Below are positions 1 to 64,000 of a DNA stretch of 64,000 bases, one piece after another (the stretch's first letter is position 1; every line of letters starts with the position of its first letter). The translations under genes and the position numbers were made by a program. Under the pieces are notes generated by a model. It worked only from the letters and a program-made list of their open reading frames with translations. It was not told the DNA's origin and did not search any database. This DNA comes from Gadus chalcogrammus (Eukaryota; Chordata; Actinopteri; Gadiformes; Gadidae): the NCBI RefSeq assembly GCF_026213295.1, contig NC_079414.1, positions 9,649,984 through 9,713,983 of the forward strand. The letters are read 5' to 3'.

Positions 1-136
1 TCTACTAGACTTTACTGTATTTCTACTAACTGAACTCTACGGAACTCAACTGTAGCTGCAATCACTCCAACATCCTTTACTGTTAGTGCTGTGGTCTCCT
101 ACTTCTCACTATAATCCCATGCCGTGTTCCAACCAG

Positions 137-6363
<6,227 letters not shown>

Positions 6364-7200
6364 CATCACTCGCTCGCCGCCACCAAGAGATAATAACCCT
6401 TTGATGTTTTATTTGTAGTTGTATTTTTATGGGCGGAGCTTAGCTTTGTTTTGTTTTAATTGGAGCTGGATATACCAGCCCGGACGTTCCCCTCCCTGGC
6501 CAATCTGGGCCTTGCAGACACGTCAGCTGACCAGGAGGAGATGTTGGCTGGAGCATGTGGCCTCTGATTGGCCGCTGTTTGTAGTAGGGGGCGAGGCTGG
6601 CTGTTTGGCTTTCCGCTTTGGTTGGTTTGTTATTTTGTGTTTTTTACCTTTTTCACATTTCGCTTCGGAAGGACATTTTTATTTTTTTGTTTTGGTTTTG
6701 CTGTAAGAAGGGGAGATCCCGTAGTGTGTACATTTAATTTTATTGCATTTTTACGTGTATAAAAATGGCTTCCTCTGAGCCAGTTTTATACTTTAAAAAG
6801 AAGGCAAAAGAAAGTTGCCTTTGTTTAATTTTTTTTCTCCTGTGGTTTAATTATCCAAAAAGCTAAGTTTACTTGTACATTAAAAAAAACAGAACTACAA
6901 GTAACTTGATTCTGTTAAGAATCCAATCTAGTCATTTCCTGAAGGTGTATATGAAAATGATATATAAAGAACTTTATATATACATATATATATAAACACA
7001 CATATATATATGAATAAATATAAAAAGCGGTGCTTCTAGGATTGTGTGTAGAATAAAGCCCACCCCACCCCCACCTGAATGGAGCTGCCTGGGATATTGT
7101 TCTTCACTGAGAAACATTCCACCATCTACTGTCATTTCCCCTCCTATTGTTTTCTTCTGACTATTTTAATAGAGGATAAATTAATAAAAAGCATTTTTTG
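6364..7200 (+). other. usp34: usp34 3'UTR with poly(A) signals
   Basis: AT-rich non-coding sequence directly after the stop. Candidate AATAAA signals are at 7013-7018, 7052-7057 and 7183-7188. Which one is used cannot be told from sequence. A TATATA-rich tract lies at about 6975-7010. Confidence 0.65.
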
Positions 7201-9749
7201 ATAAGAACGAGCTGAAATCTATTGTGGAACAAGTTTCCCTCGTTACTTTGGGGCCGGTCTACTCCGGGTCCTAAAGTCCCCCTGCTGGCTTCTCAGATGG
7301 AGTCGGTGTTTATGAATGAACACTGACAATGGTGTAAACATGAAGAATGTTCAACATTGAGTAACGAGCGGAGTTCAGGAAATACTGATCCATCAAGGAA
7401 GGAACCTGTTAATAAATTGTGATCAGTACTGATGTCTCTATTCCCTACTGTCTTCACATTATTTATTATACCATTTCAGTTTGGACAGTTGACAAGCTAA
7501 AAGCCAGACATATTATTCCCAGAAGACTCACCGTGACCCAACTTCATCAGAATTCGTATTGTTTGTGAAGGTGCACTCCCTCCAAGCCAAATGTGTTCTC
7601 GGGCCAGTGGGAATCATATTTTTGAATGGGCAGAAACTACGGTAGGTATCTGAATTTAAACTGAATAAGCACTTGGAATCAACCAAGACCTATACAAGCT
7701 ATGGGATCTTCTGCATGATGTTATAGACATATATACACGTATACACATGTGATGTGGGGCCGTGGGTCTCAGAAGTAGATTATTTAGTTTCTGGTTGATA
7801 TACTTCTATCTAAACAATGGTGACAATGAATCATGTGGCATCTAACCAACTAATGCCCTGTAGCCTATAATACAGTGGCATCTAAACATACCACCTTTGT
7901 ATGGCCAATAGGTTATAAAAAGGCCCCTAATTCTGCTAGTTTGATAGCAAGGGGGAATCTCACCAGGCGTGAGGGACCCTTCTATGGATGGAGTGACTAT
8001 ATACAAGAAGAGACTTTTACAACTTTACCATTCATATTTCAATTTCAAACTCAATTCAAATTGATTAAAAAAAAGTTCTTACCTTTTATCATACCTGCGA
8101 ATTTGACCCATAGGCTTACAAGTGGGATTTATTTGAAATAAAATAGATTTTATGTACGAATAAATAATAAATAAACATAGCTCTCCCTGTATATTGGTTC
8201 TTTATTTAAGTACATTTTTTTCCTCTTTTACAATTAAATTAACATCCGGAGTCCGGATATAATTCACACGCATTGATGCGGAAGGGAAAGGGGGGTTGGT
8301 TGTAGTCTTTTCGCCTAGTTCTCAAAAAAATCGATTTACAAAATGCCAATAAAAAGCAGTGCTCCAGACTAACTTTTTTCATAGGGGCACTGTGGCACCT
8401 AACGGAAGATTTTAGGGGCACAACCAGAAATTTTAGGGGCACACACCCTAAATCAACATGCCAATGTGATTTTCAATTTTTTTTCAATGTATTACTTATA
8501 CATATTTTGATAATAGATGCGGAAATTACAATGTTAGGACAACGGATGAAAATTAGCAATTAAGCTAACTCCGGCATATTTATATTGATGCTCTGGCTGA
8601 CATATTGATTAATGTGCACTGTCCTAATCAAATAAATAAATAATAATAATAATGTGCAGTTTCAAATTCAGTGTCAAATTTTATTGTGATTCTCATCTGT
8701 ACCAACTGTTTCCACGTGTGCGCGCATGCGTTCGGCGAGCACGGAAGCGACAGTTTCACGTGAGTGCGCCCGGTTGTCGTGCCGCTTGACAGGACGCTTT
8801 GCCTCCTCTCTGCCCGCTCGCCTCTCCATTGAGAATGCAGCAGGCGCAAGAAACGCCACCCGTGTGAAAAGCCCTTCATGGCACATGAATTCCTGACCGG
8901 GAATTTGGATGAAACGGATGAAAAATGATGTATTGTGTCGGACACGGGTGCGGGTCGATTCGGACGCCTGAACAGCTTGGGTCGGACGCGGGTTTTGAGA
9001 TTGAGAGCGAGACTTCTCCGGTGCTGGATATGTTATTCAGGAGCGGAGGAGTCCACTGAAACAGTGGATGATGTGCTTTTTTTGCACAACAATCTCAAGC
9101 ACCTGGCCAAATACCACATAATGTAAATCCCCGGTATTTCAACTAATGTGTCTAATTTTCCTTCAGGTGCTGGTCGGGCGTCGATATGAATTTATAGCGG
9201 TTCTGGTCGGGTGCGGAATGTAATACGCACTACTGTGGGAACAACTATCGACGATCGCTAGGGGTTGCAATCGGACGATACAATCTTGTAGACGATCGCC
9301 CAACCCTAGAACGCACGGTAAGACCTACCCTCATAGGTGCAGTACACCCAGGCATCCAGCAGGTGTTACCTTTAAGACCTCCCTTCGCTGGTGCAGCCCA
9401 TCATGGAACTGGCACCTATTTTTAAGAATGAATTCAAGAGTCATCTGATCATGTATGAGCAGTGGTGGAAAGTATTCAGCACAGGAAATGAAGCGCCATA
9501 GGAGATGCAGCAAATCAGCGAGCGCATCGCCCTCTTGAGAATGAATCAATGATTGAGACACCGTACTTTGTCCCACTATTGTGCAGCTACCGGTTAAGAT
9601 TGGGGTCTTTTGTTGACAGTGCTGTACAACTCTGGGGTTTGTCCTGTCTTTGTCGTTGCACGGTCCCTGAAAACAATACAAAGCAATATGATCTTCTGTC
9701 AACCTGTAGAGCAGATCATCTGGGTTGATGATGTCCTGAAACGTGGAGT
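7201..9749. other. Intergenic stretch without a convincing gene
   Basis: Mostly AT-rich. Around 8360-8460 is a repeat with 'TTTTAGGGGCAC' units that recurs in altered form near 19625-19700. Near 8935-9230 is a GC-richer repeat with GTCGGACGCGGGT-like pieces. A short frame ending in DDVLFLHNNL (about 9068-9120) might be the tail of a hAT transposase, but this is weak. The sequence below 9750 could be the 3'UTR of the - strand exon at 9750-9992. Confidence 0.5.
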
Positions 9750-9992
9750 TTATTTTCTAATAGATGCTGACTCAGGAACATTGTTGGGACTTGGAAAGTT
9801 GACCAATGAGTAAAGGACCTCTTCTGTCTGGTCTGATTGGACACAGGAGCCAGCCAAACAGGGAGGCAATTCCTGGTACTCTGAGCGAGAGATGTGGATG
9901 TTGGCATACTGAAGGTCATCCTGCTGTTCTATTGGTTCTCGCTGTGCCCAGCGATTGGTCAATACTGAGATGCTACCATACTCAGGAAGTGG
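9750..9992 (-). pseudogene. Orphan last exon: ITIM-bearing tail of a CD22/Siglec-like receptor
   Basis: On the - strand a pyrimidine-rich acceptor (TTTACTCCCCTTCAG) precedes an open frame of 80 codons to a natural TAA. It encodes a cytoplasmic-tail-like peptide with three inhibitory motifs of the (I/V/L/S)xYxx(L/I/V) type: LQYANI, SEYQEL and VLYSLV. Teleost CD22/Siglec-like immunoglobulin receptors end in tails of this style, where SHP phosphatases bind the phosphorylated tyrosines. No Ig-domain or transmembrane exon is visible upstream, where a GC-rich inverted-repeat element and a LINE fragment sit instead. It is therefore either a broken remnant or the last exon of a gene with a very long intron. 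Family assignment is inferred from motif spacing. Confidence 0.42.
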
Positions 9993-10149
9993 CTGAAGGG
10001 GAGTAAAGACAGAAGAGTACTGACCTTCCGGACAGGTCATGAAGGTCATGTGTTTGTGGTTGATTCACAGACCCTTGGTGGTGACTACTAGTGCTCCCAC
10101 CATTTCAAGGCCTGCTCCCGCCACATGCAATACCGTAGGCTTACGGCCT

Positions 10150-10749
10150 GATTCCACCGGACGCGTTACGGCAACGTTACGGCAGCGGCACGTCTTGGCC
10201 GCGGTCACTCTATGAGACCATTTCCACCGGGCGCGGCTGTGGAACGTCTCAGCAGTGTCCCAGGAGCGGCGTGCCGCGCCGCAGCGCTATCATTCCGTAG
10301 CATTCCTATTTTTGCCGCGAGCCGCTGCTGAACCGCGTCAATTTCAACAGAGCAGATCGATCAGGGCAGGAAGTTAAAAAGTAAAAGCCATAGAGCATTC
10401 CGCTCAATTTTCAAAATAAAACACAATAAATAAAACACCAACATTATTACGTCATGACCGGTGGCACCAGGTCAGCAGTCAATCAATCAAAGGGTCTCAA
10501 ATCATCCTTTTTATAAGAACAATGTCAGAAAGGACAAAGCCTGGCATTTAATTGCAGTAGTTTTGGGAGTGGAAGGTGAGTACATTAGGTTTAGGATTAT
10601 CGCGGGATCTCGTGATCTCGCGTGAATACGGCTGGCTCGCAAGGCAGCGTTGCGCTGCCGTAACGCGCCCGGTGGAAATGCAAGCAGGGCAAAGTCGCGG
10701 CCAAGACGTGCCGCAGCCGTAACGTTGCCGTAACGCGTCCGGTGGAATC
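10150..10749. mobile_element. GC-rich inverted-repeat element (about 54-bp terminal repeats)
   Basis: Left arm 10150-10203 and right arm 10696-10749 are near-perfect reverse complements (GATTCCACCGGACGCGTTAC and on to GGCCGCG). A second, shorter inverted pair just inside (CATTTCCACCGGGCGCG near 10221; CGCGCCCGGTGGAAATG near 10664) makes the ends nested repeats. The centre is AT-rich. No coding capacity, and no clear target duplication. Overlapping open frames come from the GC-rich arms. Confidence 0.8.
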
Positions 10750-10962
10750 CCCGGGTTAGCCAACCCGCCAACCGCACATATGGCCAAATAGTTCCACAAC
10801 TCAACCTGACCGGTGGGCATAAGGCCCGCGGCCTGCCACGAAACCACATATCCTATAAAAATCCTGCACAGTGGAATCATCCCATAGTGATCACTTTACA
10901 GTGATCATGGATCATTTAAAGGGCAGTTAAAAGAATTAGGTTTGACCTAAAGAAGAGCTGGA

Positions 10963-12560
10963 ACCGTCACCTTATCGTGGTGGAGAGGTTTGCATGTCCC
11001 TGTTAACCTGAGGGCTGTGTTGTCTGGAGCCTTGTGCTCCTGGTAGGGTCTCTCATGGCAGAGTGGTCTCAGGTGAGGGGCCAGACTAAGAATGGTTCAA
11101 AAACTCCAATGAACAACTAAAGAAGAGGAGATGTGACCCGGCCCGGAGGAAGCCCGGGGCCCCCGTCTGGAGCCAGGCCCAGACGGAAGGCTCGATGGCG
11201 AGCGCCTGGTGGCTGGGTTTGCCACGGAGCCCGGTCGGGCACAGCCCGAACAAACTACGTGGCACCCCCCCTCTCTTCATCCCATGGGCCCACCACCTGT
11301 GGGAAGACCCGTTGGGGTCGGGTGCGCAGCCACATGGGTGGCAGCGAAGGTCAGGGGTCTCGACGGACCAGACCCGGGCGGCAGAAGCTCTGGACGTGGA
11401 ACGTCACCTCGCTGTGGGGAAAGGAACCGGAGCTTGTGAGGGAGGTGGAGCGCTATCAGTTAGATCTGGTCGGGCTTACCTCCATGCACAGTCTCAGCTC
11501 TGGTACAGTACTCCTGGATAGGGGTTGGACTATATTCTTCTCCGGAGTTGCCGAGGGCGTGTAGGCGCCGGGCGGGTGTGGGGATACTCATAAATCCCCG
11601 GCTGAGCGCCGCGGTGTTGGAGTTTACCCTGGTAGACAAGAGGGTCGCCTCCCTGCGCCTAAGGGTTGTAGGGGAGAAAACTCTGACTGTTTGTGCGTAT
11701 GCACCAAACAGCAGTTCAGAGTACTCGGCCTTCTTGGAGACCCTGAATGGAGTCCTGTATGGGGCTCCAGTAGGGGACTCCGTAGTTCTGCTGGGAGACT
11801 TCAACGCCCACGTGGGCAACGATGGAGACACCTGGAGAGGCGTGGTGGGGAGGAACGGCCTCCCTGATCTAAACCCGAGCGGTCGTTTGTTATTGGACTT
11901 CTGTGCTAGTCATGGATTATCCATAACGAACACCATGTTCGAACATAAGGCTGCTCATAAGTGTACCTGGTACCGAAGATCGATGATCGATTTCGTGATC
12001 GTGTCATCTGATCTGAGGCCGCATGTTTTGGACACTCGGGTTAAGAGAGGGGTGGAACTGTCAACCGACGGCGAGTTGGATCAGGGAATGGGGGAAATTT
12101 CCGGATAGACCTGGTAAGCCCAAACGAGTAGTGCGGGTGAATTGGGAACGTCCGGAGGAGGCCCCCGTCCTAGGTATCTTCAACTCACACCTCCGGAGTT
12201 TTTCTGGCATTCCTGTGGAGGTTGGGGGCATTGAGCCGGATTGGGCGGTGTTCAAGGCCTCCATTGCTGAAGCTGCGGCGGCTAGCTGTGTCCTCAGGGT
12301 CTTAGGCTCCTCAAGGGGCGGTAACCCTCGGACACCGTGGTGGACACCGGTGGTCAGGGAAGCCGTACGATTGAAGAAGGAGGCCTTCCGGGATATGATA
12401 TCCTGGAGGACTCCTGACTCGGCTGCAGGGTACCGACAGTCTCGAAGGGCTGCAGCTGCTGCCGTGTCGGAGGCTAAGCAGCGGGTGTGGGAGAAGTTCG
12501 GAGAGGCCGTGGAGAAGGACTTTCGGTCGGCACCAAAGTGTTTCTGGAAGACACTGGAAT
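10963..12560 (+). mobile_element. RTE/Rex3-type LINE, 5' half with decayed endonuclease
   Basis: Begins with a 5' leader (CACCTTATCGTGGTGGAGAG) and codes for an apurinic-type endonuclease: [48 protein letters not shown] and [20 protein letters not shown]. The frame is broken near 11563 (one-base shift and stop) and again near 12065-12110. The sequence stops before the reverse transcriptase, at about 12560. The 3' part of the same family occurs at 32904-33882. Clade assignment is from recalled fish RTE/Rex3-like proteins. Confidence 0.8.
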
Positions 12561-12565
12561 TTTGA

Positions 12566-13825
12566 CGAATTTTGTTTTCTCTGTTTAACAGAGAAAACAG
12601 AGATTCTATACACGTGCAGCTGTGAACTCATTTATTGTAATTTATTGTATGATGTGTAATTTGAGGATTATGGTAAGACCTATCTTTTAGCGTTCAACAC
12701 AAATTACTCTTAAAAGCAGTGCCAACATTAAAATATTTTTTAACCATACAGCAATAATCAGCAACAGGCTGATTATCATTCAGGGGCCACTCAATGACAT
12801 GCAGAAGCGTCATCACCACGCCCACTTAAGTGGTGTGAGAAATACAGACTTTCTACTCCTCATTCACATCTAAGGTCATTTACATTTCCTACAGAGAAAA
12901 TACTACCTCAGGGGTAGTTTTATTCAGGAGATTTTCAGGGAGAAAATGTCAGGATATGTTGTTCACACATACGGCCCATCGGGAGAATATCAGGACTTGC
13001 ATGTGTGTCTGAAAGCAGCTAGTGTGTGAGCATTTTATTACGTTATAAAGTCATAAATTAGTACATTTATGGTAACAGGGGTAATTGTTCAATGGAAAGT
13101 GTAGTATACTATCATGCAAATTAATTATTAAATTGCTTTTACTGTTATTCAGGGCTGAAAAGTGCATTGACATTTAAAATGCATGGCAACTACTTTTGGT
13201 TAATTGAAAATAATAATCATCATTGAGATTAAACATCTCTTCCAGTGTCCTGGCCAAGACAGGCAGCATTCAGCGCGCGCGCGTGTGTTTGTGTGTGTGT
13301 GTGTGTGTGTCTGAGCTGCAGGCTGCTTGCACATAGGCACTGACCAACTTGAGTAACTGGTGCGACAGGCCTGCTTTTATATTGTAGTAAGATATACTTT
13401 AAAACAAAGGTAATTCATAAAATACTATTTTTTGCATATTCTCATTATATTGACTAGCATATCTCCACAGTTAACGTGCTTATTATGACGCACCTGATTG
13501 AAACGGCTCTCATATTCCATGTGGCGCAGACAGAGCCGACAAACATAGCAGAGGTAATGTTTGTAGTTATTGACTGAGATTAGAACATTTTATGAATACG
13601 TTTGTTCTAGAACATTTCATAAATAGCCTAAGTTTGTTTGAAACTCTGCTAGTTCGGCATTGCGGAAGCTAGGCTGTAATATAATGCAGTAAAAGAGAAG
13701 CCGTAATAAATGTACGCATATGAAGTTCAAACAAACTTGATTATTTCTTAAAAAACAGAACATGCATTGTTATGTGGCCAGTAAATAATGGATTGTCATG
13801 CATTGTTATGTGGCCAGTAAATAAT
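12566..13825. other. Non-coding stretch
   Basis: No gene seen. It contains a 13-bp-arm perfect palindrome at 12573-12599 with a single-base centre, a CG/GT microsatellite at about 13275-13310, and a 29-bp direct duplication (CATGCATTGTTATGTGGCCA and on) at about 13761-13790 and 13798-13826. Confidence 0.6.
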
Positions 13826-14400
13826 CAGTGGTGGGTAGTAACTAGAGCTGTCAAGCGATTCAAATATTTAATCGTGATTAATCGCATTAATGTCATAGTT
13901 AACTCACGATTAATCGCAAATTATTTTTCTATGCTAAATATCCCTTGATTCTTTTGTCCCATAATTCTTCTCATTTTAATTCTCTTATCAACATGGTGAA
14001 GTGCATCGGCTTGCCTTGTGCAAATGATTTTTTATTGATGACAACATTGGCATACACTGATCAAAACAGGACGATACAAAAAAAGAGCCTATAGTGCAAT
14101 TAAACGACTACAAATGTAATTTGAACATAGCAGTCAGGTTACTGCTTCTTTGTTTTGAGCCAAAGAAAAAAAAATTGGTTTGCGTTAACGCCGTTAATAA
14201 CGCGTTTAACTGACAGCTCTAGTAGTAACGCATTACAAGTAACGCAAATGAGTAAAAAAGTACATTTTTCGGGTGACGAGTACTTTTCACGTTCCTTTTT
14301 TAAGTCTGTAATTTTACTCTTACTCGAGTAAATATTTGATTTAGAATTCTACTCTTTACTCAATTACATTTTCCATTGTGCTTTCATTAAAATTAGTATT
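13826..14400. repeat. CAGTGGTGGGTAGTAAC repeat interrupted by a MITE
   Basis: A repeat beginning CAGTGGTGGGTAGTAAC is split at 13842 and resumes at 14222 with GTAGTAACGCATTACAAGTA. The right limit is uncertain. This end sequence is typical of a non-autonomous fish hAT-like repeat (from memory). Confidence 0.6.
13843..14221. mobile_element. Non-autonomous hAT-like MITE with perfect 8-bp target duplication
   Basis: Terminal inverted repeats TAGAGCTGTCA (13843-13853) and TGACAGCTCTA (14211-14221). It is flanked on both sides by GTAGTAAC (13835-13842 and 14222-14229). Length 379 bp, no open frame. An 8-bp duplication is the hAT hallmark. Related pieces lie at 15897-15975 and 17865-18215. Confidence 0.9.
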
Positions 14401-15896
14401 TTGATAAAAACATTATCTTCGTTGACTGTAATACAAGCGTACACGTTAGCTACGCGCTTTCCCTAGGTTGCAACGTGAGTCGACCGTTACGTTGGGACTG
14501 AGGACTAGAAACGCATGGATGCAGACGCGCAGGAAGATATTTTAGCCAGGGGGTGCGGAGTTACGGTCCACGTAGGCTATAGTTTATATAATTCTAAAGA
14601 AACTATGTTACACTGTATTCTGCAGACCACTCACAAACTTGTTTGTCATTGTCGTGTCTGGCTCTGTGAGTGTGCGTGCATGCTATGTGCGTAGGCTGGA
14701 TAGATCTGATTGCCCAATCAGCCAACCAAGTCAGTCTCGTTTGTGTTTAATTGGTTGTGTTCCTACAAAGCTCTTGCCTTTTGTCACATGCACAGAGCTT
14801 AATGCAAATTTGTTTGATATTAAATTACATTTTTTGTTGTACATATTGCTTTTGTTGCACAACTTGGAGAGAAATGTTTTAGGAGTGCATCTCTTTCTCT
14901 CCCTCACTCACTCACGCATTTTAACCAGCCGTGTGCCGTCCATATGGGCAGGTGGGGCGGCGAACTCCCTGAGAAAGCATTCTCCCAAAAAAAATAGTTC
15001 CTCAGTAAATCATTGCTCCAAGTTTATTTTTAATAATGTGATTGTCACATTAACTATCTATAGTTTCTGTAGGCTTTCCGACTATTTTTGGTCTGTTGAT
15101 ATCAAATTGATGGTGGCGATTCTAGTTGAGTTTAACGTGTCATGCAATGTGGGGCGGCGGAGCTCAACTACCGCGTCCCTCCGTATGTTTCTCGCATAAC
15201 CCTGCAGGCTGCAATAAGAATTGCAATCAGCTCTATAAGACGATATGGTCGTAAAGTAGTCTGCCCCATGGTCATATTCTAGGACTGTTGTTGTTTAAAA
15301 TCGAATTACTCCGCCTGTATCTTTCGGCATTGAAGACTATTTATTTATTTATTTATTTATTTCAGCAGGTATTCAAATTGCATACCTGATTTCATACCTG
15401 ATTTAAACGGCTGTTATTTAGAAATATCTGATTTCAAAAGTGTTGTTATTAAGAGATTTGCACACATCGTCGGGCCAAGTTCCAAATCGAAGGTCTGCTT
15501 GATTGATGACTTGTATTTCTACTTTTCATGTATTTGCAATGCACTCGCTAAGCCTGTTCAAATAAAATATGGAAGAAATAACTACCCTATAAGGGACATC
15601 ATATGACGAGTGTTGCGGGTGGCACTTCAAAAGCATGCAGTAACATTAGGCTATTAGTTTATTTCTTACTCACAATTAGTTTAGTTAACATGTTTTAATA
15701 TAGCTCAAAATATATATGTAAAAAATATACATAAATTGTGGGTGTGGCCATACGCCAGTAGTTTCTGCCACACCGAGATTTGGGTATTAAGTTGAAAAAA
15801 GTTAATTAAAAAAAATAATAATAATTAAAAAAAAAATGCTTAAATGGCTTTGCCCACATCAGTGTAGGAAACAAGACCAAGACCTCAGATGTTAAA
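14401..15896. other. Non-coding stretch; one long unexplained frame
   Basis: A 561-base open frame lies at 14639-15199 (+), but it begins with TTG, shows no recognisable domain and has no splice context, so it is not called a gene. A (TTTA)n microsatellite lies at about 15340-15362. AT-rich elsewhere. Confidence 0.5.
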
Positions 15897-15975
15897 AGTA
15901 GTGCTGTCAAGCGAATAAAATATTTAATCGCGATTAATGTCATTGTTAACTGACGATAATTTTTTTTCTATGCTT
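15897..15975. mobile_element. Fragment of the TAGAGCTGTCA MITE family
   Basis: GTGCTGTCAAGCGAATAAAA and the following ATTTAATCGCGATTAATGTC match the left end of the 13843-14221 element, which breaks off at TTTTCTATGC. Confidence 0.7.
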
Positions 15976-15983
15976 TTTTCTAT

Positions 15984-16322
15984 GAGGGTACCAGAAAGAT
16001 AGCTCCTGTCCATCAAGAGCCTCTCTCTCCAACTAAACCACATCCATTTAAACTGCTAGACAGACCAACCCCAAATTGGTACATTGGTACCATTACACCA
16101 AGCACAGACGGGGGTGTTTACATATCAATCAACAAATATGCATCAAACAGAGTTGAAAAGGTACCTATAACAAATATCACTACATCAGGCCCAACAGTTC
16201 AAATGCATGCATGGACACATGCAACTAACAAAGTACATGTTCAAATAAAGATAATTGATTTAGCGGAGAGGCAACTGCGTCATTCGTGCACGCACAAACA
16301 CCTTATAGTTGTCCCCGGATAG
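15984..16322 (+). other. Unrecognised 112-codon open frame without a start
   Basis: From GAG at 15984 to TAG at 16320-16322 the frame is open with balanced composition. It includes HPFKLLDRPTPNWYIGTITP, then STDGGVYISINKY, and HAWTHATNKVHVQ. It abuts the truncated MITE fragment on the left. There is no Met start and no obvious acceptor. It looks like a coding remnant rather than chance in AT-rich DNA, but I cannot assign a family: a transposon, a viral insertion and a host exon are all possible. Confidence 0.35.
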
Positions 16323-17089
16323 GAGCGCTGTGTTTGGCTCTGTAGCACGTAGACTAGACTTATTTAGCAATGTTACTATAGGGATTATAATTACTTAGGT
16401 ATGGAGAGAAGGAAAGAAGAGGGGAGGAGACAAGGAAAGGATTGAGACAACAAGTTGAGGAGATCAAACAAATAAAGAGAAGTCGAGGAGATTACTATGT
16501 TAAGCTCAATATTTAATGTGACAATCTTGGGAAATTTTGAAATTAACTGGCACAGGTGGAAACATACTATGTAGCGCTGACCTGCCGTATTCACTCACTG
16601 CTATGAGATAGGATAAAATAATAAAGTAACGTTTATGAACCTTTCCTTTGAATACCCCAGGGGAATACATGAACGGCTCGACGTTTTTCGATTGTTAGAG
16701 ATTTTCACCTCTTGAAATTGATTTATTTTCATTGTGAAAGAAACAACACATGGAAGCAATAGAGTGGCGAAGTCACACCACTTCCGGTAGAGCCCATGGG
16801 ACCTATGAGATCGAAAAATATGATTGGGTTCCAATGGAGAGAAAGTCATTATCTTCTGGTCTCAGTCTTTATATGCCCCGGATTAAACATATGTTGTTTG
16901 TGGATTTAAATGATAATTTAAATTGGAACCCCTGTCAAGGGCGCAATTTAATGTTGAGTCTGTAGTGCCGAAGGAAAAGGAGGACGGAGGCAACGTAATA
17001 ATAACTGTTTTAATCAAAAACCACAGTAGACCAATCACTCCCAGTGCATGGCTAGAACCACTCGTGCAACAGCATAAACAGTCCCCCTA
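16323..17089. other. Non-coding stretch
   Basis: No gene or clear repeat boundary seen. A purine-rich segment lies at about 16401-16450. Confidence 0.5.
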
Positions 17090-17785
17090 GACCCCGTGTC
17101 TCATAGCCAGTTCCCACCCACTCGATCACTCGGAGTAAGAGGGGAACACAAACCCATAATGTGGTCACCAAATTTGCCTTATTTCACCTCAAAAACATTT
17201 CCAGACTCCGCCCTTCACTCTCTGAAACCCTCATCCTTCATCACCAACCGCCTGGACTATTGCAATGGAGTCCTGTCCGAGGTTCCAAGCAAAACCCTCA
17301 AAAGGCTCTAGTAATCCTCTGCTGCTGAGTACTCACCCGCACCAGGCCCTGACAGCACATCACCCTCATCCACTTTCTCTGGCTCCCCATCAAATCCTGC
17401 CTCAACTATAAAACCCCTCTCCTCACCTACAAATCCCTCCATGCCCTCAACCAGCACTACCTCACGACCTCCTTCACCCCTACCTACGCCCCGTCCAGGA
17501 AGTAGCGGTGCTCGGATGCAGGCCTGCTCTGCCCCCCACACCAGGCTCTGAACCTATGGCAACCTAGCCTTCAGTGTGGCAGCCCCCACCCTCTGGAACG
17601 CTCTCCCCTCCCCGACATCCGAAATGCCTCATCCCTGGCCACCTCTAAAACTCTTCTCAAACTCACCTCTTCAACAATGCCTACTGCCTGTGACCCCCCT
17701 CTTGTTTGTTTGCTCGTCTCTCTCATATTTTTGATGACCTCAGCCCACATTGTAAAGCGTCCTCGAGTTTTAGTGTTATAAAACA
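17090..17785 (+). mobile_element. L2-type LINE, 3' end
   Basis: Degenerate frames read NRLDYCNGVLSEVPSKTLKR, then after stops and shifts LTYKSLHALNQHYL, and RNASSLATSKTLLKLTSS. These are the C-terminal reverse-transcriptase blocks typical of fish L2 elements. It ends in the L2-like tail ATTGTAAAGCGTCCTCGAGT. 5'-truncated and inactive. Confidence 0.75.
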
Positions 17786-17864
17786 GCAATGAGAACGTAC
17801 AACAGTGTGTATGGCAAGCATTATTATAAGCGTGACTTATTATTTATATATATATATATATATT

Positions 17865-18215
17865 AGAGCTGTCAGTTAAACGCTTTATCAACGGCGTTAA
17901 CGCAAACCAAATTTAACGGCGTTAACAAATTTATCGCGCGATTAACGCAATTATTTTATTAAAAAAAAAAAAAAAAGATTTATTTTTTTTTCTTTGGCTC
18001 AAAACAAAGAAGCAGTAGCCTGACTGCTATTTTCAAATGACATTTGTTCAAAGCAGTCGTTTAATTGCACTATAGGCTCTTTTTTTGTATCGTCCTGTTT
18101 TGATCAGTATATGGCAATGTTGTTATCAATAAATCATTTGCACAAGGCAAGCCAATGCAATTCACCATGTTGATAAGAGAATTAAAATGAGAAGAATAAT
18201 GGGACAAAATATATA
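17865..18215. mobile_element. TAGAGCTGTCA MITE, second copy (inverted, truncated)
   Basis: Starts TAGAGCTGTCAGTTAAACGC, and the interior matches 13843-14221 in reverse orientation (for example CACTATAGGCTCTTTTTTTG). The far end runs into an (AT)n tract at about 18210-18230. Confidence 0.8.
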
Positions 18216-18227
18216 TATATATATATA

Positions 18228-18925
18228 CACTCGGCTCACGAGAGGAGACGAGACACGATATTGGGTTCACGAGAACGAGACGAGACGAGATTTTAAGAAA
18301 ACTACAATGACAATGACTGGACCAACAGACTTTTATTTAACCAAGTGGCACATGTATTTTGAATTTTTTTATTATAACTCTTTACATGCATGAAATTGAA
18401 ACTAAAACAAAAATTTATAAAAGTTAAATTAAAATAAATTAAATAATTCTCTTTTTTTCAATTCTAAACAATATTATGTGCAAAACCAAATCAAAGTACC
18501 CAAAATGTACTTTGATTAAAGGTATTCGTTTTCGCGGTTATTCAGCCTCTTCTTCTCCTCCGGTATTTTAAGTGCACTATATAGTGCATGAAATTAACCA
18601 CTGAGAATTCGAACACCACTACAAAATGGCGAGCACCCTAAATAGTACACTATATCCGTGATAGGGAACGATTTCGAACACAGCTTATGGCTGCTTTCGA
18701 TGCTTCCCCTGCTTCCCCTCCTTCTCCTCATCTTCTTTTCCTTCTCCTTCTTTAGGTTCTGGCAGGCTAGATGTAGAAAAGGGGCATTACTGCCCCCACA
18801 GGCGACAAATAGAAGTTTGGATAAATCACAAATCTCGCGAGACCGATTTTTAACGCGACGGGTAATATCGTCTAGTTTAATCTCGCGAGATCTCGGGGCA
18901 CGAGATCTCGTCACACCCCTAATAT
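18228..18925. mobile_element. GAGACGAGA / CTCGCGAGA repeat inserted in (TA)n
   Basis: Begins GGCTCACGAGAGGAGACGAG and ends CACGAGATCTCGTCACACCC, with (TA)n on both sides. The two ends are loosely complementary (CACGAGA / TCTCG). No convincing coding sequence. Exact ends are uncertain. Confidence 0.5.
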
Positions 18926-18949
18926 ATATATATATTATTCACACAGAGT

Positions 18950-19640
18950 AATGCAACATCTGTGGCTTCAGATGTTTGTGGCTTGGAAAACGCATACCAG
19001 AAGGTTGAGCTAAGACATTGGAGCTCGAGAAGATAGGGAAGGTTTGAGGACTGGGTGACTGGCCAGTTGGGGTTAGGAGATGAGGCTCTGATCTTTGGGG
19101 ATGGGGAAGATAGGGGGATGTTGATTTTGAAACCTGGAGGTCCCAGGATTCTCTTATTTTTGAGGACTGCACCTTTTGGGGCATTTAGCATCAAGGGTTG
19201 AACGTGTTGATGTCAGTTTCTGTTTGAATACACCGTCTGTTTTGTCTTTTGTGAGCGTAATGGCAGGCAAGTCTTTATTTCTCAGCATGGAAATATTAGC
19301 AAGATGACGGACTCCACCCTCAACTCTCCACAAACACCAGTGAAACCTAAACCCCTGGCAGTCCATTTCAACGTTATAGTTTTGGTGTTCATCAGTAAGG
19401 GTCAGATAGTGTTCTAATCATAGCAAAAAAGGAGCTACATTAATATATTAACTTAATATATCAAAGGAAACAGAAGTAGAGGTAAAAAGAGATAACGATT
19501 CTGTATTTATTGGGATGCCGCAAATTGCTGGATGCTGCATTAATATCTTCCTTGAAACTTTGGAATAAGGATTATTAACCAGAACACATTCAATGAGGCT
19601 TCACAGCAATGAATACTAGGCCTTGAATTTTAGGGGTAAT
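18950..19640. repeat. GPCR-array flank block, copy a
   Basis: Contains CCCAGGATTCTCTTATTTTT, then GAGGACTGCACC, GTGTTGATGTCAGTTTCTGT and ATTCTGTATTTATTGGGATG. The same order recurs near 26145-26790, 49440-49860, 54055-54690 and (weakly) 56340-56640. Short open frames within it on the - strand are not supported as genes. Confidence 0.75.
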
Positions 19641-19914
19641 GCCACTTGGCCTGCCATGGGACAATTCTTTTGAGGGCACAAAGGCACAAAGGCACAGGGC
19701 ATCACGGTCATAAGTTAAAAACGTGATTTTGGTTGCACTTAATACATAATACATACATTTCTATAAGCCTTTTTAGTAAACAGTGTAACTCACAATTGTT
19801 ATCAAAATAATAGTTCATAATAAGGATTAGAAAAGGTTTAGGGTCAAATACCATCATTACAATCATTAAAGCCTCTGGTCACAAAAATGGACAAGTAATA
19901 TTGAAAATCGTGAC

Positions 19915-20774
19915 GTCCAATACCTACAATATCCTGTACACATTCATAAATCAGGGAACAGCCTCAAACCTGATATTTTTGGCAATTGGGTAAAAGAACA
20001 TTTTATTGTCTTCATTGAAGCTTCTGAATATGAAGCTGAACGCAAAAGAGATTTACCTGATAAGTAGATTTTATTTATAATCTATCTATATATATATCTG
20101 ACAAAACTGATAGAGAGATTAAGTAAAATGTAGAAAATAACGTGTTTTGAGTCAGCTTTATAGCTCCAAAGTGTATCCCAGGTCATCAGTGTGTAACTAT
20201 GCCTTCTGACAGCAGACTGAGGGCTCATTGGATGGGTGTTCTGCAAGGCCCGGTCTTTTACTTTTTCAATGCTCAGACCATAGTACATTATATTACTTCA
20301 GAATCGCCTTCCATTTTTTACACTCAAGCACGTTGAACAAGCACAAGCTTTATTTTATGCCACTCTTAATTGATCTATTTAAATATATCTATTACTTTTC
20401 ACACAGATAAAATAAATGTCCATGCAGCGCACGTATCAAGTTTACAATGAAATGATGAACAAATATTTGGATTATATGTATTATACCCTCTAGGCTCAGA
20501 GTGATAAATGCTGATTGTATCTAAACATTTAAAATAGTGTTACTTTATACCCCCTGCTCAATATGTCTCTAAACTGCCTGGGGATGTATGTTTCGTCCTC
20601 TCAATGGCCCAAGGTTTGGCACTCAAATATCGTCACTAGAATCCTGCTGGTTTCTTCATAGCAATGACTGCTGGTACGCCTTGCGACTACGGTACACTTG
20701 CTGTTACACAGTATCGTACTACATGTTATTTCATCAAAGTGCCAAAATATTTGGTAGCATCAAATTCCATCCGT
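19915..20774. repeat. Duplicated 3' flank of the receptor at 20775-21585
   Basis: Closely parallels 29965-31060: CCAATACCTACAATATCCTG, CTTCATTGAAGCTTCTGAAT, GCTCATTGGATGGGTGTTCT and TTTCACACAGATAA occur in the same order. This shows the receptors were duplicated together with about 1 kb of downstream DNA. Confidence 0.8.
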
Positions 20775-21585
20775 TTAGTTTGTTAGCATTAATCTCTGAA
20801 GGTCAAAGTGAAAAGAAGGGAGTTTTGCAGCTCTTTGAAGGTAGAAAAAAGGGTTAACTAAACCATTAACAATAGAAAAAGCTAAGAAAATGTTAAATAC
20901 AAATTGAAACTCTTTCAGATTTATGTAACCATACAGAAATAATAGCAAACTATATGGAATGTTATAAATTGCAGCCATCACAGTTGCGATTATAATGATA
21001 TTGAATGCTCTCATCTTGGCATCATTGCCCTCTGCTCTTGGGCTGTTTTAGTCATGTGGGCTGTTTTAGAGCCCACATGACTGACACACAGCAAAAAAAC
21101 ATCAGGGAAAAGGAAACTATGTAAATTCCTAGGAACACTTTGAATAACTTTTCTGTATAGAATAAATAGGTAATACAAAAGCCCAGTGTGGTTAACCAGA
21201 CAAAAGAGCAGCACATCATTTTATACCTCAGTAGTTTGTACCTGAGAAAGGTCACATGGTGAACCACAGCCAAATAGCGTTCCACACAGATGCATCCCTG
21301 AAACAAGGGTCGAGAGAGGTTTTGGAAATCTAGGAAAAAGCTGCTTACGATCGATAACACTTGAAGATACTTCTCAGTTAAATAAAAAAGACTGAAGAAG
21401 CACATCAAAATGTCAGAGATGGCCAGGTTAAGGCAGTAGAACTCTGAAGTTATGGTCTCCAGGCCTCCTCTGACAATCAGCAACAGGACATAGAAGTTGA
21501 TTGGGGGAACTAGTAGCAGCGTGACAACAGAGGTAACATACAGGACAGGGTGCTCAAATGTTGAGGTATTGACACTGTGGTTCAT
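20775..21585 (-). pseudogene. Rhodopsin-like GPCR pseudogene (array copy 1)
   Basis: ATG at 21583-21585 opens a receptor-like frame: MNHSVNTSTFEHPVLY, ISDIL in TM2, CVERYLAVVH after TM3, a TM4 Trp, and TM5 FFCCVSVMWALKQP. It stops at TGA 21052-21054. TM6 and TM7 continue in another frame from about 21014 to 20775, ending in VNPFFYLQRAAKL. The break lies in the third intracellular loop, where a short local rearrangement made a 12-bp hairpin (21051-21081) with a stop and frameshift. Upstream sequence resembles the intact copies, including an AG before the 5'UTR exon. If translated it would lack TM6-TM7, so it is called a pseudogene. Confidence 0.8.
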
Positions 21586-22479
21586 GGTTCAGGAACGAAG
21601 TTGGGGATGTTTCGAATCACGGCTTCAGAGAACTTCAACTTCATCTTTAAAGAGAAAAGTAATGAGGGTCAGAGTTAAAACGTGACTGGACTGGAGCAAC
21701 TGAATCTGTGTTAGACATACCCAATGCTATCATGGAGGTCCCTCAACAGTGACAGAGCGCCATCCCTCTTTTGATTCTCCTTTGGCTGCCTCTGCAGATG
21801 TTATCACATTTTCCTACACCAGGTAATACAGATAGATTCTCTATTCGACCATCTTTATCTGGTGTCCTGCTGGGCTCCTTCCTAAGTCCCCTGCTGTTCT
21901 CCCCATACATCGAATCCCATGTCTCTGCCCCCTCTGGGCATTATTTTTTGTTTCAGCTAAAGCTGGGAACCACTACTTTTTCCATTTCGTACCTCCTAAA
22001 AACATGAGTGAAATTCCATTTCTCTTAAAACATTTTTTTTTATATATTATGCACACCTCTCTTCCGATTTAGACAAATAACTTATCATACTTGTCATTTA
22101 TTAGAGCAGCAATCAATTGTTTTTGCTTTCAAGAATCAATGTATACATTCTGTGTAACAGAATATCAAATGTAGAATAAACTTTTCACCTCAACTGGGCT
22201 TTGACTTTAGTTCTAACAGTAAATTGCCATAAAGACTTTTCATGGACTACTAAGCAAGAAAAAATAAAAAGTTAATTACACATGCAGTGGATGACCAAAG
22301 AGAGCCAGCACACTTGTATACACAATTATGACAGCAAGCATTGGGATTATTCTTATTCTCTGAGGATTAAATATAATACCTTTTTCAACATATGTATCCT
22401 TACATTCCCTGAAACTGGCTTTGGATAAAACATCTGCTTAATGACTAAACGTAATGTACATTTCCAAGAATGAAATCCA
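21586..22479. other. 5' flank of GPCR copy 1 and spacer
   Basis: 21600-21660 matches the 5'UTR region of the other receptors. 21713-21900 (ACCCAATGCTATCATGGAGG, and CTGGTGTCCTGCTGGGCTCC) recurs 5' of the copies at 23337, 28510 and 31888. At 22408-22458 there is a GGCTTTGGATAAAACATCTG tail of the type shared by fish L2 LINEs and SINEs; a second lies near 34765-34815. Confidence 0.65.
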
Positions 22480-22796
22480 ATACCTGCATATATTTTTTTT
22501 AAATGTTTCATGATACAAAGAAAGTATTATCCTGATAACCTCATTCTTTATAGTTTACAGACAACCAATACCTACAACATCCTGTAATCATTCATAAATC
22601 AGCCTCAAACCTGATGAAGTGTTGGTTTTTCACGCTGCTGGTTGGCTCTAGGTAGGCACAGGCTAAAGTCTTGAATATGCTTGTGTCCTCCTGGACGCTC
22701 AGAACAAGTTATGACCTCCACCCTGCTCTACCACTGAGGAGGCCAATCCCTTGCCTTATTTCTTTACAGACAGTTTGATCAGCACTACAGGCACTA
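22480..22796. repeat. GPCR 3' flank block fused to a truncated receptor
   Basis: CCAATACCTACAACATCCTG, then GATGAAGTGTTGGTTTTTCA and ACCCTGCTCTACCACTGAGG, parallels 29930-30215 and 34880-35100. Near 22797 it joins directly to the receptor's third-loop sequence, so the rest of the flank and the TM6-TM7 coding end are deleted. Confidence 0.75.
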
Positions 22797-23337
22797 CGCT
22801 CGGTCTCCTCCCTTCTCCTGGACCGGGCTGCTTCAGAGCCCACAGTACTGACACACAGCAGAACAACATCAAGGAAAATACAACACTTTAAACAAAACAC
22901 TCACATTATGATCATAGAATATAATACAACACAAAGGTCCAGCGGAATTAACCATTCCACAGGCAATACAGTATTTTATTCCTGAGTAGTTTGTACCTGA
23001 GAAAGATAACAGGGTGAACCACAGCCAAAAAGCGTTCCACACAGATACATCCCTAAAACAAATAGCGAGAGAGGTCTAGGAACTCTCTGGAATATAGCAT
23101 TATAAAACAGTTGAAGATGCTTCCCAATTACATCAAAAATACAGAAGAAGCACACAAGTGTCAGATACGGCCAGGTGAAGGCAATAGACCTCTGAAGTTA
23201 TGGTCTCCAGGTCTCCTCAGACTATCAACAACAAGGTGTAGATGTTGATGGGGGGGAACCAGTAGCAGCGCAGTGCCAGAGGCAGCATACAGGACATCAT
23301 GACCCTCCACCATTGAGGAATTTACACTGTGGTTCAT
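22797..23337 (-). pseudogene. GPCR pseudogene (array copy 2), 3' truncated
   Basis: The start is recognisable (ATGAACCACAGTGTAAATTC at 23337 downward), followed by VLYAASGTALLL-like TM1, LETITSE-like and ERFLAV-like pieces. Frames are broken several times (for example a TGA in the IV-GG segment near 23220) and the part after TM5 is deleted. Not functional. Confidence 0.8.
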
Positions 23338-23965
23338 GGTTCAGGAAGGAAGTTGGTGATTTTGAACGCGGTTTTACTGCAAGAGATATAATATTAATAT
23401 TATTAATCATATGACAAACTGGAGTTGCAGAATGTTGTTTGATGAAATTATGTCTGTTGTAGACTTATCCCCTTGCTTTCATGGAAGTCCTCCATACTGA
23501 CAGTGCTTCATCAATCTTTTGATTCTTCTGATGTTGTCTTCTACACATTTGACCTGGAAACAGAATTTCTATCCTGGGAATTTTTACCTAGGCTGGTGTT
23601 CCCCTCGGGTCCATCCTAGGTCTCCTGTAGTTCTCCCAAACACCAAATTTACACATTGTATAAATTATATAATCATACAGTGTATATATAAACACCTTCT
23701 TTTGACAACAAAATAATCTTTGATCCAACTTTCCACCTTTTCTTTTTGTGGAATAGACCAATGTTTTTCGATCTTTGGGAAGTGTACCACTGGTAGTATC
23801 CTTTGTGCATTCTATACATTTTCCATTGTAATGTTTTCCATTTTTTTTTTGTGTTAATTTGTGTTTGCTAAATAAACACACTGGGTGCCTTGATGACTTT
23901 TTCTTTCCACTGCTTCCCACTGGCCTTCTTGCAGTAATAGTTGTGTATAAAAGGGGACGTTGGTA
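23338..23965. other. 5' flank of GPCR copy 2 and spacer
   Basis: 23460-23650 repeats the 5' flank motif (CTTTCATGGAAGTCC, TTTTGATTCTTC, CTCGGGTCCATCCTAGGTCT). Nothing coding seen. Confidence 0.55.
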
Positions 23966-23967
23966 GA

Positions 23968-24124
23968 CTAGGTTCCCCCAGCCCGTTCTGCCGGCGATTA
24001 AGTTCCCCCAGCCCGTTCTGCCTCAGGGTCTGGAGAGGAGCAAAACATTTCGTCCTCATTCCGATTCGCTTTTGCGGGAACCAATCACCAAGCTGGCTGT
24101 TCGCTCTGGCGCTCGTTTGGCTGG
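23968..24124. mobile_element. Possible fragment of the TAGCCTGG / 9-bp-duplication family
   Basis: TAGACTAGGTTCCCCCAGCC and the later GGGTCTGGAGAGGAGC, TTTGCGGGAACCAATC and CTGGTTTAA parallel the element at 32008-32295. A 24-bp direct repeat (GTTCCCCCAGCCCGTTCTGC) lies inside. The right end is lost against the next element. Confidence 0.4.
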
Positions 24125-24125
24125 T

Positions 24126-25555
24126 TTAAAGGTCCCATGACATGCTTTTTTATGTATTCTTTAATAAAGGTATTAGTGGTATTAGTATTAGTGGGCAACT
24201 AACACAGTATTCAAAGACGTTCCCGAAATTCAGCCGTGGTGCAGAGTTACAGCCACTCCGAGCCAGTCGCACATTGAGCTTCCCCCAAATGCGCTGTCTT
24301 GGTGTCTGTAGCTATAATGCAAATGAGGAGGAGCGAGGCGGGTCAAGGAGGAGGGTGGGGGTGTGGCCCTGAGCAGCTTGCAGCCACGGTACCATGCGCT
24401 ATGTTTACAGTGGATGTATCACAATGGCGAGGCGCACACAGCCTTTAGCCGTGTTCTGTAAATATTCTAGAACACACAGGAGTCCTGGAGCTCTATATCT
24501 AAATATATCATATAATACATATTATCACAGCCAAAAGCTGTGTGCGCCTCCAGACGATATTATGAATCACAAACAACTTTGTCGGGTTCTGCGACGTCTC
24601 TGGTTCTTCCACTTTCACATCAATCTGAAGTAGACTGAACCGCGCGCTGCCCGCTGCCGGGCGGTGGTGCTTCGCGGCGTTGGTGCCTCACGGCAACTGG
24701 CGGCATGTTGCAGTTCATGTACTTCAGCGAGTCAAAGCCAAAGTTCCTTTCCCCCAATTCCTTCTCAACCATGGCTCAGATGTGTATATTCACACACAAA
24801 CATGTGGCGCTCACACGGTCGTGTCTCATTGGCGGGCCAACGTCTCTAGGCGGGCCAGGCAGAGTAAGGGGAGGAGCTTAGATGCTTTGTGACGACATAC
24901 CTAAAGACATTCCAAATCAGCGCGCTTGAGCCTCCGTTTTTTCAAAGGCGAGCAGAACAGCTAGTGCTCGTTTTACACCAAACGTAAGTTTTAGCCACTG
25001 GGGGACCATAGGCAGGCTAGGGGAACTCATATTTATATATCTAAAGTGAGATTTTCACTTTAGGAGGAAAGTGTGCTCTGATCTGCTCTGATTATTTCCA
25101 TCAGTCGGACATTCAAGTTGCCCTAGCAGTTCTGATCTATCCAGGAGTCATTTCAGCAGTTAAGCCGAATAATCACAGATAATATAACAGAACAGTTGCA
25201 TTAATTATCAAAGCATGCGCACACTCTTGGTGGTGTGTGGCCGTTCTTCACAGTACCACCTAGCCACCTGGGATGCATACTACGTCAAATTCCACACACA
25301 TTTGCGTCACCATATGCACACAGATTTCCCACCAAAGATGCTTGTCTAAATGCAGAATAAAAAGTGAGTGCGCAACGGCACTTTTGCGTTTTCTGTCCAG
25401 ATCATCTCCGTCTAAATTGAGCCTAAGATGCAATGTTGAACTGTAACATGCAGAGTTTGACAGTGACATCTATTTTTTTGACATAGATATCCTTAGGCAG
25501 AGGATTTTGCATGAAGCCTAAAACTTGAAATTCAAAGTTGGATTTGGGACCTTTA
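24126..25555. mobile_element. TTAA-target element starting TTAAAGGTCCCATGACATG
   Basis: The left end TTAAAGGTCCCATGACATGC matches, in reverse, the end at 56326 (GCATGCCATGGGACCTTTAA). The right end is degraded (TTTGGGACCTTTAC near 25541-25554). The interior (GCGCACACAGCCTTTAGCCG, TCTGGTTCTTCCACTTTCAC) is shared with 54690-56326. TTAA ends suggest a piggyBac- or Kolobok-type non-autonomous element. No coding sequence recognised. Confidence 0.7.
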
Positions 25556-26144
25556 CTAGATTTTCCATGGCCTTACCTTCTTTTAGTATATCATCAAAGC
25601 CTGTCTGAAATTCCTTTTCCTCCACCATGGTATGCTGTGACCTGTTTTGTTAATTTATTGTCAGTGTGATCCTATCCTATTCCCATATAGAGTGTCTTGC
25701 TTTACTTCTTTTTATCTTGGACGTTCGTGGCTCCACCTCCCCATTGTGTTTATCTTTAAGGTTTAGTTTCTCCCTCATTCTCTGAAAAACACCCTGTTTT
25801 CACTTTGGAGCGAAACAGAGGAATCCTGTGTCCATATGAGGGAAGGTGTGTGGCTTATTGTATCTTCCATGAACAGGATGACCTCTCTGTCAATATCTAA
25901 AAAAGGAGGAGAAAGGGATGTAACATGTGTGTAAGGGAATCATAGAAAGATGTAACCACTTCATTAATGTATATAAGTGATTTGACTAAAGAGGTTGTTA
26001 TCCTTGTTAGGTCCATGTTCAATTCTGATCACTGTCGAGCACTCAGTATGACAGTTACATCCAAAACCACTTGACAGCATGTATCAACTTTATTAAACGG
26101 AACTATATATATTATAATCTCTGGTTGCTCTGGGAATACTAATG
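25556..26144. other. Non-coding stretch
   Basis: No gene, repeat boundary or motif that I can support. Confidence 0.45.
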
Positions 26145-26790
26145 CTGTGGCATCAGAGATGTTTGGCTAGGAAAACAAATATCCTTCCGGACGGTGGAGC
26201 TAGAGGAGATAGGGGAGGTTTAGTCCAGTTTAAGCTCGACAGTGAGGGCGATGCAATGATTCTCTGATCGGTGGGGATGGGGAAGGTGGGGGGATGTTGG
26301 TTTGGACCTGGTGGCCCCCGGGATTATCTTCTTTTTGAGGACTGGAGCATTCAAGGTGTTCAGCATAGGGTTGAACATTTTGATGTCAGTATCTGTTTGA
26401 ATACGCCAACGTCTGTTATGCCTGTTTTGTTTTATGATCGTCATGCAAATCGTATGCAAATCTTTATTTCTCAAATGTTTTACATCAGCATGGAAATATT
26501 TTCCAGGTGTCTGACTCAACTCTCGCCTTTCCACAAACACCTGTGAAACCTAAACTCAACGTTTTTACTTTTGGTGTTCATCAGTAAGGGTTGGATATTG
26601 TTCAATTCGTAACAGCCAGCCGCTAATTTAATAATGTATTAATCTATCAAAGAAACCTCTAGAGGTATAGGTAGATTATGATTCTGTATTTATTGGGATT
26701 CCGCAAATTGCTGTCTGATGGACCAGTACATCAACGCTGATGTTTCCATGCTATAGTACTGCATTGACCAGTACTTTAAGGCTGGTTTTT
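26145..26790. repeat. GPCR-array flank block, copy b
   Basis: Same block as 18950-19640, with GGGATTATCTTCTTTTTGAG, GTTTGAATACGCC and ATTCTGTATTTATTGGGATT. Its end carries short tandem units (CCAGTACATCAACGCTGATG and variants), as in copy d at 54505-54665. Confidence 0.75.
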
Positions 26791-27092
26791 CCATGTTATA
26801 GTACTACATGGACAAGCGCTACAAGACCGATGTCTTCAAGTCCTCGGCCCCATTACGAAACGTAACCGGGTGGCGATGGAGAGCAGTATAGAGGCACAGT
26901 GCAACCTTTAGCCTACATTGTTTGGGAAGAACCCTGATATAAATATTGCAAGGTTGATCTTGCCTAAATTAATAGAAAATATGTTTCCTCCATTTCTCCA
27001 TGTGAGAGAAAGACAGGCTCGGACATGGAGAGAGTTTTCTCTTTTAAATGTTGTTGACATTTCGGTAATGACTGGTATAGTGTAACTAAATC

Positions 27093-27590
27093 TTAAAGGT
27101 TGGGTATGGGATTTGCGAAATGCCAGCAGATTTTGAAAATACACAACTCAAATGGTCCTACCCCCTCTCCTTCAACGCTGACTCTGACTCCACCCATTCC
27201 AAGTACCTGGACGCGCAATCATGCACGAGCGAACACAGATGCGCGAGAGCGAGTCATTTGCTAGTCAGCTAGCTCCAGTAGCTACCGCAGGATAACAACA
27301 AACAGAAGCTTGCTCTGGGTCACGAGGTTTGAATACGTGCATGAAGGGGTCGCGGGGGAGGGGGAGTGCAGTACCACCGTTTGATTGACGTACTTACTGT
27401 CCAATGCAACTCGGTGGCTCTGGAAATCATTGGCTGGAGTTTTTCGAGCCCTGCCCGTTCCACAGATGATTGACTTGTTTAATGTTCATGTCAGTACTTC
27501 TAACTCAGTGGCTGTAAGTGGGTTATGATAAGGATTTCAAGTAATTTTGCAAAAATGGCCAAAAAAGCGAATTCCATACCCAACCTTTAA
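27093..27590. mobile_element. TTAA-target MITE with TTAAAGGTTGGGTATGG ends
   Basis: TTAAAGGTTGGGTATGG at 27093-27109 and its exact reverse complement at 27574-27590. TTAA is present at both ends, so it is the likely target duplication. Length 498 bp, no coding capacity. The interior is GC-richer than its surroundings. Confidence 0.85.
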
Positions 27591-27959
27591 TGCAAGTTAT
27601 ATTACTATAGCAAAATGCATCCAACCTTAATTGAATTAAAATATATTTCCTTAACTTCCCAAATACCGATAGGAGCACTGGGTACATCGGAGCTTATCGA
27701 TACTAGGGTGTGTAATAATTCAGCCCCGGGGGCCCGTTTAATGCACCCAGGCCAAGACCAAATAATATGTTTACATATTGTTTTATTAAATATACAAATA
27801 TTTCATCTATTCAAATGAACGTACAAAAACAAAATGTAACATGAAATATTTATTTTAATCTACAGCATTACAATAGTGATTCGATTTTTAACATCACAGA
27901 CCACAAAACATCAATAAAGTTACAACAACTGCCAGTGAATCAGGGTTTGGATTAATGTC

Positions 27960-28510
27960 ACCATGCAGAGCTAAAAACACAACATACAGTAGTTTATTAA
28001 CCTTGCCAAAATGGTGATGATAATGATATTCTCCTTTTGGCTTCATTGCCCTCTGCTCTCTTTCTCCTCCCTTCTCCTGGACCGGGCTGTTTCAGAGCCC
28101 ACCGGACTGACACACAGCAGAACAACATCAAGGAAAACAGAGCTGTGTAAAATCCTTGATACACTTTATAAATGAGACTGTATTTTTCACATTATTTTAT
28201 ATCTGAGTATTTTGTACCTGAGAAAGGTAGGAGGTTGAACCACAGCCAAACAGCGTTCCACACAGATACATCCCTGAAACAATGGGTGAAGGATGTCTAG
28301 GAAACCCATGAAAAATAGGGCCACTAGGAGGAGATCGGAAGGGGTGCATACATGGCATGAACCATACTTTGGAAGCACATCAATATGTCAGAGACGGCCA
28401 GGTTAAGGCAGTAGAACCCTGAAGTTATGGTCTCCAGGCCTCCTCTGACAATCAGCAACATGACGTAGAAGTTGATGGGGGGGGGGGAACCAGTATCAGT
28501 GAGACAACAT
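27960..28510 (-). pseudogene. GPCR pseudogene (array copy 3)
   Basis: Pieces of the receptor in several frames: INFYVMLLIVRGGLETITSG and FYCLNLAVSDILMCFQSM in TM1-TM2, and HPLFQGCICVERCLAVVQPP after TM3 (ERY changed to ERC). The start codon and first part of TM1 are missing, TM4 has a deletion of roughly 60 bp, and the frame shifts. The 3' flank (27770-27950) resembles that of the copy at 61818. Confidence 0.8.
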
Positions 28511-28519
28511 AGGTTGTAG

Positions 28520-29284
28520 ACACACACCCCCTGCTATAATGGATTTCCCTTTAGCTGCCTCTAGAGATGTAACCACCTTTTCTTGTACCAGGTTTTTGCA
28601 CCTTCCTTGGTCCCCTGCTGTTTCCCCAGATCATCAAATCCGATGTTTCTAATCCCTTTGTGCAGGGCCGTTGGAAGTGAGTTTTGGTTGAGGGTAGTGG
28701 TGCTGTAGTTGGAGCGTTTGGTTCGGCTTGCTCGCCGGGAACCCATAAAAATAGGCTTTATTGAAAAGGTACAACATTTATTGTATTTTATTGAAACTCC
28801 TTTCTCTGTTACAGGACAGCATAATGGCATAGCATACAGCATAGGCATAAATTATCACTTTCAATAAAAAGGCGACACAATGCCTTTACAGCACAAAGAT
28901 CGATACAACGCAAACAAAGAAACCGTCTGATAGTGTAACAGGTAACAAATGTAACACATAGTTGTGAGTCGCTTCTTTGCCATTGTGGACTTCATCCATG
29001 TTTTTAATCTTCTCAGATTTGCGAAAATCACTCGGAGTCTTTCTCAATATCAATGCCCCACCTTTCACCGTGGTGCACCGAGACTCCCCGGTGACACTGC
29101 AGCATTTTAAGCTGGAGCTTGAGGCAGCCCGTGTCCAGCTCCTTGGGAAGCTGAAGGGTGTTCGAGTCGCTGGTGATCCACCTGCTGCCACTATGACCGT
29201 CCTCTCTCGATTCGCTGATCGCATGATGGTGTCTTGGTTAAACCGTCTTTCCAGTCCTGCTGAAGCTATATCGACAGCCTGATA
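28520..29284. other. GPCR 5' flank and non-coding spacer
   Basis: 28540-28640 repeats the receptor 5' flank. 28990-29280 reads as GC-richer sequence possibly belonging to the following hAT remnant, but no domain was recognised there. Confidence 0.45.
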
Positions 29285-29870
29285 GAACTCAGATCTCCAA
29301 GCCAGAATGGATGCGCTAGAGGCAAATGCCTATGGCTCCGTGGTTTGGGAAAAGCGTGCCGGGGCTCTGCTTCTCTCTCGCTGTGGTGTTAGGCATCCTC
29401 AGGGCCATTCTCGCAGAATAAACGTTTACTTTACAAGCATCAATTTCATGCTGAAAGATGACCTTGTGATCTGAAAAGATGACCGTGTCATGTTTCATCA
29501 GTCAATGTGTGACCAAAGGGCGCAGTACAAGGTCAATATTTGGCTTATAGCTATGGGACGGACACACCAACTAGTCGGGCATAGGCCTAGGATATTCACA
29601 GCAACCTCATCACAAGCGAAAAGCGACTCAAACAGCTGTTTGTACATTTACGACTCTCCAATAACAGTCGCAACGTTACGCACAAAGTTCAAAGTGTCCG
29701 CAAAAAGGCTTACTTCACCAGCAACTTCCTGGAGAAACAAATCAAGTGCATGATTGTTACAGTGCACGTACATTGACTGAGGGCAAAACTCTCTCAGTCG
29801 GGCCTGGACTCCGAGAGAAGCATCCTGAAATGTTACTATCCCCATCATGGCAGTACGCAACAAGGCGTTC
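29285..29870 (-). mobile_element. hAT-type transposase fragment (ZMYM1-like / DUF4371-like)
   Basis: On the - strand, 29863-29648 encodes GVQARLREFCPQSMYVHCNN followed by HALDLFLQEV, the 'Y-HC--H-L-L' block of a hAT transposase group often annotated as ZMYM1-like. After a stop at 29648 the frame continues with CDEVAVNILGLCPTSWCVRP, matching the following 'L-P-RW--R' block. Stops and shifts mark it as dead. Confidence 0.6.
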
Positions 29871-29929
29871 CGTTGGTATGAAATGCAGTCCCCTTTTGAA
29901 AAAATAAAGTTACATGATACAAAGAAAGT

Positions 29930-31060
29930 TAATAGGACTCTAATAACCTAATTTATTATAGTGTACACAGACGACCAATACCTACAATATCCTGTAAACA
30001 TTCATAAATCAGGGAACAGCCTCAAACCTGATGAAGTGTTGGTTTTTCACGCTGCTGGTTGGCAGGAAGAAACAGGCTAAAGGCTTGAATATGCTTGTGT
30101 CCTCCTGGACTCTCAGACCAAGTTATGACCTCCACCCTGCTCTACCACTGAGGAGGCCAAAGCCTTTCCTCATTTCTTTACAGACTGTTAATAGACCAGC
30201 ACTACAAGGTTGTTGTTTAGGCCATTAGATAAGAAACACATTTGATAGTCTTCATTGAAGCTTCTGAATATAAATCAGAACCAAGAAGAGATTTACTTCA
30301 TGCATTTATTTTATATTATTATACAGAAACAGCAATTAAAATGTAACAAATTAAGAAAGTTAATCTATTACAATATATGATTTGACCAAGAAAAAATAAA
30401 GAGATTAATATAGAACATAATTCGTTTTTAATTCAGCCTTATAGCTCCACAGTGTACCCCAGGCCATCAGTGTGTATTGTGCAACTATGCTGAATGGCAG
30501 CAGACTGAGGGCTCATTGGATGGGTGTTCTGCAAGGCCCATACTTTTACCCTTTCAATGCTCAGACCACAGTAAATTATATTACTTCAGAGTCTCCTTCC
30601 ATTTACACTCAAGGACAATTAATTAGCACAAGCTTTCTTTTAGGTCACTCTTAATTGAATCATTTAAATATATATATATTACTTTTCACACAGATAAGAT
30701 AAATATAGATACAACACACACATCAAGTTTACAATGAAGTTAAGAACAATTGTTTGGATTGCATATATTATACCATCTGATAACAGAGAGATACATACCT
30801 ATTGCATCAATACATTTAAAAAAATGTTACTTTATACTTCTTGCTTAATATGTCATTAAACTCCCTGGGGACGTCTGTTTAATCTTCCTCTCACTGGCCA
30901 AAGGTGTGGCACTCAAATATCTCTGCCTCACTAGAAACCTGCCTGTTTCTTAATAGAAAATACTGCTGGTATGACAATTGTTGTTGCACAGTATAGTAAT
31001 ACATGTTATTTCATCAAAGTTAGCATCAGATTAATCTTTTATCCAGGTTATTTGTTGTGT
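29930..31060. repeat. Duplicated 3' flank of the intact receptor at 31061
   Basis: Parallel to 19915-20774 over most of its length, and in part to 22480-22796, 34880-35390 and 49110-49300. A likely 3'UTR or downstream part of the duplicated unit. Confidence 0.75.
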
Positions 31061-31888
31061 TTATTTTCTTAGCATGAATCTCTGAATGTCCAAGTTTAAA
31101 GAAGGGAGTTTTGCAGCTCTTTGAAGGAAGAAAAGAGGGTTAATAACACCAGTAAAAATGGAGAGAGATAAGATAATGCTGAATAAAAAAGAATGCTCTT
31201 TGATTTTTATGTAACCATACAGAAATAACAACACACCATATGGAAGTTTCTCTATAACAAAAATCCCAGTGGTGATCATAATGATGTTGAATGCTCTCCT
31301 CTTGGCATCATTGCCCTCTGCTCTCTGTCTCCTTCCTTGTGCTGGACCGGGCTGTTTCAGAGCCCACAGGACTGACACACAGCAGAACATCATCAAGGTA
31401 AGAAGAACTGTGTAAAATCCTTGATACACTTTAAACATAACACTCTGAATAAGAAAATAGTATATGAATGAAATACAAAAGCCCAGCGTGATAAACCAGA
31501 CCACACAGCAACAAATTATTTTATACCTGAGTAGTTTGTACCTGAGAAAGATCAAAGGGTGAACCACAGCCAAATAGCGTTCCACACAAATACATCCCTG
31601 AAACAATGGGCGAGCTATGTTTTGGAAAACTAGGAAAAAGCTGCTTACGGTCAAAAACACTTGAAGATGCTTCCCAATTACATAAAAAAGACAAAAGAAG
31701 CAAATCAAAATGTCAGAGACGGCCAGGTTAAGGCAGTAGAACTCTGAAGTTATGGTCTCCAGGCCTCCTCTGACAATCAGCAACAGGGTGTAGATGTTGA
31801 TGGGGGTAACCAGTAGCAGCGCTGTGACAGAGGCAGCATACAGGACATCAGGACCTCCTGATGTTGAGGAATTTAGACTGTGGTTCAT
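31061..31888 (-). CDS. Intact rhodopsin-like (class A) orphan GPCR, array copy 4
   Basis: A single coding exon of 275 codons from ATG at 31886-31888 to a stop at 31061-31063. The N-terminus has two N-glycosylation sequons (Asn2, Asn6). Seven hydrophobic segments lie at about 15-39, 51-73, 78-101, 122-146, 154-177, 199-224 and 235-258. Class A landmarks are visible: D59 in NLAVSD (TM2), C99 and C101, the E-R-Y triad at 103-105 in place of DRY, W131 in TM4, and N250-P251-LFF replacing NPxxY. The basic third loop is GRRQRAEGNDAKRR. The family is tandemly expanded here. I do not recognise a named receptor; it may sense an odour-like or small-molecule ligand, but that is only inference. A conserved splice acceptor (TTTACAG|AACACC) lies just upstream of the ATG. 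Confidence 0.85.
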   Translation of the reverse strand: MNHSLNSSTSGGPDVLYAASVTALLLVTPINIYTLLLIVRGGLETITSEFYCLNLAVSDILICFFCLFYVIGKHLQVFLTVSSFFLVFQNIARPLFQGCICVERYLAVVHPLIFLRYKLLRYKIICCCVVWFITLGFCISFIYYFLIQSVMFKVYQGFYTVLLTLMMFCCVSVLWALKQPGPAQGRRQRAEGNDAKRRAFNIIMITTGIFVIEKLPYGVLLFLYGYIKIKEHSFLFSIILSLSIFTGVINPLFFLQRAAKLPSLNLDIQRFMLRK

Positions 31889-31925
31889 AGTTCAGGAAGG
31901 AAGCTGGGGAAAGCTCCAAGGTGTT
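31889..31925 (-). other. 5'UTR part of receptor copy 4 with conserved splice acceptor
   Basis: On the - strand CTTCTCTTTACAG|AACACC precedes the ATG by 37 bases. The same AG|AACAC arrangement occurs at 62694 for the other intact copy, so the coding exon probably follows a distant non-coding first exon. Confidence 0.55.
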
Positions 31926-32007
31926 CTGTAAAGAGAAGGGTAATGCGGGTCAACGTTTTGACAGTGACGGGAACAGAGGTGCTCAACCTGTTATAGACAC
32001 ACCCCAT

Positions 32008-32295
32008 TAGACTGGCGATTAGAGTTCGCCCTTCAGAAGGGTCTGGAGAATACATTTCTTTCTAGTTTCGGTACGTTTTTGCGGGAGCCAATGCCAAGCT
32101 GACTTTTCCTCCTGGCGGCATATTGGCCGGTTTAACACAATGAGGACAGGGAAGCGACGGCAAGCAGCCAATTGCGTACAGAGTCATTTGAACTTGGCCA
32201 ATTTATCACACCTGTTGTGCTATAGAAAATGACAGCGGCTGCCCCAGACCAACGTGCAACCTACGATTGAGCTTGGTCTGGCAATAGCCAGGCTA
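32008..32295. mobile_element. Short member of the TAGCCTGG family with 9-bp duplication
   Basis: Starts TAGACTGGCGATTAGAG and ends CTGGCAATAGCCAGGCTA. Flanks are ACACCCCAT (31999-32007) and AAACCCCAT (32296-32304), an 8/9 match. The receptor 5' flank at 21713-21735 shows the uninterrupted site (ACCCAATGCTATCATGG). Length 288 bp, non-coding. Grouped with 39284-40335 and 46797-47374 by end sequence and duplication length. Confidence 0.65.
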
Positions 32296-32304
32296 AAACC
32301 CCAT

Positions 32305-32890
32305 GCTATCATGGAGGACCTTAATAGTGACCGAGCTCCATCGATCTTTTGATTCTTCTTGAGTTGGCTCTACAGATCTAGCCACATTTTCTCGTTCCAG
32401 GTATTGGAGATAGATTATCTATTTTACCTATCTATCTGGTGTCCTCCTGGAATCCTTGTGATTTGTTAAAGCACTCCCTTCCCCATCAGATGACACATCA
32501 AATTTGAAATAGATTGTTTTTGCGCTCAACATTCACTGTTAACAGAATATCAAATGTGGAGTTCACTTTACCTCTGTCACCTCAACTGTGCTCTCTTAAT
32601 CTATAGTAATGGTTCCTAACCTTTGACTTTAGGTCTACCAAGACATTGACATCAAGACCTTTCACTGACCCCCTCATATGCAAAATAAGAAAGATGCAGA
32701 TGCAGTAGTTGACCCTTTATACACAATTAATACTACAAGCAGTGGGGAGCAGTTAAAAGATAAAGTCAGCAACACTGCTCATTATCCCAGTGTGTTCACT
32801 ATGGAGGACCACAAGTGTCACGGAAATAGTAATAAAGAAATATAAAAGTAATTTATTATTTGATATTTTAATGGGCAATAAAAAGAGGAA
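32305..32890. other. GPCR 5' flank and spacer
   Basis: 32305-32460 is the receptor 5' flank block (GCTATCATGGAGGACC, TTTTGATTCTTC). The rest is AT-rich with no gene seen. Confidence 0.55.
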
Positions 32891-32903
32891 TAATAAAAAT
32901 TAT

Positions 32904-33882
32904 CTCATCTCATCTCATTTTCTTCCGCTTATCCGGGGTCGGGTCGCGGGGGGAGCAGCTCAAGCTGGGGGCCCCAGACTTCCCTTTCCCGGGCCACATT
33001 GACCAACTCTGACGGGGGGATCCCGAGGCGTTCCCAGGCCAGTGTTGAGATATAATCTCTCCACCTAGTCCTGGGTCTTCCCCGAGGTCTCCTCCCCACT
33101 GGACGTGCCTGAAACACCTCCCAAGGAAGGCGCCCAGTGGGCATCCTTACCAGATGCCCGAACCACCTCAGCTGACTCCTTTCTAAGTAAAGGAGCAGCG
33201 GCTCTAATCCGAGTTCCTCACGGATGGCTGAGCTTCTCACCCTATCCCTAAGGGAGACGCCAACCACCCTTCTGAGAAAACTCATCTCGGCCGCTTGTAC
33301 CCGCGATCTCGTCCTTTCGGTCATCACCCAGCCCTCATGACCATAGGTGAGGATAGGAACGAAAATCGACCGGTAGATCGAGAGCTTTGCCTTGCGGCTC
33401 AGCTCTCTTTTCGTCACAACGGTGCGGTAAAGCGAACGCAATACCGCCCCCGCTGCTCCGATTCTCCGGCCAATCTCACGTTCCATAGTACCCTCACTCG
33501 CGAACAAGACCCCGAGGTACTTGAACTCCTTCACTTGGGCTAAGGACTCATTTCCTACCCGGAGTAAGCAATCCATCGGTTTCCTGCTAAGAGTCATGGC
33601 CTCAGATTTAGCGGTGCTGATCCTCATCCCAGCCGCTTCACACTCGGCCGCCAGCCGATCCAGTGAGTGCTGAAGGTCACAGGCCGATGATCCCATGAGG
33701 ACCACATCATCCGCAAAAAGCAGTGACGAGATCCTCAGACCACCGAACTGCAACCCCTCCCCACCACGACTACGCCTCGATATCCTGTCCATGTATATCA
33801 CAAACAGGATTGGTGACAAGGCGCAGCCCTGGCGGAGCCCAGCACCCACCGAGAACGAAACTGACTGGCTGCCGAGGACGCG
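32904..33882 (-). mobile_element. RTE/Rex3-type LINE, 5'-truncated, with 12-bp target duplication
   Basis: Perfect AATAAAAATTAT repeats flank it at 32892-32903 and 33883-33894. The 3' end on the - strand is a short ATGAG-type tail. An unbroken frame of 306 codons (33849-32929) carries reverse-transcriptase motifs GLRQGCALSPILFVIYMDRI and SSLLFADDVVLMGS (catalytic FADD), then KEFKYLGVLF, LTYGHEGW, QLRWFGHLVRMP and RTRWRDYI. The endonuclease half is absent. The clean duplication and open frame suggest a fairly young, dead-on-arrival copy. Same family as 10963-12560. Confidence 0.92.
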
Positions 33883-33894
33883 AATAAAAATTAT

Positions 33895-34100
33895 TTACAA
33901 ATGAAATATGAATCCATCAATAAGTAGCTCAAATTAAAATGGGATTTACAAAAACAACTTAAAACAGTCAATAAGTACATTATTTAAAAATTCATTAATG
34001 AATTCATAAATAAATGATGCAATTGAAAAATATATTTGAATTAAGAATACAGATTTTAATCAGACATTTAAAAGGGCGATTTCCTTGACATTTACATTTA
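33895..34100. other. AT-rich spacer
   Basis: Short non-coding interval between two mobile elements; nothing recognised. Confidence 0.4.
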
Positions 34101-34480
34101 CAATTCCCTGCTGCTTTTCGTTTTCCTATTAGCTATTCGATTTGCTTAGTCATTTAGCTTCTCCTTTTAGCCTCTCCATTTAGCCTTTCCGTGACACTTT
34201 GGGCCTTGCACTGGTAAAACAATGCAAATTAGCCATGGGATGTAACAAGCTCTCTGATTGGCTAGAGAGCCGCACCCGCCTAAACACTGTTTAAATGCGG
34301 CTGGCATATAATTTATCTTCTTAAAAGGGTCTTCTTGGCGCATCCAATGTCTAATTTGCATTGTTCTTTTTGCAAGGCCCAACGTGTCACGGAAAGGCTA
34401 AATGGAGAGACTAAAAGGAGAAGCTAAATGACTAAGTAAATCGAATAGCTAATAGGAAAAGGAAAAGCAGCGGGGAAATG
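34101..34480. mobile_element. Foldback element with arms of about 130 bp
   Basis: The left arm (34101-34238: CCCTGCTGCTTTTCGTTTTC, TTAGCTTCTCCTTTTAGCCT, TTTCCGTGACACTTTGGGCC) is the reverse complement of the right arm (34351-34480) with few differences. A loop of about 110 bp separates them. No coding sequence, no target duplication identified. Confidence 0.9.
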
Positions 34481-34879
34481 TGTCTTATTCAAGAATTAAA
34501 TCAAACCTACCACCTGCAGGTTACCCCTACAAGGATTTGCCCAATATAACAGAACACTAATTAAAGTTCTCTGGTAAAAAGTGTTTTTTTGGAGACAAAT
34601 GCTGAATAATGCATCATGTTGATTAATCACCAAAATAATCGTGATGATGATTTTCTCCACCGAGAAGCCCTACTATTTGTTATAGGAAAGCATATGCTAA
34701 ATATCTAAATGTAACATTCATCTCAGAGGATTAAATATAATTCATTTTTTAACATAAGTATCCTTCAATTCCCTGAAAGTTGCTTTGGATAACATCTGCT
34801 TCAGGATTTAACAGTATGCACATTACCAAGAATGAATCACAATACCTTTTTAACAGCATTTCTAGTTTCATTATACAAA
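34481..34879. other. Non-coding spacer
   Basis: Contains an L2/SINE-like tail (TGCTTTGGATAACATCTGCT) near 34776. No gene seen. Confidence 0.5.
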
Positions 34880-35390
34880 GAAAATTAATAGGATCCTCAT
34901 AACCTAATTTATTATATTGTACATTCATAAATTAGGGAATAGCCTCAAACCTGACGAAGTGCTGCTTCTTTACGCTGCTGCTTGGCTCTAGGCAGGAACA
35001 GGCTACAGGCTTGTATATGCTTGTGTCGTCCTGGACTGTCGGACCAAGTTATGACCCCCCCCCCCCCTCTCTACAACTGGGGAGGGTAATCCCTCCTCTC
35101 TTTACAGACTCAAAATAGACCAGCACTAAGAGGTTGGCCATGAGATGAAAGAGTTATATTATTGTCTTGAAGCTTCTGAATCAGAACCCAAAAATAGGTT
35201 TAAGTTCTAAATATATTTCAATCACGGAAACTAACAAATGAATAAATGCAACCTATTACAATATTTGAAGTTACAGAAAAACAGATTCCAAGATTTAATA
35301 TAACACTTAGAAGATAGAAAGTTTTTAATTAGCTCTTTAACTCCACATTGTCCAAATCAATTTCACACAGATAAATATTAGGGGTCTGCA
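34880..35390. repeat. GPCR 3' flank block without a receptor
   Basis: ACATTCATAAATTAGGGAAT, ACCTGACGAAGTGCTGCTTC and TTGAAGCTTCTGAATCAG follow the order at 29965-30290, then break off at TTTCACACAGATAAATAT. The receptor that should follow is absent. Confidence 0.65.
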
Positions 35391-36562
35391 TCCCTCCTTT
35401 ATAAGATGATGCTCACCCTTAATACATGCATTACGATACGATTTAATAGGGAACGATTCGATGCGATTTGAATTTTTTAACAATCCGGTGCAATTTCAAT
35501 GAGATACGAATCAATCGGATAGATACAGTTAATATTTGTTTAACGTTAACACATTAATTTTCTATTTATTAAAATAAGCCTTCTATAAAAGAGACATTAC
35601 CTACTTTAAAATAGATATATAATATATAGGCCTATGGTGTGCGGAACATGGAATCTTAGGTTTTTATATTTGTTTCTTTATGTCATGGGGAAAAATGGAA
35701 GACACAGACATGTATCAATATAGATATGCGCAATACAAATTAGAACTACATGTCTATTTATTTGGTCATTTATAGACAAATTGCGAATCTTTTTTCTATA
35801 TTCCCCTCCTTCTTATAAAACCCAAAGGACTTCCACACGGCAGAGTTCAGATTCGCTGGTGCATTAAAAATCGTTTCACAGTTTTTGGACATATGACTGT
35901 TTTTTGAACGCTCACAACTCCGGTCGTTCCCTGCTCGCGAGACGCAGGACACGCACAGAAACGTGCCCGCAAACATAAAACGTTTTACACTGTTAAATAT
36001 GTCCGTCTTAGGCCTGCCTTTTTCCTGGCATGTGCCGCGAGTTTTCACTGACCGAGGTAATATACGGCCTGATTTCGCACCCCAATTTACCCTCTTGGAC
36101 CCTAAACATATTGGCAGTTTGATATAAATACGATTAGACAGTGTCGTGGCAATTCCCTTACCAGATATTGGGCCCTATTTAAACGGTCTGAAACGCAAGT
36201 GAGAAGCGCGAAGTGGAGGTAGCTTTGTTGGGGTATCTCTGGCGCTGTTGGTATTATATCGGAGGATAATTTACTCTTGCGCCAATTTTTTTTAATCTAA
36301 AATGGGTTAGTCTGAAGGTGTGTGTTTTGCAATAACCCAATGAGAGTGCCATTTCCCATCCCCTTTAAGAGCCATGAGCGCATTTGAACACAACAAATTG
36401 ATATTTTGACGGCGCGTTTGCAGTCTCCGATGAGACAGACACATGACCACATGAATTTGAAACTTCAAATGGCTCAGTTTATGGCCAAATAATATGGCCT
36501 AATTCACACATCGAATGGTGTTTTCTTCGACAAATCCCGGCAAAGAAAACTTAACGAACATA
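35391..36562. other. Non-coding stretch with a repeat fragment
   Basis: 35393-35530 (AGGGGTCTGCATCCCTCC, ACGATTCGATGCGATTTGAA) looks like a known kind of fish MITE end. A 92-codon - strand frame at 35770-36048 has no recognisable domain. No gene is called. Confidence 0.45.
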
Positions 36563-36564
36563 TA

Positions 36565-38715
36565 GACTTTAGACTTTAGACTTTATTGTCCCCAAGGGGA
36601 AATCTTTCTTCACATCACAGTACATTACATATTTGGGCCGCACGCCGACAGACAATAGACAGAAACAAATACAGATCTACACAGATCTACATAAACATCT
36701 ACACAGAGTAGGACTGGGGGTGATTTATCCTGGCCTTTTATTGAGTGCTGTTATGGCTGCAGGCACCAGGCTTTTGCCGTAGCGAGCCCTCCTGCACAAC
36801 AGGGACCTATACCTGCGTCCAGAGGGCATGACAGTGAAGTGGCAGTTGAGAGGGTGAGTGTTGTCCAGTGCTATTGTGGATATAATTCGTGAGATGGCCT
36901 TTATATTGAGCTCTGACAGTGTGGGTGTGGGGAGACCAATTAATTTGGCAGCTATATTTGTGACACGTGTAAGTTTGACCCGGTTTTTGACAGTGAGCAT
37001 GTTAAAGAAGCAGGTGGAACAGTAGAGCAGAATGGGTTGGACAATACTTTGATATAACAGAAGGAGGAGATGGGGGGCAACATAGAGTTCTTTGAGTTTG
37101 CGGATGGCATACAGTCTTTGGTGGCTCCTTTTTTGAATGTCCGTTGTGTGCTGGTCGAAAGTGAGTTTATAGTCCAGAGTGAGTCCAAGGTATTTAAAGC
37201 TGTCAACTGTTTCTACTGTGTCATTGTTGATGATAGTGGGGGGCTGGGGAAATGGGTTACCTATTGTTATTTCTTTTGTTTTGGCTACATTGAGATGGAG
37301 GAAGTTATGTGTGCACCATTGGGAGAAGTGGGTGACAGTGTTGTGGTAATCTGATACAGAGTTATTGTCTGATAGGAGGGCGAGGATGGCAGTGTCATCA
37401 GAGTATTTGAGGAAGGTGGTGGTGTGGGAGGGGCTGGTGCAGTCATTGCTGTACAGGGTGTAGAGGAAAGGGCTAAGCACACAGCCCTGAGGGGCACCGG
37501 TGTTGGAGGTGAGTGTGGGTGATGTGGTTGTGCCTACCCGCTTGCCGTCTGTCACTGAGGAAGTTGTGCAGGAGATGGATCAGGATGGGTGGGGTGTTGA
37601 GGTGGTGAAGCTTCTGGATGAGCAGGTGTCTCTGGATGGTGTTGAAGGCGGAGCTGAAGTCCACGAATAGAATTTTGGCGAAATTGCCTGAGGAGTCCAG
37701 GTGCTGGAGGACAAGATGCAGCAGGCAGGCGACAGCGTCCTCTGTGACCCTTTTTTCCCTGTATGCAAATTGAAGGGGATCCAGATGAGGTTTGACGGAT
37801 GGAAGGATGGTCCTGAGCAGCAGTTTTTCGAAACATTTCATGATTATGGGTGTGAGGGCGATGGGGCGGTAGTGACTTGGTTCGGTGGGTCGTGGTTTTT
37901 TGGGTACCGGGATTATGGTTGCACTTTTCCAGAGGAGGGGTATTGTGGCTGTTAGGTATGCTTGGCAGAAGAGGGAGTGGGCGATTGGAGCCAGTTCTGT
38001 GGCACAGGTCTTCAGCACCCTTGCTGGGATGCCGTCGGGTCCTGGGGCCTTGGATGGGTTGCACCGGCTGAGCTGGTGGCGAACTTCCTCCACTGTGAAG
38101 GGAGCAGGCTCATTGGGGTCTATTGGGGGGAGAGCCTGCAGTGCTTGCATGCAGTCATTTGTAAAATCCTGTGAGTCAAACCGGTTGAAAAATGTGTTCA
38201 GTTCAGTGGGGAGAGCTGTGGTGTGTAATTTTGTTTTGCTGTGGGTGGGTTTGTAACCGGTGAGTGTGTTGACCATCTGAAAGGCTTATTTAGTGTTCAT
38301 GCTGCTAAACTTGTGCTCCAGGTTGTTTTTGAACTGAATTTTGGCCATGAGGATTTTATTTTTAATATTACGGTTTGCAGATTTGAGACCAGCTGAGTCC
38401 TTGAGCCTGAAGGCTGTGTGCTTGCTTTCAGGCATTTTTTTTATTTCAGAGGTAATCCAGGGTTTTGAGTTGGTATTTTTTTATTGCTTTCACTGGTATG
38501 GTGGTGTGTATGCAGAAGTTGATGTAATCGGATATGGCAGTGACTTTGGAATTCAAATCTCCGTCAAAGATAGTCCAGTCGGTGCATGCCAGGGAACCTT
38601 GGAGCTGTGCAGTGGAGTCCTCCGACCATTGTAGGGCGCTGTAGGACTGTGGGTGGAGGCGTTTTAGTACTTGTTTGTACAGCGGAAGTAAGCAGATGAC
38701 GTTGATGATATATGG
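36565..38715 (-). mobile_element. CR1/Rex1-group LINE, 3' two thirds
   Basis: The - strand carries a reverse transcriptase in two overlapping frames. 38276-37473 has NPSKAPGPDGIPARVLK, HYRPIALTPIIMKCFEKLL and ILFVDFSSAFNTIQ. 37555-36725 has NTGAPQGCVLSPFLY, FLKYSDDTAILALL (catalytic Y-S-D-D), SFKYLGLTLD and PSGRRYRSLLCRRARYGKSL. A frameshift near 37550 and a nonsense codon upstream of 38276 (NTK*AFQMV) inactivate it. The frame is still recognisable to about 38700. The 3' tail is a run of TAAAGTC units (seen on + as 36567-36590). 5'-truncated; no target duplication found. Confidence 0.85.
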
Positions 38716-39245
38716 GGTCCTGTGGCCGCAACTTTGGGTCTATTTAATGATATGCGGCAATACATAAACAAACATTGTTTCTTACCAGTATTGTATACAT
38801 TATCGTTTTCGACTTGTGCTCATAATATTCATGTGTCCCCCCGTCAATATACATTGCCATGGACTGTATTATGCGTTTCTAGTTTGCGTGTGTTTAAACA
38901 GATGGTTGGACACACGCGTGCTCGCATTCATTCATTATTTTTATAATTTTAAACTCAATTGCGGTAAAACATTGTTTTCTCACGATCACATACTCATCAA
39001 TCCCAATAGTTAACGATGTCTTTGTCAAGAAAATAGGTGATTGCTGTACAGATGCATTGATTTAAAAGTACAACTTGTTACCGCTGTATTAGCTGTTCCC
39101 AAATAATTTAACCAACTTTATCATTTACCCTAAAACAAGATTTTGTTTTGGAAGGCTGGGATATAGCCTACTTTGCTCGAGTTTATTATTGTTATTATTA
39201 TTATTTTAACGCATGGCATAGCCTACTACAGGGTTCATTCATGCA
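38716..39245. other. Non-coding spacer
   Basis: AT-rich; nothing recognised before the transposon nest. Confidence 0.45.
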
Positions 39246-39538
39246 GCTGTCACACCAAATTTGTACCGGGTGCCCAATTTCTATAGCCTGGTTCTACCAG
39301 ACTCTCGTACTTCACTTCATTTCATTTCATTTGTACAGAGAGTCTGGACCTAATCAATTGACAAACGTTAACTCACTTGAAGGCGGGTGTCTGTTGAAGT
39401 TTAAAATGATTGGATCTGCCCAGTGCCACTCTGGATCTGCCATAACCAATCGCTAACGTTTGGTTGTGACGTGTGTCATGCGCCGGGAATCACGCGCAGG
39501 TTGTACACAAACCAAACACCTTGCGCGTGTGCACGAAA

Positions 39539-39710
39539 ATGTCCGTCAACGACAGCTGCAGGTTTTGTTCGTCGAATTTAATTTATCAGGGAAAAAATGC
39601 ACATTGTAAATCAACTACCGACCTACAACAACAACTCAAACTGGCGTACGACTTTATCGTCATTGTTCTCAGACATGCCCTCTGGTCGCTGATTGGTGGC
39701 CGCTGTGGCG
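39539..39710 (+). pseudogene. Truncated first exon of a C-x2-C (zinc-finger-like) transposon protein
   Basis: ATG at 39539 begins MSVNDSCRFCSSNLIYQGKN and continues AHCKSTTDLQQQLKLAYDF before the frame runs into the nested palindrome at 39711. Cys7, Cys10 and Cys23 with His22 suggest a zinc-binding N-terminus. The C-R-x-C...L...G pattern recalls N-termini of large fish transposon proteins (possibly Academ-like), but this is from memory and unproven. Only the start of the gene survives. Confidence 0.4.
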
Positions 39711-40239
39711 GTGTCACGTTAAAATTGTACCGGGGGTGAAAATTGTACCGGCCTACGTCATCAGTTGTTTACATCTTGACAACCTGCCTGCCAACAGACG
39801 ACGCGATCGTCTGTTGCCGGGCAGGTTGCAAAAAACATTCGGCGCATGTTTCCAAAAGACGAAGTAACATAATACAGATAACGGATCGCTAGATAAAACT
39901 TGTTTTTACTTTATATTTGTATTGTATTTAATTGTTTAATCGAATAGCAACAGACGACGCGATCGTCTGTTGCCGGGAAACGGGCGATCGCGTCAAATGA
40001 CGTAGGAAGGTTCTTGTACATTCCTACGTGATTTGACGCGATCGCCTCGATTAAACAATTAAATACAATACAAATATAAAGTAAAAACAAGTGTTATCTA
40101 GCGATCCGTTATCTGTATTATGTTATTTCGTCTTTTGGAAACATGAGCCGAATGTGGTTGGCAGGTTGTCAAGATGTAAACAACTGATGACGTAGGCCGG
40201 TACAATTTTCGCCCCCGGTACAATTTTAACGTGACAGCG
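39711..40239. mobile_element. Near-palindromic foldback element (about 530 bp)
   Basis: The left end GTGTCACGTTAAAATTGTAC and right end GTACAATTTTAACGTGACAG read as reverse complements almost to the centre (about 40013), where TGACGTAGGAAGG and CATTCCTACGTGATTTGACG pair. The left arm has two extra AACAGACGACGCGATCGTCTGT hairpins that the right arm lacks. Related in arm sequence to 39246-41504 and 44138-44877. No coding sequence. Confidence 0.9.
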
Positions 40240-40701
40240 GCACCAGAAAACCAAATTACATACAGCAGGTCCAGACCTAGTACTGAAGGGAAATTCAAAT
40301 TGAGCGGAAGTACTTAGGCGGGCGGAGCCAGGCTACAATTTGTACCGGGTATGTCATCCTTACGTAATCCATTCCAAACCTGCCTGGCAACAGACGATCG
40401 CGTCAACGGACAATCGCGTCGAATGATGTGGGAAGGTTCAAGAACATTCGCGAACTCGTTCATTGAGCGCGACAAGACAGATAACACTTATTTTACAAAT
40501 TACATTTATTAGAGTTCCTAACTTTATATCTGTATTGTATTGTATTTATCTATTTCCCTACACAGTAATAGCTACATGTTATGGGGATAATGTGAATTTA
40601 AAGTGTATCATAGTCTAGCTAGCTTGTGGTAATTGAATTTCCTTAATTTAATTTAGAGAATAGATTATAGGTAATAAATAGATAGATAGATAATAGATAA
40701 T

Positions 40702-41179
40702 AATAATACATTTAATTTAGAGGCGCCTTTCAAGACACCCAAGGTCACCTTACAGAGCATATAGTCATCATAAATCGTTTAATAAAAAGAAAAAAAAAAA
40801 ATTGTGGAAAATATAAGTAAATAAATAAACATAATAAATAAAAAATAAATTAAACAAAAACAAGACAAAACAAAACAAACAAACAATCACATTAGAGGTT
40901 GTGTGCGAGTTTGAACAGGTGAGTTTTGAGTTGTGACTTGAAGGTTGTAAGGGTGTCTGACTGTTTTATGTGTGGGGGGAGGGAGTTCCAGAGCCTGGGT
41001 GCTGAACAGCTGAATGACCGGGCACCCATTGTAGTGAGTCGTGATGTGGAGATACATAGTAGTCCAGCAGAGGTTGAGCGGAGGGAGCGGGAGGGAGTGT
41101 ATTCTTGGAGGAGGTTGCAGAGGTAACTGGGGGCTAGGTTGTGGAGAGCTTTGTAGGTGAGGAGTAGGGTTTTGTATTG
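40702..41179 (-). mobile_element. 5'-truncated L2 LINE inserted in a (GATA)n tract
   Basis: The - strand encodes the L2 reverse-transcriptase C-terminus: KTLLLTYKALHNLAPSYLCN, SAPRLWNSLPPHIKQSDTLT and TFKSQLKTHLFKLAHNL-stop. It is followed by a 3' tail (AAGGTGACCTTGGGTGTCTT, GAAAGGCGCC and ATTATTATT). The same host sequence without this insertion is at 44450-44550. Confidence 0.88.
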
Positions 41180-41596
41180 GATAGATAGATAGATGGGTAG
41201 ATAGGTGAGCAGGCATTTACTAACTGGTAAATGTTTTTTATTATTATTATACTCAGTTTACTAGCTAAATTCGATTAAACAATTAAATGCAATACAAATA
41301 TAAAGTAAAAACAAGTGTTATCTAGCGATCCGTTATCTGTATTATGTTATTTCGTCTTTGGCAACATGAGCGGGAATGTTTTTTTAAACCTGCCTGGCAA
41401 CGGACAACCCCTTACGTAATCTGTTGTTCGTTGCCTGGCAACGGACAACTGATTACGTACCCGGTACAAATTTGGGACCCGGTACAAATTTGGTGTGACA
41501 CAGCCCCTATAGATTTTATTTTTTTCAACAATCCACATCATCATAATATTTCAATTAGGCAAATCGTTTGCATTTTTCTGCTGTGTTTAGCCTACT

Positions 41597-42411
41597 GGGG
41601 CCGGTTGCACCAACTGGGCGTAAGCCTGGTCGTAACTACGCCTGGTCGTAACTTGGCGTTCTAAGTCCAACCTAACCGTTACGCCAGTTGCACCAACTGG
41701 GCTTAGCGTTCTTTTCACTAAGACCAGGCGTAAATCCTACGCCTGGTCAGGGGCAGGCGTAGAGTTGAAATTCCAGGCTGTTTCTATAGCAATTACATCC
41801 AATCCAATGCAGCTTTACCACCATCCTTGCAACGCTTCGCTAAACTGCATTTCAAAGCACAGCCGGCGATATGATCAGTGTTCACAGATCGACTGCCTGT
41901 CGGGAAGATATCGCTGGCCGATTAGTCCGTTCTCAACTTATAATCAGTTGTGAATGTTGTTTTAACTATGTTTATATGTTTTATATAGGCCGACACATTA
42001 AACAAATCTCTCCTACAGAACCATTCCCATCTAAATGCCTGCTCGTCGTAAACCAGACATTACAAATACATATTTTAATTATATTCGTTTGCAGAGTTTT
42101 ATTGTTAGGCATTAACACAATTGATGAATGACAATGAGTGAACGAATGAATTATTTATTTCGGTGTCCAACAGCATGTCAAGTAAAATAGTAAACAGCTG
42201 TTGTCACGAGGTATCCTAGCAACGCGGTGATATGCGCATACCATGGAACATTCACATGGCCGCGCATGGCTAAGACCGGGCGTAGTTAAGACCAGGCGTA
42301 AGTCCCGTTGGTGCAACCGGCGTTAGTTCCATTCTAACGCCAGGTCGTAACTAAGACCTACTTAGCAGTTACGACCAGGCTTAGTTACGCCCAGTTGGTG
42401 CAACCGGCCCC
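41597..42411. mobile_element. GGGGCCGGTTGCACC MITE, copy 1
   Basis: Terminal repeats GGGGCCGGTTGCACCAACTG (41597) and its complement ending at 42411. Sub-terminal TACGCCTGGTC units repeat on both strands. 815 bp, no coding capacity. Copy 2 follows in opposite orientation. Confidence 0.88.
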
Positions 42412-42460
42412 TGGGGCCGGTTGCACCAACTGGGCGTAACTAAGCCCTGGGGGCCCCCCT

Positions 42461-43942
42461 GGGGCCGGTTGCACCAACTGGGCGTAACTAAGCCTGGTCG
42501 TAACTGCTAAGTAGGTCTTAAGGCTGATTTATGCTCAGTTACGTAAGCGTAAGCGCAAGCGCAAGAGGCCCTTGCGCGCCCTTGCGCACCCCTTGCGCGA
42601 CTTCTCACGTCTTGCGTGCGTCGGGCGATTTTTCTAGACTTGCGTCATTTTTTACGTAAGCTTTTACGCGAGCCGCCCAGCCTGCAAGGCTGTGATTGGT
42701 CTGCTGGTCTGGTTACTACTTCCTGTCTGGAGTATCACCCGGCAGGCTCATATACAAAATCATTAACGTGAAGTGAAGTTAACTTTGCTGCCAACACATT
42801 ATTTCGTTTTAAAATGTAGAGAGATATGCACATTTATACAACCCCAATGATCAACAACTTCATCACCCCTGTTCCTCTGTCTGTTGCCATCATTCACTGT
42901 GTATGGGGAGAACACGATCTGGCACATAAACAAACCAACGACTCCCACAGACAAAGACGTCATTCTTGAGGTCGTCTTCAACGAAAAACTTTCCTCCACA
43001 TATTACTCCACCTACTGTTCTGGCGGTAAATTGCTTGGCAACACGCGCAACCTAAAAGGGAGCATGAATTGCTTTGAGTAAATTTTGCGCAACAACGTAA
43101 CACCAACGCTGAAGCATGCAGCCGCCTTTAGTTACGACCTGGCGTTAGAATGGAACTAACGCCGGTTGCACCAACGGGACTTACGACTGGTCTCAACTAC
43201 GCCCGGTCTTAGCCATGCGCGGCCATGTGAATGTTCCATGTAATGCGCATATCACCGCGTTGCTAGGATACCTCGTGACAACAGCTGTTTACTATTTTAC
43301 TTGACATGCTGTTGGACACCGAAATAAATAATTCATTCGTTCACTCATTGTCATTCATCAATTGTGTTAATGCCTAACAATAAAACACTGCAAATGAATA
43401 TAATTAAAATATGTATTTGTAATGTCTGGTTTACGACGAGCAGGCATTTAGACGGGAATGGTTCTTTTTGACAGAAGCAATGCATTGAACATTATCAAAT
43501 GACACGGAGCTAAATTGAGTTGTTTTGAGACTGTAGGAGAGTTTTGCTTAATTTGTCGGCCTATATAAAACATATAAACATAGTTAAAACAACATTCGCA
43601 ACTGATTATAAGTTGAGAACGGACTAATCGGCCAGCGATATCTTCCCGACAGGCAGTCGATCTGTGAACACTGATCATATCGCCGGCTGTGCTTTGAAAT
43701 GCAGTTTAGTGAAGCATACTGAGCAGTTGCATTGGATTGGATGTAATTGCTATAGAAACAGCCTGGAATTTCAACTCTACGCCTGCCCCTGACCAGGCGT
43801 AGGATTTACGCCTGGTCTTAGTGAAAAGAACGCTAAGCCCAGTTGGTGCAACCGGCGTAACGGTTAGGTTGGACTTAGAACGCCAAGTTACGACCAGGCG
43901 TAGTTACGACCAGGCTTACGCCCAGTTGGTGCAACCGGCCCC
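42461..43942. mobile_element. GGGGCCGGTTGCACC MITE, copy 2 (inverted), with an insertion
   Basis: Reverse-complement copy of 41597-42411 (for example GATATCTTCCCGACAGGCAG near 43637), interrupted at 42521-43127. An extra half end (GGGGCCGGTTGCACCAACTG) lies at about 42413-42450 between the two copies. It has a segment of about 90 bp at 43465-43555 that copy 1 lacks. Confidence 0.88.
42521..43127. mobile_element. Harbinger-type non-autonomous element with TTA duplication
   Basis: Starts AGGCTGATTTATGCTCAGTT and ends TGAAGCATGCAGCCGCCT, flanked by TTA at 42518-42520 and 43128-43130. MITE copy 1 shows the empty site (complement of GTAGGTCTTAGTTACG, near 42345-42360). A 3-bp TTA/TAA duplication fits PIF/Harbinger. 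The left end is GC-rich with repeated GCGCAAG motifs. Confidence 0.82.
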
Positions 43943-44137
43943 TGGTGTGTAAGCTTATGTTGCAGTGCCGACCTACCATAGTAGGCCTACGTCAAAATAG
44001 CATCACCAACTGCGCTATCCGCTAGTGCACTTAGACCAGTCAGTCAGTTGCACGACTGCTTTATCTATCTGTAAGATAGCACCGTGTATCATTTGCGCGG
44101 GATCATGCCTCTGCTTTTCACCGACACGCTTCTCAGG

Positions 44138-44469
44138 GCGCTGTCACACCAAATTTGTACCGGGTGCCAAATTTGTACCGGGTACGTAATCAGTTGTCCG
44201 TTGCCAGGCAACGAACAACAGATTACGTAAGGGGTTGTCCGTTGCCAGGCAGGTTTCTAAAAACATTCCCGCTCATGTTGCCAAAGACGAAATAACATAA
44301 TACAGATAACGGATCGCTAGAAAACACTTGTTTTTACTTTATATTTGTATTGCATTTAATTGTTCAATCGAATTTAGCTAGTAAACTGAGTGTTTAAAGT
44401 GTATCATAGTCTAGCTAGCTTGTGTTAACTTAATTTCCTTCATTTAAATTAGAGAATAGATTATAGGTA

Positions 44470-44526
<57 letters not shown>

Positions 44527-44877
44527 GGGTAGATAGGTGAGCAGGCATTTACTAATTTACTAACTAATTACTTGTTTATTATTATTATTCACGTTATCCC
44601 CATAACATTTAGCTATAACTGTGTAGGGAAATAGATAAATAGAATACAATACAAATATAAAGTTAGGAACGCTAATAAATGTAATTTGTAAAATCTGTCT
44701 TGTCGCACTCAATGAACGAATGTTCTTGAAACTTCCCACATCATTCGACGCGATCGTCCGTTGCCAGGCAACGGACGACGCGATCGTCTGTTGCCAGGCA
44801 GATTTGGAATGGATTACGTAAGGATGACGTACCCGGTACAAATTTGGCACCCGATACAAATATGGTGTGACAGCGCC
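44138..44877. mobile_element. Long inverted-arm element, copy 2 (uninterrupted)
   Basis: Ends GGCGCTGTCACACCAAATTT and its complement at 44864-44877. The arms match copy 1 (39246-41504) with left and right swapped, while the (GATA)n-containing middle (44395-44550) keeps the same + strand orientation as in copy 1. 740 bp, no coding sequence. Confidence 0.87.
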
Positions 44878-45273
44878 AGTTTAGTGGCGCGAGTTTTCTG
44901 CGGGGGAAAATCTGCGTTGCACCGGGTGCAAACTAGCAACGATACGTGTGTCGTGTAAAAGGGAATTGCGCTGGGTGCATTGCCCATTGCGTCTAAAACA
45001 GATGAGATTTTCAAATGCAAAAAGCACACATAGTTGTCCACGATACTTGTGGTTGTGGACAATTATTATTGTCCACAATACTTGTGGACAATATGTTTTG
45101 TTCAAATATATTTGTAATAACAGTACAAACAACCTACATCACAACATGCATTTACAAACAATAGAATAGGCCTACAATGCAATAATCCGAAGCCTCAGAT
45201 GGGAGTTCGCCCTGCATCTCTCTAAAGGTTCTCAAGGAGAAGTACACTGCATGGCTAAAGGCAGGAGTTCTAA
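44878..45273. other. Spacer, possibly part of a Harbinger element
   Basis: Contains repeated GTCCAC(A/G)ATACTTGTGG units near 45037-45090. No gene recognised. Confidence 0.4.
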
Positions 45274-45698
45274 GGCCCCGTCCACACGAAGCCGAAACAG
45301 GCGAAACCGTTACGGTTTCGATCTATCCGGTTTCGCAGTATCTCCGTAAAGACGGAGTCAAGCGAAACCGGGTAGATCTGTAGAAACACTGTAGTACACA
45401 TTCCAGTCCCATAAGGGGCGCTGCTTCTGCTACAGAAATCCTTATTGTTGTGAGTTCTGAGACTTCGCGGGCTTAACAGTCATTGGCTAGAGGGTCGAGG
45501 GGTGGGGCGATGACGTCATGGTTTACGGTTTCAGTCGGTTTCAGGCGTCCACACTAATCCAAAACGAAACCGGGTAGATTTGGTTTCAGAAGTTTGCGGT
45601 TTCGGTCGGCGGATTCGCCGGCTTCGTGTGGACGGAAGGCCGAACCGTACAAGACCTTTGCGGTTTCGCCATGAAATCGGCTTTGTGTGGACGGGGCC
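45274..45698. mobile_element. Harbinger-type MITE with GGCCCCGTCCACAC ends and TAA duplication
   Basis: GGCCCCGTCCACAC at 45274-45287 and its complement GTGTGGACGGGGCC at 45685-45698, flanked by TAA (45271-45273 and 45699-45701). Sub-terminal GCGAAACCG motifs recur. Length 425 bp, non-coding. Overlapping short frames are by-products. Confidence 0.93.
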
Positions 45699-45862
45699 TA
45701 ATACACCTCTGTTGTGTTCCTGAGGGCAACTGTCCCCCAATAAACCAAAAGCCTTTGTTAGCCAGATGGTAATCTATTGATTGAAGCACCTCAAGAAGTC
45801 ATGGATTTGGGTTTGCGGCAGGGGTTTTCGGCCTACAACAGAGACAACGCAGCGATATCAAC

Positions 45863-46048
45863 ATGAGTAGTTCTAACTGGAGAGATATTGAAATCCGCGA
45901 GCTGCTGACCATCATGGGAGAGAAGATAATGCAGTCTTATTTAACAAAGACGGGGAAAGATGGTGCGATCTACAAGGAAGTACCAGAGGAACTTTCCTTA
46001 GGAGCCTTTTTTCTGGATAAAAAAACAACTGGTCAGCAAAATAAATAA
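45863..46048 (+). pseudogene. Myb/SANT-like (Harbinger-associated) exon fragment
   Basis: ATG at 45863 begins MSSSNWRDIEIRELLTIMGE and continues KIMQSYLTKTGKDGAIYKEV. The W..-.E...LL pattern with a downstream Y.EV resembles the first helices of the Myb/SANT-like DNA-binding proteins carried by Harbinger transposons or domesticated from them. The frame ends at 46048 before the expected remainder. Could be a transposon remnant or a host exon. Confidence 0.45.
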
Positions 46049-46202
46049 TATGTTGGCTTTTTTGCACTTGTAAATAGTTAATCACGTTTGTAGCCTACAC
46101 TCAGAAGTATACTCATTCTTTCATGCAAGTGTCTTGAATCATGAAAAAATCAAAACATTCAGAGTATTGTGGCAACCCGGCCCTCGCACAACGGCCCTGT
46201 AA

Positions 46203-46767
46203 GTAGACCCCGAAGCCGCCGCCAGCCGCCGCCATTTGCGCCATTTCGAATTTCAGCCGCCGCCAGCCAATAATTGTATAAGCCAAAATAAGCCGCCATC
46301 TAATGAACTTTGGCTGAGCCAGCTAGAATTATTAGTATCAAGTAATAATTCCATAACTTAGTAGGGCTTTGACTCCGAATGAAGTATTGATTAGACAGCG
46401 ATTTATTAGAAACCTAATAAACCGTTGGATCACGCAAGACCGGTAACCATAGCAACGCCGGTAAACAAACCTCGCAAAAATCCAATTCAGGTCTTACTGA
46501 AGGCATTTAATGGTCAAAATATTATTAATAAATATTGGAATATATTTGAATATTAATATTAATAAACAAACAAACTTCAAATATGATTTTTGGGCAAAAG
46601 TCAAAGCCCTATCACATAGAGACATACACACGAAAAATGTCAGCCATTTGTAGCCATGAAAAATTTGGCGGCTGCAGCAGCCATTTAGGTTTTGGCTGAG
46701 CCGGCTAGCCAGCCAATAACTTCATCAGCCAGCCATTATTCTCAAAACAAATGGCTTCGGGGTCTAC
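46203..46767. mobile_element. GTAGACCCCGAAGCC inverted-repeat element with a nested element
   Basis: GTAGACCCCGAAGCC at 46203-46217 pairs with GGCTTCGGGGTCTAC at 46753-46767. Within it, TAGGGCTTTGACT (about 46372) pairs with AGTCAAAGCCCTA (ends 46611), marking a second element of about 240 bp rich in AATATT. GCC-rich (Ser/Ala-like GCCGCC) sub-ends. No coding sequence. Confidence 0.75.
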
Positions 46768-46796
46768 CTGGAAGCCCAGGGGGCAGATGGTGAAGG

Positions 46797-47374
46797 TAGC
46801 CTGGCACCGCCCATCTACCTACTTCCGCTCAATTTTCATTTCACTTCAGTACTAGGTCTGGGTCTGCTTAATGTAAATGTTCCATGTTCCATGTTCCATG
46901 TAAACCAGATTTCTGGCGGTCCAATCAGCGAACAGAGGGAGTGGCTGAGGTCGCGCGCCAGCTTCAGTTGTAGTCAGAGGAAGACAATGGAGAAGGATAC
47001 GAGAGAAGCTATTCGGTCTGTTGTGGGATCGCTGCCGAAAATCGATCAATTAAAGCCGGAGCAAGAACAAGCTTTGCAGAGTTTTGTTGGTGGCAGTGAT
47101 GTTATGGCGCTTCTCCCCACCGGGTTCGGGAAAAGTTTGATATTCCAGCTGGCTCCGTTAGTGGTGAAGGAGCCTGTCCCGTCGCATGACATACGTCAAG
47201 ACTAAACGTTATGCGATTGGGTTATGGCAGATCCAGAGTGGCACTGGGCAGATCCAATCATTTTAAAACTTCTACAGACACCCGCCTCCAAGTGAGTGAA
47301 CGTTTGTCAATTGAGCAGTTCCAGACCTTCTGTACAAATGAAACGAAGTACGATGGTCTGGTAGAAACAGGCTA
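46797..47374. mobile_element. TAGCCTGG family element B (carries RecQ-like helicase exon)
   Basis: Ends TAGCCTGGCACCGCCC and ...GAAACAGGCTA with perfect 9-bp duplications TGGTGAAGG at 46788-46796 and 47375-47383. Its left end equals the right end of element A, and its right end equals the left end of element A (both complemented). It is therefore an internally deleted copy keeping the opposite gene. Confidence 0.88.
46987..47205 (+). pseudogene. Truncated RecQ-like helicase first exon inside a DNA transposon
   Basis: ATG at 46987 begins MEKDTREAIRSVVGSLPKID. QLKPEQEQALQSFVGGSDV resembles the helicase motif 0 'R--Q--A', and ALLPTGFGKSLIFQLAPLVV is a RecQ-type Walker A (motif I, G-F-G-K-S). 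The frame ends at TAA 47203-47205, where the transposon's terminal sequence begins. Motifs Ia-VI are missing, so no activity is possible. A possible donor (GTGAAG) follows the Walker A. Confidence 0.65.
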
Positions 47375-47383
47375 TGGTGAAGG

Positions 47384-48239
47384 GGGCCTATCCACCAATT
47401 TCCCTCTGAGAGCGCTGGGGACCACAGTAGCACAGGCACCACTCAGAGGGTCTGAAAAAACCTGGGAAGGAGGAATGCGAACAGAGGAACCGTTCCCACA
47501 ATTGAGGAGTATAAAATGAGAGCTAATACTCTGCCTGACAGGAGGACGTATGGTCAGTGCAGGAGATCGGAGAAGGCCGAGGTTTCCTCCCCGGACGATC
47601 CAGCACTTGAGAAGGACGTGCCACCCGAGAAAGCCGTACCACATGGGATGTCCGCTGCGCCGAGAGACCAGGACAGCGAATGAGAAAGGATTGGAGAATC
47701 TGCAGTGGCTCGAGGAGCCCAGACTTTGATTTCCGTCTTTCCGTGTTGGGAGATAGCCACCCTTCTATGATTTGTAGTTAATAAACGCGCCTTTTTTCGG
47801 CTTTACGCATCATAGACGTGTGCTGATTGGGAGGAGGCGGGGCACTACGGAGCCGGGTTTAAAAACCGAGAAAGCCGTCTGCATGACGAAGGGGGATTTT
47901 ACCTCCTCGGTTTTACACAGGCAAGACGGTGAAATTGCAGTGCATGCCAAGCCGCGACTGTTCCTGCTGGGCAGTGTGAAAATGGCTTTACACAAGCACA
48001 CAAACGGATCCGCCCACTTCCATTTTTCGGATCCGTATGGAAACGGAATGAATGCTATCTTGATATAAGGCTAAAGCTTCACTCAACCGATGCACAAGCG
48101 ATTTATCGATTGTTGGTTATTTTAAATCGATTCGGGGGCCCACGTATCGATGTAGTCACATCTGGGTTAATACAACTGGATACCGATTTGTATCGTTGAA
48201 TCGATATACCCCTAATAAATATACATACAGCCCCACCCA
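47384..48239. other. Non-coding stretch
   Basis: Short frames without domains. A repeat near 47640-47800 and a MITE-like end near 48090-48215 (CGATGCACAAGCGATTTATC, GAATCGATATACCCCTAATA). No gene supported. Confidence 0.4.
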
Positions 48240-49110
48240 TCAAGTTTAAAATTATTGGATGAAGAATTATTGTTACGGCCGTGGCCGTATTCAGCAGATG
48301 CTCTGTTCTGTCTCCCCCTCTTGGGCAAGGTGGTCCCACCTTTTTCCCCGGCTCTAGACCTGTTCGACTTGCACACCTGCCATCCATCTCCAGTCATCAT
48401 CTTAGCCCTACTTGAACCCTTGTTCTTCAGCCACTCATCGCCAGATCGTTGTTTCAACCATAGTAATAGACATCAAATTTTGGGATTTCTAAACACTTTT
48501 GTGTTCCATGTATTATCCTGTTTATAATCTCCGTGTTCTGCTTGACCCAGAATCAAATTCCCGTACCTGCATTCAATCCACCCTGTGTGCTCCTCTCTGG
48601 CCGTTTCGGTGCCCTACGCGAGCAGGGGGGGGGGGGAGCCCCTTTTTATATATCAGGTAAAAACATCTAATTTGCCAAAATTGAGTGATAGGTTATACAA
48701 TTAAGAACAAACAACGGTGGGCCTCGTCATAACTAATTTACATATTTTTTTAATTCAATAATGTTTATTTTTTAATTTTTTTTACAAACCTTAATTTTTG
48801 ATGCCCCCTCAGGTACTTGGTACCCTACGCACGTACTCTGCGTATAGGGAGCAGCGGGCCTGGCTCTTCTACCCGCCCGCCATCCACCCTGTGTGCTCCT
48901 CTACCTGCCCGCCATCCACCCTGTGTGCTCCTCTACCCGCCATCCACCCTGTGTGCTCCTCCACCTGCCTGCAGCCCTGCCTGCCTGTAGTCCATCCCCG
49001 AACGTCCCCCTCCTGTTTGTTCCCTACTGATGTCATCCTCCCTACAATAAACCTCTGCTTTAATTCAACCTTTGTTGTCTGCACCTGGGTTCCTTCCATT
49101 CAATCATAAC
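48240..49110. other. Possible LTR end plus short tandem repeat
   Basis: 48866-48980 holds three units of ACCCTGTGTGCTCCTCTACC with CTGCCCGCCATCC. 49045-49105 (ACAATAAACCTCTGCTTTAA, GTTGTCTGCACCTGGGTTCC) has the layout of a retrotransposon LTR poly(A) region. No second LTR was found. Low confidence on identity. Confidence 0.35.
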
Positions 49111-49860
49111 AATTATTTGGGTTTCAAATGTTATACCATCTGAGAAAATAGATTGTTGTATTCATTCCTTTAGAACAATGATCCTTTATTCTTCCTGCTT
49201 ATAATGTCATTAAACTACCCTGTGATGTACGTTTCATTTTCCGCTCACTAGCCCTGACACAAGGTTGTCAAGTCTCAGGGCAGCCGGACCTTCAGTTAGT
49301 TCTCACAGGCCACACTTCTGAGAGGCCCTGCAAAAAAACATCCTGTTTGGGTAAAATGTTCCATTTCATATTGGCTACGCCGTCTAGGCTACACCTTATG
49401 AGCTTGTACCGTGCTCTGAAAACCAACATTATGTGCTGTTTGTGAGGTGTTGTGGATTGGCATGCAAATAATATATTTATTCCAACAGCATGGAAATATT
49501 TGCCAGGTGTCTGACTCTACGTTCAACTCTCCACAAACACCATCGAAACCAAAACCCCTGTGTTTTTAGGGGTTTAACCAACTGGCAGTCCATTTCAACG
49601 TTTTTAGTTTTGGTGTTGTGTAAGGATTGGATAGAGTTCAACTTTTTTGCCATTTGATAATGTATAAATCTATCAAAGGAACCAAGAGTAGAGGTATAAA
49701 GAGATTATGATTCTGTATTTATTGGGATGCCGTTAATTGCTGTCTGATGGACCAGTACATTTGTCTTCATTGAAGTTTTGGAACATGGATTATTAAACAG
49801 AACAGATTCAATGAGGCTCCACAGCAGTTACAAACTTGCAAAATTAAGACCACTTACCTC
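49110..49860. repeat. GPCR flank remnants and block copy c
   Basis: 49110-49260 matches 30750-30890 (TTATACCATCTGA, ATAATGTCATTAAACTACCC), a receptor 3' flank without its receptor. 49440-49860 is the array block also seen at 18950, 26145 and 54055. Confidence 0.65.
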
Positions 49861-50159
49861 AAGGAATAAAACATGCATATCGTTTAATTAAATGTTACAA
49901 ATTTTAGTCTATTGAAATTAATGGCCAAAAAAAAAATCTAAAATAAATATTCAATTAAGTTTACATCATTACTGCTGTGCTTTGAATGTTTATTTCCATG
50001 TTTTTCCAAGTATTGTTCGTACATTATTAATTCCCAGGTCCATGCATCTATTTCAATATTTTAAGGACATTTAAAGTAGGTTGTTCACAGCTCTCAGAAG
50101 GTCGAACATTAGTGATAACATGCAAAGTTGCAGAGTTAGAATCACAACATTGGTTAGGT

Positions 50160-50540
50160 CCAAAATGGTAATGGTAATGATGTTGAATGCTCTCCTCTTG
50201 GAATCATAACCCTATGCTCCGTCTCCTCCCTTCTCCTGGACTGGACTGTTTCAGAGCCCACAGGACTGACAAACAGAACATCAAGGAAAATATAACCTTG
50301 TAAAATCCTTGATACACTTTATATATTTTTGTGTTTGTTTAAATAATGTATAGCAAACCTGGCCATAAGAGACAGCCAGTTTGAGGCAGAAGAGCTCTGA
50401 AGTTATTGTCTCCAGGCCTCCTGTGACAATCAGCAACATGGCCTGGATGTTAATTGGGGGAACCAGTAGCAGTGAGATAGAGCCAGCATACAGGACATCA
50501 AGGTGCTACAATGTTGAGGACTCAACACTGTGGTTCATGG
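50160..50540 (-). pseudogene. GPCR pseudogene (array copy 5) with central deletion
   Basis: The start (ATGAACCACAGTGTTGAGTC at 50540 downward), TM1 and TM2, and the TM5 to third-loop end are recognisable. About 330 bp from after TM2 to before TM5 are gone. Frames are also disrupted. Its 3' flank (49860-50160) matches that of the intact copy at 61818. A gypsy fragment begins directly at its start codon. Confidence 0.8.
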
Positions 50541-51900
50541 CCTAAGCCTCCACGCTCCTGCTTTCAGCCTCTGCCCCTGGTCCCCAGCTACCAGCCTCTG
50601 CCCCCGGTCCCCAGCTATCAGCCTCTGCCCCCGATCCCCCGCTATCAGCCTCTGCCCCCGGTCCCCAGCTACCAGCCTCCTCCCTTACGGACTATCAGAG
50701 TGGGGGTGCTGAGTTTGGGGTGCCACCCTGTTCCTCCTTGCAATCCAGCTCCCGAACTGACTCCGGTCCCCGAGCCCTGTCTGGTTCCTCGCCTTCTACA
50801 GGGGGACCGGCCCCTTCGCCTGCCTGAGGAGGTCCGCCCTGCGCTCCTGCCTGAGGAGGTCCGCCCTGCGCTCCTGCCTGAGGAGGTCCGCCCTGCGCTC
50901 CTGCCTGAGGAGGTCCGCCCTGCGCTCCTGCCTGAGGAGGTCCGCCCTGCGCTCCTGCCTGAGGAGATCCTGACAAATCAAGGCTCCTGCTTTATGTCCC
51001 GGGTGTTAAAAGACCTACTCAGTCTGTTACAGATCCGCCACCTCCGGACCTCCGTCTACCACCCCCAGACCAACGGACTGGTAGAGAGGTTTAATCAGAC
51101 CTTAAAACGCACGCTGAAAAAAGTAATGGTCGATGGAAAGAACTGGGACCAGCTACTCCCTCACGTCCTATTCGTCATCAGGGAGGTACCCCAGGCCTCC
51201 ACCGGCTTCTCCCCGTTCGAGCTACTCTACGGGAGACGACCGAGAGGGCTCCTCGACATCGCCCGGGACGCCTGGGAGAGCCAACCCTCCCCCCACCGCA
51301 CCATCATCGAGCACGATCATTAAACCCGAGCACGTGGAGCAGGTGCGGGGCCGGATCGTGCAGGTGTGGCCCGAGGGTCCGGGAGCACCTCGGACGAGCC
51401 CAGCTGCGCAACTTCGACCCGGGCGACCAGGTCCTCATCCTGACAAGAGTACAAATTCCTGGCCAAATGGCAGGGACCTTATGAAATCATCGGCCGGGTG
51501 GGCGAGGTCAATTACCGGGTACGGCAACTGGGGAGACGCAAGACCACCCAGCTGTACCACATCAACCTGCTGAAGCGGTGGCAACCACTGACCACTCCGC
51601 GGGATCCAACTCTCCTGACGCTGGCCGCTCGACTACCCCCTCCCGAGTTCCCAGTGGGGGAGCTGCTGAGCCCGAGCCAGACCCAGGAGTGAGCCAGAGG
51701 CGTCGGGAGCTGTTTCCCCGCTGACCCCGAGGAAGGGCTGGACCCGGAGGTTCCGCATCCTTATTCCCGATTACGGAAGAACCTTAGTTAACGTATGATT
51801 TCCCTTTTTGTGAGCTGCCGGTAATAAAACCTGTTGCACCGCAACCCTGCTTCCTTGTTTAATTCCCGAATCCCCGCCGCCGACGAAAGGGGTTGCCACA
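50541..51900 (+). mobile_element. Ty3/gypsy LTR-retrotransposon fragment (integrase and 3' LTR part)
   Basis: From about 50970 the frame encodes the integrase core with TNQGSCFMSRVLKDLL and YHPQTNGLVERFNQTLKRTL, then PFELLYGRRPRG. After a frameshift near 51320 the C-terminal part follows (FLAKWQGPYEIIGRVGEVNY and TQLYHINLLKRW) to a stop at 51690-51692. 51780-51900 resembles an LTR end (AATAAAACC, final CCACA). Gag, protease and reverse transcriptase are missing, so it is inactive. Confidence 0.82.
50565..50965. repeat. Two different 27-bp tandem repeats inside the gypsy fragment
   Basis: 50565-50672: four units of CAGCCTCTGCCCCCGGTCCC plus CAGCTAC. About 50822-50965: five units of CTGAGGAGGTCCGCCCTGCG plus CTCCTGC and a partial sixth. 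Both units are 27 bp (nine codons), so the frame into the integrase stays open. Confidence 0.95.
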
Positions 51901-51904
51901 ATTT

Positions 51905-52015
51905 GCAAACCACACTGAGTGTGTGTGTGAATCGTTGTGCGTGAGTAAAACACGTTTTGTGTGTGTGAATCGTTGTGTGTGAGTAAAACATGTTTTGTCT
52001 GTGTGGGGTTTTGGC
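51905..52015. repeat. Tandem duplication of about 50 bp
   Basis: GTGTGTGTGAATCGTTGTGC followed by GTGAGTAAAACACGTTTTGT occurs twice with small changes. Further right (52130-52225) is a GGGGGATGG / CCATCCCCCC inverted pair. Confidence 0.8.
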
Positions 52016-52428
52016 ATGATTCTAACTCCATAGAAAATGTAAACACCGCGGCAACCCTATGTTGCGCCGAATTGAAAAAGGAAACCGCTATAATGAAGTA
52101 GCGGTAATGTTTCCACATTAATTGATAAAATAACAGGGGATGGGAAGGGGGGATGGCTGTTTCAGAAGGGGGATGATTTTGATAATTAAAATTCCAAAGG
52201 GGATGCCATCCCCCCTCATCCCCCCTCAACTCGAGTGCTGGTCACCACCCCAAACCAGTCTGAAAAAAGAAAATAGACAATCAAAAAAAAGGCACAAGCA
52301 CTGAAAACATGGATAAGAGGAAGAGGTCCGAACTGAATGATGATTCTTCTGGTAAGTATAAGAATATAATTATATAGTAACGTTAGCTGGTACTTGCTAG
52401 CTAGTTGTTTGCTAGCAAACTCTTTTGT

Positions 52429-53115
52429 GTCACGCCTGCTGCTAAGGTTGAGGACCCAAATGCACGACACCGATTATTTTCCAAGCGGTTTTACTCACTC
52501 AAAGGGCTGCTCGGGAGGACGGCCTGGATGCCGGCTGGACTCCTCAGGTGGACGGATAGGATGCTGGCTGGACTGCTTGGGAGGGCGGCCTGGACGACGG
52601 CGGAACCAGCAGGGCAAGTCAGAAGGGCGGCCGCGCAGCTGACCAATAGGTAAAGAAACCACCTGAGGTCTGCACGATGGTTTGGCAAACCTGGGTGTGC
52701 GCAAGGGATCGCTGGACTCAGCAGGTGAACCGGACTTGGCAACGGGGAATGCGGCGGTGGGCTTGAGACTGCTGGGCTTGAGAGCGGGCTCGGTACCCGG
52801 AAGCGTTAATTGGCGGACTCGGGACTGGACTCCAGGGCTGGGACCCGGTCTGCTTCAGGGGACACTGGGAACTAGGGGAACTCCGGGGCTGGGACTCGGA
52901 CTGCTTCAGTGGAAACGGGGGACTTGGGGAATTCTTGGGGGCTGAGACTGGCCTTGATCTAGCAGCCTGAACTGGGCTGGACCTTGGAGCGAATTCAGAA
53001 TGTCTGCTGTGTCCATCTTGGCTCGATCATTCTGTCATGCCTGCTGCTAAGGTTGAGGACTCAAAATGCACGACACAAAGATTGTTTTCCAAACGACAGG
53101 TTTTTCTCACTCAAA
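52429..53115. repeat. Direct repeats (about 75 bp) bracketing a GC-rich core
   Basis: GTCACGCCTGCTGCTAAGGT-type sequence at about 52429-52505 recurs at about 53033-53112 (TGCCTGCTGCTAAGGTTGAG, TTTTCCAA, CTCACTCAAAG). Between them are imperfect GGCTGGACT / GGGCTGGGAC repeats. It could be a short LTR-like or VNTR-bearing element. No gene is supported despite several open frames. Confidence 0.6.
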
Positions 53116-54054
53116 GCTCTGGAAACATGAAACAAGAGGCACAAGGTGCACGCAACAACAGAAACAATGATCGAGCAAGGAACTGAACCAAGGCGACAAA
53201 ATACATAATTACAATTTAATAAAGGACTCATTATCCTTTGTAAAAAACCTGCAAAATGCATAATTAGCAGTTTAATAATGGGTTTATTAACCTTAATAAG
53301 CATTGTTCCATAGAGCATATTTTAATAAAGCTGTTTTAACCTTCATAAGAGAGAAGAAATGCTTGGTAAAGGATTAACAATGAGATAATAGCTATGTTAG
53401 TAAGACTCAATAAATGGGTTTGCAATTTGTTTGTTAAAAACGATAAGAAACTCATAAGACTATTATTAATGCTTTAAAGCAATCAAGTTCTTATAAAAGT
53501 CATAGAATATCACAATAAACATGTTTATTATCTTATTAACACTGATAGATAGTGTAAGAGCCATTTCCATGTTTTGTAAGTACAATGCAATTCATCAACT
53601 AGGTGGCCCTCTTGCGTTACAATTAAAGTCCATTTAGATAGAAACCATTCGCCAGGTAGATAGGTGTTGCTGCCCGGAGGAGCACATACAGTTTTTTGAC
53701 GGTTTCTACTATTCTACTGAACTCAGTCTGCTAATGAACATATTCCACTCATAAAATAACTGATTATTAGTACTACAGCCGATGTCAGGGAAACCAGGCA
53801 TAAGGATCAAGACACCTTTTCCTCACAAATGCATTTGATCTTGTGTGAATTGTAGTAGGCCTGGCCTACATTTAAATAATTACATGGAAAGTTTTAAATA
53901 CATTAAATTATTATTCATTTACATCACCTAATTTGTTATTGAAAACTCAATCTATTTGTTATGGGTAAAAACATATGCTGGACATTATGTGTCCTTGAGA
54001 ATTTATTGGCGGCGGTGTCAGTTTGACCACAATTTTAGCGCCCCCTGTAGTCAA
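53116..54054. other. AT-rich non-coding stretch
   Basis: Repeated TTAATAA-type words between 53210 and 53550; no gene or clear element. Confidence 0.5.
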
Positions 54055-54690
54055 GCGGGACAAAACTTTTTGGAGACCTTGGTGGTCCCAGGATTCTCTT
54101 TTTGAGGACTGGAGCTTTGGACATTTAGCATAAAGGGTTGAAAGTGTTGATGTCAGTTTCTGTTTGAACACACCAATGTGCACACCTGTTTTGTCTTTTG
54201 CAACTGTAATGGATTGCTTTGCAAATTCATTCAAAAATGTGGTTTTACAATAGCATGGCAATATTAGCAACTTTAGCAAGATGTCTGACCCAACCCTCAA
54301 CTTTCCACAAACACCTGTGAAACCTAAACCCCTGTGTTTTTAGGGGTGTAATCAACTGGCAGTCTATTTCAACGTTTTTAGTTTTGGTGTTGTATAAGGA
54401 TTGGATAGGGTTCAAAGGTTTGTTTAATAATGTATTGATCTATCAAAGGAACCCTTGAGTAGAGAGATTATGATTCTGTATTCATTTGGAGGCCGTAAAT
54501 TGCTCTCTGATGGACCAGTACATCAAGGCTGATGTTTCCATGCTATAGTACTGCATCAACCAGTTTTTCATGGCTGGTGTTTCCATGCTATAGTACGACA
54601 TGAATCCGTTCTTCACGGCTGGTGTTTCCATATAATTGTACGACATGAACCAGTACGACAAGACTGATTTATTCAAAGATTAGCCGAGGT
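54055..54690. repeat. GPCR-array flank block, copy d
   Basis: TCCCAGGATTCTCTTTTTGA, GTGTTGATGTCAGTTTCTGT and ATTCTGTATTCATTTGGAGG parallel blocks a to c. 54505-54665 holds four units of about 42 bp around GGCTGGTGTTTCCATGCTAT. Confidence 0.75.
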
Positions 54691-56326
54691 GGTGCTCCCT
54701 CGGCAGCGGGCAGCGAGGCCCCGGCGGGAGACAATCGCGGGAAATAATCCCTTTCTCCTCCATGTCGTGGTTCAGTCTACTTCAGATTGATGAGGACGTG
54801 GAAGAACCAGAGACGTCGGAGAACCCGACGCAGTCGTCTGAGATTCATAATATCGTGTGGAGGCGCACACAGCATTTGGCTGTGATAATATATATTATAT
54901 GATATAGATATCTATGTATGATATGATATTATTTAGATATAGCAGTGTTTCCCCTAGGATGGAGTTGCAGCAGCGGAGATGAAATTTATGTTTTTCGCGC
55001 GCACATTCTTTTATGTGCTCGCAAAGCGCACTCTGCCAGGAGGTTTCTATGTGTCTGCTGGCAACATACATACAGGACATTTGTGCACAGTAATGAGCAG
55101 GGGAAATAAGGACAGATTGAACATATTACAAGTATAATCTTTCAAAACATTATTTAACAAAAAAAATGTATATCAACAACCACCCTATACATTAAAATCC
55201 CATAACCCAAATACTACAACAATCTGGTCTCTGCCTCAAAAAGGTCTCTGCCTCAAACCGATGCATCTTCCCACTCCCTCCCCTCTCCCCATCACAAAGG
55301 TTGTAGTAGGAGCATAAGTAGGCCATGCCTCTATTGAACAAGTTTTGGGGCTCTAGAGTCAATAATGGCGACGCTACTGAAAATGTTGCTAAAAAAATGT
55401 ATATTGACATTTCTACTAAAAAGAAAGTTTCTTAAAAATAAGTAGAGATATATTTTTCAAAACATAAGGTTGCAGTAAGACCATAAAGAGCCCATGCATA
55501 TGGAAAACGTTTTAGGGATCTAGAGTCAATAATGTCAGCGCTATTGAAATTGTTCCTAAATAAAAAATCTTAAAAAATAAGATATATATTTTTAAAAACT
55601 GAAGGTTGTAGTAGGACGATGAAGAGGCCATGCCTCTATGGAACAAGTTTTGGGGCTCTAGAGTCAATAATGGCGACGCTATTGAAATTTAACCATTGTG
55701 GTCGTTTTCAGTTTTGCACTTTGCAGGCGGTCCCTAAGCTCGCGGCTGAAAGCCGACTGCTCGTAGAAGCCAAGCCGTTCGCTAAAGACGGCTCGTTTGG
55801 ATGAAAACAATGTTGTAGCTGGTTCTCTGGGTTACTACACTCAATTGTGTCGCAACAATGTTTCACTGATGATCTATTGAATCGCAAACTCCGAATCTGC
55901 GGAAGTTCCTCCGTAAATATGAAGCTCTCCTCTCCTCTTGTTAAAATAAAAAAAATTCAGCAGCGGCGGTCATATTTCAGCAGGGGCGTACCGCCGCTGC
56001 TAGGTGCATATAGGGGAAACACTGATATAGAGCTCCAGGACTCCCACCGGAGCACCCGGAGTACCCGGAGTGTTCTAGAATATTAACAGAATTTACAGGG
56101 CCACTCCCCGACCCTCCTCCTTGACCCGCCTCTCTCCTCCTCATTGGCATGAAGCTACAGACACCGAAACGGCACGTTTGGGGAAAGCTCAATGTGCGAC
56201 AGGCTCGTAGTGGCTGTAATTCTGCACCACGGCAGAATTTCGGAAGTCTTCAAATACTGTGTTAGGGGCCCACTAATATCTATATTAAAGTATCCATAAA
56301 GAAGCATGCCATGGGACCTTTAAGTA
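54690..56326. mobile_element. TTAA-target element, second copy (inverted), with an insertion
   Basis: Reverse of 24126-24700: GTTCAGTCTACTTCAGATTG, AGGCGCACACAGCATTTGGC, TGGAGCTCTATAT (complement) and the end GCATGCCATGGGACCTTTAA at 56326. The left end is truncated against the block at 54055-54690. The element at 54943-56024 sits inside it. Confidence 0.8.
54943..56024. mobile_element. CAGTGTTTCCCCTA inverted-repeat element nested in a TTAA element
   Basis: Ends CAGTGTTTCCCCTA (54943) and TAGGGGAAACACTG (ends 56024), flanked by ATATAG on both sides (54937-54942 and 56025-56030). The uninterrupted site (GAGCTCTATATCTAAATA) is in the other copy at about 24490-24508. It contains about three tandem units around AAGGTTGTAGTAGGAGCATA and TTTTGGGGCTCTAGAGTCAA (55298-55690). 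The end sequence suggests a non-autonomous hAT. Confidence 0.88.
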
Positions 56327-57439
56327 AGAGTATAGAGCCTAGACTAGTATTAAGGATATTCAGCATAGAGTGTTGAAAGTTGTTTCTGCTTGTATGTTCC
56401 AGTTATTTGTTTCTCGTGAATGTATTATGGATTGGTATGCAAACTTCTTAAAAAAATAATAAAATAGTCTGGTATGGAAATAGCTTCCAGGGTTCTGGCA
56501 GATACCAGTTTAGACGAACCCCTGGGAAATCTGAAACCTTGCTGATTTTAGCTTTAGCCAGGGACCTACTTTACATTTCATAACACATTAAATGATTTTC
56601 ACAGACTGCAGTCGTGGAAACATGCAACAACTGTTGTTTTAGAGGTGCACATTTTGACAGAGGAGCCAGGTTTGGGCGTCACACATTTAGCAATGGAAAT
56701 ATAACAATCTAGACAATTTGAAGCCGTTTGTGCTTTTAAGCCATAAATTGCACTATAATGTGAGATCGTGGCTCAAACCCCCAAAACAAAAACATAGCAG
56801 TTGGCAGCACTCATTGTTTGTGTTTTTACTACTACTACAAACACAACTTAACATTACATACATTGAAGCCACTCCTGCCACAACTGCAACAATTTCTCCT
56901 CCATTTCGCTAGTAAAGCGGAACCGTTTACTACAACTAGCAGTTTTTAACAGCCTGTCTTCCAACCTAAACAACAGAATAAATAGATGTATAGGTCATGT
57001 AAAGGTTTTGTCTTGCCAAAAACAATTGGATTGCTTAGTTTTATTCTCAATTGAAAATTAGACCTTCAAAGATAGTTTCACAATTAAAATGTATTTTGAC
57101 ACTGTTTCTAGTGATAAATGTGCCATCCCTGAAAACACTCAGCCTGCATGGTGTTTATATCAATGTCTTTGTGCTGTGTAGTTATCTTAGTTGTTGTCTT
57201 CAGTACTGTGTTATAGCAGAAAATTCGACTGCAAAAGTTATGAAAATGCACATACAATTATGTGAATATCTGAAACATACAATTTCAGATATTTTTGGGA
57301 CGGGATGAGGACAATCCCAACCACTTTGTGTCCCTTTGGTTAACGAGGCTAGGGAAACTGCTGAATTCAAGCAGCATTTATAAAAAATAAGCACAAGGAG
57401 TACAGATGGCAACCCACTGCATTTTTGCAGAGAAAACCT
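56327..57439. other. Non-coding stretch
   Basis: 56340-56640 weakly repeats the GPCR-array block (TTCAGCATAGAGTGTTGAAA, GGATTGGTATGCAAAC). No gene seen in the rest. Confidence 0.45.
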
Positions 57440-57835
57440 GAAGAAGTAAATAAACACAGGAGCTGAATGGAGACACAGTTGCAGCCTTCAAGGAACATCT
57501 GCAAGGCCTTCACTCGCAGTTGGGAAGATATTTTCCAGAATTAAACAAGGCTTTGAGTGGATCAGAAATCCATTTGGAGACCAAACACAAGCAAAATTTG
57601 TCTGCTCCAATCTTCTACCGAGAGAGGTTGATAGCATTGTGGACATCGTATCAAATGGGACACTTAAGATGACTTAAGAGAGAAATGTTCGACCAAGCAT
57701 TGGGACAACATCCAGGCTGAATATCCTGTGGACTCCAGTTTGAAGCCTGACATTGCTCTGCTGAAATCTCAGAATAAGCCACCATTCTTCCCATTAAGAT
57801 AGCATTAGAGACAGCCATGAGAGGGTAAATAGACA
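57440..57835 (+). mobile_element. hAT-Buster-like transposase fragment (SCAND3/ZBED5-like)
   Basis: Frames read AAFKEHLQGLHSQLGRYFPE then, after a shift, FEWIRNPFGDQTQAKFVCSN and VDSIVDIVSNGTLKM followed by a stop. The order 'H---L---F--YFP-L-----W-RNPF' is that of the SCAND3/ZBED5-type hAT transposase. Broken frames; remnant only. Confidence 0.6.
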
Positions 57836-59100
57836 CTTTGTATAACGTTTGTAAAACCTAATTTAATTAGGCAGATTCGTCAGGATGTAAAATTAATTGA
57901 GATGGATATATATACATATTTCTTTTTTTTAGAACAGGTGAATGAATGTGTGGGTTATGCAAATCAAAATTAATAAATCTTGGGAGGTTATTCCAAATTA
58001 GCTACCAAATGATATGTCTGTTGATTAACTACTTTGCATTACAGTCATTACTACTCATCGTGAGAGGACACAAAAAGGCCCGTGACCTCAAACCTTAGAG
58101 TAAATAGGCATAAAAGGGCGTCGGTTTCAAGTTTGACATTTCCGGTGCGTTGGAGATAGAAACTTTTGCCTAACGGCGTATAAAGACAGCTGTCACCTGT
58201 GGAGAATCATTTCATATATTAGGTCCAAAGTGGCCTGCCCCCCACTCCTTATGAAATATACAAAAATTCCTGGGCATTTGGATAGTAACTTATTTTCTTT
58301 ATGAGCTAACGGTGTGATTCTCAGATATGCGTGTTGAATTGGTAGGATGTGGGTCTGGGAAGAATTTGAGCTCAACTCTCAGAAGTGAGCCACAGGGTGA
58401 GGGGTCACGAGATTGAGCATTATCTGATTACTTGCTGCAGGGCAGATTTATAGTCTTACCTTTCCTTGAGGTTTCTTGCTCACTCCCATGTGCCTTTGAC
58501 CCCAAGGTCACCAACTAATTACATAACTTCCTGTAGGACTGGATATATAGCAGTGGAGGCTTCTCCAGTGAGGAGAGGGAGGAAGATCCTCCTTAACATT
58601 GTTGAGAATGAAAAATGTAGATTGCCCAGACTAATAATGAATCAATGCCCTTAAATATGACTACTTCAATGTCTTTGTATATGATATGTTTGTTTCCCCT
58701 CGGTAAAGGGACATTAGCACCCCCTATCGCCTATTGACATTTACTTCAGGGAGGAGGTTCCTCCCTCAGCCTCCATTGACTCCCATTCATTTCCCCGAAA
58801 GTGTGGGCGGCCGGTGAATAACAAGGGGTTCAATGGGAGAGAGGAGGAAAGTCCTCCTCTGAGTGTGTGTGACTAGCTAAGGGATCTGGATCCCGCCTAC
58901 GTCTGTTCATAGCGCATGGCTACGCTATGAACCAATAAGGAGGAGCCCTGGCTATGGAGCAGCCTGGAGGGAGGGGTTATCCCCTCAAGTCTATGCTACC
59001 AAAAACAACGAACCCACTCGTATGCCTCGACTGCGGTGCGCTACTGTATGTTTTGGTACAGTGCGGCTCTGTTCAGTTATATTGGCGTTTCCGTAGCTCG
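57836..59100. other. Non-coding stretch
   Basis: 58548-58880 holds a repeat with CAGTGGAGGCTTCTCCAGTG and GGAGGAGGTTCCTCC-like words, probably a MITE without clear ends. No gene supported. Confidence 0.4.
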
Positions 59101-59160
59101 CGGCCGGGCAGGGCTGCCCGTTGCCGGGCAGGGCTGCCCGCGGTTGGGCAGGGCTGCCCG
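59101..59160. repeat. Three 20-bp units with a GC-rich hairpin
   Basis: Exactly three 20-base units ending GGGCAGGGCTGCCCG. Each can fold as CGGGCAG/CTGCCCG (first two units) around two bases. Confidence 0.95.
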
Positions 59161-61219
59161 CGAGGAGGATTGACTTGATCTATAAATAAAGTCCCTCAAT
59201 CTTAATTGGCTTATCAACATGACCAACATTCTGAAACATCCATCAACATCCACATTTGACTCAAACAATGTTAGGCTTACAGCCCACGCAAATAGTTGTG
59301 AAGTAATGTTCTTGTTGTTCTTTTAATTGTTTGTTACTCTGACCATTCTGTTTGATATTGTGGAAAGGATGTTAGTGAATCATTCAGAGCAGTATGCATT
59401 TTAAATGGCATCACTTTTGGTCTTGTGTCTTCGTTTTTTCTTGTGTCTTTTGGTCTTGGTCTTGTGTCTTCGTCATAGCCAAATTACAACCAATGGCTTT
59501 AGTCTTTGAGGGCAAAAATAGGCCCAATGATAGGCCCAGATTTTTTTATTTAGTTTTACAAATCAAGAGTAGGCCTGAGTTGACTAATTGGCTTTGCATC
59601 CTTTCCTTCTGCCCTTGTAGTCCAAGACATGCTGCCCACCAGCTTTCAAAGTACAAAGCTGCCACTGGTGGATTTGTATCAATTCACATAATTTTTTTCT
59701 GCTACTTTGTAGTTCCCCAAAACACCCTGAAACAACTTGCGTCTCACATACTTATGCCACCATACGATATGCCACTAACAGTGCAAGTAGGCTAATGGCA
59801 ACCAAGCACAAAGTCCTTCCTCCCTCACTTACAAAAATGCCCTGAAACATATAAAAGAGACCAGACATCTCTTTCACACTCCCAAGTCATTCTTGGTCCT
59901 TGAGAATGGTGTGTTTGCATTACTTCCTGTAGGTCCATGTTGATTGATTTAAGCAGTCTTTTGAAGATCTTTTTTGTCTACCTTTTACTTTATAGATGCA
60001 TGAACATTTAAAAATATATATAATTTCCCAGATTAAACTAAATGTATTTATGAAATTAAACTTTCGCTGGATGTTTCGTCTGAAGCAAAGTGAAAATAAA
60101 CTTCTGTTGTGCATTACAAAAACGGTCAACCTAGTCCGTACTGAATCGTTCGCGTGAGATTTTTTGGACGACCTATACAAACCACCTATTCTGTCCTTTA
60201 GGTAGTACTCTACAGGATCACGTTCAGATTGGCCAGATTCAAGTCCCTAATATCAGTCTAAAAAACATCTAGAAGAATGCCAAACTGATGAGTTCACCAC
60301 GTTGCCCCATGGCCAGCCAGAGGTTGTAGTACAGACTATGTTTTGTGAGAAAATCGAATGATTGTATTCAAACATCAGTGATTTTGGTGATACAATGTCA
60401 AACCCTTCCCCTTTGGCTGAACACTTGAGTGGTGTGTAGAGTGGGTACTCTGTATGTATAGCTGAGCATCCTGCTGTTATATCTGGAACTAAATTGTATC
60501 AATAAATAAATAAGGGTTTTCCATTACACAAGCTCTTTCACAGAGATTATCATTCATGTATTGTGACGCCACACATTGCTGCCTGATGGAAAGTTAATGT
60601 TAAAAGAAAATCTGATACAGAGCTGCAGATTATATATGAAATGCCCTTGGCCAAAAATGGCAATATATGAAAATTATTCAATACAGTGGTGTTTAAACAG
60701 CACATTACTGGATGGTGCAAAGGTGAGTTGACGTCTCTTAATGTAGAATAGTCTAATCATGTCATATGTGATTAGTAGTTGGCCTTTTGTTTGATGCACC
60801 ATTAAACTAACATTTTGTGGATGCCTATCTGTTTGAGTCGTATTGATCACTGAGATAGCATTGACTTGAAAATAAGTTGAGTCCAGGTAGAAAAATAAAT
60901 GAAAAAATTATTAAATTTGCAATCGACTTTTGCCATGTTGCTGTAGCTTCGCTTGCCGCGTTTATCCGGGGGGGAGCTTCATATAATGAAGAGTAACTGG
61001 TAGCTTAGCTCCCTTCACTTGCCAACTGGCCCAGCACGGACTAGTTTTAAAAAAAACGATTACATCATTAATCTAAAATTGAATACATGCGATCTGCCAG
61101 ACAAAATAACATGACATATAAACAGGATTTTAGGGTGTACTACTTTAACATCTTATATTTTTCCTACACTTATTTCCTTTTGGTAGATCCTACCTTATTT
61201 TATCTAAAACTCAATTTAT
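59161..61219. other. Non-coding stretch
   Basis: A 133-codon + strand frame at 59394-59795 shows no domain, and its start region is a GTCTTGTGTCTTCG repeat, so it is not called. No other gene or mobile element was recognised. Confidence 0.45.
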
Positions 61220-61645
61220 TTATTTGTGGTACATTTCATTGTTACCAGGAAATTTGACGGCAAAGGTTTCCCGACTCTGAAGGTAGTGGAGTGCAGGAAG
61301 CAAACCACAACAATGAACTATAGCTAGAGCAACGTCCTCTACCTGTGGACTTATGTAATTACTCAGCAAAAAAAGCGGAACCATTGGAAGGTAGTTCATT
61401 ACAGTGATCACAGTGGTGGTCATAATGATTTGGATTGCTCTCCTCTTGGCACCAAAGCCCTCTACTCTCCTCCCGTCTCCTGGACCGGGCTGTTTCAGAG
61501 CCCACAGGACTGACACACAGCAGAACAACATCAAGGAAAAATAGAACCTTGTAAAGCCTAGCAAAGCATTATCCGTAACAGATAATGCACATTTACCGTA
61601 GCATGTATAGAATACACAAAAGGCCAGCCTCACAGATACATTTAC
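61220..61645 (-). pseudogene. GPCR partial copy (array copy 6): TM5 to C-terminus only
   Basis: The frame 61633-61220 encodes FYFSLMLFCCVSVLWALKQP, the loop GRRVEGFGAKRRAIQI, and TM6-TM7 ending VHCCGLLPALHYLQ. TM1-TM4 and the start are missing; upstream sequence is 3' flank of the next copy. NPxxY is replaced by LPALHY. Truncated by deletion or partial duplication. Confidence 0.75.
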
Positions 61646-61817
61646 TTGTTGTTTTATTAAATGGTAAAATATTTCATCTATGGAAATGAATGGACGAAAA
61701 CAAAATAAACATGTATTAAATGGAATTTACAATATGATTGCTTTGAATGTTTTTCTCATTTCTACATTTTTCCAACTACTATTCCTGGAAGATAAATTCC
61801 CAGGTCCATTTTTAAAT

Positions 61818-62639
61818 CTATTTTATTATTTTAAGGTCAGTTAAAGAAGGTAGTTTCTTTGCTCTCAGAAGGTAGAATATCGGTGATAACAGACCACAAA
61901 ACATCAATACAATTAGCGCAACATTATCTGCCGGTGTATCAAGGTTTATATTATTGTCACCTTGCAGATATATAAGCACAACATATGTAAGGTAGTTAAT
62001 TAAAGCAACCAAAATGGTCATAAAAATGATGTTGAATGCTCTCCTCTTGACTTCATAGCCCTCTGCTCTCTGTCTCCTCCCTTCTCCTGGACCGGGCTGT
62101 TTCAGAGCCCACAGGACTGACACACAGCAGAACAACATCAAGGAAAATACAACTGTGTAAAATCCTTGATACACTTTATATATGAGACGTATTATTTGTG
62201 GAAATAAGGTACAGGAAACACAAAAGGCCAGCGTGAGTAACCAGATGACAGAGCAACACATTATTTTATACCTGAGTAGTTTGTACCTGAGAAAGGTAAC
62301 AGGGTGGACCACAGCCAAATAGCGTTCCACACAAATACATCCCTGAAACAATGGGCGACAGATGTCTAGGAAACCCATGAAAAATGTGACTACTAGGTGG
62401 AGTTTGGGAGCTCCTAGGTGTGCATGCATGACATGAAATATACTCTGGAAGCAAATCAATATGTCAGAGAGGGCCAGGTTGAGGCAGTAGAAGTCTGAAG
62501 TTATGGTCTCCAGGCCTCCTCTGGCTATCAGCAACAGGACGTAGAAGTTGATGGGGGGAACCAGTAGTAGTGTAAAAACAGAGGCCGCATACAGGACCTC
62601 AGGATGCTCCAATGTTGAGGAATTGACACTGTGATTCAT
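61818..62639 (-). CDS. Intact rhodopsin-like (class A) orphan GPCR, array copy 7
   Basis: A single coding exon of 273 codons, ATG at 62637-62639, TAG at 61818-61820. It starts MNHSVNSSTLEHPEVLYAAS with two N-glycosylation sequons. Seven hydrophobic segments lie at about 15-39, 51-72, 80-104, 125-147, 158-181, 201-225 and 239-259. Landmarks are D59 (NLALSD, TM2), the E-R-Y triad at 105-107, W133 (TM4), a basic third loop GRRQRAEGYEVKRR, and S252-P253-IFY in place of NPxxY. TM6 lacks the usual proline (NYLTYV), unlike the copy at 31061 (LPYG). That suggests a separate subfamily together with the remnants at 27960 and 50160. It resembles no named receptor that I can identify. Confidence 0.87.
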   Translation of the reverse strand: MNHSVNSSTLEHPEVLYAASVFTLLLVPPINFYVLLLIARGGLETITSDFYCLNLALSDILICFQSIFHVMHAHLGAPKLHLVVTFFMGFLDICRPLFQGCICVERYLAVVHPVTFLRYKLLRYKIMCCSVIWLLTLAFCVSCTLFPQIIRLIYKVYQGFYTVVFSLMLFCCVSVLWALKQPGPGEGRRQRAEGYEVKRRAFNIIFMTILVALINYLTYVVLIYLQGDNNINLDTPADNVALIVLMFCGLLSPIFYLLRAKKLPSLTDLKIIK

Positions 62640-62694
62640 GGTTCAGGAAGGAAGTGATGTTTTGAATGACAGCTTCAGAGAATTTCACCGTGTT
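62640..62694 (-). other. 5'UTR part of receptor copy 7 with splice acceptor
   Basis: On the - strand TTCTCTTTATAG|AACACGGTG lies 55 bases before the ATG, matching the arrangement at 31925. It implies a non-coding first exon further upstream (at higher coordinates). Confidence 0.55.
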
Positions 62695-62904
62695 CTATAA
62701 AGAGAAAATACATTTTGTCATTCTGATCGTTGTAGTAGTTGCCAATGGTGGGCTGCTAGTACTTACTACAGGTAACATTTTGCTGATATATTGCATTATA
62801 GTTCAACAGGATGCAATTAATAGTTTAAAATATAGTTTACTATATTTTTGTCGAATATTAAACTATTAACTGCATTTTGATTAACTATAATGCAATATAT
62901 TTGT

Positions 62905-63420
62905 GGCTTCCTTTTACAGTACATTTCAGCTTACTTACTGGGTAAATTGTCATGTTTTACTTAGTAACGTTGCAGAACATATATGGTACAAGTTTGTGTT
63001 GATTGCAGGGAAAAGGAAATAACCAGTTACAACTTATATGGAAAGAGCCTGGTAATACCATGGAAACAAACAAGGCTTCCTTTTACAGTACTGTTTCAGC
63101 TTATTTACTGGATAAATTGTCATGTTATACTTAGTATCATGGCAGAACATATATGGTACATGTTTGGGTTGGTTGCATGAAAAAGGGAATAACCAGTTAC
63201 AACTTATATGGTAAGAGCCTGGTAATACCACGGAAACAAACAAGGCTTCCCTTTACAGTACATTTTCAGCTTACTTACTGGGTAAATTGTGATTTTTTTT
63301 TACTTAGTAACGTTGCAAAACAAATATGGTACAAGTTCCAGTTAACTGTATGGACAATGGAATTTTCTATTACAAAGGCTATGGTAAGAACATGGTAATA
63401 CCATGGAAACAAACAAGGCT
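62905..63420. repeat. About 169-bp tandem repeat, three units
   Basis: Each unit holds CTTCCTTTTACAGTAC, TTACTGG(G/A)TAAATTGTCA, AACATATATGGTACA and AACCAGTTACAACTTATATG, and ends ACCATGGAAACAAACAAGG. The first unit starts near 62908, the second near 63079, the third near 63247. Confidence 0.88.
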
Positions 63421-64000
63421 TCGTACCCAGTCTTCAAGAAGATGTACCATGACACTAGAGGAAAACTGTTCCTGCAGAGTTACCAGGTAAGTATTGTTGT
63501 AATTTTTCAACTTAAATAAAAACAATTCAGTCGTTTCTGAGGTAAATCGAAAAAACCTTTTATAAATTGCTGTAGCTATGAACAATAACTAAACAAGAAA
63601 TAGTAATTTATTGGAAAGTACTATTTCATTTTCTAGTTAGCACATAATTAAACCTGGGCTGTTACCAACATAAACCTTGGATATCTCCAATTGTTAATTC
63701 AATTGATGGGTAATAGAAGAGTTGTTTCTAAGAATTGGTTGCTTACTTTCCTAGGAAGTAGCCTACACAATTATATCTGAGTTATTACCATCTTAAAACA
63801 GGTACAACTACACGGTACTTAGTTGAGTTGATAGGGTAATAGTGGAGGTTTTTCTTAGTACTTCAGCTGTAGTTCCTCTGTATTTACCTTCTTATTACCA
63901 GTGGTAATTACCCAATAATATACTATATTTACCATATATTTACCAGGTAAATACCTAGTAATTAGGGGACTGTAAAAGGAAGGGTTACCGCAATAACTGC
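63421..64000. other. Spacer with an inverted end matching the tandem repeat
   Basis: CTGTAAAAGGAAG at about 63971-63983 is the complement of CTTCCTTTTACAG that starts each tandem unit. The tandem block and this spacer may therefore be one inverted-repeat transposon of about 1.1 kb that continues to the window edge. Confidence 0.5.

Follow-up and report, generated by a model that had tools for sequence, protein, structure and literature searches.

The window analysed here, a stretch of 64,000 nucleotides of the Gadus chalcogrammus genome, contains two short transposon-like elements, A and B, which lie in opposite orientation and share both of their ends (Table 1). The left end of A (205 bases) matches the reversed B with 86% identity (E 1e-63), and its right end (80 bases) matches B with 85% identity (E 1e-21). 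The shared ends, together with the orientation, the coordinates and the 9-bp target duplications, had been proposed in an earlier note made from the sequence alone, and all of these were borne out, the two copies of the duplication being identical in B and differing at one position in A. The duplication of A is confirmed within the window, where its target site also occurs uninterrupted in three paralogues (from 44133, and in reverse from 44884 and 41512) that contain a single copy of the target. Among 200,000 random pairs of 9-mers from the window, chance agreement was exact with a frequency of 0.00004 and within one mismatch with a frequency of 0.00018.

Table 1. Features of elements A and B in the window; "transposase end" denotes the end from which the candidate transposase gene reads inward.
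Feature	Positions	Strand	Description
Element A	39284..40335	+	523-bp non-autonomous family member plus nested insertion; ends and length from comparison with 7 sister copies
Element B	46797..47374	-	Member of a short family of ~580 bp; orientation opposite to A
A duplication, left copy	39275..39283		CAATTTCTA; paralogues of the target hold one copy
A duplication, right copy	40336..40344		CAATTTGTA
B duplication, left copy	46788..46796		TGGTGAAGG
B duplication, right copy	47375..47383		TGGTGAAGG
Transposase end of A	39284..39614	+	Carries subterminal inverted repeat CCAGACTCTC/GAGAGTCTGG; aligns with the transposase end of B and of loci L017, L024-L027 and L029
Helicase end of A	40237..40335	-	Matches helicase end of B (80 bases at 85%)
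Transposase end of B	47177..47374	-	Subterminal inverted repeat CCAGACC/GGTCTGG
Start of second gene in A	39539..39613	+	MSVNDSCRFCSSNLIYQGKNAHCKS; N-terminus of DUF6589 protein; longer exon in L024-L027 and L029
Start of RecQ-type helicase gene in B	46987..47184	+	Reads inward from helicase end; motif ALLPTGFGKSLIFQ; Pfam DEAD 4.5e-6; matches in the same genome
Foreign palindromic element nested in A	39711..40236		526 bp; GCG flanks at 39708-39710 and 40237-40239; absent from 7/7 sister copies

Two short families and their gene remnants

Each of the two elements belongs to a multi-copy family. The seven A-type sister copies retrieved, all of which lack the nested palindromic element, are flanked by 9-bp duplications that are exact in six cases and carry one mismatch in the seventh. 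For the B-type family, 16 further copies with 87.5-91.6% identity to B were retrieved; when either end is allowed to shift by as many as 4 bases and the best agreement is taken, their duplication is exact in ten copies and has one mismatch in two, and a matching duplication is absent from the other four. Thus, A and B are members of two subfamilies, each of them a multi-copy short family. The earlier interpretation of the two elements as internal-deletion derivatives stands as regards the existence of a long, two-gene parent type (see below), but the membership of A and B in two multi-copy subfamilies rules out that each arose as an isolated deletion of a common parent.

The remnant of a C-x2-C protein previously noticed in A was upheld over a short segment, which matches the N-terminus of a DUF6589 protein. 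In A, transposase-end sequence extends only from 39284 to about 39614, beyond which the sequence matches that of the long copies at their helicase end, so that the authentic part of the C-x2-C protein is limited to about 25 residues. Their N-terminal motif recurs in the DUF6589 protein P0006, and an N-terminal exon matching them is present inside the long element on contig C7. A protein search with this start returned one candidate and none at E 1. Likewise, B retains the start of a RecQ-type helicase reading inward from one end, as had been claimed, with the Pfam DEAD match given in Table 1 and 64% identity to the helicase P0003 of Engraulis. In a search of PDB with the 72-residue fragment of B, the top row was a TAL effector chain (4.5e-6, with no stretch passing alone), followed by RecQ chains. 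The comparable search with P0003 recovered 37 sequences at E 1e-15 or better, 34 of which bear a RecQ-family name, the remaining three being named only "ATP-dependent DNA helicase". By its sequence, the helicase of the long copies belongs to the RecQ family.

Long copies with convergent helicase and DUF6589 genes

The earlier note had predicted a large parent of 5-15 kb with the same kind of ends, a 9-bp duplication, and a helicase gene convergent with that of a second protein, and such elements were found at two loci in the same genome. The first (C7:3261453-3275987) is a 14,535-bp element with TAGCCTG ends, an exact GAGAGTCAT duplication, and two convergent genes; its sequence was read except for about 2.6 kb of its interior, and in the two stretches that were scanned no other TAG...CTA pair is flanked by 9-mers agreeing to within one mismatch. 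The second (C4:23280058-23289628) is a 9,571-bp element with the ends TAGTCTGG/GAGACTA, an exact GTCAAAAAG duplication, and two convergent genes, the ends of these two long copies being TAGCCTG or TAGTCT. On C11, an element of 2,796 bp retains both ends, is flanked by a 9-bp duplication without mismatch (GTCTTGACC), and contains a decayed helicase gene as well as the beginning of the gene for the C-x2-C protein; a long copy of 8,055 bp on C15 shows no clean duplication. The helicase lies between the ends in all four of these elements.

The earlier note had named as adverse outcomes a helicase never bounded by these ends, or long copies lacking one or both genes. The helicase is bounded by them in the B-type copies as well as at C7, C4 and C11, and the far end was found in few of the other long loci: the transposase end was not found in the examined flanks of the long copies at C7:15 kb, C106, C17, C74 and C85, and at C106:89301-91579 the sequence GTCCAGACC does not occur on both sides, the flank differing on one side. 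Many copies on small contigs are near duplicates of one another. One helicase-only copy with both ends was recovered (C11), as expected of a deletion derivative.

The second protein of the long copies combines a zf-AD-like N-terminus with the Pfam DUF6589 domain (matches from 5.5e-11 to 7.4e-47). A convergent helicase match on the opposite strand lies nearby at 16 of the 18 DUF6589 loci found and is absent at C26:1.03 Mb and C15:19.68 Mb. Conversely, helicase loci at C14:28.29 Mb and C12:22.35 Mb show no DUF6589 match, and neither do further helicase matches, at loci known from match positions, on C8 (21.6 and 24.5 Mb), C13 (24.43 and 24.45 Mb), C11 (20.6 Mb) and C6 (10.3 Mb). The pairing of the two genes extends to the C4/C15 family, in which the proteins show approximately 25-42% identity over the aligned parts. 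Acidic residues of the DUF6589 protein, candidates for a DDE-type catalytic core, are conserved in the blocks DNLD, GD[QR]L[TS] and LDL..EH wherever the aligned sequences cover these blocks. No relatives were found among the 81 stretches in IMG/VR that fit a pattern, and a search of phage records for DUF6589 found none. The convergent second gene posited in the earlier note is thus present, and its putative transposase corresponds to the DUF6589 protein. This gene is likely to make the transposase, a role that we infer, given that AcademH was compared by description and that both AlphaFold models are poor (mean pLDDT 31.9 and 38.4, the underlying alignments being shallow, with 5 and 8 sequences).

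Affiliation of the group

Taken as a whole, A and B appear to be short non-autonomous members of a group whose long copies encode a RecQ helicase and, convergently, a DUF6589 protein as the likely transposase, and this group, placed by description, very probably belongs to AcademH. The name AcademH was reportedly introduced by Kojima in 2020, for elements from animals and fungi. The placement follows from the combination of a helicase with 9-bp duplications, which are exact in the C7, C4 and C11 elements, in B, and in the above-mentioned fractions of the A-type (6/7) and B-type (10/16) copies, and not clean at C15. In a 2023 account (PMC10045372), AcademH elements are described as encoding a helicase and generating duplications of 9 or 10 bp; by this description no differences were found, the helicase here being of the RecQ family in the C7, C4, C15 and C11 elements and the second protein a DUF6589 protein with a zf-AD-like N-terminus. 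AcademX, described there as a part of the same superfamily with a nuclease in place of the helicase and duplications of 3 or 4 bp, is ruled out by the 9-bp duplications. Of the affiliations guessed at earlier, the Academ-like one is therefore favoured by the helicase and the duplications, and the Mutator-like one lacks the expected MULE domain.

It is improbable that the elements constitute a new superfamily, a two-gene transposon outside Academ and all named groups with a RecQ-type helicase and 9-bp duplications. Above the cut-off, the candidate transposase has no match other than a family whose function is unknown, and in the literature searched the name DUF6589 is absent and PF20231 is mentioned in a single paper, an unrelated one, but helicase and 9 or 10 bp duplications are already reported for AcademH in PMC10045372. 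Less likely still is a Mutator-like element with a captured host RecQ helicase: that source states a range of 4 to 10 bp for MuDR and IS256, which would accommodate the duplications, but the MULE transposase domain of Mutator is not found in P0004-P0009 (Pfam, E 0.1), for which reason it was rejected, and the occurrence of the helicase-DUF6589 pair in the distant C4/C15 family implies that any capture would be old and shared.

Kolobok elements duplicate the 4-bp target TTAA, whereas the duplications here are 9 bp of varied sequence, on which ground KolobokH was rejected. A helicase-bearing Kolobok is the least likely of all, for although KolobokH and Kolobok-1_CCri, as portrayed in PMC9587614, are DNA transposons with a RecQ helicase, encoded in the latter on the complementary strand, their hosts are fungi or a red alga, and KolobokH is described there as confined to fungi with its helicase downstream of the transposase.

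Possible mechanism and implications

For the AcademH-like elements, the DUF6589 protein may bind the element ends via its zf-AD-like N-terminus and would cut the target strands 9 bases apart, with the helicase perhaps opening DNA at the ends or at the target during transfer or repair. Reduced to gene remnants, A and B would then have been moved by proteins from long copies.

A palindrome (CCAGACC...GGTCTGG) lies at a fixed place of the transposase end, base 14, in A, B, the C11 copy and the distant C4/C15 family; in A, its two arms carry a matching change. The long C7 element lacks it. An arm as long (or of 7) arose in 5, 68 and 74 of 500 shuffles for A, B and the C11 copy, respectively, in 26 and 28 for C15 and C4, and in 83 for C7, whose arms and their place are different. 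The palindrome is short, and any weight it has would come from its constant position in the different families, a feature noticed after the fact. One could imagine a RecQ helicase encoded by the element melting the transposase end into a hairpin, which the putative DUF6589 transposase would recognise in single-stranded form, though we regard this as rather improbable. We know of no description of such a helicase-fed route for cut-and-paste elements; were it true, DUF6589 would represent a whole class of helicase-partnered transposases. Separately, a different inverted repeat, of 12 bases (0/500 shuffles), is present at the helicase end of the C7 element and was not seen in the others.

Starting from two short repeats, the analysis has uncovered in one genome a two-gene transposon group that is represented by long copies as well as short families and is marked by clean target duplications. 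The link to DUF6589 is its useful addition beyond what is most likely a new member of AcademH, as it ties a Pfam family of unknown function to helicase-bearing transposons and could give the whole annotated family a function. It also makes testable the questions of why a DNA transposon carries its own RecQ-type helicase, and whether this helicase sets the 9-bp stagger.

Ends and insertion sites of the short copies

The two short transposon copies in the window, A (39284-40335) and B (46797-47374), share both ends in opposite orientation, as the earlier note held, with 205 bases in common at 86% identity and 80 bases at 85%. A true terminal inverted repeat is confined to the 7 or 8 bases at the very ends (TAGCCTGG). 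The claimed 9-bp target duplications are likewise borne out: TGGTGAAGG lies on either side of B, and A is bounded by CAATTTCTA on one side and CAATTTGTA on the other. The host site of A is a larger inverted-repeat element, relatives of which elsewhere in the window have the uninterrupted site with the nine bases present once.

Searching the Gadus chalcogrammus genome with the first 417 bases of A recovered at least 914 candidates, and identity is 98-100% throughout the 40 of them that were scored and listed. The eight best were taken as loci, namely A and seven others; the latter are all 523 bp long, with a duplication that is exact in six and has a single mismatch in one. A is longer because of a nested palindromic element. 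For the B family, 17 matches to the helicase start (first residue 10-12, last residue 64-66) yielded B and 16 other fetched copies, all 16 of which start with the helicase end, i.e. the end nearest the start of the helicase gene. Allowing the best of shifts of up to 4 bases per end, their duplications are exact in ten, have one mismatch in two and do not match in four, in three of which the alignment stops short of the other end. Identity to B is 87.5-91.6% among the 16, a divergence by which the B family is likely to be older than the A family.

The opposite, transposase end (nearest the start of the DUF6589 gene) contains an inverted repeat, CCAGACC/GGTCTGG, from base 14 in A, B and the copies on contigs C11, C4 and C15, with the version in A being CCAGACTCTC/GAGAGTCTGG; it is absent from this end of the C7 element. 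Its significance in each end taken singly is weak or nil, and the point of interest is the position common to the ends.

Long copies and the pairing of their genes

Elements of the large parent type with two convergent genes that had been postulated from A and B are found on C7 and C4, in both cases with exact 9-bp duplications, and the former provides the anticipated 5-15 kb copy with TAGCC ends. In the two stretches scanned, no TAG...CTA pair other than the C7 limits shares a 9-mer with at most one mismatch; dropping the demand for TAG/CTA gives four position pairs with an exact 9-mer, including this one. For the C4 element, the limits are the points at which similarity to the C15 copy breaks off. 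The deletion copy on C11 has a helicase gene in decay; its opposite end reads inward as MSLNDSCRFCLSDLRVQG, a start shared with A.

Long, deleted and neighboring features (contigs of the G. chalcogrammus genome, or window positions)
Feature	Position	Length	Ends and flanks	Remarks
Long element	C7:3261453-3275987	14,535 bp	TAGCCTG ends; GAGAGTCAT both sides	read except for about 2.6 kb of interior
Long element	C4:23280058-23289628	9,571 bp	TAGTCTGG/GAGACTA; GTCAAAAAG both sides	
Sister of C4 element	C15:27911982-27920036	8,055 bp	clean duplication not found	97-99.8% alike
Deletion copy	C11	2,796 bp	TAGCCTGG/CCAGGCTA; exact duplication GTCTTGACC	
DUF6589 genes	C26:1031181-1032467; C15:19684096-19685378			stops; stretches up to 76-88% identical to Engraulis protein
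Junction in fetched locus L028 (1-111)	C164:21247-21357		adjoins GTCCAGACC	helicase-bearing element end, beside piece of another copy's helicase end
Related inverted-repeat elements	window ~39246-41505; 44137-44877		ends like TGTCACACCAAATTTGTACCGGG	A inserted in first
Nested palindromic element in A	window 39711-40236	526 bp	GCG on flanks	interior resembles arms of elements at 41251-41506 and 44136-44391
Large inverted-repeat element	window 41597-43942		arms start GCCGGTTGCACCAACTGGGCGTAA	arms 97-99% complementary in pieces; other repeats inside
Short element	window 45274-45698		GGCCCCGTCCACACGAAGCC/GGCTTTGTGTGGACGGGGCC; TAA on flanks	Harbinger-like in look
Element immediately left of B	window 46203-46767		GTAGACCCCGAAGCC/GGCTTCGGGGTCTAC	
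Reverse transcriptase open frames	window 32929-33849; 36725-38276			Pfam RVT_1
Rhodopsin-family receptor open frames	window 31061-31888; 61818-62639			Pfam 7tm_1

A C-terminal helicase match is present at 18 distinct fetched loci. In 13 of these the downstream 0.9-1.5 kb that was fetched includes DUF6589 on the opposite strand, and in a further two, C7:3.26 and C7:3.67 Mb, it lies at a distance of about 5 kb; one of the rest is the C11 deletion copy, and at the other two (C14, C12) DUF6589 was not found. Nor was it among the matches listed near the helicase matches at C8:21.6, C8:24.5, C13:24.43, C13:24.45, C11:20.6 and C6:10.3 Mb. Conversely, 16 of the 18 DUF6589 loci listed (71 of 87 candidates scored) have a nearby opposite-strand helicase match, that on C9 being weak, and the own-genome search gave none near those at C26:1.03 and C15:19.68 Mb. 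Since many small-contig loci nearly duplicate one another and those at C7:3.26 and 3.67 Mb are mirror copies, the linked loci are not independent events. The pairing is also present in the C4/C15 family, the proteins of which are about 25-42% identical in aligned parts.

The C7 loci are mirror-image 14.5-kb copies with near-equal match scores, the helicase match being broken in one, and reflect either inverted duplication in the genome or an error of assembly. The junction in L028 has a facing counterpart on C106, C85, C17 and C74, suggesting that copies are likely to nest in one another.

The helicase and DUF6589 proteins

The 72-codon helicase start in B matches Pfam DEAD (4.5e-6) and is 64% identical to P0003, a 590-residue RecQ-family helicase of Engraulis. 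In a PDB sequence search this 72-residue piece gave a TAL effector chain at the top, without a passing stretch, and RecQ chains next. P0003 itself matched 37 sequences at E 1e-15 or better, of which 34 bear RecQ-family names (WRN, BLM, RecQ, Q1, Q4, Q5) and three only that of "ATP-dependent DNA helicase". At least 75 matches to it were obtained in the host genome, where 74 of 273 candidates were scored. Overall, the nearest proteins retrieved belong to bony fishes (Engraulis, Mugilogobius) and to lancelets.

Long helicase copies adjoin a convergent gene that encodes a C-terminal DUF6589 domain (Pfam PF20231; 5.5e-11), and five longer proteins of its family were found. The C-x2-C protein start noted in A includes SCRFCSSNLIYQG, a motif with which the lancelet DUF6589 protein P0006 also begins (CCRFCGSNLRLNG). 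From about base 331 onward A matches the helicase end of long copies, and hence its genuine coding remnant is about 25 residues long. In other copies the A-type start stays open in frame beyond 60 residues. The N-terminal exon of the C7 element is 36% identical to that of A's family over 55 residues (1.5e-5) and matches P0006 residues 13-132 (1.8e-10), while that of the C4/C15 family (MNDVCRLCGDNF...FICGSC) reaches zf-AD at 0.0043, under Pfam's cut-off. The long C15 copy retains an open 620-residue DUF6589 exon (7.4e-47) and both helicase exons open.

DUF6589 proteins conserve acidic residues in the blocks DNLD, GD[QR]L[TS] and LDL..EH, and one of them, P0009, contains a zinc-finger insert (C355, C360, H374, H379), a combination that would fit a split DDE core. 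Two structure models gave mean pLDDT of 31.9 and 38.4 and were unusable. Searches with the terms DUF6589 and PF20231 found no link to transposons in the literature covered; as the founding AcademH paper lay outside it, that paper's author may already know of the connection.

Affiliation and possible mode of transposition

The Kolobok target duplication is TTAA, which, together with the fungal range of KolobokH, does not fit the elements here. KolobokH resembles them in carrying RecQ, according to PMC9587614. Within the Academ superfamily, PMC10045372 gives duplications of 9 or 10 bp for AcademH and 3 or 4 bp for AcademX, tied to helicase and nuclease. AcademH thus shares both an encoded helicase and 9-bp duplications with the present elements and, given the misfit of KolobokH, is their most likely affiliation, with the transposase relationship being putative. 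The ends, duplications, genes and linkage are observed; in the inferred mechanism, the DUF6589 protein would be the transposase, the helicase would assist transposition, and the short families may have been moved in trans.
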